From Leisingera sp. ANG1 (GTDB taxonomy: Bacteria; Pseudomonadota; Alphaproteobacteria; Rhodobacterales; Rhodobacteraceae): a stretch of DNA of 64,000 nt. The translations under genes and the position numbers were made by a program. The notes under the pieces were generated by a model, which ran no database searches, had not been told where the DNA came from, and saw only the letters and a list, made by a program, of their open reading frames with translations. Positions 1-64,000 of the stretch are shown one piece after another (position 1 is the stretch's first letter; each line of letters opens with the position of its first letter). The DNA is taken from the NCBI RefSeq assembly GCF_000203975.2, contig NZ_AFCF02000008.1, positions 124,001-188,000 of the forward strand. Direction: 5' to 3'.

Positions 1-2
1 CG

Positions 3-314
3 CTGGATCCGCAGAACCTGGAAGCACAGATGTTCGGCGGCATGGCCTATGGGCTGTCAGCTGCCATGTTCGGCGAGATCACCTTCGCCGAAGGTGCGGC
101 GGAACAAGGGAACTTCCCCGACTACGACGCCATCCGCATGCACACGATGCCTGAAGTGGAGGTGCGTATTCTGGAAGAGCAATCGCATATCAGCGGCGCA
201 GGCGAGCCCGGCACCCCGCCAGCGGCTCCGGCGCTGGCCAATGCGCTCTTTGACCTCACCGGCAAACGCGCCCGGCGGCTGCCGCTGATGCATGACTTCG
301 ATCTGCTGATCTGA
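3..314 (+). CDS. Molybdopterin-binding oxidoreductase (isoquinoline 1-oxidoreductase beta / xanthine dehydrogenase family), C-terminal fragment
   Basis: Only the last 103 codons lie in the window; the reading frame is open from base 3 and the true start is upstream. The fragment holds the C-terminal motif region typical of large molybdenum-hydroxylase subunits: [17 protein letters not shown], then the [18 protein letters not shown] stretch, in which the conserved Glu after GAGE is the usual catalytic glutamate of this family. Such subunits bind the molybdopterin cofactor and work with a 2Fe-2S subunit to hydroxylate N-heterocycles or oxidise aldehydes. The substrate cannot be told from this piece. 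It ends with an acidic-hydrophobic tail before TGA. Family call is good; the exact subfamily (IorB versus other CoxL-like) is inference. Confidence 0.8.
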
Positions 315-354
315 CACCTGCGCGGCCTGCCCTGCCGGGGCGGGCCGCAAATTC

Positions 355-870
355 TCAGGCGAGCGGTTTCACCATGCGGTAGTTGTGGAGCGTCACACCG
401 CGGCGCTCCACCTCACGCGGCCGTTCAACGGCAAACCCCTGCCGCTCAAAGAACCCGCGCGCGGCCTCGCTGGCATTCACGTATAACTGCACCAGCCCTT
501 GCCTTTGCGCTGCGGCCTCCAACTGCCCGTACAAGGCTGCTGCAACGCCCTGCCCCGCAGCCCGCGGATGGCAGAACAGCATGTCGATATGGCCGTCTGC
601 CTCCAGGTCGATGAAGGCCGCAGCAACATCCGCCTTGTCCGCGGCCACCCACAGCTTGCGGCCATCGCAAACCCGCTGCCGGAACAGATCCGGCGGCGGG
701 GCCTCCGGACACCAGGCGGCAATCTGCTCCGGAGTATAATGGCGGCTGGCAAGGCCATGCACCGCTGAATGGAATACATCCGCCAGCGCGGCTGCATCTT
801 CAGCCCTGCCGCGCCTGACAGTGAACGCCCGCAGCCCCGAGGCAGCGCCGCCTGCACCTTCTTGTGTCAT
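355..870 (-). CDS. GNAT-family N-acetyltransferase
   Basis: A 171-residue protein with the GNAT fold: an N-terminal [20 protein letters not shown] segment (beta1-alpha1), a central strand with [18 protein letters not shown] (acetyl-CoA pyrophosphate-binding loop, R/Q-x-x-G-x-G/A type, about residues 100-115), and a C-terminal [10 protein letters not shown] element. It transfers an acetyl group from acetyl-CoA to an unknown amine or amino acid. The start is 9 nt after the stop of the upstream glutamine-amidotransferase gene on the same strand, so the two are probably co-transcribed. With the XRE-cupin gene they form a three-gene unit. Substrate unknown; polyamine or amino-acid acetylation is a guess from context. 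Confidence 0.85.
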
Positions 871-879
871 GAAAGAACC

Positions 880-1659
880 CTATGCCGTCTTCTGAAGACC
901 AGCCTGCGGGCCGCCCGCGGCCCAGGCTTGCACTGCAGCGCCAAAGGCTTCGAACAGCGGCCGCGAAACCGGGTCCGCCGCCGCCTCCCACTCCGGATGC
1001 CATTGCACCGACAGGGTGAACCCCGGCGCGTCCTTGATATAGACCGCCTCCGGCGTGCCATCAGGCGCGTGGCCGTCGATGACAACCCGCGCGCCGGGAC
1101 GCTTGATGCCCTGACCGTGCAGGGTGTTGGTCATCACTTCCTCCGCGCCGAACAGGCGGTGAAACACCCCGCCAGAGCTGAATTTGACCGTGTGGCGCAG
1201 GGCGAATTTCTCCTCCAGCGTGCCGTCCGGCGGCATCCGGTGATTCATCCGCCCCGGCAGGTCGCGGATTTCCGGGTGCAGGGTGCCGCCCATCGCCACG
1301 TTCACCTCCTGGAAACCGCGGCAGATGCCCAGAAACGGCTGGCCGCGCTCCACGCAGGCACGCACCAGCGGCAGCGTGATCGCGTCGCGTGCCCGGTCAA
1401 AGGCACCATGCGCCTCCGTCTCGGCCTCGCCATATTCATTGGGATGCACGTTGGGCCGCCCGCCAGTCAGCAGGAAGCCGTCGAAGGTATCCAGCAGTTC
1501 CGCCACCGTCACGAACCGCGGATCCGAGGGGATCATCAGCGGCATGCAGCCCGCCACCTCGGCGATTGCCTCGGAATTCATCGTCCCGCCCGCGTGCACG
1601 GGATACTGATCGTTCAGCAGATAGGAATTGCCGATGATGCCTACTTTGGGTCGCGCCAT
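880..1659 (-). CDS. PuuD-like gamma-glutamyl-gamma-aminobutyrate hydrolase (class I glutamine amidotransferase, peptidase C26)
   Basis: A 259-residue class I amidotransferase-like hydrolase. The catalytic triad is visible: Cys113 in PFLGICRGFQE, and His221/Glu223 in SVQWHPEWE. The N-terminus KVGIIGNSYL and the LLTGGRPNVHP loop fit the PuuD/peptidase C26 family, which cleaves gamma-glutamyl-GABA to glutamate and GABA in putrescine breakdown. No other puu genes (puuA, puuB, puuC) are in the window, so the substrate is uncertain. The neighbouring XRE-cupin regulator has the same architecture as PuuR, which supports a polyamine or gamma-glutamyl-compound role. Cytosolic, no signal peptide. Confidence 0.85.
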   Translation of the reverse strand: MARPKVGIIGNSYLLNDQYPVHAGGTMNSEAIAEVAGCMPLMIPSDPRFVTVAELLDTFDGFLLTGGRPNVHPNEYGEAETEAHGAFDRARDAITLPLVRACVERGQPFLGICRGFQEVNVAMGGTLHPEIRDLPGRMNHRMPPDGTLEEKFALRHTVKFSSGGVFHRLFGAEEVMTNTLHGQGIKRPGARVVIDGHAPDGTPEAVYIKDAPGFTLSVQWHPEWEAAADPVSRPLFEAFGAAVQAWAAGGPQAGLQKTA

Positions 1660-1767
1660 GATCTGCCTGTAAATCCTTGTCCTTTAGAAAAACCTAGCTC
1701 TGCCACTGCCCGGGTTCAACAGTTCCTGCGGCGCAACAGATTGTTCACATGCGCACACGCCTCCGCC

Positions 1768-2388
1768 TCAGCTGCCCTCCTTGCCTGCCGCATTGCCGCC
1801 GGACACGACGGTGATCACCTTGCATCTCTGGCCGCCTGCAGCCCGGTAGCTGTGTTCGAAACCCGCATCGAAATAGACCGAGTCGCCCTTCTGCAGCACT
1901 TCGGTTTTGCCATGAATGGACAGTTGCAGGCTGCCCTCGATGACATAGAGCATCTCCGCGCCCTCGTGGCTGTGCGGCTTGCTTTGCACCGCCGTTGCCG
2001 GGAACTCCGCCAGATAGGCCTGAAACCGGCTTTTTGAGACCGGGAAATCCAGGCTTTCAAACAGGTAGGACACCGGCCCGTCGGTCTTGTCCCCCAGTTT
2101 CAGGCGGTCGCGCGCCCGCACCACCTCAAACACCGGTTCTTCCTCGCCGGGTCCAAAGAAATGATCCAGCCCGACGCCAAACACCAAGGCGATGCGCAGC
2201 AGCGTTGCCAGTGTCGGAAACACCTGCCCGCGCTCGATCCGCGACAGCATGGCCGCGGACAGGCCGGTATGTTCCCCCAATTGGGCCAGCCCCATGTCCT
2301 TAGCAAGGCGCAGGGTCCGTACTTTCGGACCGATTCGATAGGCCTCCAGCCCGTCCTGCAGGGTGTCTGACAGCGCTGTCCGGTTCAC
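1768..2388 (-). CDS. XRE-family transcriptional regulator with C-terminal cupin domain (PuuR-like)
   Basis: Two-domain regulator of 206 residues. An N-terminal XRE helix-turn-helix (about 15-70) contains RLAKDMGLAQLGEHTGLSAA followed by MLSRIERGQVFPTLATLLRI; a C-terminal cupin (about 105-200) contains KPHSHEGAEMLYVIEGSL. I place the start at a GTG (2388) because GGAGG lies 7 nt upstream; the frame is open a further 51 codons but that stretch is AT-rich and unlike protein. This architecture is that of PuuR and other small-ligand-responsive regulators. It is the first gene of a leftward unit with the PuuD-like and GNAT genes and is divergent from the fasciclin gene, with palindromic sites in the shared promoter. 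Confidence 0.88.
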   Translation of the reverse strand: MNRTALSDTLQDGLEAYRIGPKVRTLRLAKDMGLAQLGEHTGLSAAMLSRIERGQVFPTLATLLRIALVFGVGLDHFFGPGEEEPVFEVVRARDRLKLGDKTDGPVSYLFESLDFPVSKSRFQAYLAEFPATAVQSKPHSHEGAEMLYVIEGSLQLSIHGKTEVLQKGDSVYFDAGFEHSYRAAGGQRCKVITVVSGGNAAGKEGS

Positions 2389-2431
2389 GGTTTCACCTCC
2401 AGAGCAAACTTGCGCTCTTGATTTTAACATC

Positions 2432-2485
2432 ATGCAAAAATCATGCACATCACACAAATGTGCACTGTATGCAAAATTCTTGCAT
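2432..2485. promoter_or_regulatory. Candidate operator: ATGCAA-N5-TTGCAT palindrome plus TGCA-N7-TGCA half-sites
   Basis: The AT-rich space between the XRE-cupin gene and the fasciclin gene holds a 17-bp inverted repeat, ATGCAAAATTCTTGCAT (2469-2485), and a related TGCA-N7-TGCA element (2433-2447) about 36 bp away. A palindrome beside a divergent regulator gene is the usual layout of an autoregulatory operator. Binding by the XRE-cupin protein is inference. Confidence 0.5.
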
Positions 2486-2546
2486 GAAATGCTGCAATCA
2501 CCAAGGGGCTTTCCGCTCCTGCCAGTGACAGAAAGGATCATCCGAG

Positions 2547-3026
2547 ATGTTTAACCGCCCTTCCCTGACAGCTCTCGCAATCGCCATCGGCCTGGCCCTG
2601 CCTGCCGCCGCGCCTGCCGCATCCAAGGACATTGTCGACACTGCAGTTGAAGCCGGCAGCTTTGAAACCCTGGCCGCCGCGCTGACCGCCGCGGACCTGG
2701 TGGGCACGCTCAAGGGCGACGGGCCTTTCACGGTGTTCGCCCCGACTGATGAAGCCTTTGCCGCCCTGCCCGAAGGCACGGTCGAAAACCTGCTCAAGCC
2801 GGAAAACCGCGAGCAGCTGACCCAGATCCTCACCTACCACGTGGTGCCGGGCAAGGTGATGTCGTCGGATCTGAGCGATGGAATGAAAGCGGAAACCGTG
2901 ATGGGCAAGGAAATCACGGTGTCCCTGAACGGCGGCGTCAAGATCAATGACGCCTCGGTCACCACCGCGGATATCGAAACCGCAAACGGCGTCATCCATG
3001 TGATCGACACCGTAATCCTGCCCTAA
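2547..3026 (+). CDS. Secreted fasciclin (FAS1) domain protein
   Basis: A 159-residue protein with an N-terminal signal peptide (about 1-25, a hydrophobic run ending in APAAS) followed by a single FAS1 domain. The hallmark H1 and H2 boxes are visible: [17 protein letters not shown] (about residues 58-74) and the YHVVPGKV segment (about 98-105); the C-terminal [12 protein letters not shown] is the typical last strand. FAS1 proteins are exported adhesion or stress-related proteins; bacterial ones are often periplasmic or extracellular. AAAGGA sits upstream of the ATG. It is divergent from the XRE-cupin unit and followed by a strong terminator. Confidence 0.92.
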
Positions 3027-3082
3027 TAGCGGCCTTCCCCTCCTGCCCTTAGTTTAGGGCAGTAAGACCGCTTGCAGAGCAT

Positions 3083-3115
3083 CCCCTCCCGTCCCTGCGG
3101 GAGGGGCACTTTTTC
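3083..3115 (+). terminator. Rho-independent terminator after the fasciclin gene
   Basis: Nine-pair stem CCCCTCCCG / CGGGAGGGG (3083-3091 and 3098-3106) with a 6-nt loop, then CAC and TTTTT. It overlaps the end of the convergent glcG-like gene. Confidence 0.85.
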
Positions 3116-3542
3116 AGATTTCGCCCTTGAGGCCCGCAGCTTCGATGCCCGCCATAGCCGCAATGGCGTCGTTGTCCGAGGTATCGCCGGTCACGCCGAC
3201 CGCTCCGATCACTGCGCCATCGGCACCGCGCACCAGCACACCGCCGGGCACCGGCACCACCTGGCCGCCGTAAACGCCGTTCACCGCTGCCATAAAATAG
3301 GACTGCGCCTCTGCCCGCGCCATCTGGGCGCTGCCGGCCATTCCCAGCATCACCGAGCCATAGGCCTTACCGTGGGCAATTGGGAAGCGGCCCGGCGCGG
3401 CGCCGTCTTCACGCTCAAATGCCTGCACATGGCCGCCGGCGTCCAGCACCACTACCGACAGCGGTTTCAGGTTCAGCTCATGCCCCTTCTCCAGCGCCAC
3501 GCGGATGATAGTGCGCGCCTGCTCCAGTGAAATCCCAGCCAT
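3114..3542 (-). CDS. glcG: GlcG/HbpS-family heme-binding-like protein
   Basis: A 142-residue single-domain protein of the GlcG/HbpS (DUF336) family. Typical elements are VVVLDAGGHVQAFERED (about 30-46), AHGKAYGSV, and the glycine-rich VPVPGGVLVRGADGAVIGAVGVTGDTS end. HbpS members bind heme; GlcG sits in the glycolate (glc) locus of E. coli next to glcB and its biochemical role is not settled. Here too the gene follows malate synthase G on the same strand, which supports the GlcG name. GGAGG sits 8 nt before the ATG. A terminator lies between glcB and this gene, so it may have its own promoter. Confidence 0.8.
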   Translation of the reverse strand: MAGISLEQARTIIRVALEKGHELNLKPLSVVVLDAGGHVQAFEREDGAAPGRFPIAHGKAYGSVMLGMAGSAQMARAEAQSYFMAAVNGVYGGQVVPVPGGVLVRGADGAVIGAVGVTGDTSDNDAIAAMAGIEAAGLKGEI

Positions 3543-3576
3543 CAGTTCAGCCTCCTCTCCTGACGTTACGGAACAG

Positions 3577-3602
3577 AAAAGGAGGCCAAAAGGCCCCCTT
3601 TG
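3577..3602 (-). terminator. Terminator downstream of glcB
   Basis: On the minus strand, a stem made by AAAGG(x)GGCC against GGCC(x)CCTTT with one mismatch and a short loop, followed by TTTTC. It lies about 50 nt after the glcB stop and before the glcG-like gene. Confidence 0.65.
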
Positions 3603-3651
3603 ACTACCCCTTTTTGCAGGGAAACTGTTTCATCCGGTCAGTTTGCCGCGG

Positions 3652-5799
3652 TCAGGCCGCGGCTTCCTGGGCCTTCAACTCCAGCCGCCGGGCGTGCAGC
3701 ACCGGCTCGGTGTAGCCGGAAGGCTGCACCCGCCCCTTGAAGACCAGATCGCAGGCCGCCTTGAATGCGATGGTGTCATAGCCCGGTGCCATCGCGCGGT
3801 AGGTATTGTCGCCGCGGTTCTGCTCGTCCACCACTTTGGCCATCTTGCGCAAAGAGCCCATCACCTCCTCTTCCGAGACGACGCCATGGTGCAGCCAATT
3901 GGCGATGTGCTGCGCCGAAATCCGGCAGGTGGCGCGGTCCTCCATCAGGCCGACGTCATTGATGTCCGGCACCTTGGAGCAGCCGACGCCCTGGTCCACC
4001 CAGCGCACCACATAGCCCAGGATGCCTTGCGCGTTGTTGTCCACCTCACGGGCGATCTGGCGCGGGGTCCATTTGCGGTAGGTGGCCAGCGGGATTTCCA
4101 GGATACCGTCCACATGGGCGCGGCGGCCGCCCTCTTTCAGCTTGGCCTGCACCGCCAGCACATCCACCTTGTGGTAATGCAGCGCGTGAAGTGTGGCGGC
4201 AGTCGGGCTCGGCACCCAGGCGCAATTGGCGCCGGATTTCGGATGCTCGATCTTCTGCTCCAGCATCGCCGCCATCATGTCGGGCATCGCCCACATGCCC
4301 TTGCCGATCTGCGCCTTGCCGGACAACCCGCATTCCAGGCCAATGTCGACGTTCAGGTTCTCATAGGCGCCGATCCAGCCCTTGCGCTTGATGAAATCCT
4401 TGCGGCTGAACGGCCCCGCCTCCATCGAGGTGTGGATCTCGTCACCGGTGCGGTCGAGGAAGCCGGTGTTGATGAAGGCCACCCGGTGCTTGGCGGCACG
4501 GATGCATTCCTTGAGGTTCACCGAGGTGCGGCGCTCCTCATCCATGATGCCGATTTTCACGGTGTGGCGCGGCAGGCCCAGGATATCCTCGACCTTGCCG
4601 AAGATGCGGTCAGTGAACGCCACTTCCTCCGGCCCGTGCATCTTGGGTTTCACCACATAGACAGAGCCATGGGCAGAGTTGCCGCCCTCGCGCTTCAGGT
4701 CGTGTTTGGCGATCATCACGGTGATCAGCGCGTCCAGCAGGCCCTCGTATGCCTCGTTTCCGTCCTGATCCAGCACCGCCGGGTTGGTCATCAGGTGGCC
4801 GACATTACGCACCCACAACAGGGCGCGGCCCTTGACGGACATGGCGGATCCGTCCGGTGCGGTATAGCCGAAGTCCGGGTTCAGGCGGCGGGTGATGGTC
4901 TTGCCGCCCTTCTCCAGTTCCGCCTCCAGATCGCCCTTCATCAGGCCCAGCCAGTTGGAATAGGCCTGCACCTTGTCCTCGGCATCGACGCAGGCGACCG
5001 AATCCTCGCAGTCCATGATCGCCGACATCGCGCTTTCCAGCCGCACATCGGCCAGACCGGCCTGATCGCGGGCGCCGATGGCGTGGGCGCGGTCGAACAC
5101 CAGCTCCACATGCAAGCCATTGTTGCGCAGCAGCACGGCTTCGGGCGCCTTGGGGTTGCCGCGGTAGCCTGCAAATTTCTCCGGCTGCGCCAGCGGCAGG
5201 TCGTCGATCAGCAGCTGGCCGTCCTGCACGTGATAGCGGCGCACGTCGGCGTGGCTGGCGCCATTGATCGGGAAGGCCTCGTCCAGAAACACCCGCGCCC
5301 GCGCCACAACCCGCGCGCCGCGGCCCTTGTCATAGCCGCCCTTGGGGGCCGGAGTGCCCATCGCGTCAGTGCCATAGAACCCGTCATACAGGCTGCCCCA
5401 GCGCGCATTGGCCGCGTTCAGCGCATAACGCGCGTTGGTGATCGGCACCACCAGCTGCGGCCCCGGCACCTTGGCAATCTCCGGGTCCACGTTCTGGGTT
5501 TCGATCTCAAAATCGCCACCCTCCGGCAGCAGGTAGCCGATCTCTGTCAGAAACGCCTTGTAGGCCTCGTGGTCATGCGGCTTGTCGCGGTTGGCGATAT
5601 GCCAGGCGTCGATTTTGGCCTGGATGTCCTCGCGCTTGGCCAGCAGCGCCCGGTTTTCCGGGCCGAAGGCGTTCACCAGCTCCGCCAGGCCTTTCCAGAA
5701 CGCCTCGGCCTCGATCCCGGTGCCCGGCAGCGCCTGCTTCTCGATGAACTCCGCCAGCTCCGGCGCAACCTGAATTCCCTGTTTTTCGACCCGGTTCAT
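3652..5799 (-). CDS. glcB: Malate synthase G
   Basis: Condenses glyoxylate with acetyl-CoA to give malate, the second step of the glyoxylate bypass. The 715-residue length matches the monomeric G isoform (about 720). Recognisable blocks are LTWLRVGG-unrelated family segments [35 protein letters not shown] (acidic Mg-binding region), [19 protein letters not shown], and [17 protein letters not shown], then [23 protein letters not shown] set the start at ATG 5799 because AAGGAG stands 6 nt upstream; the open frame extends 131 codons further but without such a site. The upstream region, shared with the divergent pepN, carries a palindrome that may be an operator. A GlcG-like gene follows. Confidence 0.96.
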
Positions 5800-5900
5800 G
5801 CTCTGCTCCTTCCGGCGGTACACCACTGTATGCTGACACCTGTCTAGGATAGAGGTTTCCGATCGGCAACAAAACAGGCGCCTTGTGAAACCGAACTCAA

Positions 5901-5919
5901 TTTCTTGATTTTCAAGAAA
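5901..5919. promoter_or_regulatory. Perfect 7-5-7 palindrome between glcB and pepN
   Basis: TTTCTTGATTTTCAAGAAA is a perfect inverted repeat with 7-nt arms and a 5-nt centre, in the divergent promoter region about 100 nt before either gene. It has the form of a dimeric-regulator operator. Which regulator binds is unknown. Confidence 0.5.
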
Positions 5920-6021
5920 GTGCTGCGGATTTTCCGGAAGCCGCATTTCAACCGCCAATCCGCTTGCAGTCCCGCCCCTATCCTCTACACCTGAAAAGAA
6001 GCAGTGCAGAGGAGAGCGAGA

Positions 6022-8574
6022 ATGGCCAAAGACACGCCCCAGACCTTCTACCTGAAAGACTACACGCCCTTTGGGTTTGACGTCGAAAGCGTTCACCTGA
6101 CCTTCCGCCTGGCGCCGGAAACCACCCGCGTCCTGAGCAAAATACGCTTTGCCCCGAAACCGGACGCGGCAAACAAGACCTTCTTCCTGCACGGCGAGGA
6201 TTTGCAGCTGATCTCGGCCAAAATCGACGGCCAGGCGGTGACCCCGGAACTGGTCGAGGGCGGCCTGAAATGCGATGTGCCCAGCGCCCCCTTCACCTGG
6301 GAAGCCGAGGTGGAGATCAACCCAGCCGGCAATACCGCGCTGGAAGGGCTTTACATGTCCAATCGCATGTATTGCACCCAGTGCGAGGCCGAGGGCTTCC
6401 GCAAGATCACCTATTACCCCGACCGCCCCGACGTGATGTCCACCTTCACCGTGCGGATTGAGGGCGACGAGCCGGTGATGCTGTCAAACGGCAATCCCAT
6501 GGGCCAGGGCGAAGGCTGGGCCGAATGGCACGACCCCTGGCCGAAACCGGCTTATCTGTTTGCGCTGGTGGCCGGCGATCTGGTGAACCATCCCGGCAGC
6601 TTCACTACCAAATCCGGCAAGGAGGTGGAGCTGAACATCTGGGTCCGCCCCGGCGACGAAGGCAAATGCGCCTTTGGCATGGAGGCGCTGAAGAAGTCGA
6701 TGAAATGGGACGAGGACGTCTACGGCCTGGAATACGACCTGGAGCTGTTCAACATCGTCGCCGTCGACGACTTCAACATGGGCGCGATGGAGAATAAAGG
6801 GCTGAACATCTTCAACTCCTCCTGCGTTCTCGCGTCGCCCGAAACCTCCACGGATGCCAATTTCGAACGCATCGAGGCGATCATCGCCCATGAGTATTTC
6901 CACAACTGGACCGGCAACCGCATCACCTGCCGTGACTGGTTCCAGCTGTGCCTGAAGGAGGGCCTGACCGTCTTCCGCGACGCCCAGTTCACTGCCGACA
7001 TGCGCTCTGAGCCGGTGAAACGGATCGACGACGTGATTACGCTCCGCGCCCGCCAGTTCCCCGAGGACAACGGCCCGCTGGCCCATCCGCCGCGCCCCGA
7101 AGCCTTCCAGGAAATCAACAACTTCTACACTGCCACCGTCTATGAAAAGGGCGCCGAGGTGATTGGCATGCTGAAGCGGCTGGTGGGCGATGACAACTAC
7201 TACAAGGCTCTGAAGCTCTATTTCGAGCGCCACGACGGCCAAGCCTGCACCATCGAGGACTGGCTGAAAGTGTTCGAGGATGCCACCGGGCGCGACCTCA
7301 GCCAGTTCAAACTGTGGTACAGCCAGGCGGGCACTCCGCGGGTCAAGGTCACGGAAGACTACGCCGACGGCACCTATACCCTGACGTTTGAGCAATCGAC
7401 GCCGCCGACGCCGGGCCAGCCCGACAAGGCGCCGCGGGTCATTCCGGTGGCGGTGGGCCTGTTGTCGCCCAACGGCGACGAAATCCGCGCAACTGAGGTG
7501 CTGGAAGTGACCGAAGCCAAGCAAAGCTTCACCTTCGGCGGCCTCGCCTCCAAGCCGGTTCCTTCTATCCTGCGTGAATTCTCCGCCCCGGTGATCCTGG
7601 AGCGCGAGACCACCAACGCCGAACGCGCCTTTTTGCTGGCCCACGACACCGACCCGTTCAACCGCTGGGAGGCCGGCAATGCGCTGGCCAAAGAAACCCG
7701 CGTGGCGATGGTGCTGGACGGGGCCGCGCCCGATGCCGCCTATCTCGACGCGCTGGAAAAACTGGTGCGCGACGACGATCAGGATCCGGCGTTCCGCGCC
7801 CTGGTGCTGTCACCGCCCAGCCAGGCCGACATCGCCCAAACCCTGCATGAGCGCGGCTATACCCCCGATCCGCAGAAGATCTACGACGCCGCAGAGACCT
7901 TCGCCCAGACCCTGGCGCAGCAATTGGAAACCAGCCTGCCCCGGCTCTATGCAGCCACCACCGTCGAAGGCCCCTATTCCCCGGATGCCGAAAGCTCCGG
8001 CAAACGCGCCCTGAATGGCCGCATCCTGTCGCTGCTGACCCGGCTCGACGGCGGCGAACAGGCCGCGCGCCAGTATGCCTCTGCCGACAACATGACCCAG
8101 CAGTCTGCCGCGCTGGCTGCCCTGATGAAGGCGGAGAACGGCGAAACGCAAAGCCAGGCGTTCTTTGATCAATGGCAGGACGACCGGCTGGTGATGGACA
8201 AGTGGTTTGCCCTGCAGATCGCCTGCGCCGCGCCGGAGAAGACAGCTGCAACCGCTGCGGCGCTTACCAAACACCCGCTGTTCGACATGAAGAACCCAAA
8301 CCGCTTCCGTGCAGTGATGGGGGCGCTGGCCGGCAATCACGCGGGCTTCCACCATTCCAGCGGCGAGGGTTATCAGTTGCTGGCCGACAACCTGATCGCG
8401 CTGGACAGGCTGAACCCGCAGACCACTGCCCGCATGTGCGCCGCCTTCCAGACCTGGAAGCGCTATGATGCAGGGCGCCAGTCGATGATCCGCGCCCAGC
8501 TGACACGTATTGCGGATACAGAAGGCCTCAGCCGTGACACCAATGAAATGGTGACCCGTATCCTGGATGCCTGA
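6022..8574 (+). CDS. pepN: Aminopeptidase N (M1 family zinc metallopeptidase)
   Basis: An 850-residue M1 aminopeptidase that removes N-terminal residues from peptides in the cytosol. The exopeptidase motif GAMEN is at about 254-258 and the zinc site HEYFHNWTG at 290-298, with the second zinc-ligand Glu in [10 protein letters not shown] about residue 313. The C-terminal region has the extended helical domain of the E. coli PepN type, and total length is close to that protein (870). I use ATG 6022, which has GGAG 7 nt upstream, rather than an in-frame GTG at 6004. The stop overlaps the start of the next small membrane protein gene by 8 nt. Confidence 0.96.
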
Positions 8575-9025
8575 AACGCCTGTCACACCAGTCCCGGCGG
8601 AGGACTATAGCTTCTCCCGCCGGGGCCGCTCCCGGGCGGCCATTATTGCAACGGGCGGCTGGCTGGCTGCCCTTCTGGTGCTGTGGCAGGTGCTGGACGC
8701 CGCCCTGTGGCTGGTGATCCTTCTGGCACTTCCCGTTCTGCCTGCCATTGCGGACCTGATCCGCAACCCGCTGTCCGGGCTGAATATTTCCCAAGACCGG
8801 ATTGAGTGGTTCACCGGCAAGCTGACCGGACAGGCGCAGCTGGATGAGATAGACCACGTGCGGTTCGACACCCGCTGGGACTTCTCGGTGCGCGCGACGC
8901 TGGTCCTGCGCAGCGGCAAACGAATCCGTCTGCCGCAAGAGGCCACCCCGCCGCACGCCGATGCCGATGCGGAATTTCAGAAGCGCGGCATCCGCACGGA
9001 ACGCCACCATTTCACTGCGTTCTGA
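8567..9025 (+). CDS. Small membrane protein of unknown function
   Basis: A 152-residue protein with two adjacent hydrophobic segments (about residues 24-40 and 44-63: AAIIATGGWLAALLVLWQVL and ALWLVILLALPVLPAI) followed by a soluble C-terminal half that resembles a short beta-rich PH-like domain (ISQDRIEWFTGKL ... RFDTRWDFSVRATLVLRSGKRIRLP). The start overlaps the pepN stop (ATGCCTGA), so it is translationally coupled to pepN. No catalytic motif is seen. I do not recognise the family with certainty; a membrane-anchored PH-like protein is the best description. Confidence 0.75.
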   Translation: MPETPVTPVPAEDYSFSRRGRSRAAIIATGGWLAALLVLWQVLDAALWLVILLALPVLPAIADLIRNPLSGLNISQDRIEWFTGKLTGQAQLDEIDHVRFDTRWDFSVRATLVLRSGKRIRLPQEATPPHADADAEFQKRGIRTERHHFTAF

Positions 9026-9186
9026 AAGCCCTCCGTCAATCGCGCGGCAAAACCATTTTGGATTTTAAACAGCCTTGCGCGGTTAACCGCCCAAGCGCAT
9101 TAACTTCCTCAGTGCCGCCATCTTTGCGCCCCATTGCCTGACGAAACTGTGAACAACGATAAGCTGCCACGTATCAGGAAGCACAA

Positions 9187-10476
9187 ATGCTCACACAGTC
9201 TCGACAGGCACGGGATCTTCTGTCCCGCATATCAGGCCTGGTTTCCAGCCGGTCCCGGCCTGCTGCGCGCCAGGTCCCAGCCCCTTCACCAGCCCCTGCC
9301 GCTGCCGGTCAGAATCCTGCACGGCGGCTCGAAGACAGCCTGTCCATCCCGGTCCGCAGCGAACACGGCGACCCCGAGTGCATCGCGGCCCAGGACCGCG
9401 GCCAGTTCCTGGCCCGCCAGGAGCTGTGGGAAGATCTGTCGCAGCAGATCCGCGACGCTGACGAGACCCGCGCCGCCGCCCGATGCGGCCTGCCGCTGGC
9501 CGATCTCATCGCCTATGGCGCCCGCGCCGATGTGGTGACAGCAACCGAACATGCCCTGACCGAAAGCCAAAACGCCGGCAGCCGCGCCCTGATCCGTGGC
9601 CTGATGGCGTTTGAGGCGCTGCGGGCAGAGAACCGCCACGATCCGTATCTGACAGCCCTGGTGGCGCTGGCCCATATCGATATCGGCTGGGCCTGGCGCG
9701 GCACCGGCGGGCAGGATACGCCACCCCCGAACCAGCGCCGCTGCGCCGCTCACTTCGACCGTGCCGCGGCCCTGCTGGACCCGATTGCGCAGTCCAGCCA
9801 GAACAGCCCGTTCCTGCTGGCGGCGCAATGCGCGCTCTATGCCGGCCGCCGCAGCGGCACCATGCAGGTGGCAGACGCCTACAGCGCGCTGATTGATCTG
9901 GCCCCCGGCAACCACCGCCACATGCGCGCGCTTGGCACACAGATGCTGCCCGGCGCTTCCGGCTCCTATGCCGCGCTGGAGCTGGAAGCCCGCCGCACCG
10001 CTGCCCGCACCGAACAGACCTGGGGCGCAGGCGGCTACGCTTGGGTTTATTTTGACGCCATCTCCATCGACGATCAGGCCTGCGCCCGCGTCGACACCCA
10101 GTTCTTTCTGGACGGGCTGCGCGACATCGTGCGGGCCAACCCCTCGCAGGAGATGATCAACCTGCTGACCGCCTATTGCACCGTTGCCCTGTCCAAGGGG
10201 CCGGACCGGGACCCGCAGAGTGACAGGCAGAGGCTGAAGATCGCTGAGGCCGCAAACTGGCTGATCCGCGATCACCTGAGCGAATTGCACCCGCTGGTCT
10301 GGGCCCACGCAGAGGAAGGCTTCGACAACAGCACCCGCATCCGCTCGGTCAGCCGCTTCGCCGCCCGCGGTCACGCCGGCGCGCTGCAAGCAATTGCCGC
10401 CCAGTTCCGTGAGGAAATCGAAAACGGCCAGCAGGTTGCCTTTACAGAACAAGGCCTGCAGCTCACTTCAGCTTGA
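9187..10476 (+). CDS. Helical-repeat (TPR-like) protein of unknown function
   Basis: A 429-residue protein with no signal peptide. The first 60 residues are proline/alanine/arginine-rich and low-complexity; the rest is a series of alpha-helical pairs with TPR/SEL1-like spacing (for example RALIRGLMAFEALRAEN, CAAHFDRAAALLDPIA, VADAYSALIDLAPGNHRHM). Codon use and GC match the neighbours, so it is likely a real core-type gene. AGGA precedes the ATG by 7 nt. Nothing in it indicates an enzymatic function. It is convergent with tex, the two separated by a shared hairpin. Probably a scaffold or adaptor, by inference only. Confidence 0.75.
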   Translation: MLTQSRQARDLLSRISGLVSSRSRPAARQVPAPSPAPAAAGQNPARRLEDSLSIPVRSEHGDPECIAAQDRGQFLARQELWEDLSQQIRDADETRAAARCGLPLADLIAYGARADVVTATEHALTESQNAGSRALIRGLMAFEALRAENRHDPYLTALVALAHIDIGWAWRGTGGQDTPPPNQRRCAAHFDRAAALLDPIAQSSQNSPFLLAAQCALYAGRRSGTMQVADAYSALIDLAPGNHRHMRALGTQMLPGASGSYAALELEARRTAARTEQTWGAGGYAWVYFDAISIDDQACARVDTQFFLDGLRDIVRANPSQEMINLLTAYCTVALSKGPDRDPQSDRQRLKIAEAANWLIRDHLSELHPLVWAHAEEGFDNSTRIRSVSRFAARGHAGALQAIAAQFREEIENGQQVAFTEQGLQLTSA

Positions 10477-10485
10477 AGATTTTGT

Positions 10486-10517
10486 TTTGAAAAGAAAAAC
10501 GGGGCCGCGGCCCCGTT
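10486..10517 (-). terminator. Terminator after tex
   Basis: The 20-nt perfect palindrome AACGGGGCCGCGGCCCCGTT (10498-10517) is followed on the minus strand by TTTCTTTTC. It lies 4 nt after the tex stop, and may also stop the convergent gene at 10476. Confidence 0.8.
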
Positions 10518-10520
10518 CCA

Positions 10521-12890
10521 TCATTTCTTCTTGAAGGCATCCATCAAAGCCGCGCCCAGCGCCCCTGTGCCTTGGCCGGAACCCTGATCACGGCTCTGGC
10601 CGCCCTTGGGTGCGGCAGGCGTCCTGCCCTTGCCGCCTCCCTGATGCCCGCCCGGCTTGCCGCCACGGCGCGGTCCCGCGCCCTTGGCCGGGCCGCGGGC
10701 GTTCCGCTCCTCCTTGGCTGAGGCGCCGCCGTCCTTCTTCATCGTCAGCCCGATCCGCTTGCGCGGCACGTCCACCTCGGTGACGGTGACCTTGACCACC
10801 TGGCCGGTCTTCACCACCTCATGCGGGTCCTTCACAAACCGGTCGGCCAGCTGGCTCACATGCACCAGACCATCCTGATGCACGCCGATGTCGACGAATG
10901 CGCCAAAGGCCGCCACATTGGTCACTGTGCCCTCCAGCACCATGCCAGGCTTCAGGTCGGTAATCTCCTCCACCCCGTCCTTGAAAGAGGCCGTCACGAA
11001 AGACGGGCGCGGGTCGCGGCCCGGTTTTTCCAGTTCCTGAAAGATGTCGCGCACGGTGGGCAAGCCTACCTCTCCGCCCACAAAATCCTCCACCCGCAGG
11101 GACTTCAGCGCCGCACCGTCGCCCATGATCTGGCGGATATCGCGCCCGCAGGCAGCGACGATCTTGCGTGCCACATCATAGCTTTCGGGGTGAACTGACG
11201 AGGCATCCAGCGGCTCCTTGCCGTCGCGGATGCGCAGGAAGCCCGCGCATTGCTCAAACGCCTTGGGCCCAAGCCGTGCAACCTTCAGCAGTTCCTTGCG
11301 CGAGCTGAATGCGCCGTTCATGTCACGGTGCGCCACAATCGCCTCCGCCAATCCGGGGCCAAGGCCCGAGACGTGGGACAACAGCGGCGCTGAGGCCATA
11401 TTGAGGTCGACGCCCACCGCGTTCACCACGTCCTCGATCACTGCCTCCAGCGACTTCGACAGCTTGTGCTGGTCCACATCGTGCTGGTACTGGCCGACAC
11501 CGATGCTCTTGGGCTCGATCTTCACCAGTTCCGCCAGCGGGTCCTGCAGGCGCCGGGCTATCGACACCGCCCCGCGCAAGGACACGTCCAGATCCGGGAA
11601 CTCCCGCGCCGCCAGTTCGGACGCGGAATAGACCGAGGCGCCGGCCTCGCTCACCACAACCTTGGTCGGCGCCTTGATCTTGGCAGGCAGATGTTTCAGC
11701 ACTTCGGCCACCATCCGCTCGGTCTCGCGGCTGGCGGTGCCATTGCCGATGGCGATCAGCTCCACGCCATGTTCGGCGATCAGTTTCACAATCGACACCT
11801 GCGCGCCGCGCAGATCGTTCTTCGGCTGGAACGGGTACAAGGTCTCTGTCGCCACCAGCTTGCCGGTTGCATCAACCACCGCCGCCTTGACGCCGGTGCG
11901 GATGCCCGGGTCCAGCCCGAGGGTCGGCCGCGCACCGGCCGGAGCTGCAAACAGCAGGTCCTTGAGGTTGCGGGCAAAAACCTGGATGGCGTCTTCCTGC
12001 GCGCGGCCGCGCAGATCGCCCATCAGCTCCAGCATCATCGAGAGGCTCAGTTTCACCCGCCAGGTCCAGCCCGCGACCTTGCGCAGCCACTTGTCGCCTG
12101 GGCCATTGCCGCCCGCGCCCAGCTCCGCCGCGACCATTCCTCCCGCCCGGGCCACGCCCTCTTCCGGCTCCGGTCCCACGTCCAGCGTCAGCACGCCTTC
12201 GTTTGAGCCGCGCAGCATCGCCAGCGCCCGGTGCGAGGGCACATCCGCCCAGCGCTCGGAATGCGCAAAATAGTCAGAGAACTTGGCGCCCTCCTGCTCC
12301 TTGCCCTCAATCACCTTAGCGGTCAGCACCGCCTCCCGCTGCAGGAACTCCCGCAGCCGCCCCAGCAGGGAAGCGTTTTCCGTCAGCCGCTCGGTCAGGA
12401 TATCCCGCGCGCCGTTCAGCGCGTCCTTCACCGTGGCCACGGCCTCGGTGATATACCCTTCCGCCAGCTTCTCCGGATCGGCACTGCGGTCGCCCAGGAT
12501 GGCATCTGCCAGCGGCTCCAGCCCGTTTTCCTTGGCGATCATCGCTTTGGTGCGCCGCTTGGGCTTGTAAGGCAGATAGATATCTTCCAGCTGCGCCTTG
12601 GTCTCCGCTTTGGCGATCGAGGCCGCCAGATCATCGGTCAGCTTGTCCTGCCCCTTGATCGACTCAAGGATGGCGGCGCGGCGCGCTTCCAACTCCCGCA
12701 AGTACGCCAGCCGTTCCGCCAGGGTGCGCAACTGGGTGTCATCCAGCCCGCCGGTTGCCTCCTTCCGGTAGCGTGCGACAAAGGGGACCGTGGCGCCTTC
12801 ATCCAGCAGCGCAACCGCGGCGCTCACCTGCTTGGCGGCGGCGCCGATTTCCGTGGCAATGGTCTGGCTGATGCGGGCGGATGTGTCCAA
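10521..12890 (-). CDS. tex: Tex family S1 RNA-binding transcription accessory protein
   Basis: A 789-residue Tex protein. Domains in order: Tex N-terminal helical domain ([45 protein letters not shown], residues about 5-50), YqgF-like RNase H domain ([17 protein letters not shown]), helix-hairpin-helix pair ([27 protein letters not shown]), and a C-terminal S1 domain (about 647-717), then a Gly/Lys/Pro-rich basic tail of about 70 residues. Tex binds nucleic acid and is linked to transcription and stress tolerance. The start is a TTG (12890) with AGGAGG 5 nt upstream; an upstream in-frame extension to 13085 lacks family similarity. The long basic tail is probably an RNA-binding extension. Confidence 0.93.
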
Positions 12891-12983
12891 GGCGGCCTCC
12901 TGTTGAACTGCTCGGGCTGCCAGTTCTAGCCCTCCTGATGCACCCCGCCAAGAGGCTGAATCTGCCCCAAGCGAACCATTGCG

Positions 12984-13063
12984 AAGGGCAGCGACCGTCC
13001 GAGGGTGGACGCGAAGCGCCCGCCCGTGGGGGCGGACGGGCGCTGCCCGGGCTTGCAGCCCGT
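12984..13063 (+). repeat. Dispersed GC-rich palindromic repeat, copy A
   Basis: About 80 bp between tex and gatB sharing a core with copies at 19278-19367 (inverted) and 47415-47504. The core is GAAGCGCCCGCCC-GTGGGGGCGG-ACGGGCGCTGCCCGG, forming one large hairpin (GCGCCCG against CGGGCGC) and a second smaller one. This copy is the most diverged of the three. The whole gap 12891-13226 otherwise holds no gene I can support; the gatB promoter is presumably at its right end. Confidence 0.75.
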
Positions 13064-13226
13064 GCAAAATAAGGGCTATCCGCACCGCGCAGAATTTTCT
13101 CCGTCACCTGCCCTCTTGCCCCTGCGCGCCGCCGGGCCTAGAACGCTGTGCAACTGAAAATGACATTGTGCCGGTGAAACATCGCACCATGCCACTGCAA
13201 CTGACATTCGGATACGGCGGAAAACC

Positions 13227-14738
13227 ATGCTCGACCTGACATATGAACTCCCCAAGCCCAAGGTGATCGCGGGCGCCAAGCATGACTGGGAACTGGTCAT
13301 CGGCATGGAGGTGCACGCCCAGGTCAGCTCCAATGCCAAGCTGTTCTCCGGCGCCTCCACCAAGTTCGGCGCCGAGCCGAACTCCAACGTGGCTTTCGTG
13401 GACGCGGCGATGCCCGGCATGCTGCCGGTGATCAACGAATACTGCGTCGAACAGGCCGTGCGCACCGGGCTGGGGCTGAAGGCCGATATCAACCTGTGGT
13501 CCGCCTTTGACCGCAAGAACTACTTCTACCCCGACCTGCCGCAGGGCTACCAGATTTCCCAGCTTTATCATCCCATTGTGGGCGAAGGCGAAGTGCTGGT
13601 GGAACTCGGCGACGGCACCGCGCGCAACGTGCGGGTGGAGCGTATCCACATGGAGCAGGACGCGGGCAAGTCGATCCACGACATGGACCCCAACATGTCC
13701 TTTGTCGACCTCAACCGCACCGGCGTCTGCCTGATGGAGATCGTCTCCCGCCCCGACATCCGGGGACCGGAGGAAGCCGCCGCCTATATCGCCAAGCTGC
13801 GCCAGATCATGCAGTACTTGGGCACCTGCGACGGCAACATGCAGAACGGCAACCTGCGCGCCGACGTGAACGTCTCGGTCTGCCTGCCGGGCCAGTATGA
13901 GAAGTACCAGGAAACCCAGGACTTCAGCCACCTCGGCACCCGCTGCGAGATCAAGAACATGAACTCCATGCGCTTTATCCAGCAGGCAATCGAAGTCGAG
14001 GCGCGCCGCCAGATCGCCATCATCGAGGGCGGCGGCAAGGTCGAGCAGGAAACCCGCCTGTATGATCCGGACAAGGGCGAAACCCGCTCCATGCGCTCCA
14101 AGGAAGAAGCGCATGACTACCGCTATTTCCCCGATCCCGACCTGCTGCCGCTGGAAATCGAGCAGGCCTGGGTTGATGATATCGCCGCCAACCTGCCGGA
14201 GCTGCCGGACGAGAAAAAGGTGCGGTTCATCAACGACTTCGGCCTCTCAGACTATGACGCATCGGTACTGACCGCAGACGTGGAATCGGCGGCCTTCTTT
14301 GAGGAAACCGCCAAGGGCCGCAGCGGCAAGCTGGCTGCAAACTGGGTCATCAACGAGCTGTTCGGCCGCCTGAAGAAAGAAGACCACGCGATCACCGAAT
14401 CCCCGGTCTCTCCGGCCCAGCTGGGCGGCATCATCGACCTGATCGCCTCTGACGCCATCTCCGGCAAGATCGCCAAGGACCTCTTTGAGATCGTCTATAC
14501 CGAAGGCGGCGACCCGGCGCAGATCGTCGAGGAACGCGGCATGAAGCAGGTGACGGATACCGGCGCCATCGAGACCGCCCTGGACGAAATCATCGCCGCC
14601 AACCCGGCGCAGGTGGAGAAGGCCAAGGTGAACCCGAAGCTGGCGGGCTGGTTTGTCGGCCAGGTGATGAAGGCCACCGGCGGCAAGGCCAACCCCAAGG
14701 CGGTGAACGAGCTGGTCGCCAAGAAACTGGGCGGCTGA
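13227..14738 (+). CDS. gatB: Aspartyl/glutamyl-tRNA(Asn/Gln) amidotransferase subunit B
   Basis: The 503-residue GatB subunit of the GatCAB amidotransferase, which converts Glu-tRNA(Gln) (and Asp-tRNA(Asn)) to the amidated form using ammonia made by GatA. Family blocks: [12 protein letters not shown] near the N-terminus, [30 protein letters not shown], the [16 protein letters not shown] region, ADVNVSV and RCEIKNMNS, with the YqeY-like C-terminal helical domain (about 330-500) that contacts tRNA. gatA and gatC are not adjacent. The gene is monocistronic by spacing and ends in a strong terminator. Confidence 0.97.
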
Positions 14739-14762
14739 TCCGCCGCACATCCGATACCGGAA

Positions 14763-14787
14763 GGGCGCCCCAAGCGGCGCCCTTTTT
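14763..14787 (+). terminator. Terminator after gatB
   Basis: GGGCGCC (14763-14769), 6-nt loop, GGCGCCC (14776-14782), then TTTTT; 24 nt after the gatB stop. Confidence 0.9.
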
Positions 14788-14934
14788 CGTGCCGGAAACG
14801 GGGGTGTCCTGCGTGCACCCCCTGTACACCCCCTGTGCACCGGGCGGTGCCTTTCCCCGCCACTGCAGCGGAATTCCCCGACTTGACCTTCGCCGCGCCA
14901 AGGGCTTTCCTCCCGCCAAAATCCCGGAGGTTTC

Positions 14935-16176
14935 ATGCAGCCCAATTTCGATCAGGAACTTGAGGACCGTCTGGTCCGCTACGCCGCCATAGACAGCCAG
15001 AGCGACGAGACATCCGCCGCCACTCCCAGCACTGAAATCCAGTTCGGCATGCTGAACCTGCTGGTGGCGGAGCTGCAGGAGATGGGAGCCGCAGACGTGA
15101 CGCTGACGGATTACGGCGTGGTGCTGGCGACCATTCCCGCCACAGCGCCGGGGCCGGCCATCGGACTGCTCGCCCATGTGGATACCGCGCCCCAGTTCAA
15201 TGCCACCGGCGTCAAGCCGCGGGTGATCAAAGGGTATGACGGCGGTGATATCACCTTCCCCGACAATCCGGACCTGGTGTTGTCGCCGCAGAAATCCCCT
15301 TATCTGGCCTCCAAACAGGGCGATGATCTGATCACCGCCTCCGGCCTCACCCTGCTGGGCGCAGACGACAAGGCGGGCGTCGCCATCGTCATGACGCTGG
15401 CGCAGCACTTGCTGGCAAACCCGGAGATCCAGCATCCGAAGATCCGCCTCGCCTTCACCCCGGACGAGGAGATCGGCCGCGGGGTCGGCGAACAGCTGCC
15501 CAAGGACCTGGGTGTGGACTTCGCCTATACGCTGGACGGCGGCGACGCAGGCGAGATCGTCTATGAGAGCTTCTCTGCCGACCGCGCGGTGGTGAGTGTG
15601 AAGGGTGTGTCGATCCACCCCGGCTGGGCCAAGGAAAAGATGGTCAACGCCGCGCATCTGGCGGCGAAGATCGTGCAGACCCTGCCGCAGGCCACCATGA
15701 CGCCGGAAACCACCGCGGGCCGCGAAGGGTTCATCCACATCACCGACATGAACGGCGGGTCTTCGGAGATGGAGATCAAGCTGATCCTGCGTGACTTTGA
15801 ACTGGACGGGCTGGCCGCCAAGGGCACCCTGCTGCGCAGTGTCTGCGAGGCGGTGCAAGCCACTGAGCCGCGGGCGGAAATCACCTGTGAGATTTTCCCG
15901 CAATACCGCAACATGCGCTATTGGCTGGAAAATGACATGACGCCGGTGGAGCTGGCGCTGGCGGCCTGCCGCGCGCATGGGATCGAACCGATCTCTGCCC
16001 CGATCCGCGGTGGCACAGATGGATCGCGCCTGACTGAATTCGGGGTGCCGACACCCAATATCTTCACCGGCATGCAGAATGTGCACGGGCCGCTGGAGTG
16101 GATTTCGGTGCAGGACATGGCCAAAGCCACGGAGGTCTGTCTGACCCTGGTGCAGATGGCGACGTCAGAGGGCTGA
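14935..16176 (+). CDS. pepT: Peptidase T (tripeptidase, M20B)
   Basis: A 413-residue M20 metallopeptidase that splits the N-terminal residue from tripeptides. Zinc-site residues can be placed: His81-x-Asp83 in LLAHVDTAP, Asp in TLLGADDKAGVA, Glu-Glu in TPDEEIGRG, Asp in YTLDGGDAGE, and the C-terminal His in GMQNVHGPLE. The dimerisation (lid) domain spans about 205-320. Length matches PepT (408-410). GGAGG is 5 nt before the ATG. It stands alone; a cluster of three hairpins follows and is probably its transcription end. Confidence 0.95.
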   Translation: MQPNFDQELEDRLVRYAAIDSQSDETSAATPSTEIQFGMLNLLVAELQEMGAADVTLTDYGVVLATIPATAPGPAIGLLAHVDTAPQFNATGVKPRVIKGYDGGDITFPDNPDLVLSPQKSPYLASKQGDDLITASGLTLLGADDKAGVAIVMTLAQHLLANPEIQHPKIRLAFTPDEEIGRGVGEQLPKDLGVDFAYTLDGGDAGEIVYESFSADRAVVSVKGVSIHPGWAKEKMVNAAHLAAKIVQTLPQATMTPETTAGREGFIHITDMNGGSSEMEIKLILRDFELDGLAAKGTLLRSVCEAVQATEPRAEITCEIFPQYRNMRYWLENDMTPVELALAACRAHGIEPISAPIRGGTDGSRLTEFGVPTPNIFTGMQNVHGPLEWISVQDMAKATEVCLTLVQMATSEG

Positions 16177-16189
16177 AACAGCCCAGAAA

Positions 16190-16260
16190 CCGGAATTCTG
16201 CGAAAATTCCGGCTCGGAAAACACGTGTTTTCCGGGCCGTTTTCCGCGCCGGAAAACGGC
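16190..16260. repeat. Three tandem hairpins after pepT
   Basis: CCGGAATT/AATTCCGG (16190-16212), the perfect palindrome CGGAAAACACGTGTTTTCCG (16215-16234), and GCCGTTTTCC/GGAAAACGGC (16236-16260). All three share a GGAAAA or GGAATT arm, suggesting duplication of a stem. No clear poly-T follows. They lie before the DUF4177 gene and may stop pepT mRNA or protect its end. Confidence 0.7.
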
Positions 16261-16344
16261 GAAGGACCGCGCATTGCCCAAACGCCCTGCCCCTTGACCG
16301 CCCCCCCCATTCCGCTAAACCTGCGCTCAAGACAGGAGACGTTC

Positions 16345-16845
16345 ATGCAAGCATTTGAATACAAGGTTGTCCCCGCCCCGGCCAAGGGCACCAAGGCCAA
16401 AGGGGTGAAGACACCGGAGGCGCGCTTTGCCAATTCGATCGAGATCCTGCTCAATGAGATGGCCGCCGAGGGCTGGGAGTTCCAGCGCGCCGAGCTGCTG
16501 CCGAGCGAGGAGCGCTCCGGCATGATGGGCTCCGCCACCAACTGGCGCAATGTGATGGTGTTCCGCCGTGCGCTTGCGGTGGAGGAAAAGCCCGCCAAAG
16601 CGCCGGAAAAGGGCCGTAAGGAGCCCGCCGCGCCGTCGGTGGAATTCCGTCACAGCGAACCGGAAACACCGCGGCTGACGGCGGCCGCAGGCGACCCGGA
16701 GGCCCCGCCGGAAGCGGAACAGGTGCCTGGCCCCGGTGCCGCAAAGATGCAGGCCGATGACGGGGTCGAGGAACTGAGCCCGGTCTCCGGCATGACCGCT
16801 GCGCTGAAGGCACGGGCCGGGATCAAGGACGGCGATAAAGAGTAA
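16345..16845 (+). CDS. DUF4177 domain protein with long acidic/proline tail
   Basis: 166 residues. The first 75 or so match the DUF4177 pattern (FEYKVVPAPAKG ... ILLNEMAAEGWEFQRAELLPSE ... WRNVMVFRRAL); the remaining 90 residues are Ala/Pro/Glu-rich and probably disordered, with a short helix near the end (GMTAALKARAGIKDGD). Function of DUF4177 is unknown. The start at ATG 16345 has AGGAG 6 nt upstream; an extension to 16225 runs through the hairpin cluster and is rejected. Confidence 0.85.
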   Translation: MQAFEYKVVPAPAKGTKAKGVKTPEARFANSIEILLNEMAAEGWEFQRAELLPSEERSGMMGSATNWRNVMVFRRALAVEEKPAKAPEKGRKEPAAPSVEFRHSEPETPRLTAAAGDPEAPPEAEQVPGPGAAKMQADDGVEELSPVSGMTAALKARAGIKDGDKE

Positions 16846-16886
16846 GCTCTTGGAAGGGCGGGCAGATTGCCCGCCGCTCTTTGGTC

Positions 16887-17141
16887 TCAGGCGCCGATGT
16901 CCAGCGCCAGCGCGTGAATGCGCGGCACGATGCCGCCCAGCGCCTTATGCACTGCGCGGTGCTGCTGCACCCGGTTCATGCCCTGAAAGGCTTCTGCGCG
17001 GATCCGCACAGCGAAATGGCTCTCGCCTGAGCCATCGTCGCCTGCGTGGCCTGCATGTTTGTGGCTCTCATTGACCACCTCCAGCGCGTCGGGCGCAAAG
17101 GCCGCCTGCAGCGCCGCTTCCATTTCCTGCTGAACGCTCAT
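16887..17141 (-). CDS. BolA family protein
   Basis: 84 residues, the length of a BolA. It has the family helix-turn region (MEAALQAAFAPDALEVVNESHKHAGH, with the conserved His in ESHKH), then SHFAVRIRAEAFQGMNRVQQHRAVHKALGG, which carries the FxG-x-x-x-x-x-RH-like core and the invariant C-terminal His. BolA proteins bind glutaredoxins and 2Fe-2S clusters and act in iron handling or stress. It is divergent from the DnaJ-like gene with about 107 nt between; this bolA / dnaJ-like / cobS neighbourhood is common in alphaproteobacteria. Confidence 0.92.
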   Translation of the reverse strand: MSVQQEMEAALQAAFAPDALEVVNESHKHAGHAGDDGSGESHFAVRIRAEAFQGMNRVQQHRAVHKALGGIVPRIHALALDIGA

Positions 17142-17247
17142 TTTCCGCTCATCCCCATCTTTTTTGCCTGCGCCCCCTTCAATCTGGCGCCCCTTAGACT
17201 AAACTGCTGCCTCCGAGTCGAACAGATGCGTCTAGAAGGTGCGCCCC

Positions 17248-17871
17248 ATGAGCAAATCCGATCCCTTTGGCTTCGATATGTCCGTCCGCTCCGCCAAGAA
17301 GAAGAATCCGCGCGGGCGGCGCGCTGCCTCCGGCGCCTCCGAGACGTCCCAGCGCGTGTGCGACAAGGACGGCTGCGAGGAGGCCGGCAAGTTCCGCGCG
17401 CCCAAAGCACCGGATGTGCTGGATGACTTCTTCTGGTTCTGCCAGGAGCACGTGCGCGAGTACAACAACCAGTGGAACTTCTTTGAAGGCACCACCGAGG
17501 CAGAGATGAACGCGCAGCGCTCCAAGGACAAGGTGTGGGAGCGCGAAACCAAGCCGATGGGCGACCCGGAGGCGCGCGCCTGGGCACGGCTGGGTATCGA
17601 GGACCCGCATCAGGTGCTGGGCGCCAATGCGACGCAGAACCCGGGCCGCGCCGCCAAGGCAGGCCGCCGCCTGCCACCCACCGAGCGCCGCGCCATCGAG
17701 ATCCTGGAGGCCAAGGACGACTGGTCCAAGGCCGACATCCGCAAGGCCTACAAGAAGCTGATCAAGGTGCTGCACCCCGACATGAACGGCGGCGACCGCA
17801 GCCAGGAAGAACAGCTGCAGGAGGTCCGCTGGGCCTGGGACCAGATCAAGGACAGCCGCAGCTTCAAGTGA
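17248..17871 (+). CDS. DnaJ-domain protein upstream of cobS
   Basis: 207 residues with a C-terminal J domain (about 148-205): WSKADIRKAYKKLIKVLHPDMNGGD contains the HPD motif (His-Pro-Asp). The N-terminal half has CDKDGCEEAGKFRAPKAP and FWFCQEHVREYN, a Cys-rich small domain that may bind metal. This is not canonical DnaJ (no G/F region, no CxxCxGxG repeats). The gene precedes cobS/cobT in many alphaproteobacteria, which suggests a chaperone role for the cobaltochelatase; that role is inference. ATG 17248 chosen with GAAGG upstream; an in-frame GTG at 17239 is less likely. Followed by a strong terminator. Confidence 0.9.
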   Translation: MSKSDPFGFDMSVRSAKKKNPRGRRAASGASETSQRVCDKDGCEEAGKFRAPKAPDVLDDFFWFCQEHVREYNNQWNFFEGTTEAEMNAQRSKDKVWERETKPMGDPEARAWARLGIEDPHQVLGANATQNPGRAAKAGRRLPPTERRAIEILEAKDDWSKADIRKAYKKLIKVLHPDMNGGDRSQEEQLQEVRWAWDQIKDSRSFK

Positions 17872-17896
17872 GCCAGAGGCGGATTTCCGGAAACCG

Positions 17897-17920
17897 GGGC
17901 GGCAGCAGCCGCCCTTTTTT
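17897..17920 (+). terminator. Terminator after the DnaJ-like gene
   Basis: GGGCGGC (17897-17903), AGCA loop, GCCGCCC (17908-17914), then TTTTTT. Confidence 0.9.
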
Positions 17921-18280
17921 CATTGCCGCGCCATAGGTTGCGATGGGCGGTCTTTTGCCGAAAGTTTATGATAGAAATTTTATTTCTTTGACGCATACCG
18001 CCCTGACCGGTTACGCAGGGGCATGCCGGGCGCAGCTGTCCCCCCAAAAGCGCGACATAACCGGCAAAACGCGCCCCCTGCTGCCCGGCTGGGGGCGCTT
18101 TGAATTTCCCCTGCAGTGCTGAACTGCCTGGCCGGCCCGCTCTGGCCCGTCCAGTTGCGGATCAATCGCACGCTCAGCTGGCTTCCGGCGCGACTTTCCC
18201 TTGCCCTTGGCGGCCAGATCAGGCACCAATCCCGCGAATTGGCCCCTGACAGCAGGGAAGAGGGATAAGGACCGACTGCG
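17921..18280. other. Non-coding stretch before cobS
   Basis: About 360 nt with no supportable gene. It contains a GC hairpin, GCGCCCCC / GGGGGCGC (18071-18078 and 18091-18098), with T-rich flanks on both strands, and the cobS promoter must lie within it. I looked for the conserved cobalamin-riboswitch elements, as cobS is a B12 gene, and did not see them. Confidence 0.5.
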
Positions 18281-19267
18281 ATGACCGACGGATTTGTGGA
18301 TATGGATGCGAAACCGACCGAAACGATTTCGGTGCGCGATGTGTTCGGGATCGACACTGACATGACGGTCAAGGGCTTTGCCGACAGCTCAGAGCGCGTT
18401 CCGGCGATGGACCACACCTACAAGTTCGACCCGGAAACCACGCTGGCGATTCTGGCGGGCTTCAGCCACAACCGCCGGGTGATGATCCAGGGCTACCACG
18501 GCACCGGTAAATCGACCCATATCGAACAGGTTGCGGCGCGGCTGAACTGGCCCTCCGTGCGGGTGAATCTGGACAGCCACATCTCCCGGATCGACCTCAT
18601 TGGCAAGGACGCGATCAAGCTGCGCGACGGCAAGCAGGTGACTGAGTTCCACGAGGGCATCCTGCCCTGGGCGCTGCGCAACCCGGTTGCGATCGTGTTC
18701 GACGAATACGACGCGGGCCGCGCCGACGTGATGTTTGTGATCCAGCGGGTGCTGGAGCATGACGGCAAGCTGACCCTCTTGGACCAGAACGAGATCATCA
18801 CTCCGAACCCGTTCTTCCGCCTGTTTGCCACCGCAAACACCGTCGGCCTCGGCGATACCACCGGGCTCTATCACGGTACCCAGCAGATCAACCAGGCACA
18901 GATGGACCGCTGGTCGCTGGTCTCGACCCTGAACTACCTGAGCCATGACGCCGAAAGCGCCATCGTCCTGTCCAAGGCGCCGCATTACAACACCGCCGAG
19001 GGCCGCAAGAAGATCTCCCAGATGGTAACCGTTGCAGACCTCACCCGCACAGCCTTCATGAACGGCGACCTGTCGACCGTGATGTCGCCGCGGACGGTGA
19101 TCAACTGGGCCCAGAACGCCGAGATCTTCCGCAATGTGGGTTATGCCTTCCGCCTGTCGTTCCTGAACAAATGCGACGAGCTGGAGCGCCAGACCGTGGC
19201 CGAGTTCTACCAGCGCTGCTTTGACGAGGAGCTGCCGGAGAGCGCCGCGAGCGTTTCGCTGGGCTAA
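18281..19267 (+). CDS. cobS: Cobaltochelatase subunit CobS
   Basis: 328 residues, an AAA+ ATPase of the aerobic cobaltochelatase (CobN-CobS-CobT) that inserts cobalt into hydrogenobyrinate a,c-diamide. Walker A is GYHGTGKST (71-79), Walker B is in [10 protein letters not shown] (about 144-153), and the arginine-containing sensor region follows ([16 protein letters not shown]). The N-terminal 45 residues ([27 protein letters not shown]) are typical of CobS. cobT lies downstream on the same strand after a 166-nt gap that holds a dispersed repeat. GGAT/AAGGA-like bases precede the ATG. Confidence 0.96.
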
Positions 19268-19277
19268 CTGGTAAAAT

Positions 19278-19367
19278 GCCGCCCGGCCGCAGGCCGGGCA
19301 GCGCCCGACCCGCCCCCCACGGGGCGGGCGCTTCTCGCCCACCCCGCCGGGCCGGCCGCTGCCCTTT
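19278..19367 (-). repeat. Dispersed GC-rich palindromic repeat, copy B (inverted)
   Basis: About 90 bp in the cobS-cobT gap, in the opposite orientation to copies A and C. It contains two hairpins: GCCCGGCC/GGCCGGGC (19281-19298 area) and GCGCCCG..CGGGCGC across 19301-19331. Nearly identical to copy C at 47415-47504. Confidence 0.8.
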
Positions 19368-19433
19368 CCGCAGCACACTCGCTGGACTTTCAATCAGGCA
19401 AGGGCGATGCTGACTGGCGGAAAAGGTGCGACC

Positions 19434-21311
19434 ATGAAAAAGCCGAACGACAACCCAGCCGATCCGTTCAAGAAGGCGCTGGCCGAAGCCACCAAGGTGA
19501 TGGCCGACGACCCGGAACTGTCGGTCAGCTATACCGTCGACCCCTCGGGGCTGTCGGGCGACTCGATGCGGCTGCCGCAGGTCTCCCGCCGGATGACCCG
19601 CGAGGAGGTGCTGCTGGCCCGTGGCACCGCGGATGCGCTGGCGCTGCGCCACAAGTTCCACGACGACGCTACCCACGCCAAATATGTGCCGCAGGGCGAA
19701 ATGGCCCGCGACCTCTATGAGGCGATGGAAACCGCCCGCTGCGAGGCGATGGGCGCGCGGCATATGCCCGGCACCGCGTCGAACATCGACGTCAAGATCC
19801 GCAACGAGTCGATCCGCCGCGGCTATGACCAGATGAAGTCCTCCTCCGAGGCGCCGCTGGCTGCCGCCGCGGGCTATCTGGTGCGCCATCTAGCAACCGG
19901 CCGCGAGTTGCCCGAAGGCGCGGGCAACATCATGGAGCTGTGGCGCGGGTTCATCGAATCCCAGGCCGGCGGCACGCTGGAGAACCTGGACGAAACCATT
20001 GCCGACCAGGCCGCCTTTGCCAAGCTGGCACGGCAGGTAATCTCCGACCTTGGCTATGGCGACCAGTTGGGCGACGACCCGGATGAGCTGGACGACGAGG
20101 CCAATGATGAGGCCGAGGACAACGCCGAGGAGCAGCAGGATCCGGACAGCACCGGCCAGGACGATAGCGAGGAGGAGCAGGCCGACGCCTCTCCTGAGCA
20201 GAGCCAGGAGCAGCAGCAGGACGAGAGCCAAGCCCAGGTCTCGATGGACGAAATGGCCGACGATGATCTGGCCGAGGACACCGAGATGCCCGATGGCGAG
20301 GCGCCGCTGGAGCCGCCTGCCCCGCCGCCGGTCTCTGACGCCGACCCGGACTACAAGGTGTTCCTGGATGCCCATGATGAGGAAATCAACGCCGAGGAAC
20401 TGGCCGAGCCTGCCGAGCTGGAGCGCCTGCGCGCCTATCTCGACCAGCAGCTGGAGCCGCTGAAGGGCGCCGTCAGCCGTTTGGCGAACAAGCTGCAGCG
20501 CCGCCTGCAGGCGCAGCAGAACCGCTCCTGGGAGTTTGACCGCGAGGAAGGCATCCTGGATGCCGGCCGCCTGGCGCGGGTGGTTGCCAACCCGACCACG
20601 CCGCTCAGCTTCAAGGTCGAAAAGGACACCGAGTTCCGCGACACTGTGGTGACGCTGCTGCTCGACAACTCCGGCTCGATGCGCGGCCGCCCGATTTCCA
20701 TCGCGGCGATCTGCGCCGACGTGCTGGCCCGCACGCTGGAGCGCTGCAACGTGAAGGTTGAAGTCCTCGGCTTCACCACCCGCGCCTGGAAAGGCGGCAT
20801 GGCGCGCGAGGCCTGGCTGAACGACGGCCGCCCGCAGCAGCCCGGCCGCCTGAACGACCTGCGCCACATCATCTACAAGGGCGCCGACGCCCCGATGCGC
20901 CGCACCCGCGCCAATCTGGGCCTGATGATGAAAGAGGGCCTCTTGAAGGAAAACATCGACGGCGAGGCGCTGGAATGGGCGCACCGGCGGATGGTGGCGC
21001 GGCGCGAGGCCCGCAAGATCCTGATGGTGATCTCCGACGGCGCGCCGGTGGATGATTCGACGCTGTCAGTGAACCCGGCGAACTATCTGGAGAAGCACCT
21101 GCGCGATGTGATTGCGATGGTGGAGAAGCGCAAGCAGGTGGAGCTGCTGGCGATTGGCATCGGCCATGACGTGACCCGCTATTATGAGCGTGCGGTGACG
21201 ATCACCGATGTTGAGCAGCTGGCCGGCGCCATGACCGAACAGCTGGCCGCCCTGTTCGACAGCGACCCGCGCGCCCGCGCCCGGGTAATGGGCATCAAAC
21301 GGGCCAGCTGA
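19434..21311 (+). CDS. cobT: Cobaltochelatase subunit CobT
   Basis: A 625-residue CobT. Order: N-terminal conserved region (about 1-200), a long acidic linker (about 209-300, rich in D/E/Q), and a C-terminal von Willebrand A domain with MIDAS motif DNSGS at 411-415, in [15 protein letters not shown], and the later T/D MIDAS residues. CobT forms the ring complex with CobS for ATP-driven cobalt insertion. I prefer ATG 19434 over 19407 because the GGAAAAGGTG stretch lies just before it and family members start with the lysine/asparagine-rich segment. Ends close to a large hairpin cluster. Confidence 0.95.
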
Positions 21312-21330
21312 TCCTGTAGCGGACAAAGGC

Positions 21331-21352
21331 AAGGGCGCGCTCCCGCGCCTTT
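21331..21352 (+). terminator. Likely cobT terminator
   Basis: AAGGGCGCG / CGCGCCTTT stem (one G-T pair) with a CTCC loop, 20 nt after the cobT stop, ending in TTT. First of a run of hairpins. Confidence 0.6.
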
Positions 21353-21357
21353 GGCCT

Positions 21358-21474
21358 GCATCTGCAGATGCCGTCCTCAGCCTTGGGCATGGCCGCGCGC
21401 TGACGCGCGCGGCGGCGCCGGATGCCCTGCATCCGGCGCGTGGCCCAACGGGCCGCAGCGCATCTTGGATGCGC
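21358..21474. repeat. Five tandem GC-rich hairpins/palindromes
   Basis: Consecutive inverted repeats with almost no space between them: GCATCTGCAGATGC (21358-21371), a 9-bp stem GCCGCGCGC/GCGCGCGGC with TGAC loop (21392-21413), an 11-bp stem GCGCCGGATGC/GCATCCGGCGC (21415-21439), GGCCC/GGGCC (21442-21454), and GCGCATC/GATGCGC (21458-21474). The rest of the 370-nt gap (to 21681) has no gene I can support and should hold the pepP-like promoter. Confidence 0.75.
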
Positions 21475-21681
21475 CAAGGCCGGGCGGGAGCCTCCCCCGA
21501 TTCAAGCCTTCCCGCTTGTTCCGTCAGGTCCCGGCAAATCTCTCTGCCGCCGCCCTTGCCAGCCGCAGGGGTATTTGGGACAAGAAGGGGCGCGCGGCTG
21601 CTCAGCCCCGCGCCTTTTCTTTGCTGCGGCCCTCAGGGTTTCCCCTGCTGCCGCCCCGCCCCATTAGCAGGAGAGACGCCG

Positions 21682-23472
21682 ATGTATCAGACCTTTGACG
21701 TGACCGCCCGCCCGGACCAGGGCCCGCCCCGTCTGGCTGCCCTGCGCAAGGAACTGGCGGCAGAAGGTCTCGACGGTTTCCTGGTGCCGCGCGCCGATGC
21801 CCATCAGGGTGAATATGTGGCGCCGCATGATGAGCGCCTTTCCTGGCTCACCGGCTTCACCGGCTCCGCAGGCTTTTGCGCGGTGCTGCAGGAGATTGCC
21901 GGCGTCTTCATCGACGGCCGCTACCGCACCCAGGTGAAACGGCAGGTCGCCGCGGAGTATACCCCAGTGCCCTGGCCCGATGTGCAGCTGGCGGACTGGC
22001 TGAAGGAACAGCTGCCCAGCGGCGGCAAGGTGGGCTTTGATCCCTGGCTGCATGCTGCGGGACAAATCACCTCGCTGGAAAAGGAGCTGAAGGGCAGCGG
22101 CATCACCCTGGTTCAATGCGATAACCTGGTGGACCGGATCTGGGCGGACCAGCCCGCGCCGCCGATGAACCCGGTGGCCGCGCACCCGCTGGACTACGCA
22201 GGCGAAAGTGCGGCGGACAAATGCGCGCGGCTGGCCAAGGGACTGCGCGAGGCAGGCCAGGCGGCGGCGGTCATCACCCTGCCCGACAGCATCATGTGGC
22301 TGTTGAACATCCGCGGCAGCGACGTGGCCCGCAACCCGGTGGCGCATGGCTTTGCCATCCTGCACGATGACGCGCGGGTGGACCTGTTCATGGCTGCGGA
22401 GAAGCTGGACGGGCTTGAGGGCCACTTTGACAGCTCCGTCACCGTGCATTCGCCGGAAGACTTCCTCAAAGCCACTGCAGCACTCAACGGGTCAGTCGCT
22501 GCCGACTCCGGCACCGTGCCGCAGATCGTGGCGGACAAGCTGGGCGAACGGCTGGTGCCCGCAGGCGACCCCTGCGCCCTGCCCAAGGCCCGCAAGAACG
22601 CCGCCGAGATCGCGGGCAGCGCGGCAGCGCATCTGCGTGACGGTGCCGCCATCGTGGAGATGCTGGCCTGGCTGGATGCGCAAGCCCCCGGCACCATCAC
22701 CGAAATCGACGTGGTGAAGAAGCTGGAGAGCCTGCGCCGCGAGGACCCGGCCCTGCGCGACATCAGCTTTGAAACCATCGCAGGTACCGGCGAGAACGGC
22801 GCCGTCATGCATTACCGTGTGACCGAAGAAACCGACACTCGGCTGGAGGACGGCCATCTGCTGGTGATGGACAGCGGCGGCCAGTATCTGGACGGTACCA
22901 CCGACATCACCCGCACCATCGCCATCGGCACCCCGGGCGAGGAGGAGCGCGCCGCCTACACCCGCGTGCTGCAGGGCATGATCGCCATGTCCCGCCTGCG
23001 CTGGCCTAAAGGGCTGGCGGGCCGTGACATCGAATGCATCGGCCGGATGCCGCTGTGGCTGGCAGGCCAGGACTTCAACCACGGGCTTGGCCACGGCGTC
23101 GGAGCTTACTTGAGTGTGCATGAAGGCCCGCAGCGGCTGGCGCGCACCAGCCATGTGCCGTTTGAGCCCGGCATGATCCTGTCCAATGAGCCGGGATACT
23201 ACCGCGAGAGTGCCTTTGGCATCCGGATCGAGAACCTTCTGGTTGTTGAAACCGCCCCGGCCCTTGACACCAGCGACGCAGAGCGCGACATGCTGTGCTG
23301 GCGCACGCTCACCTTTGCCCCGGTTGACCGGCGGCTGGTGAATGCCTCCATGCTGACAGCAGACGAGAAAGACTGGCTCGACAGCTACCACCAGGAGGTT
23401 CTGGCAAAAATCGGCCCGCAGCTCAGCCCCGCCGCAAAGGCGTGGCTTGATGCCGCAACCGCCCCCTTGTGA
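21682..23472 (+). CDS. Xaa-Pro aminopeptidase, M24 family (aminopeptidase P type)
   Basis: A 596-residue M24B peptidase that frees an N-terminal residue followed by proline. It has the long three-part form: two creatinase-like N-terminal domains (about 1-300) then the pita-bread catalytic domain with metal ligands in VMDSGGQYLDGTTDITRT (two Asp), FNHGLGHGVGAYLSVHEGP (His), and ILSNEPGYYRE / FGIRIENLL (Glu, Glu). The start at ATG 21682 has AGGAG 9 nt before it; the frame open to 21469 runs through hairpins. It is followed 62 nt later by a DUF427 gene. Confidence 0.94.
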   Translation: MYQTFDVTARPDQGPPRLAALRKELAAEGLDGFLVPRADAHQGEYVAPHDERLSWLTGFTGSAGFCAVLQEIAGVFIDGRYRTQVKRQVAAEYTPVPWPDVQLADWLKEQLPSGGKVGFDPWLHAAGQITSLEKELKGSGITLVQCDNLVDRIWADQPAPPMNPVAAHPLDYAGESAADKCARLAKGLREAGQAAAVITLPDSIMWLLNIRGSDVARNPVAHGFAILHDDARVDLFMAAEKLDGLEGHFDSSVTVHSPEDFLKATAALNGSVAADSGTVPQIVADKLGERLVPAGDPCALPKARKNAAEIAGSAAAHLRDGAAIVEMLAWLDAQAPGTITEIDVVKKLESLRREDPALRDISFETIAGTGENGAVMHYRVTEETDTRLEDGHLLVMDSGGQYLDGTTDITRTIAIGTPGEEERAAYTRVLQGMIAMSRLRWPKGLAGRDIECIGRMPLWLAGQDFNHGLGHGVGAYLSVHEGPQRLARTSHVPFEPGMILSNEPGYYRESAFGIRIENLLVVETAPALDTSDAERDMLCWRTLTFAPVDRRLVNASMLTADEKDWLDSYHQEVLAKIGPQLSPAAKAWLDAATAPL

Positions 23473-23534
23473 CACGGCAGTGTTACATAGGCTGAACACA
23501 AGACGACAAGACCGAAGAGAATGGGAAAACACGC

Positions 23535-23876
23535 ATGACCACTATCCGTATCCGCAAGGCCGAAGGCACCTGGACTGTCCGCTCAGGCGGCGCCGTATTG
23601 GGGGAAACCTCCAATGCACTGGAGCTGTCGGAGGGCGATCTGGATCCGGTCATCTATTTCCCGCGCGAAGACATTGCGATGGCGTTCCTGGACCGCACCA
23701 GCAAGACCACCCACTGCCCGCACAAGGGTGACGCCAGCTATTTCTCGATCGCCAACAAGTCCTCGGTGACCGAAAACGCCGCTTGGAGCTATGAGGACCC
23801 CAAGGATGAAGTTGCAGAGATCAAGGGCCACCTGGCCTTTGTGCTGAGCGACTCCGTCAAGGTGGAACAGGTCTGA
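23535..23876 (+). CDS. DUF427 domain protein
   Basis: 113 residues matching the DUF427 family throughout: GTWTVRSGGAVLGETSNALEL, PVIYFPREDIAMAFLDRT, and the family signature THCPHKGDASYFSI. It is a small beta-rich cytosolic protein of unknown activity, widespread in Actinobacteria and Proteobacteria. It lies 62 nt after the aminopeptidase gene on the same strand and is followed by a terminator, so it may be the last gene of that unit. Confidence 0.9.
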   Translation: MTTIRIRKAEGTWTVRSGGAVLGETSNALELSEGDLDPVIYFPREDIAMAFLDRTSKTTHCPHKGDASYFSIANKSSVTENAAWSYEDPKDEVAEIKGHLAFVLSDSVKVEQV

Positions 23877-23955
23877 ACCGCCCGCCCGGCTTCACTGCGG
23901 GAGTTTCGCGCAGCTGCGGCCGTCCTGCCAGACGGCAATAAGTTAAAAAAACAAG

Positions 23956-23981
23956 CACCGGTGCCTTGGCGCCGGTGTTTT
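23956..23981 (+). terminator. Terminator after the DUF427 gene
   Basis: CACCGGTGCC/GGCGCCGGTG stem with a very short loop, then TTTT, 79 nt after the stop. Confidence 0.8.
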
Positions 23982-24062
23982 CACTTGGGGGTTCTTAGGC
24001 CGGCAAAGCCCTGCCGCTGTCCAAAACAGCGGCTGTCTGCCGTCCGGCACAATCTAAGGGGA

Positions 24063-24296
24063 TCAGGTCAGGAGGGCCCGGCTGAGGTTCAGCCTGGCTT
24101 GCTCCAAAGAGTCGCCTGCACCGAGAATATCCGTTTCGCGCGCACATTGGATTGCGTAGTTGATTGCCGCTTCCAGTGCTGCCCGTTCGTTTTCCCGCTC
24201 GTCCGCCTTGTGTTTCGCACCAGCCTCTTGCGGGCCAGTTTCGAAGTTTCGCATTTTGGTTGCCTGCCGATGTGAGTGTTTTTGCGACTTATTCAC
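24063..24296 (-). CDS. Small hypothetical protein
   Basis: 77 codons from a GTG at 24296, or 63 from ATG 24254. The shorter form (MRNFETGPQEAG...) is more likely to be the protein, since its C-terminal 50 residues are well formed and helical: ENERAALEAAINYAIQCARETD, then SLEQARLNLSRALL. No transmembrane segment, no motif. Neither start has a clear ribosome-binding site. A perfect CtrA-type TTAA-N7-TTAAC lies 41 nt upstream of the GTG. I do not recognise the family; existence as a gene is moderately likely. Confidence 0.5.
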   Translation of the reverse strand: MNKSQKHSHRQATKMRNFETGPQEAGAKHKADERENERAALEAAINYAIQCARETDILGAGDSLEQARLNLSRALLT

Positions 24297-24336
24297 GTAT
24301 TGTTGAGTCAGACTTTGATGCAGAGCAATGCGCAGA

Positions 24337-24352
24337 TTAATTAATCCTTAAC
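24337..24352. promoter_or_regulatory. CtrA-type site TTAA-N7-TTAAC
   Basis: TTAATTAATCCTTAAC is an exact match to the CtrA consensus TTAA-N7-TTAAC. It sits in the AT-rich region just upstream of the small minus-strand ORF. CtrA binding is inferred from the consensus only. Confidence 0.5.
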
Positions 24353-24450
24353 CTGTATCCAAAATCTCACATATCCGGGGAGCAACGCGGAAAGTTTCCC
24401 CTAAACCGGCACGGGTTTGCACTGGCGCCGCTGCAACTGCTCTGCCTGCC

Positions 24451-26133
24451 CTACCTGTGCTCCTCGGCGGCGGTGGCGGCCAGGGCGCGGTTGTAGGCCT
24501 TCAGCGCGTCCACATGATAGAGCGCACCGATGACCTGCTCCTTGCCGTCCTCTTCCATCACCACAGGCAGATAGGGCACATCGGCCCGGTCGAAAACCGG
24601 CATCGCCGCCTCCAGCGAGGCAGCCGCGCGGATGCACAGCCCCTCCTCCACCAGCGCCTGGCAGTCCTCCGGGCTGGCGCAGCGGCTATCGCCCATCGGC
24701 CGCATCACCGCGCCTGCGCGGATCAGCGCCAGCAGATAGGCCTGCGGCCCGGCGGCGCAGTGAATGTCGCGGCGCTCCAGCTGGGTCAGGAAGAAGGACC
24801 GGTCCACCAGCCGCGAGGCCAGCGCGGTGGACATGGAAACCGACACCATCACCGCCAGGCCAATCTGCCAGTCGCCGGTGAGTTCAAACACAATGAGGGT
24901 GGTTGAAATCGGCGCACCCAGCACCGCGGCCGCCACTGCCCCCATGCCGGCAAAGGCGTAGAGCGTGTGGGTGCCAGACACATCCGGCAGCACCGAGGTG
25001 GCGATCAGGCCGAAGGCCAGCCCGGTCAGCGCGCCGATCATAAGCGAGGGCGAGAACACCCCGCCGCCCATGCGCCCGCCCATGGTGATGGCCACGGCGG
25101 CGGTCTTGACCACGGTGAAGATCACCGCCTGCCCCAGCAGCAAACCCCCGGTCAGCGCCAGCACGGTGGTTTCATAGCCGACGCCGATGATATGCGGGAA
25201 CCAGACCGCAATCACACCCAGCATGGCGCCGGACACAGCAGGGCGCAGCCAGCGCGGCAGCATCAGGCGTTTCTGCACCGCATTGCCCACCTTGTCGGCA
25301 AAGAAGATTGCCCGCATCTGCGCGACGGCCACCAGGCCGCAGATCAGCCCGAGGATCAGGAAGGCGGGCAGCTCCACATAGAACTGCAGCGCACCGGGCG
25401 TGTTGAGGGTGAATTCGGTCACGTCGCCGTATTCCAGCCGGTTGATTACGGTGCCCGCGACCGAGGCCACCACGATCGGCGCAAAGGCGTTGACGGAGAA
25501 ATGCCGCAGCACCACCTCCATCGCAAACAGCGCGCCGGCAATCGGCGCGTTGAAGCTGGCAGAGACGCCCGCGGCCACCGCACAGCCCAACAGGTCGCGC
25601 CCGGTGATGCCGTCGGCGTTGATCCGGTTGCTGACCCAAGTGGAAATCACCCCGGCCAGGTGCACCACCGGCCCTTCCCGGCCCGTGGACCCGCCTGTTG
25701 AGAGCGTGATGAAGGAGGCCAGCGCCGAGGCCAGGCCCTCCTTGTGCTCCACCCGGCCGTCATGCAGCGCCGCGCCTTCGATCACATCGGCAACAGAGCG
25801 CACCCGGGCATCCGGAGTGAAGCGGTCGAGGATCAGCCCCACCACCAGCCCGCCGCCTGCAGCAATGCTGACCAGCACATACCAGGGCAGATCCTGCGCG
25901 TAGGAATGCAAGTAGTCGACATCCGGCGCGCCATAGACCCAGGCCTGCAGCGCCGCGATCCCCTTGCGGAAGAACAGCGCGGCAAAACCGGCGGCGATGC
26001 CGATCAGGAGCGCGATCAGCCAGAACTGGAACTGGCTCGGGCCGCGGTGGCGCAGCACCCGCCAGATGTCCTTGAGGCCGGCCAGCCATTGCAGGAGAAT
26101 TGCGGAAAGGGACGAACGGATTTCTTGCACCAT
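24451..26133 (-). CDS. ClC-family chloride channel/antiporter with C-terminal CBS region
   Basis: 560 residues with about ten to eleven hydrophobic segments. The ClC signature loops are present: GGSTGREGPVVHLAG (148-161; gating Glu at 153), GGRMGGGVFSPSLMIGA, and AGMGAVAAAVLGAPISTTLIVFELT. The last 100 residues (RAGAVMRPMGDSR...) form a degenerate CBS-like pair. ClC proteins exchange chloride for protons or pass chloride; the external gating Glu is kept, but I did not verify the second Glu that marks antiporters. Single gene, leftward; recN starts downstream after it in the same direction of the next unit. Confidence 0.92.
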   Translation of the reverse strand: MVQEIRSSLSAILLQWLAGLKDIWRVLRHRGPSQFQFWLIALLIGIAAGFAALFFRKGIAALQAWVYGAPDVDYLHSYAQDLPWYVLVSIAAGGGLVVGLILDRFTPDARVRSVADVIEGAALHDGRVEHKEGLASALASFITLSTGGSTGREGPVVHLAGVISTWVSNRINADGITGRDLLGCAVAAGVSASFNAPIAGALFAMEVVLRHFSVNAFAPIVVASVAGTVINRLEYGDVTEFTLNTPGALQFYVELPAFLILGLICGLVAVAQMRAIFFADKVGNAVQKRLMLPRWLRPAVSGAMLGVIAVWFPHIIGVGYETTVLALTGGLLLGQAVIFTVVKTAAVAITMGGRMGGGVFSPSLMIGALTGLAFGLIATSVLPDVSGTHTLYAFAGMGAVAAAVLGAPISTTLIVFELTGDWQIGLAVMVSVSMSTALASRLVDRSFFLTQLERRDIHCAAGPQAYLLALIRAGAVMRPMGDSRCASPEDCQALVEEGLCIRAAASLEAAMPVFDRADVPYLPVVMEEDGKEQVIGALYHVDALKAYNRALAATAAEEHR

Positions 26134-26222
26134 AACCTGTCAGCGGGTCTTTTTGTTTTCTGTGGCCCCTAGCTGCCACAGTCCGGTTAAAGAACCCTCA
26201 CCCAGGCTATGGCGCTGGCGGG

Positions 26223-27872
26223 TCATCCCGCCAGCAGCGCGCGGGCCGCAGCGCGGGCCTCCTCGGTGATGGTATCACCGGACACCATCCGGGCAAGCTC
26301 ATCCACCCGCTCGGACTCGGCCAGCGGCACCACCTGCGACAGGGTCATGCCGTCGACCACCTGCTTGCGCACCTGCCAGTGATGGCCGCCAAGGGCCGCA
26401 ACCTGCGGCGAGTGGGTCACCACCAGCACCTGGCCGCTGCCAGCCAAGCTGCGCAGGCGCCGGCCCACGGCATCTGCCGTTGCCCCGCCGACGCCGCGGT
26501 CGATCTCGTCAAAAATCAGCGTCTTGCTGGAATCCTCACCGCGCAGGCAGACCTTCAGCGCCAGCAGGAACCGGCTCAGCTCGCCGCCGGAGGCAATCTT
26601 GTTCAGCGGGCCTGCCGGCGCGCCGGGGTTGGTAGCCACGGTAAATGCCACTGCGTCCATGCCCTCCGGCCCCGGCTCTGCCGTGGTGATGCGGGTCTCA
26701 AACACCGCGCGTTCCATCTTGAGCGGTGCCAGTTCTGCCATCACGGCCTTATCCAGCGCCGCAGCGCTTTGGCGGCGCACTGCGCCCAGCTGCTTGGCGG
26801 CCTCGGTATAGGCCGCCTCCGCGGTCTTCAGTGCTGCCTCCTGGTCGGCCAGATCCTGATCGCCCGCGTCCAATGCCGCCAGCTTGCTGCGCAGCGTTTC
26901 TGCGTAGCCTGCCAGCTCATCCGGCTGCACGTCGTGCTTGCGCGCCAGGCCACGGATCGCGAACAGGCGCTCCTCGCAATCTTCCAGCTCACCAGGGTTG
27001 AAATCAAGGCTGTCCAGCACCCGCTCAACCCCGTCCTGGGCATCGCCGAGTTCAATCATCGCGCGGCTGAGCGCCGCCAGCGGCTCATCCAGCCCGCCCT
27101 CGGCCTCCTGCCCCGCGACGCCTTCCAGCCAGCGCTGCGCCTCGCCCATTGCCGCCTCAGCACCCTCGCTCAGCAGCGCGTGGGCGCGGGCAATGTCGCC
27201 GCGGATACGCTCTGCCGCCTGCATCTGGCGGCGGCGGGTGTCCAGCGCCTCATCCTCGCCCGGCTGCGGGTCCAGCTTGTCCAGCTCCCCCACCGCGTGG
27301 CGCAGGAACTCTTCCTCGGCACGTACCGCTTCCAGCGCGGCGCGGGTGGCCGCCACCGTCTTGCGCGCCTTGGCAGCATCGCCCCAGGCGCTGCGCACAG
27401 AGGCCAGAAGCGCCTGCACCCCGGCGTATTGGTCCAGCAGCGCCATATGGCCGCGCGGGTTCAGCAAACCGCGGTCGTCATGCTGGCCGTGCAGTTCCAC
27501 CAATGTCTCCGACAACGCCCGCAGCACCTCGCCCGAGCAGCGGCGGTCGTTGACCCAGGCAGTCTTGCGCCCCTCGGCGGTGTTCACCCGGCGCAGGATC
27601 AGCTCATTGCCGCCCGGCAGCCCGGCCTCTTCCAGAATGGCATGTGCGGGATGGCCTTCGCCCAGCTCGAACTCCGCCAGAACCTCGCCCTGGCTTGCCC
27701 CCTGGCGCACCAGTTCGGCGCGGCCGCGCCAGCCCAGAACAAAGCCGAGACTGTCGAGCAGGATCGATTTTCCTGCCCCGGTCTCGCCGGTCAGCACATT
27801 CAATCCGGGCTGAAAGTTCAGCTCCAGATGATCAATGATCAGGATATCCCGGATATCAAGCGCGCGCAGCAT
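26223..27872 (-). CDS. recN: DNA repair protein RecN
   Basis: 549 residues, an SMC-like ATPase of double-strand break repair. Walker A is GETGAGKSI (29-37), two coiled-coil arms run about 150-370 (many Ala/Glu/Leu heptads), and the C-terminal part has the ABC signature LNKIASGGELSRFLLALK and Walker B TLIFDEIDRGVGG. It starts 27 nt after the bamD stop and lies in the bamD-recN order typical of alphaproteobacteria, where both follow the dcw cluster. Confidence 0.95.
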   Translation of the reverse strand: MLRALDIRDILIIDHLELNFQPGLNVLTGETGAGKSILLDSLGFVLGWRGRAELVRQGASQGEVLAEFELGEGHPAHAILEEAGLPGGNELILRRVNTAEGRKTAWVNDRRCSGEVLRALSETLVELHGQHDDRGLLNPRGHMALLDQYAGVQALLASVRSAWGDAAKARKTVAATRAALEAVRAEEEFLRHAVGELDKLDPQPGEDEALDTRRRQMQAAERIRGDIARAHALLSEGAEAAMGEAQRWLEGVAGQEAEGGLDEPLAALSRAMIELGDAQDGVERVLDSLDFNPGELEDCEERLFAIRGLARKHDVQPDELAGYAETLRSKLAALDAGDQDLADQEAALKTAEAAYTEAAKQLGAVRRQSAAALDKAVMAELAPLKMERAVFETRITTAEPGPEGMDAVAFTVATNPGAPAGPLNKIASGGELSRFLLALKVCLRGEDSSKTLIFDEIDRGVGGATADAVGRRLRSLAGSGQVLVVTHSPQVAALGGHHWQVRKQVVDGMTLSQVVPLAESERVDELARMVSGDTITEEARAAARALLAG

Positions 27873-27899
27873 TGCCCCGCCCCATTGCCGCGGCGGCCG

Positions 27900-28748
27900 T
27901 TACAGCCACCGACCCTTGATCGTCTGGCGGTAAATCTGGCTCAGCCAGTTGTTGCCGCGGTCCTTGGGCTTGAGCCCATTTGCGGACAGCAGTTTGTAGC
28001 TGTCCTCGTACCAATCGGTGGACTGGAAGTTATGGCCCAGAATGGCCGCCGCAGTCTGCGCCTCGGCGGTCAGGCCCAGCGACAGGTAGGACTCGACCAG
28101 ACGGTGCAGCGCTTCCGGCGTGTGGCTGGTGGTCTGGAAGTCCTCCACCACCACCCGGAAGCGGTTGATCGCAGAGGAGTAATGGCCGCGGCGCAGGTAA
28201 TAGCGGCCGATCTCCATCTCCTTGCCCGCCAGGTGGTCAAAGGCCAGGTCGAATTTCAGGATCGCCGAATTGGCATATTCACTGTCAGGGTAGACCTCGA
28301 TCACGGTGCGCAGCGCCTGCAGCGCCTGGAAGGTCAGCCCCTGGTCACGGCCCACTTCATCGATCTGGTCATAATAGCTGAGCGCCAGCAGATACTGGGC
28401 ATAGGCCGCGTCTTCATCCGCCGGGTAGAAGTCGATGAACCGCTGCGCGGCGGCGCGGCTGTTCTCGTAATCCTTGACCTGATGATAGGAGAAGGCCTGC
28501 ATGATCACTGATTGCTTGGCCCATTCGGAATAGGGGTACAGGCGCTCGATCTCGGAAAAGTAATAAACCGCATCCTTGGGACGGCGGTTGGCCAGTTCGA
28601 ACTCCGCCCGCTCATAAATCTGATCCGGCGGGAAAGCTTCGACCGACTCGCCGCGCTTCACCGCGCCGCCGTCGCCGCCGCAGCCTGCAAGGGCCGCCAT
28701 CAAAAGGACTGCGCCGAGGGTTTTGGCTCCTGCCCTGATGCCGTTCAT
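27900..28748 (-). CDS. bamD: Outer-membrane assembly lipoprotein BamD (ComL)
   Basis: 282 residues with a lipoprotein signal: hydrophobic run then LMAALAGC, so the acylated Cys is about residue 22. Downstream are TPR-like helical repeats: FPPDQIYERAEFELANRRPKDAVYYFSEIERLYPYSEWAKQSVIMQAFSYHQ and ALSYYDQIDEVGRDQGLTFQALQALRTVIEVYPDSEYANSAILK segments. BamD is the essential lipoprotein of the BAM complex that inserts beta-barrel proteins. It follows lpxC and precedes recN on the same strand. Confidence 0.94.
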   Translation of the reverse strand: MNGIRAGAKTLGAVLLMAALAGCGGDGGAVKRGESVEAFPPDQIYERAEFELANRRPKDAVYYFSEIERLYPYSEWAKQSVIMQAFSYHQVKDYENSRAAAQRFIDFYPADEDAAYAQYLLALSYYDQIDEVGRDQGLTFQALQALRTVIEVYPDSEYANSAILKFDLAFDHLAGKEMEIGRYYLRRGHYSSAINRFRVVVEDFQTTSHTPEALHRLVESYLSLGLTAEAQTAAAILGHNFQSTDWYEDSYKLLSANGLKPKDRGNNWLSQIYRQTIKGRWL

Positions 28749-28930
28749 TGTGCCTCACCTCACCGTCATTGCCTTACGGGTGTATGCCCCGGTTATGCCG
28801 TCTCTAGCATATTCAAATGGCGCGCAAAACGCCTTTCGACACTTCCGCACTCACATGGCAGAGAAAGCCGTCCATGGTCAAGGCTGCCCTGCCGTTCCCG
28901 CCCCGTACCGCGCCGCCGCACAGGAAAAGA

Positions 28931-28952
28931 CCCGGGACACTCACGTCCCGGG
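28931..28952 (-). terminator. Terminator after lpxC
   Basis: Perfect 8-bp stem CCCGGGAC/GTCCCGGG (28931-28938, 28945-28952) with a 6-nt loop; on the minus strand it is followed by TCTTTTCC. It lies 34 nt after the lpxC stop, between lpxC and bamD. Confidence 0.8.
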
Positions 28953-28985
28953 CCAGTCTGTCCGCTCGTAGTTTGGTCTTCTGCC

Positions 28986-29933
28986 TTATGCCACGCGGCG
29001 CTGCTCGGCCGGGATTTCCGACCAGATCAGCCCCTGCCCCGGCAGCCGTGCGGTCATCGCTGCATCGCAGGCGACGGCCCGGACCGCATCCGGCTGCGCA
29101 AACAGGGCCCGCAGCAAAGTGTTGGTCAGCGCGTGCCCCGCGCGCTCGCCAACGTAGCGCCCCAAGATCGGCCCCCCAGCCAGTGCCAGATCCCCCAGTG
29201 CATCCAGCATCTTGTGGCGTACAGGCTCGTCCGAGTGGCGCAGACCTGCGCCGCTCTCGACACGTTCCCCGTCAAACACAACGGCGTTCTCGCCCGGCTT
29301 GCCGCCGAGAGCGAGGCCGTTGGCCTGCATTGTTTCAACATCTGCCTGGCGGCAGAAGGTGCGGCTGTCGCACAGCTCACGCGCAAAGCTGCCATTGCGC
29401 ATGTCCAGAACCTTGCTCTGGCGGCCGATGGCGGCCTCGGCAAAGTCGATGTGGAATTCGATGGTCAGCCGATCGCTGGGCAGCAGGGTGGCGCGGGCGC
29501 CATCCTTCTCCACCGTCACCGGCTTCAGAATTTCATAAGCCATGATCGGTGCGCCCAGGCGCTGCACGCCGTGCTGCATGATGCCGCGCACAAACGGGGC
29601 CGAGGAGCCATCCACGATCGGCACTTCCGGGCCGTCGATTTCGATCAGGGCATTGTGCACACCACAGCCGGCGAGCGCCGCCATGATGTGCTCAACAGTG
29701 GAAACGCTGACGCCGGAGCCATTGACCAGCCGGGTGCAGAGCGGGCTGCGCTCCACCAGATCCCAGCGGGCCGGAACCACGGTGTTGCCCAATGCAATGT
29801 CGGTGCGCTTGAACACGATGCCGTGCCCCGCCGGAGCCGGGATCAGAACCATGCGTGCGGGTTTGCCGGAGTGCAGGCCGACCCCTTCGAAAGCCACCGA
29901 TGCTTTGAGCGTATTCTGCACGTTGCGCCTCAT
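28986..29933 (-). CDS. lpxC: UDP-3-O-acyl-N-acetylglucosamine deacetylase LpxC
   Basis: 315 residues. It removes the N-acetyl group in the first committed step of lipid A synthesis. Zinc-site residues: His82 in STVEHIMAAL, and the HKMLDALGDLALAG region (His and Asp ligands). The active-site Glu and the ELCDSRTFC segment match the family. I set the start at ATG 29933, where family similarity begins (MRRNVQNTLKASVAF); the open frame extends 24 codons further with no matching sequence. It follows ftsZ in the same direction, a common order in alphaproteobacteria. Confidence 0.95.
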   Translation of the reverse strand: MRRNVQNTLKASVAFEGVGLHSGKPARMVLIPAPAGHGIVFKRTDIALGNTVVPARWDLVERSPLCTRLVNGSGVSVSTVEHIMAALAGCGVHNALIEIDGPEVPIVDGSSAPFVRGIMQHGVQRLGAPIMAYEILKPVTVEKDGARATLLPSDRLTIEFHIDFAEAAIGRQSKVLDMRNGSFARELCDSRTFCRQADVETMQANGLALGGKPGENAVVFDGERVESGAGLRHSDEPVRHKMLDALGDLALAGGPILGRYVGERAGHALTNTLLRALFAQPDAVRAVACDAAMTARLPGQGLIWSEIPAEQRRVA

Positions 29934-30081
29934 TCCACTGTTTCCGGCCTCGGGGGCCGTGTTGCGGATGAGAGTTAAGGTTTTGCTTAAAAACGCACAA
30001 CTCAATCTTTGTAACGGATTGAAACATGGATGTAACAGGTCGGCAAAACACCGCTCAGATCACCGCAAGAGCTTGAAATAC

Positions 30082-30112
30082 AAAAATAAAAAGCCGCCCG
30101 AAGGCGGCTTTT
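30082..30112 (-). terminator. Terminator after ftsZ (bidirectional form)
   Basis: GCCGCC-CGAA-GGCGGC stem flanked by A-runs on the left and TTTT on the right. On the minus strand the stem ends in TTTTTATTTTTG, 20 nt after the ftsZ stop. Confidence 0.85.
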
Positions 30113-30132
30113 CAAGCGCGATATGTGATGCT

Positions 30133-31860
30133 TCAGTTTGCCTGGCGGCGCAGGAAAGCGGGGATTTCGATGCGTTCCTGATCCGGATCCGCCTGCTGCT
30201 GCTGTGCCTGCTGCGGCTGGGCTGCCGGTGCGTGCGCGTGCATTGCGGGTTGCTGGCGGACCGCCTGCGGCTGCTGTTTCGCGGCCGGGGCGTCATTGCT
30301 GCCGGTCATCCGGTGGATCAGCGAATTCAGGCCAAAGCGGCGCTGCCCTTCCGGCTGCTGCTGCTGCGTTTGCTGCTGTTGCTGCGGCGCCTGGGCTGCA
30401 GGGGCTGCAGGACGCACGGCCTGCGGAGCCTGTTGCTGCTGCGGCTGCTGCACTCGCTGGGCGGCGGCCTGCAGACGCTCCAGCGCTTGCGGCGACGGGG
30501 TGCCCGGCGCGGGCGCCTTGGGGGCGACAAAGGCAGCTTGCGGAGCCTCTGCAACATCTGCCTGCGGACGGAACTCCGGCACCTGCGGCTGGTAGGCGGG
30601 GGGCGGCAGGCCGTCGTCATCCAGCTGCTCAACTTCTTCAAACACGTCTTCTGCCTGCTCCTGAGCGGCAGCCTGCTGCACGTTCAGCTCTTCGAACAGC
30701 GACGGCTCTTCCAGAGCGGCGGCGGCAGGCGCTTCCTGCACTGGTTCAGGCGCGGTCTCAGCGGCGGCGGGCTGCTGAACCGGGGTTTCCAGCTCCAGCG
30801 GCGCGGCGCGGTTTTCCTCGACGCTGACGGTCTGGCGCAGCGGCGCCGACATCGGGCGGCGCGGTACCGGCATGTCGGTGTTCACGTCGGTTGCGTCGAT
30901 GCCGGTGGCAACGACGGAGACCCGCATCTTGCCTTCCATGCCGGTATCCAGGGTGGAACCGACGATGATGTTGGCATCCGGGTCCACTTCCTCGCGGATG
31001 CGGTTGGCGGCCTCGTCCAGTTCGAACAGGGTCAGGTCGTGCGAGCCGGTGATGTTGATCAGCACGCCTTTGGCGCCTTTGAGGCTGATTTCGTCCAGCA
31101 GCGGGTTGGCGATCGCCTTCTCGGCGGCCTGGACCGCGCGGTCCTCGCCCTCGCCCTCGCCGGTGCCCATCATCGCCTTGCCCATCTCGTCCATCACGGC
31201 GCGGACGTCGGCAAAGTCGAGGTTGATCAGGCCCGGGCGGACCATCAGGTCGGTCACGCCTTTGACGCCCTGGTACAGCACGTCATCGGCCATCGAGAAC
31301 GCCTCGGTGAAGGTGGTCTTCTCGTTGGCAAGGCGGAACAGGTTCTGGTTCGGGATGATGATCAGCGTGTCGACCACCTTCTGCAGGCTTTCAACACCGG
31401 CCTCGGCCTGGCGCATCCGCTTGAGGCCCTCGAACTGGAACGGCTTGGTGACAACACCAACGGTCAGAACGCCCAGTTCCCGCGCGGCCTGCGCGATGAT
31501 CGGCGCGGCGCCGGTGCCGGTGCCGCCGCCCATGCCCGCGGTAATGAAGCACATATGCGCGCCCGCCAGATGATCGACGATCTGCTCGATGCTCTCCTCA
31601 GCCGCGGCAGAGCCCACCTGCGGGCGGGCGCCTGCGCCCAGACCTTCGGTGACTTTGATACCCAGTTGCACGCGGCTTTTGGCAGCGCTCTGCTGCAGCG
31701 CCTGCGCATCGGTATTGGCCACGACGAATTCGACGCCATCCAATTCCTTGGCGATCATGTTGTTGACGGCATTGCCGCCAGCGCCGCCGACACCGAACAC
31801 GGTGATCTTCGGCTTCAACTCTTCATTCCCGGGCATCGAAAGGTTCAACGTCATGCTCAT
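30133..31860 (-). CDS. ftsZ: Cell division protein FtsZ
   Basis: 575 residues, the tubulin-like GTPase that forms the Z-ring. The GTP-binding signature [12 protein letters not shown] is at about 109-120, the synergy loop NLDFADVR follows, and the conserved C-terminal peptide is [16 protein letters not shown], which binds FtsA and other partners. Between the fold (to about 330) and the peptide is a linker of about 220 residues, very rich in Gln, Pro and Ala, longer than in E. coli and typical of alphaproteobacteria. The start is one of two close ATGs (31860 or 31854). The ftsA-ftsZ gap carries a CtrA-type palindrome. Confidence 0.96.
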
Positions 31861-32240
31861 ACCGCCTGTGTTACCTGCCCTTCCCGCAAAGGGCTTATTC
31901 CTGTCCTATTCACCATAATCTACCGCGGAGAGGGTGTTTCGTCATCCTAAAAAGCACGACGAACCACAAAATAAGGCCTCATTCTAAGGCAAAAATCGCG
32001 GTATTTCGCCGTCCCTAGCAGATATTGCGGATTGAGCACAAGCCACACACAACAAAACCTCTCCAGCCGCAAAATCGCTTTGCAGAGGAGGTCGGTTCCG
32101 AAACTTGGCTGGCCACTGCCCGGCCTGCTGAATCGCCGCGTTTGCCGCGGACGTTAAGCACAACTTAACGGGTGACTGGGGCGCTGTCACGCCCTCTTTG
32201 CCCGTTCCGGCTGAATTGATTTGCGGCTTTCGTCCCGGCT
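31861..32240. other. ftsA-ftsZ intergenic region (ftsZ promoter region)
   Basis: 380 nt between ftsA and ftsZ, unusually long for an otherwise packed cluster. No gene seen. It holds the CtrA-type site at 32154-32169 and AT-rich stretches near 31900-32000 that could be ftsZ promoters. The gap suggests ftsZ has its own transcription start. Confidence 0.5.
32154..32169. promoter_or_regulatory. Palindromic CtrA-type site upstream of ftsZ
   Basis: TTAA-GCACAAC-TTAAC, inside the larger inverted repeat CGTTAAGCACAACTTAACG (32152-32170). Because the repeat is symmetrical, both strands read TTAA-N7-TTAAC exactly. It lies about 294 nt before the ftsZ start. CtrA is known to control ftsZ in Caulobacter; control here is inference. 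Confidence 0.55.
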
Positions 32241-33575
32241 TTACCAGTTGTCGCGGAACCAGCGCACGGCACGGCCCAGGGTGCCTGCCGGATGGCGGCC
32301 TGCGGGCATCTCGAAATCCCACCATTCATCCTGCGGATGGGCGGCAAACAGGCACAGGCCGACGGCAGAGGCAAAGCCCGGCCCGGTTGCCGATTGCGGC
32401 AGGCCATGGACGCGCAGCGGGCGGCCCAGGCGGACCTGCTGGCCCAAAATGCGGCTTGCCAGCCCGTCCAGCCCCATGATCTGGCTGGAGCCGCCGGTCA
32501 GCACGATCTGCTGGCTCGGCAGGTATTCGAACCCGGCTGCATCCAGCCGCGCCCGCACCTCTTCCAGAATTTCCTCGACTCGGGGGCGCATGATGCCGAT
32601 CAGCTCTGCCCGGCTGACGGTGCGGCGGTCGTGCTCCCAGTCGCCGGTGTCGCCGCCGATGTCGATGATTTCCCGGTCGTCGGCGCCGGTGGCATGCACC
32701 CCGCCGTTGAAAGTCTTGATCCGCTCCGCATTGGCCAGCGGCACGCCCAGCCCCATCGAAATGTCGCTCGTGATGTGATCGCCGCCCAGACGCACCGCGT
32801 CGGCATAGATCATGTGTTTCTTCATGAAGACAGAGATCGAGGTAGAGCCGCCGCCCATGTCGATACAGGCCGCGCCGAGCTCCTGCTCATCCTCGACCAG
32901 CGCCGAGAAGCCGGAGGCATAAGCCGAGGAAGCGATCCCCGCCAGCTCCAGGTCGCAGCGCTGGATGCAGCGCACCAGGTTCTGCACCGCTATGGCGTCC
33001 ACCGTCAGCATGTGCATGTCGACCGCCAGCGTCTGCCCCATCTGGCCGCGCGGATCGCCCAGGCCGGAGCGGTTGTCGAGCGCGAAGTTCACGGGCTGCG
33101 CATGCAGCACCTCGCGCCCCGCCCCGTATTCCGGCACCTCGCAGGAGGCCAGCACCTGCGCCACCTCATGCTCGGAGACCACCTGCCCCTCAAGATCCAG
33201 CCTGGCATCCAGCCCGTAAGAGCGCGGATTGGCGCCGGAGAAACAGGCGATCACGTGATCAACCCGCACCTCTGCCATCTTCTGCGCCGCCTGCACCGCA
33301 GTGCGGATCGCACGCTCGGTCTCCTGCATGGCGTTGATCTCGCCGAACTGCACGCCGCGCGAACGGGTTGTGGCGGCGCCGATCACCCGGAACCCCGACT
33401 GCCCGGCCAGGGCGCCGATGGAGCCGTCCTCGCTGAGCCGCCCGGTGCCGTCAAAGCGCAGAACCAGGCAGGCGATCTTGGAACTGCCCACGTCCAGAAT
33501 GGCCACCACACCGCGCTGCATCGCCTGGCGGCGCATCTGCCGCATCGCCCGTTGCGATTGATAAAGATCTGTCAT
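32241..33575 (-). CDS. ftsA: Cell division protein FtsA
   Basis: 444 residues, the actin-like ATPase that tethers FtsZ to the membrane. Actin-fold phosphate loop is in VVAILDVGSSKIACLVLRF (about 25-43), a second nucleotide-binding loop in AACIDMGGGSTSISVFMKK, and the adenosine motif in QIVLTGGSSQIMGLDGLA. The C-terminus is amphipathic and basic with tryptophans (TLGRAVRWFRDNW), the membrane-targeting helix. It begins 1 nt after the ftsQ stop, so the two are coupled. Confidence 0.95.
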   Translation of the reverse strand: MTDLYQSQRAMRQMRRQAMQRGVVAILDVGSSKIACLVLRFDGTGRLSEDGSIGALAGQSGFRVIGAATTRSRGVQFGEINAMQETERAIRTAVQAAQKMAEVRVDHVIACFSGANPRSYGLDARLDLEGQVVSEHEVAQVLASCEVPEYGAGREVLHAQPVNFALDNRSGLGDPRGQMGQTLAVDMHMLTVDAIAVQNLVRCIQRCDLELAGIASSAYASGFSALVEDEQELGAACIDMGGGSTSISVFMKKHMIYADAVRLGGDHITSDISMGLGVPLANAERIKTFNGGVHATGADDREIIDIGGDTGDWEHDRRTVSRAELIGIMRPRVEEILEEVRARLDAAGFEYLPSQQIVLTGGSSQIMGLDGLASRILGQQVRLGRPLRVHGLPQSATGPGFASAVGLCLFAAHPQDEWWDFEMPAGRHPAGTLGRAVRWFRDNW

Positions 33576-33576
33576 G

Positions 33577-34473
33577 TTACTGCCCGCCCCCGTTCAACTG
33601 CCGGATCCGCCACCAGTTTTCCACTGAGTTTTCGGTCATCCGCACGGTGGGACGCCCAGCCAGACGCATATCCACCGCTGCCACATCGCGTTCCAGCAAA
33701 TCCTGTACTTCACTGACCGCCAGCACCCGCTCCAGCGCCCGGACCGGGTTCTGCGCGGGCAGCATGATGCGCTGCTTGCGGTCCAGCACCACGTCCCAGC
33801 GCCGTTCGCCGACACGCACCAGTCCGCGCAGCCGCGGCCCCAGCGGTTTTGCTGCCGCAAACAGCCGCAGCGCCTGCGCCGCATGCTTGGCCGCCCCCTT
33901 GCCCGCGATCAGCGGCAGATCCGGGTGCAGGCTGCGGCGGCCCAGCTCGGCCACGTGAATGCCCTGCTCGTCCAGCAGCGCCAGCCCCTCGCGGCTGCGC
34001 CAGATCAGCGCCGGCTCGCGCTCCTCCACGTCAACCTGCAGGATGCCGCCGGGGCGGATCCTGACGCTGGCAGTCTTGACCGGGTCCAGCCCGGTGATCA
34101 CGTCGCGGATCTGCTCCAGGTCCAGATCGAAGGAGCTGACCGGGAAGTCCAGCGGCACCACTTCGCGGATGTCGCGCGCCACACTGGCGCCGGCACCATC
34201 CACCGCCATCACTTTGACCATGAACTCCGGCCGTTCCTGGATCGCGGCACGGGCATCATTATAGAGCCCCACCAGCGTATCGCGCCGGGCCTCGTCCGCC
34301 AGATAGGCGCTGCCCGCCGCAAACACCAGGCAGAACGGCACCCCGAAACGCAGGCCAAAGCGGATGCCCGGCGTCAGCATCCAGCGCTGCAAACGGTATT
34401 TCAGCCGCGACGGCGCCGGATCGCACCGTCCCTCACCACCGCTGCGCCGGAACCGGTCCTTCAGCGGTTGCAT
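33577..34473 (-). CDS. ftsQ: Cell division protein FtsQ
   Basis: 298 residues, a single-pass inner membrane divisome protein. A basic cytoplasmic head (about 1-38) is followed by one membrane segment (about 40-58, RFGLRFGVPFCLVFAAGSAYLA), then a POTRA domain (about 80-150, FMVKVMAVDGAGASVARDIREVV...LEQIRDVITGLDPVKTASVRIRPGGILQVDVEERE) and the beta domain with WDVVLDRKQRIMLP. It overlaps the end of ddl by 13 nt and runs into ftsA. Partners are FtsL and FtsB-like proteins. Confidence 0.93.
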   Translation of the reverse strand: MQPLKDRFRRSGGEGRCDPAPSRLKYRLQRWMLTPGIRFGLRFGVPFCLVFAAGSAYLADEARRDTLVGLYNDARAAIQERPEFMVKVMAVDGAGASVARDIREVVPLDFPVSSFDLDLEQIRDVITGLDPVKTASVRIRPGGILQVDVEEREPALIWRSREGLALLDEQGIHVAELGRRSLHPDLPLIAGKGAAKHAAQALRLFAAAKPLGPRLRGLVRVGERRWDVVLDRKQRIMLPAQNPVRALERVLAVSEVQDLLERDVAAVDMRLAGRPTVRMTENSVENWWRIRQLNGGGQ

Positions 34474-35381
34474 GAGGCATCCTCCACCATCCAGGCGCAG
34501 AGCTGGCCAAAGGTCATGCCGCAGTGGGCCGCCTGTTCCGGCGCCAGCGAGGTCGGCGTCATGCCGGGCTGAGTGTTTGTTTCAAGCAGCACAAGGCCGC
34601 TGGCGCCGCGCGCCTCATCCCAGCGGAAATCGGTGCGGCTGACACCGCGGCAGCCCAGCACCTCATGCGCCTTCAGCGCGTATTCCAGGCACAGGTCGAA
34701 GATTTCCTGCGGCACATCGGCGGGCAGCACGTGGCGCGAGCCGCCGGGCTTGTACTTGGCGTCATAGTCATACCAGCCGTCGGTCAAAATATCGGTGACG
34801 GTCAGCGCCCGGTCGCCCACCACCGTGGTGGTCAGCTCGCGCCCCGGGGCATAAGTCTCAACCATCACCTCGGCGGGCATTTCCTCCGACAGCTGCGGCG
34901 GGCCGTTGGCAGCCTCATGCACGATATAAATGCCAACGCTGGAGCCCTCGTTGTTGGGCTTCACCACATAGGGCGGCGCCATCACGTGGCCTGCGCTCAC
35001 GTCATCCTTGGCAAACAGGCCGCTATCAACCACCGGCAGTCCGGCGGTGCGGAAAACCTCCTTGGAGCGCTGCTTGTCCATTGCCAGCGCCGAGGCCAGC
35101 ACCCCGGAATGGGTATAGGGGATCTGCAGCCATTCCAGCACGCCCTGGACGCAGCCATCCTCGCCCCAGCGCCCGTGCAGCGCGTTGAACACCACATCCG
35201 GTTTGATGTCCAACAGGCGCGCGTGCAGGTCAGCACCCGCATCCACCTCAACAACCTCGAACCCCTCACCGCGCAGCGCGGCCGCGCATTCACGGCCGCT
35301 GGATAGCGATACCTCGCGTTCGGCTGACGGTCCGCCCATCAGCATCGCGACTTTCGGGAGTGCCCTGCTCGACTTACTCAC
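34461..35381 (-). CDS. ddl: D-alanine--D-alanine ligase
   Basis: 306 residues, joins two D-Ala for the pentapeptide end. ATP-grasp features: VAMLMGGPSAEREVSLSSGREC at the N-terminus, the VFNALHGRWGEDGCVQG loop, YVVKPNNEGSSVGIY, and EAR..LVLLETNTQPGMTPTSLAPEQA with Mg ligands. Start choice: the open frame begins at a TTG (35396), but a GTG at 35381 gives the family-like start (SKSSRALPKVAML). Two GTGs are adjacent, so the exact start is uncertain. A CtrA-type near-match is upstream (35552-35567). Confidence 0.95.
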   Translation of the reverse strand: MSKSSRALPKVAMLMGGPSAEREVSLSSGRECAAALRGEGFEVVEVDAGADLHARLLDIKPDVVFNALHGRWGEDGCVQGVLEWLQIPYTHSGVLASALAMDKQRSKEVFRTAGLPVVDSGLFAKDDVSAGHVMAPPYVVKPNNEGSSVGIYIVHEAANGPPQLSEEMPAEVMVETYAPGRELTTTVVGDRALTVTDILTDGWYDYDAKYKPGGSRHVLPADVPQEIFDLCLEYALKAHEVLGCRGVSRTDFRWDEARGASGLVLLETNTQPGMTPTSLAPEQAAHCGMTFGQLCAWMVEDASCNR

Positions 35382-35551
35382 CACAAAACGCCTCAATATA
35401 CGCGGGGCTTTTTGCCCCTGTTTCTTGGGACCCCTTGCAGGCCCGCCTTATCATTTTGCGCCGGGCTGATCCCGGCTGATTATTGCGGGGCTCGGCGCCC
35501 CTGAAACCGGCGGTGCTTTGCCGCCTTAGCGGCACCGTAACGCCCAAAATC

Positions 35552-35567
35552 TTACCGGCGTGTTAAC
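35552..35567. promoter_or_regulatory. Near-match CtrA-type site upstream of ddl-ftsQ-ftsA
   Basis: TTAC-N7-TTAAC, one mismatch from the CtrA consensus, about 170 nt before ddl in the 290-nt ddl-murB gap. A further TTAA is at 35584-35587. The rest of the gap shows a GGGGC-TTTTT-GCCCC hairpin near 35404 and no gene. Confidence 0.35.
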
Positions 35568-35673
35568 AGTGCCTTTACCACGGTTAAGATTTCCGCTCCC
35601 CGGATCTGTGTCAGACCCTGTTCCTGCTCAAGCTGCCATTGCAGAAGCCTTTGCCGGCGCTCAAGATTTCCGG

Positions 35674-36615
35674 TTATTCGGGAAGCGGATCACCTATCCG
35701 CATGATTTCCCACTCTAGCGTGATGCCGGAATCTTCGTAAACCTTTTTCCGCACATCTTCGCCCAGCCCTTCCAAATCTGCGGCAGTTGCGCCACCGGTG
35801 TTGATCAGGAAGTTGGAATGCTTCTCGCTCATCTGCGCGCCGCCGCGCCGCGCGCCGCGCATGCCTGCGTTGTCGATCACTTTCCAGGCCTTGAGGTCAT
35901 GCACATCATCGGCGCGGCCAGTAGAGGAGAACCCCGCCGGATTGCGAAAGGTGGAGCCGGCCGAACGGTCCCTTGTCGGCTGGGTTTCGTCCCGCTTTTG
36001 CAATTGCGCCGCCATCCGGGCGTGCAGCTCCTCCGGGTCGCCCTTGGGTCCGCGCAGGGTGGCGGAGACCAGCACCGCCCCCTCTGGAAACGCCGTCTGG
36101 CGGTATTGGAAAGCCAGCTCTTCCGCGCTGATCTCGCGGACCTCGCCCTGGCGGGTGACGATGGTGGCCGACACAAACACATCTGCGGTGTAGCTGCCGT
36201 AGCAGCCCGCGTTCATCCGCACCGCACCGCCGATGGAACCGGGAATGGTGCGCAGGAAGGTGAGGTCGGTTCCCGCATCCGCGGCTTTCTTCGCCACATG
36301 CGCGTCCAGCGCTGCAGCGCCCGCGGTCACCGTATCACCCTCAGTTTCGATGCTGTTAAAGCCGCGGCCCAGCCGGATCACCACCGCCCGCATGCCGCCG
36401 TCGCGCACGATCAGGTTGGAGCCGACCCCCATCGGAAACACCGGCACGCCCGGCTCCAGCTGGCGCAGGAAATCCGCCAGGTCGTCAATATCCGCGGGCT
36501 GAAACAGATGCTCCGCCGGTCCGCCGACCCGCAGCCAGGTCAGCTCCGCAAGCGGTTTCTGTCCGGTAAGGCGGCCACGCACCGCCGGAAGAATGATTTC
36601 ACCTTGCGCCGCCAT
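35674..36615 (-). CDS. murB: UDP-N-acetylenolpyruvoylglucosamine reductase
   Basis: 313 residues, a flavoenzyme reducing UDP-GlcNAc-enolpyruvate to UDP-MurNAc with NADPH. FAD-binding region has [22 protein letters not shown] and the [25 protein letters not shown] segments (the last is the active-site region); the C-terminal part has [22 protein letters not shown], with the catalytic-Glu segment following. I choose ATG 36615 ([10 protein letters not shown]); other in-frame starts at 36639 and 36654 add 8-13 residues. Confidence 0.94.
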
Positions 36616-36911
36616 CGCCGTTTCCGTCCCAAATTCCATCCTGCAAGCGAGCACAGTCCGTAGACCAGGTGGCCGATGAAATAAAGGGATAACACGGTTT
36701 GGCGGCCAGTCTCCGCCGCAAACAACAGCAGGCCAGCCAGCAGGACCAGCACCATAAGCCAGATTACTGAGGCAACAATGGCCGCAGCCGCCTGCCTGGC
36801 CCGGGCAAGATTATAAAACGCCGCCAGCCATACGGCACCGAACAGCAGCCAGATTACAGTAACAGCAGCCAAAAGAGGCCTCCACCGCCAGCGGAAACGC
36901 GCTGGCGTCAA
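36540..36911 (-). CDS. Possible small membrane protein overlapping murB
   Basis: 123 codons from a TTG at 36911 with three likely transmembrane segments ([56 protein letters not shown]) and a very basic C-terminus ([16 protein letters not shown]). It fills an otherwise empty 385-nt gap in a packed operon, which argues for it; but there is no clear ribosome-binding site and its 3' end overlaps murB by 76 nt, which argues against. The tail could be a shadow of murB. I would treat it as possible. Confidence 0.4.
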
Positions 36912-37000
36912 ACAGGGTACACTGGGTATTCCCGTCTGATTATCAGGCCATCCGGAAGAAAAGGTTAAGCTTTCCCCAACGGCAGCCTTTTTGCGGAGGT

Positions 37001-37249
37001 TTACATTCCCAGCGTGCGCCTGACCCAGCGCCCGAAATACAGCACCGGCCAGCGCAGCACCGACATCCCGGCCAAGAGAACAACCAGCCCCCACCAGGGA
37101 CCGTTCTCATAGGTGACATAGCCCAGCAGCGGAATGCCCAGCGCAATCAGCACATAGGCGCGCCGCCAATGGTTGTCGCGGCTGGGGATCATCGCCAGCA
37201 CATTGGCAGCCAGCGCCCAGACGGCGGCCAGGGTCAGCGACAGCGTCAT
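37001..37249 (-). CDS. DUF2484 family small membrane protein
   Basis: 82 residues with three hydrophobic segments and the conserved DUF2484 stretches SRDNHWRRAYVLIALGIPLLGYVTYENGPWW and SVLRWPVLYFGRW. The family is found mainly in Rhodobacterales between murC and murB and has no assigned function. The ATG (37249) is 4 nt after the murC stop, so it is translationally coupled to it. Confidence 0.88.
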   Translation of the reverse strand: MTLSLTLAAVWALAANVLAMIPSRDNHWRRAYVLIALGIPLLGYVTYENGPWWGLVVLLAGMSVLRWPVLYFGRWVRRTLGM

Positions 37250-37253
37250 ACCC

Positions 37254-38651
37254 CTAGCGCCCCAGCCGTTCCGGCAGGCCATTGGCCCAGGTGCTGATGG
37301 TGCCGGCGCCGAGGCAGACAACCATGTCGCCGGGCCGCGCCTGCTCGCGCACCAGGCGCTCCAGGTCTTCCTCGTTCAGGATGGCGCGGGCGTGGCGGTG
37401 GCCGTGGCGGATCAGGCCTGCCACCAGGTCATCGCGGCTGGCGCCCTCGATCGGGTCTTCTCCGGCAGAGAACACTTCGGCAATTGCCACCACGTCAGCC
37501 TCATTGAAGCAGGCGCAGAAATCGTCGAACAGGTTGGACAGGCGCGAGTAGCGGTGCGGCTGGTGCACCGCGATCACCCGGCCCTCGCTGGCCTGGCGCG
37601 CCGCTTTCAGCACCGCGGCGATCTCCACCGGGTGGTGGCCGTAGTCGTCGATGATGGTGACGCCGTTCACTTCGCCCACCTTGGTGAAGCGGCGATTCAC
37701 CCCGCCAAAGGCTGCCAGCGCCTCGCGGATCTCGGTGCTGTTCATGCCCAGATGGCGGGCGACGGCAACCGCGGACAGCGCGTTGGAGACATTGTGATCC
37801 CCCGGCATCGGCAGTGTGCAGCCCTCGATCACGCGGTCCTCGGCCTGCAGCACCACGTCGAAATGCGCAACGCCCGCCTTGTAGGTCAGATTGACGGCGC
37901 GCACGTCCGCTTGCGCATTGAAGCCATAAGTCACCACGCGACGGTCGGAAATCCGGCCCACCAGCGCCTGCACCTCCGCGTGGTCGGTGCAGCAGACGGC
38001 AACGCCGTAGAACGGGATGTTGGAGACAAACTCCAGGAAGCCGTCGCGCAGCGTGTCGAAGTCGCCCCAATGCTCCATATGCTCAGGGTCGATGTTGGTG
38101 ACGACCGCAATGGTTGCGGGCAGCCGGTTGAAGGAGCCGTCGCTCTCATCCGCCTCGACCACCATCCATTCGCCCTGCCCCATCCGCGCGTTGGAGCCAT
38201 AGGCGTGAATGATGCCGCCGTTGACGATGGTCGGGTCAAAGCCGCCGGCCACCATCAGCTCTGCCATCATCGTGGTGGTGGTGGTCTTGCCGTGGGTGCC
38301 AGCAATGGCGACGTTGGACTTGAGCCGCATCAACTCCGCCAGCATGTCGGCCCGGCGCACCACCGGCAGGCCGCGCAGGCGGGCCTCGTCCAGTTCCGGG
38401 TTGCCTGGCTTGATCGCGGAGGAGATCACCACAACCGCGGCCTCTTCCAGGTTCTCTGCCTGCTGGCCCACGAAGATGCGCGCGCCCAGCTTCTCCAGCC
38501 GCTGAGTGATTTTGGAGGATTTCAGGTCCGAGCCCTGCACCATGTAGCCGAGGTTCAAGAGCACCTCGGCGATGCCCGACATGCCGATGCCTCCGATACC
38601 CACGAAATGGATCGGGCCGACATCGCCAGGCAGTTTGGTTGCAGGGTTCAT
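37254..38651 (-). CDS. murC: UDP-N-acetylmuramate--L-alanine ligase
   Basis: 465 residues. Adds L-Ala to UDP-MurNAc. N-terminal dinucleotide-type loop [18 protein letters not shown] (residues 14-31), Mur-ligase ATP loop [10 protein letters not shown] (118-127), the [14 protein letters not shown] segment, and [18 protein letters not shown] in the C-terminal domain. It follows murG by 5 nt and precedes the DUF2484 gene by 4 nt, so translation is tightly coupled. Confidence 0.97.
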
Positions 38652-38656
38652 AACGT

Positions 38657-39748
38657 TTATCCTTCCTCGGCCAGTTGCTCCACCAGTGCCGCCAGACGTT
38701 CGGCGGCATCGGGAACCCCGGCGCTCAGTGCAGCGGTTGCCATCTGGGTGGCAGCCTGCGGGTTACTCAGAATCGCGCCCATATGCTCTGCCAGCACCGG
38801 GATATCAAGGGCGCTTTCGGGAATCATCACGGCAGCATTGGCATCAACCAGCCCGCGGGCGTTGGCGCTCTGATGGTCGCCTGCGGCGGCGGCAAAGGGG
38901 ATCAAGATTGAGGGCCGCCCGATAATCGAGATGTCGGCGACCGAAGACGCGCCGGAGCGCGAGATCACCAGCTGCGCCTCCGACATGCGGGCGGGCACAT
39001 CGGTGAAAAAGGTCTGCACATCGGCATTTATGCCGTGCTCTGCATAAAACGCATTGACCCGTTCCAGGTCCTCCTCGCGCGCCTGATGCGACACGCGCAG
39101 GTGCTGGCGGATGCCCTCCGGCAGCGCCGCGACGGCAGCAGGCACCACGTCAGAGAGGATGCGCGCGCCCTGACTGCCGCCCATCACCAAAAGCGACATC
39201 GGGTAATCGCCCGGCGGAATATAGCCGGCCCCTGCCCGCTCCTTCACCGCGCTGCGCACCGGGTTGCCCACATGCTCATGCGCGACACCTTCAGGCAGCG
39301 TGGTCGGCCAAGTGCCGCAGGCGACGCCCGCGACGCGGGTGGCAAAGATCTGGTTGACGCGGCCCAGCACGCCGTTCTGCTCATGGATCATCCGCGGCAG
39401 CTTCAGCAGCGTTGCCGCGCCCAGCGCCGGGATTGACGGGTAGCCGCCAAAGCCGATCACCGCATCGGGGCGGTCACTGCGCATCTGCATCGCCATCGAC
39501 AGCACGCCGCCGGCAATCTTCGGCGCCACCAGCGCCTTGGCCAGCAGTCCGCCGCGGGCAAAGGTGGCAGAGGACACCTGGGAGATTTCAACCGCGCTGG
39601 GGAAGGACGCGGTGTAGCGCGCGCCGCGCGCATCGGTCGACAGCTTCACCCGCCAGCCGCGCGCCAGCATCATCTCGGCCAGCGCCTGTGCAGGAAACAT
39701 ATGGCCGCCGGTTCCCCCGGCAGCCATCAAGAGCATTTTCTGTGCCAT
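38657..39748 (-). CDS. murG: UDP-GlcNAc:lipid I N-acetylglucosaminyltransferase
   Basis: 363 residues, a GT-B glycosyltransferase that makes lipid II on the inner membrane. N-terminal G-loop [21 protein letters not shown], the second G-loop [18 protein letters not shown], and the nucleotide-binding [27 protein letters not shown] segment fit the family. It follows ftsW by 25 nt on the same strand and leads into murC. Confidence 0.96.
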
Positions 39749-39773
39749 CGCAGCTGGTCTCTTTTCTATCTCG

Positions 39774-40940
39774 TCAGCGGCCGCGGCCGTTCAGGTAATC
39801 GGCAATCCCGCCCTGCGGGCGCGTCCGGGTAAAGGCCAGGAGCATACCCACCGCGATCCCGGTGGCAATCAGCGAAGATCCGCCATAGCTGACAAACGGC
39901 AAGGTCATGCCTTTGGCGGGCAAGAGCCGCACTGCAACCCCCATGTTGATCATCGCCTGAACGCCGAACATGCACACCAGGCCGGTGCCCGCGAGGCGGA
40001 TGAAAGTATCGCGCTCGCGCATCAGCCGGAACAGCGACCGCACCACGATGGAGGCGTAAAGCGCAATCAGCACCGCCACCAGCACCAGCCCGTATTCCTC
40101 TGCCGCGACCGCGACGATGAAGTCGGTATGGGCATCGGGCAGCGACCATTTCACCTGCCCCTCGCCGACGCCGACGCCGAACAGCCCGCCTTCACGGATT
40201 GCGTTGGTGGCATAGCCGAGCTGGGTGGTGGGATCGACATCCGGGTTCAAGAAGCCGTCGATGCGGCGGGCGAAGTGTTCGGAGCTGTTATACGCAAAGA
40301 CGCCGCCCATCACGACCACGGCGGCCATGCAGACCAGCAGCAGCATCGGCGCGCCCGCCACGAAATACATCACCCCCCAGCCGAACAGGATCAGGCTCGC
40401 CTGGCCGAAATCGGGCTGCAGAACCAGCATCATCACCACCATCATGCACAGCGCGAAGGACATCAGCGTGCCCGGCGGGCCGTTGATCTGCTGGCTGGCC
40501 GCGATCATCCAGGCGGCCACCACGATGAAACCGGGCTTCAGGAACTCCGACGGCTGCAGCGAGGCAAAGCCAAGCGAGTACCAGCGCACCGCGCCCTTGC
40601 CGAAATCGGTGCCAAAGATGGGCAGGAAGGCCAGCGCCACAAAGGCCACGGCAAAGCCGACCACCGCCAGCCGCCGCACCAGCACCGGCGACATCACTGA
40701 GGTCATCAGCATCGCCATCAGCGCCGTCAGGCCGAAAACCGCCTGCCGCTGCACATAGTGGAAATTGCTGAACCCGTTCCTTTCTGCCAGCGGCACTGAG
40801 GCGGCAAGCCCCAGCAGCAGTCCGATCACGAACAGCATCAGGATGCAGGACATCGTCCATTTATCCAGCGTCCGCCACCACTTGGGAAGAATCGGCTCAC
40901 CAGCCTGCACGGGAACCGCGCCATAGACCATCTCAGTCAT
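39774..40940 (-). CDS. ftsW: Peptidoglycan glycosyltransferase FtsW
   Basis: 388 residues with about ten transmembrane segments; a SEDS-family polymerase of the septum. SEDS hallmarks: [38 protein letters not shown] (with the catalytic Asp in the DFI context), and the C-terminal [27 protein letters not shown]. The start ATG at 40940 gives the typical cytoplasmic head; the open frame extends to 41342 but runs antisense into the flavoprotein gene. First gene of the lower dcw block. Confidence 0.95.
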
Positions 40941-41175
40941 GGGAATACCGCCACTATATGCCTCGTTCCGCCCCATTTTTCGGGGTCTCACAGAAACTGT
41001 AACGAAACGTGAGCCGCGGCGCCAGAAAAAGAACACAGTTCGGCAAGAATCCACCGCCCGCACGGCGGGCCATCTTGACAGGCAGGAAGCTGCCCGCGCG
41101 CCAGCGCCAATCCGCCGGACCGCGCCCGCCGGCCTGCCTCTTGCGCCGCTGCCGGTTCCGTGGTGGATGCGCGCC

Positions 41176-42357
41176 ATGCGGATAAACACCCTGATTCTCG
41201 GCGCCGGCGCGGCTGGCATGATGTGCGCGGCCCACGCCGGCGGCAGCACTTTGGTGATCGACCACGCCAAGGCGCCGGGCGAGAAGATCCGCATCTCCGG
41301 CGGCGGCCGCTGCAACTTCACCAACATGTATGCGGAGGCCAAGAACTACCTCTCCGCCAACCCGCATTTCTGCAAGTCAGCGCTGGCGCGCTATACCCAG
41401 TGGGATTTCATCGAACTGGTGGACCGCCATGGCATCGCCTGGCACGAGAAGACCCTGGGCCAGCTGTTCTGCGACGGCTCCTCCAAACAGATCATCGCCA
41501 TGCTAACGCAGGAGATGGCGCAGGCTGGCGCGGACCTGTGGCTTCACACTTCCGTCGAGACGGTGGAGCAGACCGCGGACGGCTACCGTGTCCAGCTCCT
41601 GCGCGAGGGCAAACCCCATACCGTCACCTGCCGAAACCTGGTGCTGGCCACCGGCGGCAAGTCGATCCCCAAGATGGGCGCCACCGGCCTCGCCTATGAT
41701 CTCGCCCGCCAGTTCGGGCTGGAGGTTACCGAAACCCGCGCTGGCCTGGTGCCCTTCACCTTCCCCGACGGGCGTTTCCAGCCGCTGGCCGGCGTCTCCC
41801 TTTCCGCTCGCCTCAGCAATGCGCGCACCAGCTTTGACGAGGCCCTGCTGTTCACCCACCGCGGCCTCTCCGGCCCTTCCGTCCTGCAGCTCTCCTCCTA
41901 CTGGCGCGAGGGAGAGGAGATCACCGTGAACCTGATCCCGGAAACTCCGCTCTATGACCTGTTGCGCGAACAGCGCCAGGCCGAGGGCCGCCGCGACCTG
42001 ACCACCGAGCTGTCCCGCCACCTGCCGGGCAAACTGGTGGAGTTCCTAAAACCGCAACTGGAGCTCAAGGGCCGCCTCGCCGACCAATCCGACGCCGCGC
42101 TATCCGCCCTTTGCGAGGCGCTGCAAAGCTGGCGCCTGCTGCCCGCGGGCACCGAGGGCTACCGCACCGCCGAAGTCACCTTGGGCGGCATCTGCACCGA
42201 TGGCCTGTCCTCCAAGACCATGGAAGCCAAAGCCGTCCCCGGCCTTTATGCGATCGGCGAAGCAGTGGATGTGACCGGCTGGCTCGGCGGCTACAACTTC
42301 CAATGGGCCTGGGCGTCGGGCCATGCCGCGGGCACTGCCATCGCCGCCGGCAGATGA
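41176..42357 (+). CDS. HI0933/YhiN-family FAD-dependent oxidoreductase
   Basis: 393 residues. The N-terminus INTLILGAGAAGMMCAAHAG is the Rossmann dinucleotide-binding motif; GEKIRISGGGRCNFTNM is the family signature of the HI0933/YhiN group; the C-terminal LGGICTDGLSSKTMEAKAVPGLYAIGEAVDVTGWLGGYNFQWAWASG is the second FAD-contact region. The substrate of this family is not firmly known. The gene lies in the block between murD and ftsW, divergent from ftsW, and does not belong to cell-wall synthesis. Confidence 0.93.
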   Translation: MRINTLILGAGAAGMMCAAHAGGSTLVIDHAKAPGEKIRISGGGRCNFTNMYAEAKNYLSANPHFCKSALARYTQWDFIELVDRHGIAWHEKTLGQLFCDGSSKQIIAMLTQEMAQAGADLWLHTSVETVEQTADGYRVQLLREGKPHTVTCRNLVLATGGKSIPKMGATGLAYDLARQFGLEVTETRAGLVPFTFPDGRFQPLAGVSLSARLSNARTSFDEALLFTHRGLSGPSVLQLSSYWREGEEITVNLIPETPLYDLLREQRQAEGRRDLTTELSRHLPGKLVEFLKPQLELKGRLADQSDAALSALCEALQSWRLLPAGTEGYRTAEVTLGGICTDGLSSKTMEAKAVPGLYAIGEAVDVTGWLGGYNFQWAWASGHAAGTAIAAGR

Positions 42358-42393
42358 AGCCGGCTTGACTTTGGGCGCGGGACCGCCCATTTA

Positions 42394-42407
42394 GTTACCA
42401 TGATAAC
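42394..42407. promoter_or_regulatory. Candidate MarR-type operator before the monooxygenase-marR pair
   Basis: GTTACCATGATAAC: a near-perfect 14-bp inverted repeat (one pair off) in an AT-rich promoter, 16-30 nt before the monooxygenase start. A palindrome of this length and position suits a MarR dimer made by the second gene of the pair. Binding is inference. Confidence 0.5.
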
Positions 42408-42423
42408 ATAAATGGAGCCTATG

Positions 42424-42717
42424 ATGACCAGCCCCTTTCAACTCGTCGCCAAGATCACCCCGAAACCCGAGCACATGCAGGATGTCCGGCAAAGCCTGCT
42501 GGATGTTCTGGAGCCGACCCGCGCTGAAGCCGGCTGCCTGAAGTTCCGCTTGCTCGAAGGCCGCGATGGCACTTGCTTTTACCTTGACGAAGAATGGGCC
42601 TGCGACGACGCCCTGGCAGCGCATTACGCGGCGGATTACATCACCCCGGTCTTCGCAAAATACGAAGCCTGGCTGGCCAAGCCGGTGGAAATCCACAAGA
42701 TGACTGCCTTGGCCTGA
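42424..42717 (+). CDS. Antibiotic-biosynthesis-monooxygenase (ABM) domain protein, quinol-monooxygenase-like
   Basis: 97 residues, an ABM-fold dimer-type protein: FQLVAKITPKPEHMQDVRQSLLDVLEPTRAEAGCLKFRLLE...YLDEEWACDDALAAHYAADYITPVFAK, with the HYAADY helix typical of YgiN-like proteins. Members act as quinol or polyketide monooxygenases or as oxidative-stress proteins. GGAG is 6 nt before the second ATG (42424), which I take as start; an ATG is also at 42421. It is followed 5 nt later by a marR gene, so a regulated pair is likely. Confidence 0.88.
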   Translation: MTSPFQLVAKITPKPEHMQDVRQSLLDVLEPTRAEAGCLKFRLLEGRDGTCFYLDEEWACDDALAAHYAADYITPVFAKYEAWLAKPVEIHKMTALA

Positions 42718-42722
42718 CCCTC

Positions 42723-43172
42723 ATGTTCTTCCTCAAGGAACTGCCATCGCAGCAGATGGTCGCCACTTACGCCGAAACCTACGGCGCCGATCCTGCCCAT
42801 ATCACCAGCGCGCTCTTGATGATGCGCCGCGCCAGCCTGCTGATCCGCAGGCTCGATGCCTATTTTGCCGCGCATGGCCTGTCGCAGCTGCGCTTTCTGG
42901 TGCTGATCGTTATTGACCGGGAACCTGAACGCCAGTCGCTGGCACCGAATGAGATCGCCAGCCGCATAGATGTGTCAAAACCGGTCATGACACGCACCCT
43001 GCAATCCTTGCAGCAGGACGGGCTGATCAGCCTTGCGGCCAGCCAGACCGACAAGAGGTCCAAGGAAGCCGCGCTGACAGCGGCAGGGCGGCAGCAGCTG
43101 CAAGATGCCCTGCCCGGCTATTTCAGGATTCTGTCGGAGGAAATGGCCCACCCGCCCGCCGCCGGGGATTGA
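42723..43172 (+). CDS. MarR-family transcriptional regulator
   Basis: 149 residues with the winged helix of the MarR family: SQLRFLVLIVIDREPERQSLAPNEIASRIDVSKPVMTRTLQSLQQDGLISLAASQTDKRSKEAALTAAGRQQLQ. Recognition helix in SKPVMTRTLQSL; wing in SQTDKRSKEAALT. MarR proteins repress genes for oxidative or aromatic-compound stress and release DNA on ligand binding. It is 5 nt after the ABM gene and probably represses itself through the site at 42394-42407. Confidence 0.92.
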   Translation: MFFLKELPSQQMVATYAETYGADPAHITSALLMMRRASLLIRRLDAYFAAHGLSQLRFLVLIVIDREPERQSLAPNEIASRIDVSKPVMTRTLQSLQQDGLISLAASQTDKRSKEAALTAAGRQQLQDALPGYFRILSEEMAHPPAAGD

Positions 43173-43243
43173 GCCTCCGGCCTGCTGTTTGGGGATTTTC
43201 CGCTTGGGTGGGCCTGAAGCCCGCCGCCCTCACCTGCCAGGCT

Positions 43244-44140
43244 TTACCCGGCCAGCTCCGCTACCTCCGCCAGCAGCCAGCTGCGGAAAGCGGAAATGGC
43301 CGGCGCGTCGCGGCGGGCCTCCGGGTAGACCAGCCAGGCTGAAATATCGTCCTCTGTCACCAGATCGAAGGGCTGCACCAGCGCGCCGCTTTCGATCAGC
43401 CCGCGGGCATAGGCCGGTGTCATCAGGCAGGCGCCCTGGCCTGCCAGGGCCGCCTGCACCTCCAGCATCTGAGTGCCAAGGCTGTGCCGCTCCGCCCGTT
43501 TCGGCGGCGCAACCCCGGCAGCACGGAACCACATGCCCCATGCCGGGTCGCCCGCATCCACCAGCGGCACCCGCAGAAGGTCGGCGGGTTCTTCGATGGG
43601 GCCATAGGCCTCCATCAGCGCCGGTGTCAGAAGCGGCGTATAGCTGGCGCGGATCAGCAGGTCGGCGGCCAGCCCCGGCCAATTGCCGCGGCCCACCCGG
43701 ATGCCCACGCTGGCCTCGCCGGCCAGCAGGTCGGCAACCCGCGGATTGACGTCAACCCGGGTGGTGATGCCCGGGTGCGCCACCTGGAACAGGCCCAGCC
43801 GCGGTGCCAGAATAAAGGCGGCAAAACTGGTGATGGTGCTGATCACCAGCTCCTCGCCGCTGCTGCCGCGCACTTCTGCCCAGCCCTGCCGCAACAGGTC
43901 CAGCGCTTCGCTGGCCTGACGCTGCAGCGCCTTGCCCGTCGCCGTGGGCTCCACCCCGCGCGGCAGTCTTTTGAACAGCGGCCGGCCGGCCCGGTCCTCC
44001 AGCAGCTTGACCTGATAGCTGACCGCCGCCTGCGTCATCGCAAGCTCCTCCGCCGCGCGGCTGAAACTGCCCAGCCGGGCCGCGGCTTCAAAGACGCGCA
44101 CCGCCGGCAGCGGCGGCAGGGGATTTACAGGTCGATCCAT
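43244..44140 (-). CDS. LysR-family transcriptional regulator (GcvA-like)
   Basis: 298 residues: N-terminal LysR helix-turn-helix (LPAVRVFEAAARLGSFSRAAEELAMTQAAVSYQVKLLEDRAGRPLFKRLPRGV, residues about 12-63) and a C-terminal type-2 periplasmic-binding-like effector domain (about 95-295). GcvA-like sequence features include PLPAVRVFE. It is divergent from a DUF1127 gene, with a T-N11-A palindrome between them, which is the usual layout of a LysR regulator and its target. The ATG at 44140 is preferred over an upstream TTG. Confidence 0.93.
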   Translation of the reverse strand: MDRPVNPLPPLPAVRVFEAAARLGSFSRAAEELAMTQAAVSYQVKLLEDRAGRPLFKRLPRGVEPTATGKALQRQASEALDLLRQGWAEVRGSSGEELVISTITSFAAFILAPRLGLFQVAHPGITTRVDVNPRVADLLAGEASVGIRVGRGNWPGLAADLLIRASYTPLLTPALMEAYGPIEEPADLLRVPLVDAGDPAWGMWFRAAGVAPPKRAERHSLGTQMLEVQAALAGQGACLMTPAYARGLIESGALVQPFDLVTEDDISAWLVYPEARRDAPAISAFRSWLLAEVAELAG

Positions 44141-44169
44141 CAAGACAGCTTATACCAGGACCGCTGAGA

Positions 44170-44186
44170 TTCAATTGGTCATTGAA
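44170..44186. promoter_or_regulatory. LysR-type box between lysR and DUF1127 gene
   Basis: TTCAATTGGTCATTGAA, a perfect 6-5-6 inverted repeat of the T-N11-A form used by LysR regulators. It lies 30 nt before the LysR start and 46 nt before the DUF1127 start. Confidence 0.6.
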
Positions 44187-44232
44187 GCGGCAAGCAGCCA
44201 CATCTTGTTCACACAGAACAAGGATTGACCCC

Positions 44233-44397
44233 ATGTCTGAAATGCTTTCACAGATGAGCCTCTGGCACGTTATCAGCAGAGTTTTTGTCTCGCACCCGCG
44301 CGAGGACGCCTCCGCCAGCCAGGCTGCCGGCCAGCAGCTGGCCCGCAGGCGGCTTAACCACCTGCCAGAGCATCTGCTGCGGGACATCGGCCTGTGA
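44233..44397 (+). CDS. DUF1127 (YjiS-like) small protein
   Basis: 54 residues from ATG 44233. The C-terminal ARRRLNHLPEHLLRDIGL carries the DUF1127 pattern (RRL..L....L.DIGL) of small basic proteins; in Rhodobacter and Agrobacterium such proteins bind RNA or alter sRNA and phosphate/carbon responses. An upstream in-frame start at 44182 gives 71 residues but runs through the LysR box and is less likely. It is probably controlled by the divergent LysR gene. Confidence 0.75.
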   Translation: MSEMLSQMSLWHVISRVFVSHPREDASASQAAGQQLARRRLNHLPEHLLRDIGL

Positions 44398-44457
44398 GCC
44401 GGCCTGTGAGACTGGCCCTGGAAATCAGCCAGGCCGTCCTGCCGCCGGCCGCTTCGC

Positions 44458-44799
44458 TCACTCTTCGATGAACACCTTGTTGTTCGGGGTCACACCGCGG
44501 GTATAGGTGCAGAAGGTGTCATGCGCCTCGGGCGTGGTGGTGTGGATCTTGATATTGGTGATCACCTCCACCGCACCGAACTCCAGGCAGGCTTTCTCCG
44601 CGGCTTTGACGATCTCCAGCAGGTGATCCAGCTCCCCCTTCATGGTGGTTTCCATCGCCCCCACCTGAAACGGCACGCCTGCGGATTTCACCACGGCAAT
44701 CGCCGCGTCCACCGCCTCGAAATTGTTACCCTCACGCAGCCGCGGTATGACCTGAAAGGCCAGCATCACGGTATTGCCGGTCGCAGCGCCTGCAGTCAT
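44458..44799 (-). CDS. MTH1187-family thiamine-binding protein
   Basis: 113 residues of the MTH1187/YkoF-like thiamine-binding family: VMLAFQVIPRLREGN..., the central GVPFQVGAMETTMKGELDHLLEIVKAAEKACLEFGAVEVITNIKIHTT is the signature (conserved MET..GE and the two beta-alpha units). Such proteins bind thiamine or its precursor. AGGAGGAG is 6-8 nt before the ATG. It starts 19 nt after the murD stop on the same strand, so it is likely transcribed with murD; no thiamine transporter is adjacent. Confidence 0.85.
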   Translation of the reverse strand: MTAGAATGNTVMLAFQVIPRLREGNNFEAVDAAIAVVKSAGVPFQVGAMETTMKGELDHLLEIVKAAEKACLEFGAVEVITNIKIHTTTPEAHDTFCTYTRGVTPNNKVFIEE

Positions 44800-44818
44800 G
44801 CCTGTCTCCTCCTGCGGC

Positions 44819-46216
44819 TCATCCCAGCCGTTTCTTCACCTCAGCCACGAAATCCTCGCCGCGCTGCTCGAAGTTGTCGTACTGGTCAAAGCTTGCGGCG
44901 GCCGGCGCCAGCAGCACAGTGTCGCCAGCCTGCGCTTCCGCCATGGCGCGTTCCACCGCTGCGGCCATGGTGGTGCAGACTTCGGCCTCCACATCCAGCT
45001 GCAGAGCGAACCCTGCCGCCTCGCGGCCAATCACATAGGCCTTTTGAACATTGCCGGTCTGCCCCTTCAGGGCGTCCAGCCCGCCGTCCTTCTCCAGCCC
45101 GCCGCAAATCCAGCGGATGTTCCTGAAGGCGCTCAGCGCCTTCACGGCGCTGTCCAGGTTGGTCGCCTTGCTGTCATTCACATAGCGCACGCCACCGGCC
45201 TCGGCGATGGTCTGGCTGCGGTGCGGCAGGCCGGGGAAGCTGGCCATCGCATCGCCGATCAGCCGCGGCGCCAGCCCCAAGGTGCGCGCTGCGGCATAGG
45301 CCGCGCAGGCGTTCTGGTGATTGTGCGCTCCCGGCAGGCCCATCATCTCCCGCAGGTCAATCGAGGCCGCCTGCCGCCCCTTGCGGTATTCGCTCAGGAA
45401 GCCCTTTTTTGCGAAGACCTGCCAGCCCGGTCCGGTCAGCTTGCGCGCGGCGGACACCCGGATCACCCGGTCGTCCCCCAGCCCTTCGGACAGCTGGCCC
45501 GCCAGGAACAGCCCCTCATCCTCGTCGATGCCAATGACGGCCCGGTCCGGCCCGCCCTCGGCAAACAGGCGGCGTTTGGCAGCAAAGTAGCCACCCATGC
45601 CGCCGTGCCGGTCCAGATGGTCAGGAGACAGGTTGGTGAACACCGCCACATCCGGCGTCAGCGCGCGGGCCAGCTCTGTCTGGTAGCTCGACAGCTCCAG
45701 CACCACCACGCCGCCCTCACCGGGCGGATCAATGTCCAGCACACCGCGGCCGATATTGCCCGCCAGCTGGCTCTCTCGCCCCGCCTCTTGCAAGATGTGG
45801 TGCAGCAGCGCCACCGTGGTCGACTTGCCGTTGGAGCCGGTGACAGCCACCACCCGCGGCGGCTGGTCGTGCATTTGCCAGTCGGCATCGGCAAAGGAGC
45901 GGAAGAACAGCCCGATGTCATTGTCCACCGGCACCCCACCCTCCATCGCGGCGCGGATCACCGGATTGGGTTTCGGGTAAAGATGGGGAATGCCGGGCGA
46001 CGTGATTAGCGCCGCCACGTCATCAAAGGCACCGGCTTTGTGAAGATCGCGGCAGTCAAAACCTTCCGCCTCCGCCGCCTCGCGCGCTGCCGGGTTGTCG
46101 TCCCAGCACAGCGGCTCCGCACCGCCTGCCCGCAGGGCCCGTGCGGTTGTCAGGCCTGAGCGTCCAAGACCCAGCACCGCCACCTTGGCGCCCTCATATC
46201 CTTTGACCGGGATCAT
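44819..46216 (-). CDS. murD: UDP-N-acetylmuramoyl-L-alanine--D-glutamate ligase
   Basis: 465 residues. Adds D-Glu to UDP-MurNAc-L-Ala. N-terminal [19 protein letters not shown] loop GSNGKSTT (127-134), the central [24 protein letters not shown], and the C-terminal [20 protein letters not shown] and [22 protein letters not shown] region. Start ATG 46216 has GGAGG 7 nt upstream. It is separated from mraY by glsA (opposite strand) and from ftsW by a six-gene block, so it is isolated from both parts of the dcw cluster. Confidence 0.96.
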
Positions 46217-46346
46217 CACCTGCCCTCCCATAGACCTATTGCCAGAACCGCTATCCGATCCGCTCAGCCTTTGCCAGAGCCGTCAGATTGACAAGCCCCG
46301 GCCCATGCCGGAGATTCCGCGCAAATCAAGAAGGAAGGATCGCCCC

Positions 46347-47261
46347 GTGGCTGCGGATATGCAGGTTTTGCTCGACCGGATCAGTGCTGAGATGCAGGGC
46401 CGCACCGACCGCGGCGCCGTCGCCAGCTATATTCCGGAACTGGGGCAGGTTGACCCCAACCAGTTCGCGATTGCAGTGGCCACTGCCGAAGGCGGCCTGT
46501 TCCACGCGGGCGATGCGCTGACAAGGTTTTCCGCCCAAAGCATCACCAAGGTGTTCACGCTCGCCATCGCGCTTGGCCGCTCTGGCGACCAGCTGTGGAG
46601 CCGTGTCGGGCGCGAGCCCTCGGGCACCGCCTTCAATTCTATCGTCCAGCTGGAGCATGAGCGCGGCCGCCCCCGCAACCCCTTCGTCAACGCAGGCGCT
46701 ATCGTCACCACGGATGAGCTGCTGGCCGGCCGCGCTCCAAAGGAAGCACTGGCGGAAATCCTGGCCTTCTTCCGCGCCGCCGCAGGGGACGAGGACATCC
46801 ACATCAACAAGGCAGTTGCCAGCTCGGAAACCCGCCACGGGCACCGCAACTTTGCCCTTGCCAATTTCCTGGCGTCTTTCGGCAACCTCAAGAACACGCC
46901 GGAGAAAACGCTGGGCACCTATTTCCACCAATGCGCCACCGAACTGACCACGGTGCAGCTGGCCAAAGCAGGCCGCTTCCTGATCGGTGGCGGTGCCAAA
47001 CCGGCATTGGTGTCGCAAGGCAGGGTGCGGCGGCTCAATGCGCTGATGCTGACCTGCGGCCATTACGACGGGTCGGGCGAGTTCGCCTACCGCGTCGGCT
47101 TGCCCGCCAAGAGCGGGGTCGGCGGCGGCATTCTGGCGATTGTGCCGGGCAAAGCCAGCATCGCGGTCTGGTCGCCAGGGCTGGACCACAACGGCAACTC
47201 CAAACTTGGCACCGAAGCGATGGAGCTGCTGGCCCGCGAGATGGACTGGTCGGTGTTCTGA
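46347..47261 (+). CDS. glsA: Glutaminase
   Basis: 304 residues, converts glutamine to glutamate plus ammonia. Serine-dependent beta-lactamase-fold active site: S65-I-T-K68 in SAQSITKVF, then [23 protein letters not shown], and the C-terminal [18 protein letters not shown]. The chosen start is a GTG at 46347 with AGGAAGGA 6 nt upstream, which gives the normal family length (about 305). An ATG at 46305 extends it by 14 residues. The gene is divergent from murD and lies inside the dcw region. Confidence 0.95.
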
Positions 47262-47311
47262 TCCGGTTGCTCCGAGCCCCCCTGCACAGCCTGCGCAGAG
47301 CGGTGCCGGGA

Positions 47312-47347
47312 AGGCGCCAAAACGTCCCTGGCACCTTCCATTTCAAT
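47312..47347 (+). terminator. Possible terminator after glsA
   Basis: GGTGCCGGGA against TCCC(T)GGCACC (47312-47321 and 47335-47345) with one bulge, then TT; 50 nt after the stop. Weak T-run. Confidence 0.4.
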
Positions 47348-47414
47348 CCAGTCTACGGCCTTAATTGAACCGGACACCAAATCGCATAGAGTTTGAAACC
47401 CCGCGTCCACCACC

Positions 47415-47504
47415 GAGGGCGGCGCCCGGCCCGGCGGGGTGGGAAGCGAAGCGCCCGCCCCGTGGGGGGCGGGACGGGCGCTGCCCGGCCTATCGGCCGG
47501 GCGG
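47415..47504 (+). repeat. Dispersed GC-rich palindromic repeat, copy C
   Basis: Close match to the reverse complement of copy B and to copy A. It holds the GCGCCCG...CGGGCGC hairpin and the GCCCGGCC/GGCCGGGC hairpin (47482-47502 area). It occupies the glsA-mraY gap (47262-47830), in which I see no gene: the ORFs there lack similarity and run through the hairpins. Confidence 0.8.
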
Positions 47505-47737
47505 AAGGCTTTTGAAAGGTGTTGCGTACCCTGCGTACGCTGCCCTCACCACATCTTCACTCCGCCGGGTTACCTTCGAACCGTTGCAACAAGAAGACCA
47601 GGAGACCGGCCCCCTCAGACCACCTCTTCATTGGGTGCAGGGCGGGCCCGCATAGGCCGATAGACGGGCACAGCCCCTTGGCAAGGGCTGTCCGATGCTC
47701 CGCCCCTCCGGCGGCGCCGCCTTCTTCTTCAAAGACA

Positions 47738-47767
47738 AACCGCCCGCAGCAGCAGCCCCGGGCGGTT
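47738..47767 (-). terminator. Terminator after mraY
   Basis: AACCGCCCG/CGGGCGGTT 9-bp stem (47738-47746 and 47759-47767) around a 12-nt loop; on the minus strand it is followed by TGTCTTTG. About 60 nt after the mraY stop. Confidence 0.65.
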
Positions 47768-47830
47768 CCATGGAAAAGAGAGTTCAAACCACCCCGCCAA
47801 GGACACGGCGCGGCGGTAAAACGGCGTGTC

Positions 47831-48913
47831 TTACCGCACCTTCAGCGTCGCCAGACCGATCATTGCCAGGATCAGCGAGATGATCCAGAAGCGGATCACG
47901 ATCTGCGGCTCGGCCCAGCCCTTCTTCTCATAGTGGTGATGGATCGGCGCCATCAGAAACACCCGCCGTCCGGTGCGCTTGAAGTACAGGACCTGAATGA
48001 TCACCGACAGCGCCTCGACCACGAACAGCCCGCCGACGATGGCCAGCACCAGCTCGTGCTTGGTGGCAATGGCGATAGCGCCAAGCGCGCCGCCCAGGGC
48101 CAGCGAGCCGGTGTCGCCCATGAACACCGCCGCGGGCGGCGCGTTGTACCACAGGAAGCCAAGGCCGGCACCGAACAGTGCGGCACAGAAGATCAGGATC
48201 TCGCCGGTGCCAGGCACGTAATGCACGTCCAGATATTCGGTGAAGTCGACGCGGCCCACCGCATAGGCGATGACGCCCAGGGTGCCTGCCGCGATCATCA
48301 CCGGCATGATCGCCAGACCGTCCAGGCCATCTGTCAGGTTCACCGCATTAGCAGCACCGACGATGACGCAGATCGAGAACGGCACGTAGAAAATCCCAAG
48401 ATTGATCAGCGTGTCCTTGAACACCGGCAGCGCCAGATGGTTCTGCAAGGGCGCCGGGTGATAGGCCGCGGCCCAGACTGCCGCTATTACCGCAATCATG
48501 ATCCCCAGTGCCAGCCGGACCTTGCCGGGCACGCCCGCGGTGTTCTGCTTGGAGACCTTGGCGTAATCATCGGCAAAACCGATCAGGCCGTAGGCCAGCG
48601 TCACAAACAGCACCAGCCAGACAAAGGGATTGTCCCAGCGCGCCCACATCAGGGTTGCGGTCAGCAGCGCGCCCACCACCAGCAGGCCGCCCATGGTCGG
48701 GGTGCCTGCCTTGGAAAAATGCCCCTCCGGCCCGTCGTCGCGGATCGGCTGGCCCTTGCCCTGGCGCTTGCGCAGCACGTTGATCAGCGGCTTGCCGAAC
48801 AGGAAGCCAAAGATCAGCGCGGTCATGAAGGCGCCGCCTGCGCGGAATGTAATGTAGCGGAAGAGGTTGAAAACATCCCCCCCGTCCGACAAAGCGGTCA
48901 GCCAATAGAGCAT
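47831..48913 (-). CDS. mraY: Phospho-N-acetylmuramoyl-pentapeptide-transferase
   Basis: 360 residues, about ten transmembrane segments. Transfers phospho-MurNAc-pentapeptide to undecaprenyl phosphate (lipid I). Catalytic Asp pair in GFADDYAKV (115-116), the [10 protein letters not shown] segment (192-200) with the third Asp, and the C-terminal HHHYEKKGW loop (His cluster) are clear. It is 21 nt after the murF stop on the same strand and is the last gene of the upper dcw block. Confidence 0.97.
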
Positions 48914-48934
48914 CTGAGCCCTTCCCTCGTTCTC

Positions 48935-50335
48935 TTATGCGTTTTCCTGTGTGGGGGTGGAGTGACCCATTTCGCGGATGCCGTCAACGATCTTGGCCAG
49001 CGCCATGCTGAGCGAGCCCTTGGCCAGCACGATGTCGCCGCCATGGATTTCGCCCGCCAGATCGGGCACCGCCTCGGCACTGGTTGCGTACCAGCCGCCG
49101 CGTTTTTCCTCCGGCAAGGCTTCGTGCAGCGCCTGCATCAGCGGGCCAATGCAGTGAATCCTGTCGATGCCCTGGACCGCGTCCAGATCCGCCAGCCCGG
49201 CGTGCAGCTGCACCTCCTGCGGCCCCAGTTCCTTCATGTCGCCGACATAGGCGATCCGCCGCCCCTGCCCCGGCGTCGCCGCCAGCACCGCCAGCGCCGC
49301 CGCCATTGAGGTCGGGTTGGCGTTGTAGCTGTCGTCCAGCAGGGTAATCGATCCGCTCTCCAGTTGGATCGCTTCGCGCACGCCGCGGCCCTTGACCGGC
49401 GACCACAGGGCGAGGCTTTCAACGGCTTTAGCCGGATCAGCGCCCAGAGCTTCGGCGCAGGCCAGCGCACCCAGCGCATTCATTGCGAAATGGGCGCCAA
49501 GCGATTGAATATGCAGCTCAACATCCCGGCCGTTTGCCGTGGCGCGGGCCACGGTCTCCTCGCCCTCTATCCCGGCGGAATGCAAGGTGTAGTCCGCAGC
49601 GCTCTCGCCAAACCAGCGGGCGGTCGCACCCAAACCAGCGGCCACGTCGTGCAGTACATGGGCCTCAGCAATATCGGCGTTCAAAACCGCGGTGCCGCCG
49701 GGCTCCAGCCCTTCCATGATCGCGGCCTTCTCAGCCGCGATGCCTTCGACGTTTTCAAAGGCCTCCAGATGAACGGCAGCAACCGTCGTCACCATCGCCA
49801 CATGCGGGCGCGCCTGCTTTGCCAGGGGCGCAATTTCGCCGGGGTGGTTCATGCCGATCTCGATCACCGCAAACTCGGTATCGCGCGGCATCCGCGCCAG
49901 CGTCAGCGGCACGCCCCAGTGGTTGTTGTAACTGGCAACGGCGGCATGGGTACGGCCCTGGTCCGACAGCATCCGCGCCAGCATTTCCTTGGTCGAGGTC
50001 TTGCCGACCGAGCCGGTCACCGCAACGACCTTGGCGTTCGTCCGTGCCCGCGACGCGCGGCCCAGGGCCTCTAGCCCCGCCTGCACATCGTCTACAATCA
50101 GCAGCGGCGCGTCCGCAGGCACCCCATCGGGAACGCGGGAGACCAGCGCAGCGCCTGCACCCTTTTCCAGCGCCTGCGCCACGAAATCATGGCCGTCGCG
50201 CGCGGCCTTCAGCGCCACGAACATATCGCCGGGTTCGATGGTGCGGGTGTCGATCGACAGGCCGGAAACAGACCAGTCGCCTTGCGCCTTCCCGCCAGTA
50301 GCAGCGGCGGCCTCAGATGCGGTCCAAAGGGTCAT
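48935..50335 (-). CDS. murF: UDP-N-acetylmuramoyl-tripeptide--D-alanyl-D-alanine ligase
   Basis: 466 residues. Adds D-Ala-D-Ala to give the UDP-MurNAc-pentapeptide. ATP loop GSVGKTSTKE (109-118), SYNNHWGVPLTLARM and EIGMNHPGEIAPL in the central domain, DDSYNANPTSMAAALAVL at the start of the C-terminal domain. Its start overlaps the murE stop by 4 nt (ATGA), so translation is coupled. Confidence 0.97.
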   Translation of the reverse strand: MTLWTASEAAAATGGKAQGDWSVSGLSIDTRTIEPGDMFVALKAARDGHDFVAQALEKGAGAALVSRVPDGVPADAPLLIVDDVQAGLEALGRASRARTNAKVVAVTGSVGKTSTKEMLARMLSDQGRTHAAVASYNNHWGVPLTLARMPRDTEFAVIEIGMNHPGEIAPLAKQARPHVAMVTTVAAVHLEAFENVEGIAAEKAAIMEGLEPGGTAVLNADIAEAHVLHDVAAGLGATARWFGESAADYTLHSAGIEGEETVARATANGRDVELHIQSLGAHFAMNALGALACAEALGADPAKAVESLALWSPVKGRGVREAIQLESGSITLLDDSYNANPTSMAAALAVLAATPGQGRRIAYVGDMKELGPQEVQLHAGLADLDAVQGIDRIHCIGPLMQALHEALPEEKRGGWYATSAEAVPDLAGEIHGGDIVLAKGSLSMALAKIVDGIREMGHSTPTQENA

Positions 50336-51819
50336 GCGATCCTCCCATCGAGCGCGGCCACGGCAATGCTGGCCTGCTCCACATCGTCAAACGGCAGCAC
50401 CGTGTCGCCCACGGTCTGGCCGGTCTCATGGCCCTTGCCGCAGACAATCAGCGCATCACCCGCCTGCAGCATGTCAGCGCCGCGCAGGATCGCCTCGGCA
50501 CGGTCACCGATCTCAATACAGTCGGGCGCGCCGCCTTTGACCGCAGCACGGATGATGGCCGGGTCCTCGCTGCGCGGGTTGTCGTCGGTGACGATCACCA
50601 CATCGGCATTGTCATGCGCCGCCTGCCCCATCAGCGGCCGTTTGGTGGTGTCGCGGTCGCCGCCAGCGCCGACGATGGCAATCAGCCGGCCCAGCACATG
50701 CGGCCGCAGCGCCTTGATGGCGCTGGCAACGGCATCAGGAGTGTGCGCGTAATCCACAAACACTGCAGAGCCATTGTCGCGCGATGCCGCCAGTTGCATC
50801 CGGCCGCGCACGGTGGTCAGATGCGGCAGGGTTTCAAACACCCGCTCCGGGTCCTCGCCGCCGGCAATCACCAGCCCGCAGGCCAAGAGCACGTTTTCCG
50901 CCTGGAAACCGCCGATGAGGTTCAGCCGCACCTGGTAGGGTTTGTCATGCCAGGAGAAGCGCACGTCCTGCCCGGTGCCGTCATAGCGCATCCCCATCAG
51001 GTTCAGATCGCCCAGGCCGCGGCCGACGCTGATCACCTCCTGCCCGCGGGCGGCGGCAACCGCGCGCATCTCGGCGCCGCGGGGATCGTTCATATTGATG
51101 ACCGCCACGCCCTCATCCGGCAGCACCCGGCGGAACAGGCCCGCCTTGGCGGCGAAATAGGCATCGAATGTCTCGTGATAGTCCAGGTGGTCCTGGGTGA
51201 AATTGGTGAAGCCGGCAGCCGCCAGCTGCACCCCGTCCAGGCGGCGCTGGTCGAGCCCGTGCGAGGACGCCTCCATTGCCGCATGGGTCACGCCTGCCGC
51301 CGCGGCCTCAGCCAGCGCGCGGTGCAGGGTGACCGGCTCCGGTGTGGTATGGGCCAGCGGGTAGCTCCAGGCACCTTCGATGCCGGTGGTGCCCATGTTG
51401 ACAGCCTCATGGCCCAGCTCAGACCAGATCTGGCGCACGAATGTCGCCACGGAGGTTTTGCCGTTGGTGCCGGTCACCGCGACCACGGTTTGCGGCTGGC
51501 CGCCGAACCACAAGGCGGCGGCATAGGCCAGGGTCTGGCGCGGATCCTCAACCACCACCAGCGCGGCGTGGCTTTCGTCCAATACCTTGGCGGCGATTTC
51601 TGCCCCTGCGGCATCGGTCAGGATGGCGGTTGCCCCCTTATCCAATGCGCCGGGAATGAACTTGGCGCCATGCACCTGGCTGCCCGGCAGCGCGGCAAAC
51701 AGGAACCCCTCGCGCACCTCGCGGCTGTCCACCGCCAGTCCGGAAATCTGCGGGTCAGCGCCGCCGCGGGCAGTGAGCCCCAATTGGCTCAGGGGCTGGT
51801 CTGGTCTGCTGCTGCTCAT
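50332..51819 (-). CDS. murE: UDP-N-acetylmuramoyl-L-alanyl-D-glutamate--2,6-diaminopimelate ligase
   Basis: 495 residues. ATP loop TGTNGKTSV (117-125), the DHLDYHETFDAYFAAKAGLF segment, and the DNPR motif (VTDDNPRSEDPA) that marks selection of meso-diaminopimelate rather than lysine. So the peptidoglycan here is meso-DAP type. Chosen start ATG 51819; an in-frame GTG at 51831 is possible. It starts 17 nt after the ftsI stop. Confidence 0.97.
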   Translation of the reverse strand: MSSSRPDQPLSQLGLTARGGADPQISGLAVDSREVREGFLFAALPGSQVHGAKFIPGALDKGATAILTDAAGAEIAAKVLDESHAALVVVEDPRQTLAYAAALWFGGQPQTVVAVTGTNGKTSVATFVRQIWSELGHEAVNMGTTGIEGAWSYPLAHTTPEPVTLHRALAEAAAAGVTHAAMEASSHGLDQRRLDGVQLAAAGFTNFTQDHLDYHETFDAYFAAKAGLFRRVLPDEGVAVINMNDPRGAEMRAVAAARGQEVISVGRGLGDLNLMGMRYDGTGQDVRFSWHDKPYQVRLNLIGGFQAENVLLACGLVIAGGEDPERVFETLPHLTTVRGRMQLAASRDNGSAVFVDYAHTPDAVASAIKALRPHVLGRLIAIVGAGGDRDTTKRPLMGQAAHDNADVVIVTDDNPRSEDPAIIRAAVKGGAPDCIEIGDRAEAILRGADMLQAGDALIVCGKGHETGQTVGDTVLPFDDVEQASIAVAALDGRIA

Positions 51820-51836
51820 GGCGGCCCTCACCTGTG

Positions 51837-53621
51837 TCAGTTCGAGGTGAGGGTTATACCAGTCACCTCTGCGGGTTCAACTTGCGGACGCAGCCCCAGG
51901 AGCGGCGCGACGCGGCCGATCATCTCAGCCGCCACCGGGGTGGCGGTCCAGCCTGCGGTCCGGCGCTCCTCGCCGTGGGCAATAATCGAGGGCTCGTCCA
52001 GCGTTACGATCAGCACGTATTTCGGGTCATGTGCCGGGAAAATAGAGGCAAAAGTAGCGATCACCTTGTCATCATAATAGCCGCCGCGGGGTTTGGGCTT
52101 GTCGGCGGTGCCGGTCTTGCCGCCGACCTGATAGCCTTCAACTTCAGCAAAAGAGGCGGTGCCTTCGCTGACCACCTTGCGCAACATCTTGCGCGCGGCC
52201 CTGGCAGATGCCTCGCTCATCACCCGCTGGCCCAGCTGCGGCGCGGTCTGCTTCAGAATCGTCGGCGCCACGTAACGGCCACCATTGGCCACCGCCGCAT
52301 AGCCCGCTGCCAGATGCATCGGCGTGGTGGAGATGCCGTGGCCGTAGGAGATGGTCATCGCCGACAGCTCCGACCAGTTGGCGGGCAAGAGCGGCTTGCC
52401 GCCGGCAGCCTCGGAAATCTCGAACGGCGTCGGCTCCAGCATTCCCATCGTTTCCAGGAAGCTTTTCTGCCGCTCCACCCCGATCTGCTGCGCCAGCCGC
52501 GCGGTGCCGATGTTGGAGGATTTGACGATGATCTTGGTCACCGACATTTCGTTTCCGTAGTTGCGGAAATCGCGGATCGCAAAGCGGCCCCAGCGCAGCG
52601 GCCCGCGGGTGTCGATCACGGTGTCGGCGTTGACCAGGCCGAGGTCCATCGCCTGGGCGGCGGTGAAGATCTTGAAGGTGGAGCCCAGTTCATACACGCC
52701 CTGCACCGCGCGGTTGAACAGCGGGCTGTCGGAGGGGTCAAAACCGGAGGTGGGCGGGCGCGGACGGTCGTTGGGGTCGAAATCCGGGAAGGAGACCACC
52801 GAGATCACTTCGCCTGTGTGAGCGTCCATCAGGATCGAGGTGGCTCCTTTGGCGTTCATCAGCTTCATGCCGCCATAAAGCACCTGCTCCGCCGCCGCCT
52901 GCACGGTGAGGTCCAGCGACAGCTGCAGCGGTTTGCCCGCATTGGCCGGGTCGCGCAGGTAGTCGTCGAACTGGCGTTCGACACCGGCAACGCCGATCAC
53001 CTCAGCCGCGTTCACGCCTTCCTTGCCGAACCCGGCCCCGCCCAGCACATGCGCGGCCAGACTGCCGTTGGGATACAGGCGCATTTCGCGGGGGCCGAAC
53101 ATCAGGCCGGGATCGCCGATATCATGCACCGCCTGGAGCTGCTCTGGGCTGATTTTCTTCTTCACCCACAGGAACTTGCGCTTGCCGGTGAAGTCCTTGA
53201 TCAGGCGCTCGCGGTCGAGGTCAGGGAAGATCTCGACCAGTTTCTCAGCCGCCCCCACCGGGTCAATCATCTGCGGCGGCTGGGCGTAAAGGGAATGGGT
53301 TTCGAAATTGGTGGCCAGCAGGCTGCCGTTGCGGTCAACGATATCGGCGCGCTGCGCGGCGATGGCGGCGCCGGGGACGCTGGCAACGGGCTCGGCCGGT
53401 TCCGACACTGCGGTCATGCCCATGCGGGCGATGATCGCCCCGAAGGCGCAAACAAAGAACAACCCCAGCACCAGAAGCCGCCCCTCGGCGCGCTGGCGGG
53501 CCTGCACCTGCATTTCCTGATGGCGCAGGCTGATGTTTTCCTCTTCGATCACATCCGGGTTTTCGCCGCTTGCGCGGGCGTGGAGGATGCGGGCCAGCGG
53601 GCGGAGCGGTGTGCGGATCAT
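51837..53621 (-). CDS. ftsI: Peptidoglycan D,D-transpeptidase FtsI (PBP3)
   Basis: 594 residues. Cross-links septal peptidoglycan. One N-terminal membrane anchor (about 48-70), then the PBP dimerisation domain and the transpeptidase domain with its three motifs: S314-T-F-K317 (ELGSTFKIF), S-S-N (368-370), and K-T-G-T (502-505). Overlaps the ftsL stop by 4 nt, so translation is coupled. Confidence 0.97.
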   Translation of the reverse strand: MIRTPLRPLARILHARASGENPDVIEEENISLRHQEMQVQARQRAEGRLLVLGLFFVCAFGAIIARMGMTAVSEPAEPVASVPGAAIAAQRADIVDRNGSLLATNFETHSLYAQPPQMIDPVGAAEKLVEIFPDLDRERLIKDFTGKRKFLWVKKKISPEQLQAVHDIGDPGLMFGPREMRLYPNGSLAAHVLGGAGFGKEGVNAAEVIGVAGVERQFDDYLRDPANAGKPLQLSLDLTVQAAAEQVLYGGMKLMNAKGATSILMDAHTGEVISVVSFPDFDPNDRPRPPTSGFDPSDSPLFNRAVQGVYELGSTFKIFTAAQAMDLGLVNADTVIDTRGPLRWGRFAIRDFRNYGNEMSVTKIIVKSSNIGTARLAQQIGVERQKSFLETMGMLEPTPFEISEAAGGKPLLPANWSELSAMTISYGHGISTTPMHLAAGYAAVANGGRYVAPTILKQTAPQLGQRVMSEASARAARKMLRKVVSEGTASFAEVEGYQVGGKTGTADKPKPRGGYYDDKVIATFASIFPAHDPKYVLIVTLDEPSIIAHGEERRTAGWTATPVAAEMIGRVAPLLGLRPQVEPAEVTGITLTSN

Positions 53622-53968
53622 GGCTGGCTCCCTGCGTTCAGGCCGGAAACTTCAACCTCGTTGGTGATCTCCAGCACCGGCGGCGCCGGGTAGGAGACCT
53701 CATCCACGCGGCCGAACTGATCCGGGCGCAGCGGCAAAAGGCCAAGGCTGTCAAAGTTGATGTCCGCAAGGTCGCGCAGACGCTGCGGGCGGTTCAGGTA
53801 GGCCCATTCCGCGCGCAGCACGCTGAGGCGCACCTGGGCGGCGCCGATCTGGCGCTGCAACGCGCGGGTGTCTTTCAGCACCTGCTGAGTGGCGTAATTT
53901 TCGCGGTAGGCCCAGAAGGCGAGGCCGAAGACGGCCAGGCAGGTAGCGGCATACAGCAAAGTCTTCAT
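53618..53968 (-). CDS. ftsL: Cell division protein FtsL
   Basis: 116 residues: short cytoplasmic end, one transmembrane segment (about 4-20, [18 protein letters not shown]), then a coiled-coil with heptads (about 27-62, [29 protein letters not shown]) and the [14 protein letters not shown] helix common to alphaproteobacterial FtsL. Low sequence conservation but unmistakable by position and form between rsmH and ftsI. It forms the FtsQLB complex. 4-nt overlaps on both sides. Confidence 0.9.
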
Positions 53969-54957
53969 TTGCGCGCCTCTTTCAGCTGCGGCATTCCAAG
54001 TTCCTTGGCCGTGATTGGCCCCGGTGCGGCGTCCGTCCGGCGTCCGACCCGCAGGCGGGCGGAGCGGGAGCGCGGGTTTTCGGCCAACTCCTGATCGTCC
54101 GGGCCCACGGCCTTGCGGGTGACCAGTTCGAATTGTGAGGGTGTTTCCGCCTGTTCCGGCGCGTAGCGATTGGCGCGGCCGGTTTTGCCTGCGCGGTGCT
54201 GGAAGAAGCGTTTGACCATGCGGTCCTCGACCGAGTGGAAGGTCACAACCGCCAGCAGCCCGCCGGGCTTCAGCGCCCGTTCAGCGGCCAGAAGGCCCTC
54301 GAACAGCTCGTCATATTCGGCGTTCACCGCGATGCGCAGGCCCTGGAAGCTGCGGGTCGCCGGGTGCGACTGGCCGGGCTTGGGGCGCGGCAGGCAACTC
54401 TCGATGATGCCCGCAAGGCGCAGGGTGGTGGTGATGGGTTCAATCGCGCGCTCTTTGACAATCGCCTTGGCGATGCGGCGGCTGGCGCGTTCCTCACCGT
54501 AGTGGAACAGGATGTCGGCGATCTGCGCTTCGTCCAGCTCGGCAATCAGGTCCGCGGCGGAGGGGCCGGACTGCGACATCCGCATATCCAGCGGGCCGTC
54601 TTTCATGAAGGAGAAGCCGCGCTCGGCCAGGTCCAGCTGCATAGAGGAGACGCCAAGGTCCAGCACCACGCCGTCGAGGTCCTGGGCGTATTCATCCATG
54701 CGGGAAAAGACACCGGGCTGCAGGATCAGGCGGTCGCCGTACTCCCCCGCCCAGGGTTTTGCCAGTTCAAAGGCCAGCGGGTCGCGGTCAACGCCGATCA
54801 CCTGCTCAGCACCGGCCTCCAAGAGGCCGCGGGTATAGCCGCCTGCCCCGAAGGTGCCATCAAGCCAGCGGCCCGACACCGGCGCCACGGCTGCAAGCAG
54901 CGGGCGGAGAAGAACCGGGATGTGGGGACCATTGGCAGCTGTTTGGTCCTGGGTCAT
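53965..54957 (-). CDS. rsmH: 16S rRNA m4C1402 methyltransferase
   Basis: 330 residues, formerly MraW. SAM-binding motif I is [18 protein letters not shown], then [15 protein letters not shown]; the [33 protein letters not shown] segment is the RsmH signature. It methylates N4 of C1402 in 16S rRNA. mraZ ends 3 nt upstream and ftsL overlaps by 4 nt. Confidence 0.97.
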
Positions 54958-54960
54958 GTC

Positions 54961-55464
54961 TTAAGCGCCCCCGGCGCCGTCTAGGAATTCCATTGGATCG
55001 AAACCTTCTGGCAGGTCGTCCATCCATTCTTCGGCCTGGGCCAGTTCCTCTGCCTCGTAGGTTTCCGGCTTCCAGATCTGGAAGGTGTCGCCTGCGGCGA
55101 TAAAGAAGGCCTCTGCCTCAAGGTCGATTTTCTGGCGCAGCTTGGCCGGCAGAACCAGGCGGCCGGTCTCATCCACGTTGGTCGGGAACGACTGACCGTG
55201 GAACATGCGCTGCAGCATCTTGCGCTGCATCGAGCCGCGCGGGAGCTGGTCGATCTTGGCGTCGACCTCCTCGATCGCCTCTATAGTATAGCATTCCAGG
55301 AAGTTGCGGCGCTGGTCGCCGTAGACGATCACCAGTTCGGGGTTCTGGCCGGGCTGCCAATTGGGGTCAGCGGCCTCCAGCACACGGCGAAAGGAGGCAG
55401 GAATTGACACCCGCCCCTTTGTATCCACCTTGTGGTGGCTTTCGCCTCTGAACCTGCGGCCCAA
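54961..55464 (-). CDS. mraZ: Transcriptional regulator MraZ
   Basis: 167 residues with two AbrB-type (SpoVT/MraZ) swapped-hairpin domains: RFRGESHHKVDTKGRVSIPASFR (first) and PTNVDETGRLVLPAKLRQK (second), each with the DxxGR core. MraZ represses the dcw operon in E. coli by binding TGGGN repeats. The start is TTG at 55464 with AAGGA 7 nt upstream (LGRRFRG matches family starts). The leader upstream carries a terminator-like stem and two groups of MraZ boxes. Confidence 0.95.
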   Translation of the reverse strand: MGRRFRGESHHKVDTKGRVSIPASFRRVLEAADPNWQPGQNPELVIVYGDQRRNFLECYTIEAIEEVDAKIDQLPRGSMQRKMLQRMFHGQSFPTNVDETGRLVLPAKLRQKIDLEAEAFFIAAGDTFQIWKPETYEAEELAQAEEWMDDLPEGFDPMEFLDGAGGA

Positions 55465-55513
55465 TTTCCCGTCCTTTTCGCGCGTCCCTCGCGTTAATCC
55501 GTCCCCCAGAATG

Positions 55514-55553
55514 AAAAGGGGCGGGTTGATCTGCTGCCACTGATCAACCCGCC
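55514..55553 (-). terminator. Terminator/attenuator in the mraZ leader
   Basis: Perfect 12-bp stem (GGCGGGTTGATC / GATCAACCCGCC, 55520-55531 and 55542-55553) followed on the minus strand by CCTTTTC. It stands 50 nt before the mraZ start. In the mraZ leader of Rhodobacter sphaeroides a Rho-independent terminator ends the sRNA UpsM; this is the likely equivalent. Confidence 0.8.
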
Positions 55554-55870
55554 GCCTTGGCCCGCTTTGCGGGATGTCCGACTGCACGCGCCACCTGGGG
55601 GGATGTCTGCTCGCCCGCGCGCCGGATCTCTTGGTTCGATGAAAGCGAAGGCCTGTATGAAACCTGCTTGTTTTGTTTTTGGCTCTGGGGTCGTTTGGCG
55701 CCCCGTCCCTCGTCTCATCCGATGAACTAGGGATACTATGGGAATTGATGGTCCCGCAACTGTTTTCTGCGGGAAATCGCCGAAGCCTTGACAAGGAATC
55801 CGCAGATTCGGGCAAGATTCGCAGTCAAATTAGGGCAAAATTCGGAACCACTAGTGAGTAAACTCAGCGC
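55514..55870 (-). ncRNA. upsM: UpsM-like leader sRNA of the dcw operon
   Basis: Long untranslated mraZ leader of roughly 400 nt, from a predicted start near 55870 to the terminator at 55514-55553. An sRNA of this kind, UpsM, is described from the mraZ 5' leader in Rhodobacter sphaeroides. Within it are a stem CCCGCA..TGCGGG (near 55753-55773) and other short stems. Boundaries and existence as a stable RNA are inferred, not shown. Confidence 0.55.
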
Positions 55871-55876
55871 AAACAC

Positions 55877-55904
55877 TAGATATAGACACAGATTGCAGAG
55901 GCAA
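55877..55904 (-). promoter_or_regulatory. Predicted dcw (mraZ) promoter
   Basis: On the minus strand: TTGCCT (-35, 55899-55904), 16-nt spacer, TATCTA (-10, 55877-55882), giving a start near 55870. It is directly beside the four-box MraZ operator. Confidence 0.5.
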
Positions 55905-55910
55905 CTTTTT

Positions 55911-55942
55911 TCCCATAGTTTCCCGCGATTCCACAGATCCCG
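55911..55942 (-). promoter_or_regulatory. Proximal MraZ operator: four GGGA/TGGA-type boxes
   Basis: On the minus strand, boxes CGGGA, TGGAA, CGGGA and TGGGA lie 8-10 bp apart, the last ending 7 bp before the -35. MraZ of E. coli binds repeated TGGGN with 10-bp spacing, so this is a canonical-style operator. Confidence 0.7.
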
Positions 55943-56076
55943 CGCTCACGAATTTGAATGTTCCCGATACGTTCTCGCCCAGCAATCAGAAACAGCGCTA
56001 AAAACGCCCTGCATAAGCGTTTCAACACTGAGTGATTCGCAACTTCAAGGGGTGCATTGCAGGGAAAGGGCCATGA

Positions 56077-56216
56077 TTTCCCATGCTGCCCATGATTTCC
56101 CGCAGTTCCCGTGATTTCCCATCAGTCCCACGCTTTCCCAGCGGTCCCATAAGTTCCCGCCCGGCGCAGCATGTGCCATGCAGTCCCATTTCCGGCGGGC
56201 AATCCCATTTGCGCCC
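56077..56216 (-). repeat. Distal MraZ-box array: nine regular boxes plus three upstream
   Basis: On the plus strand CCC triplets start at 56080, 56089, 56099, 56108, 56118, 56127, 56137, 56146 and 56156: spacing 9,10,9,10,9,10,9,10. Read on the minus strand each is TGGGA, CGGGA or (once) TGGGC, the MraZ box. Further boxes start at 56185, 56204 and 56214, with decayed positions (CC near 56176 and 56193) keeping the rhythm. The first part is a 19-bp tandem unit with two boxes, copied four times. No gene lies in it. Confidence 0.75.
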
Positions 56217-56289
56217 AAAGCAACAGAATACTCCGCCCCCGCTGTGCTCTGCGCGCAGGCAACCAATGGTTCACCCCCGTCATGCTAAT

Positions 56290-56310
56290 GGCCCGCCAAA
56301 ACGGCGGGCC
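56290..56310 (-). terminator. Hairpin after mrp
   Basis: GGCCCGCC/GGCGGGCC 8-bp stem with AAAAC loop, 42 nt after the mrp stop. No clear T-run on the minus strand, so it may be Rho-assisted or mRNA protection. Confidence 0.45.
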
Positions 56311-56351
56311 TGTCAGAAAAGTCTCTCAATTTTTGGGAGCGGACCGGCGCC

Positions 56352-57416
56352 TCAGGCCATGCCGCCGCCGATCAAGCCTTCGGCAATGCGGGCATAGGCC
56401 TGGGCCATTGGCCCCTCCCCCGCGGCGATGGGCGTGCCGCTGTCGCCGGCCAGGCGGGTCTCCAGATCAATCGGCAGAGCCCCCAGCAGAGGCAGGCCAA
56501 GGGTTTCGGCCTCTGCCGCGACGCCGCCGTGGCCGAAGATGTGATGTTCGCCGCCGCAATCGGGACAGGTGAAGAATGACATGTTCTCAATCAGTCCCAG
56601 CACCGGGGTTTTAAGGGTGTTGAACATGTCCATCGCCTTGCGTGCGTCCAGCAAGGCCACATCCTGCGGGGTGGAGACCACGATGGCGCCGGAAAGCTCT
56701 GCCTTGGTGCACAGCGTCAGCTGCACGTCGCCGGTGCCGGGCGGCAGGTCGACGATCAGCACGTCCAGCTCGCCCCAATTCACCTGCCCCAGCATCTGCT
56801 GCAGTGCGCCCATCAGCATCGGGCCGCGCCAGACCACGGCCTTGGCGTCATCCACCATGAAGCCGATCGACATCAGGGTGACGCCATGGGCGTGCAGCGG
56901 CTCGATGATTTTGCCGTCCGGGCTGGCGGGGCGACCCCTGGCGCCCATCATCCGCGGCTGGGACGGGCCGTAGATGTCGGCATCCAAGAGGCCCACCTTG
57001 CGGCCCTGTTTGGCCAGCGCCACAGCGAGGTTCGACGACACGGTGGACTTGCCCACCCCGCCCTTGCCGGAGGCGATGGCCAGGATACGCTTGACGCCTG
57101 CGGGTTTCAGCGGCTCCGCCTGCGGCTTCGGGTGACCGCCGACCTTGAGGCTGGGTGCGGGCTGCTGGGGGGCATGGGCGGTCAGCGCGGCGGAGACGGT
57201 TTCAACGCCTTCCAGCGACTGCACCGCGGCCTCGGCGGCCTTGCGCAGCGGCTCCATCAGCTTGGCGATCTCGGGGCTGGGCGCCTCGATAACGAAGCTC
57301 ACCTTGCCGCCCTCGATGCGCAGGGCGCGCAGCATGTCACGGGAGACCAGGGTGCCGCCGTCCGGCAGCGCCAGCCGTTCCAGCACCGCGCGAATCTGTT
57401 CCTGTGTGACACTCAT
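56352..57416 (-). CDS. apbC: Mrp/ApbC-family Fe-S cluster carrier ATPase
   Basis: 354 residues. An N-terminal MIP18-like domain (about 1-75) precedes a linker and a P-loop ATPase domain. Deviant Walker [12 protein letters not shown] (115-125), [16 protein letters not shown] (Walker A' region), [14 protein letters not shown] and the cysteine pair FFTCPDCGG, used to carry an iron-sulphur cluster. Mrp/ApbC delivers Fe-S clusters to apoproteins. Alternative family name NBP35. The gene is single and reads towards the distal MraZ array; its promoter is in the gap shared with the DUF1127 gene. Confidence 0.95.
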
Positions 57417-57757
57417 TGCTGCTCTCCTGCGTCAAATCCGGCCCATATATATGTGTGTGCCCGCGCGCAGGGAACCCGGCCTGCGCCTTTGCCGCATCAA
57501 CAGGGCGGCAGATGTGTCAATCCACAGCCGCACAAGCCATGCGCTGAGCGTGGCTGCATGCCCGGAAATTATACAGCTGCGCAACGGGCCGCGGAAAATC
57601 TTGGCCAATTACAAAGGCCTACCCTGCGTCACCCATGCAGATGCTGCATAGCGGCATTGACGAAGCGCGGGATTGTGCATCTGCGGCATTTCCTTAAATT
57701 GTCATTCAAGAAACGCCACGACGGCACAGACGAGACGATAGACGAAGGAACAGAACG
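57417..57757. other. Divergent promoter region, apbC and DUF1127/CcsR unit
   Basis: 341 nt with no gene seen. Near apbC is a TATATATGTGTGTG stretch; near the DUF1127 gene a possible heat-shock-type promoter. The palindrome ATGCAG-ATG-CTGCAT (57633-57647) lies between. Confidence 0.4.
57673..57699 (+). promoter_or_regulatory. Possible RpoH-type promoter of the DUF1127/CcsR unit
   Basis: TTGTGC (57673-57678), a 15-nt spacer and TTAAAT (57694-57699). In Rhodobacter sphaeroides the equivalent unit is driven by RpoHI/RpoHII. The match is loose and unverified. Confidence 0.3.
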
Positions 57758-57967
57758 ATGGCAGCAGCACAACAGATGTCCGCGGTGAGCATTGCATCCC
57801 CGGTAGGCTTCCTGGATGCCCTGCTGGTCAAGTTCACCCGCTACCGCCTGTACCGCCAGACCGTGAATGAGCTGTCCGCGCTGACCGCCCGCGATCTGGC
57901 TGACCTGGGCCTGAACCGGTCCGAAATCAAGCGCGTCGCCTACCAGGCGGCATACGAGAACAACTGA
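57758..57967 (+). CDS. ccaF1: DUF1127 small protein of the CcaF1 type, first gene of a CcsR sRNA unit
   Basis: 69 residues: N-terminal helix (VGFLDALLVKFTRYRLYRQTVNELSAL) and C-terminal DUF1127 motif LTARDLADLGLNRSEIKRVAYQAAYENN. In Rhodobacter sphaeroides the DUF1127 protein CcaF1 is encoded just before four CcsR sRNAs, and the same order is found here, so I give that symbol by synteny. It is a small basic RNA-binding-type protein. AAGGA is upstream of the ATG (13 nt). Four hairpins with CCTCCTCCC loops follow at once. Confidence 0.9.
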   Translation: MAAAQQMSAVSIASPVGFLDALLVKFTRYRLYRQTVNELSALTARDLADLGLNRSEIKRVAYQAAYENN

Positions 57968-57974
57968 TAGAGAT

Positions 57975-58008
57975 CAGGCTCCTTCTCCTCCTCCCTTAGA
58001 AGAGCCTG
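57975..58008 (+). ncRNA. ccsR1: CcsR-type hairpin 1
   Basis: Stem CAGGCT-(C)-CTTCT / AGAAG-AGCCTG with loop CCTCCTCCCTT, followed by TCTT. First of four. The loop motif matches the anti-Shine-Dalgarno sequence of 16S rRNA. Confidence 0.85.
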
Positions 58009-58014
58009 TCTTCT

Positions 58015-58048
58015 GCGGCGGCATCCTCCTCCTCCCTGATGCCGCCGC
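58015..58048 (+). ncRNA. ccsR2: CcsR-type hairpin 2
   Basis: Perfect 11-bp stem GCGGCGGCATC / GATGCCGCCGC with loop CTCCTCCTCCCT. Second of four. Confidence 0.88.
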
Positions 58049-58079
58049 ACCCTATACCGGCCGAAAGCCGGGATTGGAT

Positions 58080-58111
58080 CACCGGGGTCTCCTCCTCCCT
58101 GATACCCGGTG
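58080..58111 (+). ncRNA. ccsR3: CcsR-type hairpin 3
   Basis: Stem CACCGGG / CCCGGTG with loop including CTCCTCCTCCCT. A small CCGGC-CGAAA-GCCGG hairpin (58057-58071) stands just before it and may aid processing. Third of four. Confidence 0.82.
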
Positions 58112-58120
58112 TTTGACAGA

Positions 58121-58157
58121 ACGGCGGTGCCCCCTCCTCCTCCCTGGGCGCCGCCGT
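58121..58157 (+). ncRNA. ccsR4: CcsR-type hairpin 4 (terminal)
   Basis: 12-pair stem ACGGCGGTGCCC / GGGCGCCGCCGT (one T-G pair) with loop CCTCCTCCTCCCT, then TTTCTTG, so this last hairpin also looks like the transcription terminator. Confidence 0.85.
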
Positions 58158-58282
58158 TTCTTGATTCTAGGGCCGCGGTTTGCCGCGCCCGGGCCGGGAG
58201 GCTGACGGTTTTGCGCTATCCCTTTGCCGCATCTGCTGATTTGATCGTAGGCATAGGCATCAGTGATTTGCGGGACCGCGCC

Positions 58283-59071
58283 ATGAAATTCATCCACCTC
58301 ACCGATATCCACCTAATGGCGCCGGGCGTGCCGCTGAATGGCGGCGATCCGGCTGCGAATCTCAGCCGGGTGCTGGCGGATATTACTGAGTGGCACCGCG
58401 ATGCGGCGTTCTGCGTGATTTCGGGCGATTTGGCAGATGAGGGTGATCCGGCGGCCTATGGCTGGCTGCAGGAGCAATTGGCGGCGTTCCCGCTGCCCAC
58501 ATTCCTGATGCTGGGCAATCATGATGTGCGGGAGAATTTCCTGAGCGTCTTTGCGGATCACCCGCGCGACGGCGGCGGGTTTGTGCAGCACAGTCACGCG
58601 GCGGGTGGTGCCAGGTTCCTGTTTCTGGACACCCTGACCGGCGGGCCGGGTGTCCATGATGGCGAGTTGTGCACACAACGGCTGGCTTGGCTGGAGGCGG
58701 AGCTGGAGCAGGCCGGGGAAACACCGGTGTTCCTGTTCCTGCACCATCCGCCGTTTGACGTCGGTCTGCCCTATGTGGACGACATCAAGCTGCGCGATCC
58801 GGAATGTTTTCACGCCGCACTGCAGAAGGGGCGGAACATCCGCCATATCTTCTTTGGCCATATCCACCGGATGACCTATGTGAACTGGCGCGGCTACAGC
58901 TTCACCTCGCTGCCCAGCACCAACCACCAGATCCCGCTGGTGCCGGAACGGGCCGGGAGCGAATACTGCGTTGAGCCGATGGCCTATGGCGTGGTGCAGG
59001 TGAGCGATGACCAGGTAACGGTGCATTTCGATGCCTATCTGGACCGGCCCGGCCAGGGGGCTGTCTCCTAA
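58283..59071 (+). CDS. Calcineurin-like phosphodiesterase (CpdA-like)
   Basis: 262 residues, metallophosphoesterase fold with all five metal motifs: FIHLTDIHL (D-x-H), FCVISGDLADEGD (GD), LMLGNHDV (GNHD), FLFLHHPP, and FFGHIHRM (GHxH). The layout suits 3',5'-cyclic-nucleotide phosphodiesterases of the CpdA type; the substrate is not proven. The start at ATG 58283 is where similarity begins; no strong ribosome-binding site is visible. The EamA gene starts right after its stop. Confidence 0.9.
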   Translation: MKFIHLTDIHLMAPGVPLNGGDPAANLSRVLADITEWHRDAAFCVISGDLADEGDPAAYGWLQEQLAAFPLPTFLMLGNHDVRENFLSVFADHPRDGGGFVQHSHAAGGARFLFLDTLTGGPGVHDGELCTQRLAWLEAELEQAGETPVFLFLHHPPFDVGLPYVDDIKLRDPECFHAALQKGRNIRHIFFGHIHRMTYVNWRGYSFTSLPSTNHQIPLVPERAGSEYCVEPMAYGVVQVSDDQVTVHFDAYLDRPGQGAVS

Positions 59072-59935
59072 GTGGAACTTCTGTGGATCTTGCTGGTCCT
59101 CTTGTCGGCGGTCACCCACCCGCTGCGCGACCTGACGCTGAAGGGCGTGGCGCATCCGGTGTCCTGCTACACCGGCGTGTGCCTGTCGTGGGTGGTGTTT
59201 GCAGGCCTGCACATGGCGCTGGCGGGGCATAGCCCTGCCCTGCCCGCCGGGGTCTGGCCTCTGGTTCTGGCTTCGGCGCTGGGGCTGACGGTTTACTACT
59301 ATGGCACCCTGTCGGCGCTGCGGCGGGGAAACCTGTCGGCCTATTACCCGATCGTGCGCTCCTCGCCCCTGGCGATTGCCGCCTTCAGCTGGCTGGTGCT
59401 GGACCGCAGCTATACCGGGGCGGCGCTGCTGGGGATGGGGCTGATCATCTGGGCCGGGCTGATGATCCAGAAGGGCAAGGGTCGCTTGCTGGATGATCCG
59501 CGCGCCTTTGCCATGGCGGCGATGGCGATGCTGGGCTCCGCGGCCTATTCGATTTCCGACGCGGCAGCGATGCAAGGAGCAGCCAGCGCGCCGTTCCTGT
59601 TCTGGACCTATATCCTGGTGACGCTGGCGATGGGGGCGTTGCGCGCCTGGGAGGATAGGGGGCAGTCGGCGCCGCTGCTAGGCGTGGTGCGCGGCTGGGC
59701 GCAGAACCCCTGGCGCATCCTGTTTGCCGGGCTGTCGTCCTACCTGTCGTACCTCTTGATCCTGCGGGTGTTTCAGCTGGGCGCCGAGGCGGCGGCGGTA
59801 AGCGCGGTGCGGCAGGTGTCGATCCCGGTGTCTGTGATCCTGGCGGCGCTGGTGCTGAAGGAGCCGCGCGGTCTCAGCCGGCTGGGCTGGGCGGTGCTGA
59901 TTGCCGCAGGTATTGCGATGATTGCGCTGCGGTAA
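59072..59935 (+). CDS. EamA/DMT-superfamily transporter
   Basis: 287 residues with about ten hydrophobic segments in two five-helix halves, the second repeating the first; the EamA motif lies in PISV/VSIPVSVILAALVLKEPR near the C-terminus. Drug/metabolite exporters of unknown substrate. The start is a GTG at 59072, directly after the preceding stop, so coupled translation with the phosphodiesterase gene is likely. Two large palindromes follow it. Confidence 0.88.
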   Translation: MELLWILLVLLSAVTHPLRDLTLKGVAHPVSCYTGVCLSWVVFAGLHMALAGHSPALPAGVWPLVLASALGLTVYYYGTLSALRRGNLSAYYPIVRSSPLAIAAFSWLVLDRSYTGAALLGMGLIIWAGLMIQKGKGRLLDDPRAFAMAAMAMLGSAAYSISDAAAMQGAASAPFLFWTYILVTLAMGALRAWEDRGQSAPLLGVVRGWAQNPWRILFAGLSSYLSYLLILRVFQLGAEAAAVSAVRQVSIPVSVILAALVLKEPRGLSRLGWAVLIAAGIAMIALR

Positions 59936-59980
59936 ACCTGCAGCCCTCCCCGCCTCACGCGAACTTCAGAGGAAGAGGGT

Positions 59981-60025
59981 GGCGCAGGCGCGGCGGGCAG
60001 CAGTGCTGCCCGCCGCGCCTGCGCC
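59981..60025. repeat. 45-nt near-perfect palindrome
   Basis: 22-bp arms around one central base (arm GGCGCAGGCGCGGCGGGCAG..). It lies between the convergent eamA-type gene and uvrD. Confidence 0.85.
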
Positions 60026-60055
60026 CGGATCGGATCGCTGCGCGATCCGATCCGG
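60025..60055. repeat. 31-nt palindrome, adjacent to the 45-nt one
   Basis: Arms CCGGATCGGATCG and CGATCCGATCCGG (plus one more C-G pair) around a TGC loop. Each arm contains a doubled GGATC unit. Placed between two convergent genes, it could end transcription from both sides. Confidence 0.85.
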
Positions 60056-60081
60056 CGGTCATCCCGATGCAGATGGATGTT

Positions 60082-62439
60082 TCAGAACGGCACGTCGTCG
60101 GTGGCGGTCACAAACTTGGCCACCACTTTCTTGGGGCCTGCCTTCTCGAAGTCCACTTCAAGCTTGTCGCCCTCGATGCCGGTGATGGCGCCATAGCCGA
60201 ACTTCTGGTGGAACACCCGCTCCCCCATCGTGAAGCTAGAGGTGGCGGTGAGGTCGATCACCGTGTTCCTGCTCTCCTTGGGCTGAGACATGCCGTACTG
60301 CCCTGCACGGGCCTGCATCCGTTTCCAGCCGGGGGAGTTGTAGCCGTCGGCCTGTGCCACGCGCTCGTCGATGGTGGAGCGGACTTGTGCGGCACCTGGA
60401 GCCGCCGCGCCGTAACCGCCGCCGTAGAGGCCCGGCGGAGTCAGCACCTCGACGTGCTCCTCCGGCAGTTCGTCAATGAAGCGGGAGGGCAGCTGCGACT
60501 GCCACTGGCCGAACACCCGGCGGTTGCCGGCAAAGGAGATGGTGCAGATCTGCTCTGCCCGCGTGATGCCGACATAGGCCAGGCGGCGTTCTTCCTCCAA
60601 GCCTTTCAGGCCGCTTTCGTCCATCGAGCGCTGCGAGGGGAACAGCCCATCCTCCCAGCCCGGCAGGAAAACAGCGGGGAACTCCAGGCCCTTGGCGGCG
60701 TGCAGGGTCATGATCGAGACCTTCTCATCCGCGTCCTGCTTGTCATTGTCCATCACCAGGCTGACGTGCTCGAGGAAGCCTTGGAGGTTCTCGAAGCTTT
60801 CCAGCGCCTTGACCAGCTCCTTGAGGTTCTCCAGCCGACCGGGCGAATCCGGGTTTTTGTCGTTTTGCCACATGGTTGTGTAGCCGGACTCGTCGAGGAT
60901 GATCTCCGCCAGCTCCATATGGGTGATGTCCGCGTCGCCGGCCATGCGGCCCCAGCGGGCAATGCCCTCGACCAGTTCGCGCAGCTTGCCTGCGCCCTTG
61001 CCCTTGATATGGCCGCCTTCAACTGCCAGCCGGGCGCCCTCCACCAGCGAGACGTTGTTCTCGCGGGCAACCATCTGGATGGTCTGCTGCGCCTTGTCGC
61101 CAAGGCCGCGTTTTGGCGTGTTGACGATGCGTTCAAACGCCAGACCGTCATCAGGCGAGACCACAACGCGGAAATAGGCCATGGCATCGCGGATCTCCAT
61201 CCGCTCATAGAAGCGCGGGCCGCCGATCACCCGGTACGGCAGGCCGATGGTGAGGAAGCGGTCCTCAAACGCGCGCATCTGGTGGGAGGCGCGGACCAGG
61301 ATGGCCATGCTGTTGAGGCCGAGGGGAGACTGTCCACGGGTGCCGCGCTGCATCGATTCAATCTCTTCGCCGATCCAGCGGGCCTCTTCCTCGCCATCCC
61401 AGTGGCCGATAAGCCGGACCTTCTCGCCATCGCCCGCGTCGGTCCACAGCTCCTTGCCCAGACGGCCGGCATTGCCGCGGATCACGCCCGCGGCGGCGGC
61501 GAGGATATGGCCGGTGGAGCGGTAGTTCTGCTCCAGCCGCACCACCATGGCGCCGGGAAAATCCTTCTCGAACCGCAGGATGTTGCCAACCTCGGCGCCG
61601 CGCCAGCCGTAGATCGACTGGTCGTCGTCGCCAACGCAGCAGACGTTCTTGTGCGCACCGGCCAGCAGCCGCAGCCACAGGTACTGGGCGACGTTGGTAT
61701 CCTGGTATTCATCCACCATGATGTAGCGGAACCAGCGCTGGTACTGCTCCAGAACATCGGGGTGGTTCTGGAAGATTGTCACCATGTGCAGGAGCAGGTC
61801 ACCGAAATCGACCGCGTTCAGTTCCAACAGCCGCCTTTGATACTGACTGTAAAGCTCGACGCCCAGATAGTTGTAGGCACCGGCATCTGCAGACGGCACC
61901 TTGTCCGGCGTCAGGGCGCGGTTTTTCCAGTCGTCAATGATGTTTGCCAGCATCCGCGCGGGCCAGCGCTTGTCGTCGATGCCTGCGGCCTGGATCAGCT
62001 GTTTCAGCAGCCGGATCTGGTCGTCGGTGTCGAGAATGGTGAAATTCGATTTCAGCCCCGCCAGTTCCGCATGGCGGCGCAGGAGTTTGACGCAGATCGA
62101 GTGGAAGGTGCCGAGCCAGGGCATGCCTTCGACCGCCTGGCCGAGCATGCCTGCCACCCGCTCCTTCATCTCGCGGGCGGCCTTGTTGGTGAAAGTGACC
62201 GACAGGATCTCGTTCGGGCGCGCGCGGCCGGTGCTGAGGAGATGCACGATGCGGGTGGTCAGCGCCTTGGTCTTGCCGGTTCCGGCGCCGGCCAGCATCA
62301 GCACCGGTCCGTCGAGGCATTCCACCGCCTCCCGCTGGGCGGGATTCAGCGTGTCCAAATAGGGCATCACCCGCGCGCCCATGGCGCGGGACGACAGCGA
62401 TGCGCCCTCAAAGGCGTCCATTTCGTCAAAACTGCTCAT
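60082..62439 (-). CDS. ATP-dependent DNA helicase UvrD/PcrA type
   Basis: 785 residues, superfamily 1A 3'-5' helicase. Motif I AGAGTGKTK (50-58), motif Ia VTFTNKAAREMKER, motif II VDEYQDTN, motif III GDDDQSIYGWRGA, motif IV LEQNYRST, and motif VI EERRLAYVGITRAE. The C-terminal 60 residues (GERVFHQKFGYGAITGIEGDKLEVDFEKAG) are the PcrA-type Tudor-like domain that contacts RNA polymerase. So PcrA-like in form, UvrD in role by clade; naming is a choice. ATG 62439 is used; the frame extends to 62487 without similarity. Confidence 0.95.
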   Translation of the reverse strand: MSSFDEMDAFEGASLSSRAMGARVMPYLDTLNPAQREAVECLDGPVLMLAGAGTGKTKALTTRIVHLLSTGRARPNEILSVTFTNKAAREMKERVAGMLGQAVEGMPWLGTFHSICVKLLRRHAELAGLKSNFTILDTDDQIRLLKQLIQAAGIDDKRWPARMLANIIDDWKNRALTPDKVPSADAGAYNYLGVELYSQYQRRLLELNAVDFGDLLLHMVTIFQNHPDVLEQYQRWFRYIMVDEYQDTNVAQYLWLRLLAGAHKNVCCVGDDDQSIYGWRGAEVGNILRFEKDFPGAMVVRLEQNYRSTGHILAAAAGVIRGNAGRLGKELWTDAGDGEKVRLIGHWDGEEEARWIGEEIESMQRGTRGQSPLGLNSMAILVRASHQMRAFEDRFLTIGLPYRVIGGPRFYERMEIRDAMAYFRVVVSPDDGLAFERIVNTPKRGLGDKAQQTIQMVARENNVSLVEGARLAVEGGHIKGKGAGKLRELVEGIARWGRMAGDADITHMELAEIILDESGYTTMWQNDKNPDSPGRLENLKELVKALESFENLQGFLEHVSLVMDNDKQDADEKVSIMTLHAAKGLEFPAVFLPGWEDGLFPSQRSMDESGLKGLEEERRLAYVGITRAEQICTISFAGNRRVFGQWQSQLPSRFIDELPEEHVEVLTPPGLYGGGYGAAAPGAAQVRSTIDERVAQADGYNSPGWKRMQARAGQYGMSQPKESRNTVIDLTATSSFTMGERVFHQKFGYGAITGIEGDKLEVDFEKAGPKKVVAKFVTATDDVPF

Positions 62440-62645
62440 GGCCGTGATCCTAGCGTGATTCAGGTCCGGCGGAAAGAGGACGTTCACAGTCTGTTCACTT
62501 GTCCGCCCCTAGTATCCGCACCCGGCGTCAAGGCCTGCTTTTGCTTGCATTTTGCCTATTCGGCACAAGCGCAGACCGGTGTCTTCATGTTCTGTAAAGG
62601 CTAACGCGCAATTCTAGCGCAAACGCCCAATGCCAGAGGACCACC

Positions 62646-64000
62646 ATGACACAGGGGACGGCCCGGAAGCTGATATCCAAGCTCAAAACATTTTCGATGC
62701 TGCCGCTGCTGCTGGCGGCGGCCGGCCTGAGCGCCTGGGCGGTCTATTCTGTGCCGGCACCTATTGTGGACCGGATGCTGGAAGCGGACCTGCGAAAGCA
62801 GGCCGACACCTGGCGGCGGGCGGTTCTGCTGCATCTTGATAACAGCAAGGATGCCTTTGTGCTGGGTGATCTGGATGAGCACGACCAGGAATACCTGGGC
62901 CTGGTGCCGGAAACCTCGGATGTGTACCGGCTGAAACTGTTTGAGGCGGATGGCACTATCTTCTGGTCGACGCGGCCCGAGGAAATCGGTGAGCGCAACA
63001 CCAAGCCGTATTTTCAGTCCGTCGTCTCGCAAGGGCTGGTTTATTACAAGCATGAGGAAAAGCCCGCGACAGAGGTGGACGGGCTGCGCACCGCGGCCAA
63101 TGCGGACGGGTCGATCCCGGAGCGCGAGGTGGCAGAGGTTTATTCCCCGGTGCTGCACGACGGCATTTTCATTGGCGCCATTGAGTTCTATTCGGACATC
63201 ACCGATATCCGGAACACCTTCATCACCCGCGTCCGGATCTCGCTGGCGCTGATTTCGCTGGTGACAGTGGCGGCGATGACCATCGTGTCGGTTGTCGTCT
63301 TCAAGGCCAACCGCCGCAGCCTGCGCCAGGTTGAGGAACGCTCTGCCCGCGATCAGGAGGCAATGGCGAACCAGCTGCAACTGGCGCGGGAGGTGAAGCT
63401 GCTGGGCGAACTGAACGAGTGGCTGCAATCCTGCCGCTCGCTGGGTGAGCTGTTTGACATGGTGTCGGAGTTCATGGGCCATCTGCTGCCGGATGCAGAA
63501 GGCAGCATCTATGTGTTCTCTAATTCGCGTGATGTGCTGGATGGATGCTCCAGCTGGAACGGCGGCAGCCACAAGGACCATATCCAGCCAGGCGAGTGCT
63601 GGGGCCTGCGCCGCGGGCGGACCTATGAGTTCGGCGCCTCGGAAGTCGAGTTCACCTGTGCCCATGCAGAACCGCACGACGGGCGCCCCTATTTCTGCTT
63701 TCCGATTCTGGCGCATGGCGAGACGGTGGGCCTGATGCATCTGCGGGCGCGTCCCAGCCGGGCCGGGGATTTTGCCGGCTGCAAGCAATTGGCGCAGATG
63801 TGCGCCGAGCAGATCAGCATGGCGATTGCCAACGTGAAGATGCGCGATCAGCTGCACGACCAGTCGGTGCGCGATTCGCTGACCGGGCTGTTCAACCGCC
63901 GCCACATGACCGAATCCCTGCGCAAGTTCGTGGGGGCCAGCCAGAACAGCGGCAAGCCGCTGAGCGTGGTGTCGATCGACGTCGATCACTTCAAGAAATT
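62646..64000 (+). CDS. Membrane-bound diguanylate cyclase (partial, cut by window end)
   Basis: The frame is open from ATG 62646 to the end, 451 codons. Order: first transmembrane helix (about 18-38), periplasmic sensor region (about 40-195, including YRLKLFEADGTIFWST and VYSPVLHDGIFIGAIEFYSD, cache-like), second transmembrane helix (about 197-219), a coiled-coil linker, a GAF-like domain (about 245-400), and the start of a GGDEF domain (RDSLTGLFNRRHM, then SVVSIDVDHFKK). The GG(D/E)EF site lies beyond the window. It should make cyclic di-GMP. AGAGGA precedes the ATG. It is divergent from uvrD. Confidence 0.93.
   Translation, partial: MTQGTARKLISKLKTFSMLPLLLAAAGLSAWAVYSVPAPIVDRMLEADLRKQADTWRRAVLLHLDNSKDAFVLGDLDEHDQEYLGLVPETSDVYRLKLFEADGTIFWSTRPEEIGERNTKPYFQSVVSQGLVYYKHEEKPATEVDGLRTAANADGSIPEREVAEVYSPVLHDGIFIGAIEFYSDITDIRNTFITRVRISLALISLVTVAAMTIVSVVVFKANRRSLRQVEERSARDQEAMANQLQLAREVKLLGELNEWLQSCRSLGELFDMVSEFMGHLLPDAEGSIYVFSNSRDVLDGCSSWNGGSHKDHIQPGECWGLRRGRTYEFGASEVEFTCAHAEPHDGRPYFCFPILAHGETVGLMHLRARPSRAGDFAGCKQLAQMCAEQISMAIANVKMRDQLHDQSVRDSLTGLFNRRHMTESLRKFVGASQNSGKPLSVVSIDVDHFKK

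Follow-up and report, generated by a model that had tools for sequence, protein, structure and literature searches.

Few bacterial regulators are as widely conserved as MraZ. In E. coli, one short MraZ operator lies near the promoter (Eraso et al. 2014, via the available parts of PMC8475190 and PMC7761207). In Burkholderia cenocepacia, repeats with a 10-bp period before mraZ were bound by purified MraZ in gel shifts; in the part of the paper considered here, four repeats are described at the start site only, and a probe farther upstream was unbound (PMC7761207). The same partial source describes MraZ as an octameric ring, and for the Mycoplasma genitalium protein with promoter DNA there are cryo-EM entries in the PDB (9sz7, with a four-box promoter, and 9r4j; entry-level information). 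In R. sphaeroides, the start of the mraZ transcript was mapped 268 nt upstream, reporters and 5′ ends indicated a single mraZ promoter at this position, and a terminator in the leader yields the sRNA UpsM; we found no description of MraZ sites in the UpsM region in the available sections of that paper (PMC5089854). In the same species, CenR was enriched upstream of mraZ in a ChIP experiment, without a clear motif (PMC9275681, available in part). The MraZ literature among the matches listed, with subscription journals mostly outside its scope, described neither a long nor a multi-site MraZ array.

The mraZ upstream region of Leisingera sp. ANG1

We analyzed a stretch of 64,000 nucleotides from Leisingera sp. 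ANG1 (the window), in which mraZ is preceded by three MraZ-type sites: an inverted site O1, a direct site O2 about 170 bp upstream of it, and a direct site O3 located farther out. The features of the region are as follows.

56352..57416, minus strand: apbC/mrp, the upstream neighbour (Pfam PF10609, 325 bits; PF01883, 64.6 bits)
56069..56217, minus strand: O3, distal MraZ-type array (sequence, pair PWM, TRF, shuffles, conservation in the genus)
56033..56039, minus strand: CGAATCA, GANTC site between O3 and O2 (sequence)
55911..55925, minus strand: O2, direct box pair CGGGAAACTATGGGA (PWM 19.6 bits at -461; weaker boxes to about 55942)
55873..55886, minus strand: P2, conserved element TCTATATCTAGTGT after O2 (pattern search)
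55730..55759, minus strand: probable promoter under O1, TTGCGG, 18 bp, TATCCC (from position and consensus)
55729..55753, plus strand: O1, inverted operator AGGGATACTATGGGAATTGATGGTC (PWM 15.0 and 15.3 bits at -279 and -289, opposite strand)
55508..55556, minus strand: terminator-like hairpin of the mraZ leader, UpsM-type (-27.7 kcal/mol, z -6.0)
54961..55464, minus strand: mraZ, TTG start, 167 aa (Pfam PF02381, 63.2 bits against a cut-off of 23)

The strict run of O3 consisted of nine YGGG boxes on the minus strand with steps of 9, 10, 9, 10, 9, 10, 9 and 10 bp (first bases at 56083, 56092, 56102, 56111, 56121, 56130, 56140, 56149 and 56159), three of which begin with CGGG instead of TGGG. 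Outside this run, intact boxes start at 56188, 56207 and 56217, and degenerate ones were seen at about 56073 (TGGcc, a tenth box), 56168 and 56178. The original prediction of a nine-box 9/10 array upstream of mraZ, continued by decayed and intact boxes, was thus borne out; its placement 600-750 nt before the gene had to be adjusted to about 619-695 nt for the strict run and about 753 nt for the outer boxes, since mraZ most likely starts at the TTG at 55464. TRF reported a period of 19 bp with 4.6 copies and 75% matches, and the pair PWM gave 15-21 bits for five pairs at -695, -676, -657, -638 and -619, and 9.3 bits for an outer pair at -724. The longest 9/10 run in the intergenic region was nine boxes, against a maximum of four in 20,000 dinucleotide shuffles and at most three in the other 2-kb tiles of the 64-kb window.

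A four-box 10/9/10 pattern matched only O3 and one poly-C tract in the genome of this strain; the tract is long (G000:C1:302622-302687) and possibly phase-variable or an assembly artefact. A six-box 10/9 pattern had matches in 4 of 394 family genomes, namely this one, one more Leisingera genome, G359 (with the same array as the named locus L019 has before mraZ) and one GC-rich repeat. The backward-read control of the six-box pattern also matched 4 genomes, three of them through the same arrays, owing to the near symmetry of the layout. A five-box TGGG pattern (steps of 9 or 10 bp) was matched by 6 of the 249 phylum genomes searched; one match lies where another Rhodobacteraceae genus (G230) has its O3, and three are in perfect tandem repeats. 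A comparison with Rfam returned a single sub-threshold match (H19_3, E 0.51), and we rejected an RNA family as an explanation of the array.

Like a canonical MraZ-box operator, O3 has TGGG-type direct boxes upstream of mraZ. However, a canonical operator has a strict 10-bp period and three to five boxes at the promoter, whereas O3 alternates 10 and 9 bp and has nine boxes in the strict run, 619-695 nt upstream. Because of its alternation we classed O3 as a variant MraZ-box operator, and O1 and O2, both with a 10-bp period, as ordinary members.

The common unit in 80 named relatives was the box pair YGGGAAWTCATGGGM, with 10 bp from one box to the next. For comparison we took the region upstream of mraZ in E. 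coli K-12, which reads TGGGAAATTGTGGGGCAAAGTGGGAATAAGGGG; of its first 15 bases, 12 agree with the consensus. The boxes are called MraZ boxes mainly because E. coli has the same motif at the same gene; this likeness supports the MraZ-type boxes of the original prediction and makes the MraZ reading of the array likely. The exact pair motif occurred in the genome of this strain only in O3 and in one copy inside a gene which we take, by eye, to encode a sodB-like superoxide dismutase (FWEMMG). We treated this second copy as a probable coding coincidence; its 14-mer was present in 19 of 21 genus genomes, the gene context being that of the ANG1 genome only. Further pair-pattern matches were noticed in genus genomes, e.g. 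in G001:C11, G005:C2 and G010:C1. A wider MraZ regulon was considered and rejected, as the strict pair pattern occurs only twice in the genome of this strain, the second time within a gene.

The encoded MraZ was 99% identical to MraZ of named Leisingera records and had the paired DxxxR-type motifs of the family, D14..R18 and D98..R102, which were invariant in 14 MraZ sequences including that of E. coli. The predicted fold had a mean pLDDT of 66; its best structural match had a Z score of 2.7 to unrelated chains, and MraZ chains scored 2.2-2.4.

O1 comprises three boxes with a 10-bp period, the two outer ones being imperfect, and so fits the canonical size of three to five boxes. Its family consensus, TTgatT ... 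ATCCCT, has promoter-like spacing, and its anchor was found at a median of 293 nt before the start of the mraZ match in 123 genera, which is compatible with the 268-nt leader of R. sphaeroides, a species without an entry among the named loci. We therefore infer that O1 overlies the UpsM/mraZ promoter. Against this, a consensus sigma-70 scan gave no promoter in this region of the window, O1 included. As in an UpsM-type leader, a terminator hairpin is located between the probable promoter and mraZ: none of 200 shuffles folded as well, and UUUU follows, while a simple terminator scan did not have the hairpin at 55508-55556 in its output. In the original prediction, a four-box operator at 55911-55942 was placed beside the promoter. 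This is the middle site O2, and the site which covers the likely promoter, O1 on the opposite strand at 55729-55753, had been missed; the two-site picture of a distal and a proximal operator thus gave way to three sites.

Three phased sites across the Rhodobacteraceae

O1 was present in 80/80 named loci, 19/19 genus loci and 123/129 other genera. O2 was found in 78/80, 19/19 and 108 of the 123 genera with O1, and O3 in 78/78, 19/19 and 95/108, respectively. All three sites, in order and orientation, were thus recovered in 95 of the 129 other Rhodobacteraceae genera, and 34 failed the thresholds for the full set. These counts were obtained with matrices trained on the same sequences that were scanned, with the 99th percentile of reversed upstream regions as the threshold for O1 and the 95th percentile per window for O2 and O3, which allows about 5% false hits per window. 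The 129 genera are those fetched of 188 others, the 59 left out having mostly weaker MraZ matches or lying near contig ends. There is some overlap between the sets. Over 700 bp, 11 of the 19 genus loci are identical to a named locus, and a stretch shared with a named locus was seen in 6 of the 129 genera.

A scan by position zone gave a similar picture, with direct units in 98/128 genera at -900 to -560 and 114/129 at -560 to -380 (10 and 4 in reversed controls), and inverted units in 128/129 at -380 to -200 (5 in controls). Outside the family, we used 39 alphaproteobacteria drawn from 72 matches. An inverted unit was present less than 200 nt from mraZ in 37 of them, and the runs detected in such bacteria were inverted, with a 10-bp period and 3-5 boxes. 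Direct units occurred in 1, 1, 5 and 3 of the 39 in the four zones, compared to 1, 1, 1 and 2 in the controls. O2 and O3 therefore look like Rhodobacteraceae additions. Three sites with one motif make up a multi-operator arrangement for a regulator that is presumably MraZ. In many genera O2 was preceded by a AAAATTTT-like AT-rich stretch, possibly a bend.

The distance from O2 to O1 was 145-190 bp in 177 of 186 sequences (78 named loci and 108 genera; nine were outside this range). The values clustered at 148-153, 160-164, 169-176 and 181-186 bp, and one value (169) fell in the gaps between clusters, which were drawn after the data were seen. For O3-O2 in 95 genera, clusters were seen at 112-115, 122-127, 133-138, 143-148, 154-158, 165-168 and 176-177 bp, with nine values elsewhere. 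Over these roughly seven turns, the Rayleigh R was 0.65 at 10.75 bp, 0.63 at 10.5 bp and 0.48 at 10.0 bp. A 10-bp register artefact was considered as the source of the phasing. Among 48 genera with unambiguous box register, R peaked at 0.62 at 10.7 bp, and 2,000 random sets never exceeded 0.44; on these genera and the comparison of periods, the artefact was rejected for O3-O2. The rejection is less sharp for O2-O1, which spans only a few turns (R 0.68 at 10.0 bp versus 0.77 at 11.0-11.5 bp).

To take relatedness into account, we compared 75 non-overlapping nearest pairs on a tree of leader sequences. The O3-O2 distance differed by at least 5 bp in 47 of the 75 pairs, mostly by 8-15, 19-24 or 30-34 bp, and none of 5,000 jittered versions of these 47 differences reached the observed score. 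The O2-O1 distance differed by at least 5 bp in 13 of the 75 pairs, by 9-12 or 21 bp. The concern that kinship causes the phasing is thereby reduced, although still present because the tree was built on short leaders. As judged by the compared sequences, the distances between sites change mostly in whole helical turns, in steps of about 10.5-11 bp, and the spacing is phase-dependent by evolutionary comparison alone. The simplest reading is that the sites have to lie on one side of the helix, as looping or bridging would require, and the phased distances suggest that MraZ bridges them. The phasing could instead stem from another phased protein; P2 is also phased. As to the earlier idea that the array loops to the proximal site, helical phasing makes looping likely, but the site at the likely promoter is a different, inverted one.

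O3 runs had 6-9 boxes in 18 of 19 Leisingera loci, one locus having three. In the 108 other genera, the runs were of one box (34 genera), two (61), three (5), four (6), five (1) or six (1), and runs on the opposite strand reached at most two boxes. Nine boxes are accordingly not the general state; the expansion is typical of Leisingera, against one or two boxes family-wide. Among the named loci outside Leisingera, L028 from a Phaeobacter MAG has a run of 10 boxes and L054 from Roseovarius nubinhibens one of 7, which suggests that the distal site expanded more than once. The record L020, under the name Nocardioides marinus, had a roseobacter-type mraZ locus with an eight-box array, and this name is probably wrong.

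The steps within O3 were 9 bp in 70 cases and 10 bp in 89 in the genus loci. In the same loci, O2 had 19 steps of 10 bp and none of 9, and O1 only steps of 10. In the 108 other genera, O3 had 21 steps of 9 bp, 102 of 10 and 25 of 11 (5, 1 and 4 on the opposite strand). Strict 10/9 alternation therefore belongs to the expanded arrays and, within the locus, to the distal site only; as 9-bp steps are a minority outside the genus, alternation is dispensable for the basic layout. In an alignment of 20 genus sequences anchored on the last pair, identity was 0.965 in the GGG cores, 0.767 in the other array columns and 0.64 and 0.67 in the flanks. Box number and rhythm were thus kept in relatives while the rest drifted. 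An origin by duplication of box pairs, as had been proposed, is supported by the 19-bp tandem period and by one pair being the commonest state in other genera. The comparison of loci shows that Leisingera O3 expanded in 19-bp steps from the one or two boxes usual elsewhere to some nine or more. The pairs located 177 and 158 bp from O2 were -0.8 and +1.6 bp off the family phase, and those at 196, 215 and 234 bp were -3.2, +5.1 and +2.7 bp off. The near pairs, within about 2 bp of phase, would fit a bridge, and the outer pairs would wind round the helix.

Other conserved elements between the sites

P2 (TCTATATNTNGTGT) was found with at most two mismatches from the core CTATATNTNGTG in 98 of 108 genera, compared to 13 of 108 for reversed controls. 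The distance from the start of O2 to that of P2 is 37-41 bp in 70 of the 98 genera, and in the others mostly about one turn less or more. A second perfect copy of P2 in the genome of this strain was noticed just upstream of a reading frame, presumably gyrA-like as recognised by eye. A reading of P2 as an NrdR box was not supported, and we dropped it.

GANTC is the CcrM methylation site, used by GcrA, and a GcrA gene is present in the genome of this strain. Of 95 genera, 81 have CGAATC or GATTCG between O3 and O2. GANTC in this interval was counted 175 times, with 66.6 expected (95 genera), as against 47 with 50.9 expected between O2 and O1, and 9 with 103.7 expected, a depletion, from O1 to mraZ. 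Phasing of CGAATC to O2 or O3 was not clear (R 0.28-0.39). DnaA-like boxes were seen in the O3-O2 interval of 9 of 95 genera and in the O2-O1 interval of 8, with 0.3 and 0.6 expected, respectively. Perfect DnaA-type boxes TTATCCACA were observed near O2 in L019, L023, L027, L033 and L040 (about -537 to -555) and on the other strand in L056, L062, L069, L072 and L084 (about -480 to -540). The two groups of relatives thus have them in opposite orientations. A link of dcw control to replication is possible.

Proposed role of the array and comparison with known systems

We consider the array to be an expanded distal auxiliary operator, O3, and propose that MraZ acts on three phased, bridged sites, with the effect of tightening dcw autorepression; we assign this reading, made from sequence, a probability of roughly 0.7. 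MraZ rings would bind O1, O2 and O3. On O1, MraZ would block the mraZ/UpsM promoter, as do promoter-side operators in E. coli and Burkholderia. With the sites on one helix face, MraZ on O2 and on O3 could touch each other or the MraZ on O1, and the looped or bridged complex would tighten autorepression of the division and cell-wall (dcw) cluster. As the outer pairs of the array rotate out of phase, we propose that the extra pairs mainly raise occupancy, local MraZ concentration or ring wrapping. A more elaborate version, in which the phased three-site MraZ loop controls dcw with cell-cycle input inside the loop (GANTC methylation, and DnaA boxes in some clades) and Leisingera O3 is a ring-loading array whose 10/9 steps wind the DNA round MraZ, is tentative and we hold it rather doubtful.

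Alternatively, MraZ on O2 and O3 might serve as a sink, a local reservoir or an upstream activator, without a bridge to O1, and the phasing would then reflect contacts made side by side with RNA polymerase or with some other phased protein, for instance a P2 binder. P2 is indeed conserved and also roughly phased to O2, and successive 19-bp units lose phase along the array, as would suit a sink; however, the O3-O2 phasing holds over about seven turns without a fixed element in between, and we regard this explanation as unlikely. It is quite improbable that O2 and O3 are read by another factor with a similar motif, such as the response regulator CenR: the consensus of O2 and O3 is the same pair motif as in O1 and E. 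coli, and TGA-N8-TGA is absent from 55440-56220 of the window, even though the CenR enrichment upstream of mraZ in R. sphaeroides (PMC9275681, in its available part) fits such a factor, and TGA-N8-TGA occurred 28 times between O3 and O1 in 95 genera, with 14.4 expected by crude base shuffles.

The array might also serve a second, distal promoter under cell-cycle control by GANTC methylation and GcrA, rather than the O1 promoter. The conserved CGAATC lies just downstream of O3 and the GcrA gene is at hand, but no consensus promoter was detected in the window region and the available sections of PMC5089854 give one mraZ promoter in R. sphaeroides, 268 nt upstream, which leaves this option very little weight. 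That the array is a functionless neutral tandem repeat or a chance run can practically be dismissed. GC-rich tandem repeats can match such patterns (one of the four six-box genomes and three of the six five-box genomes), yet no shuffle out of 20,000 exceeded four boxes, the cores are conserved within the genus and the one-pair ancestor site is conserved across genera.

The phased three-site layout is the larger finding, and the nine-box array is one expanded part of it. Family-wide phased sites imply that MraZ, or another binder there, acts at a distance, and Rhodobacteraceae offer a natural series of spacings and array lengths on which MraZ action can be tested. The layout also suggests that, in this abundant marine family, DNA methylation and replication signals are linked to the control of dcw, the principal cluster for division and the cell wall.

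In B. cenocepacia, repeats with a 10-bp period also precede mraZ, without the distal site of Leisingera, as far as the part of that study considered here goes. The M. genitalium entries likewise show MraZ on multi-box DNA, but with four boxes, a distant MraZ and, in the entry-level information, no distal array. The UpsM leader of Rhodobacteraceae mraZ belongs to the same family and is a long leader with a terminator hairpin (PMC5089854, in part). The dcw MraZ-box operator of E. coli resembles O1 and O2 in its gene, its nearly identical box pair and its 10-bp steps; in contrast to that single operator, Leisingera has three sites, with nine or more boxes in 10/9 alternation at O3. The lac, gal and ara systems are known for looping repressors with phased auxiliary operators. 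The layout described here would resemble them in that a single oligomeric regulator has several sites, spaced in helical phase, and it differs from them in that the phase is known through evolution alone and the sites are box arrays.
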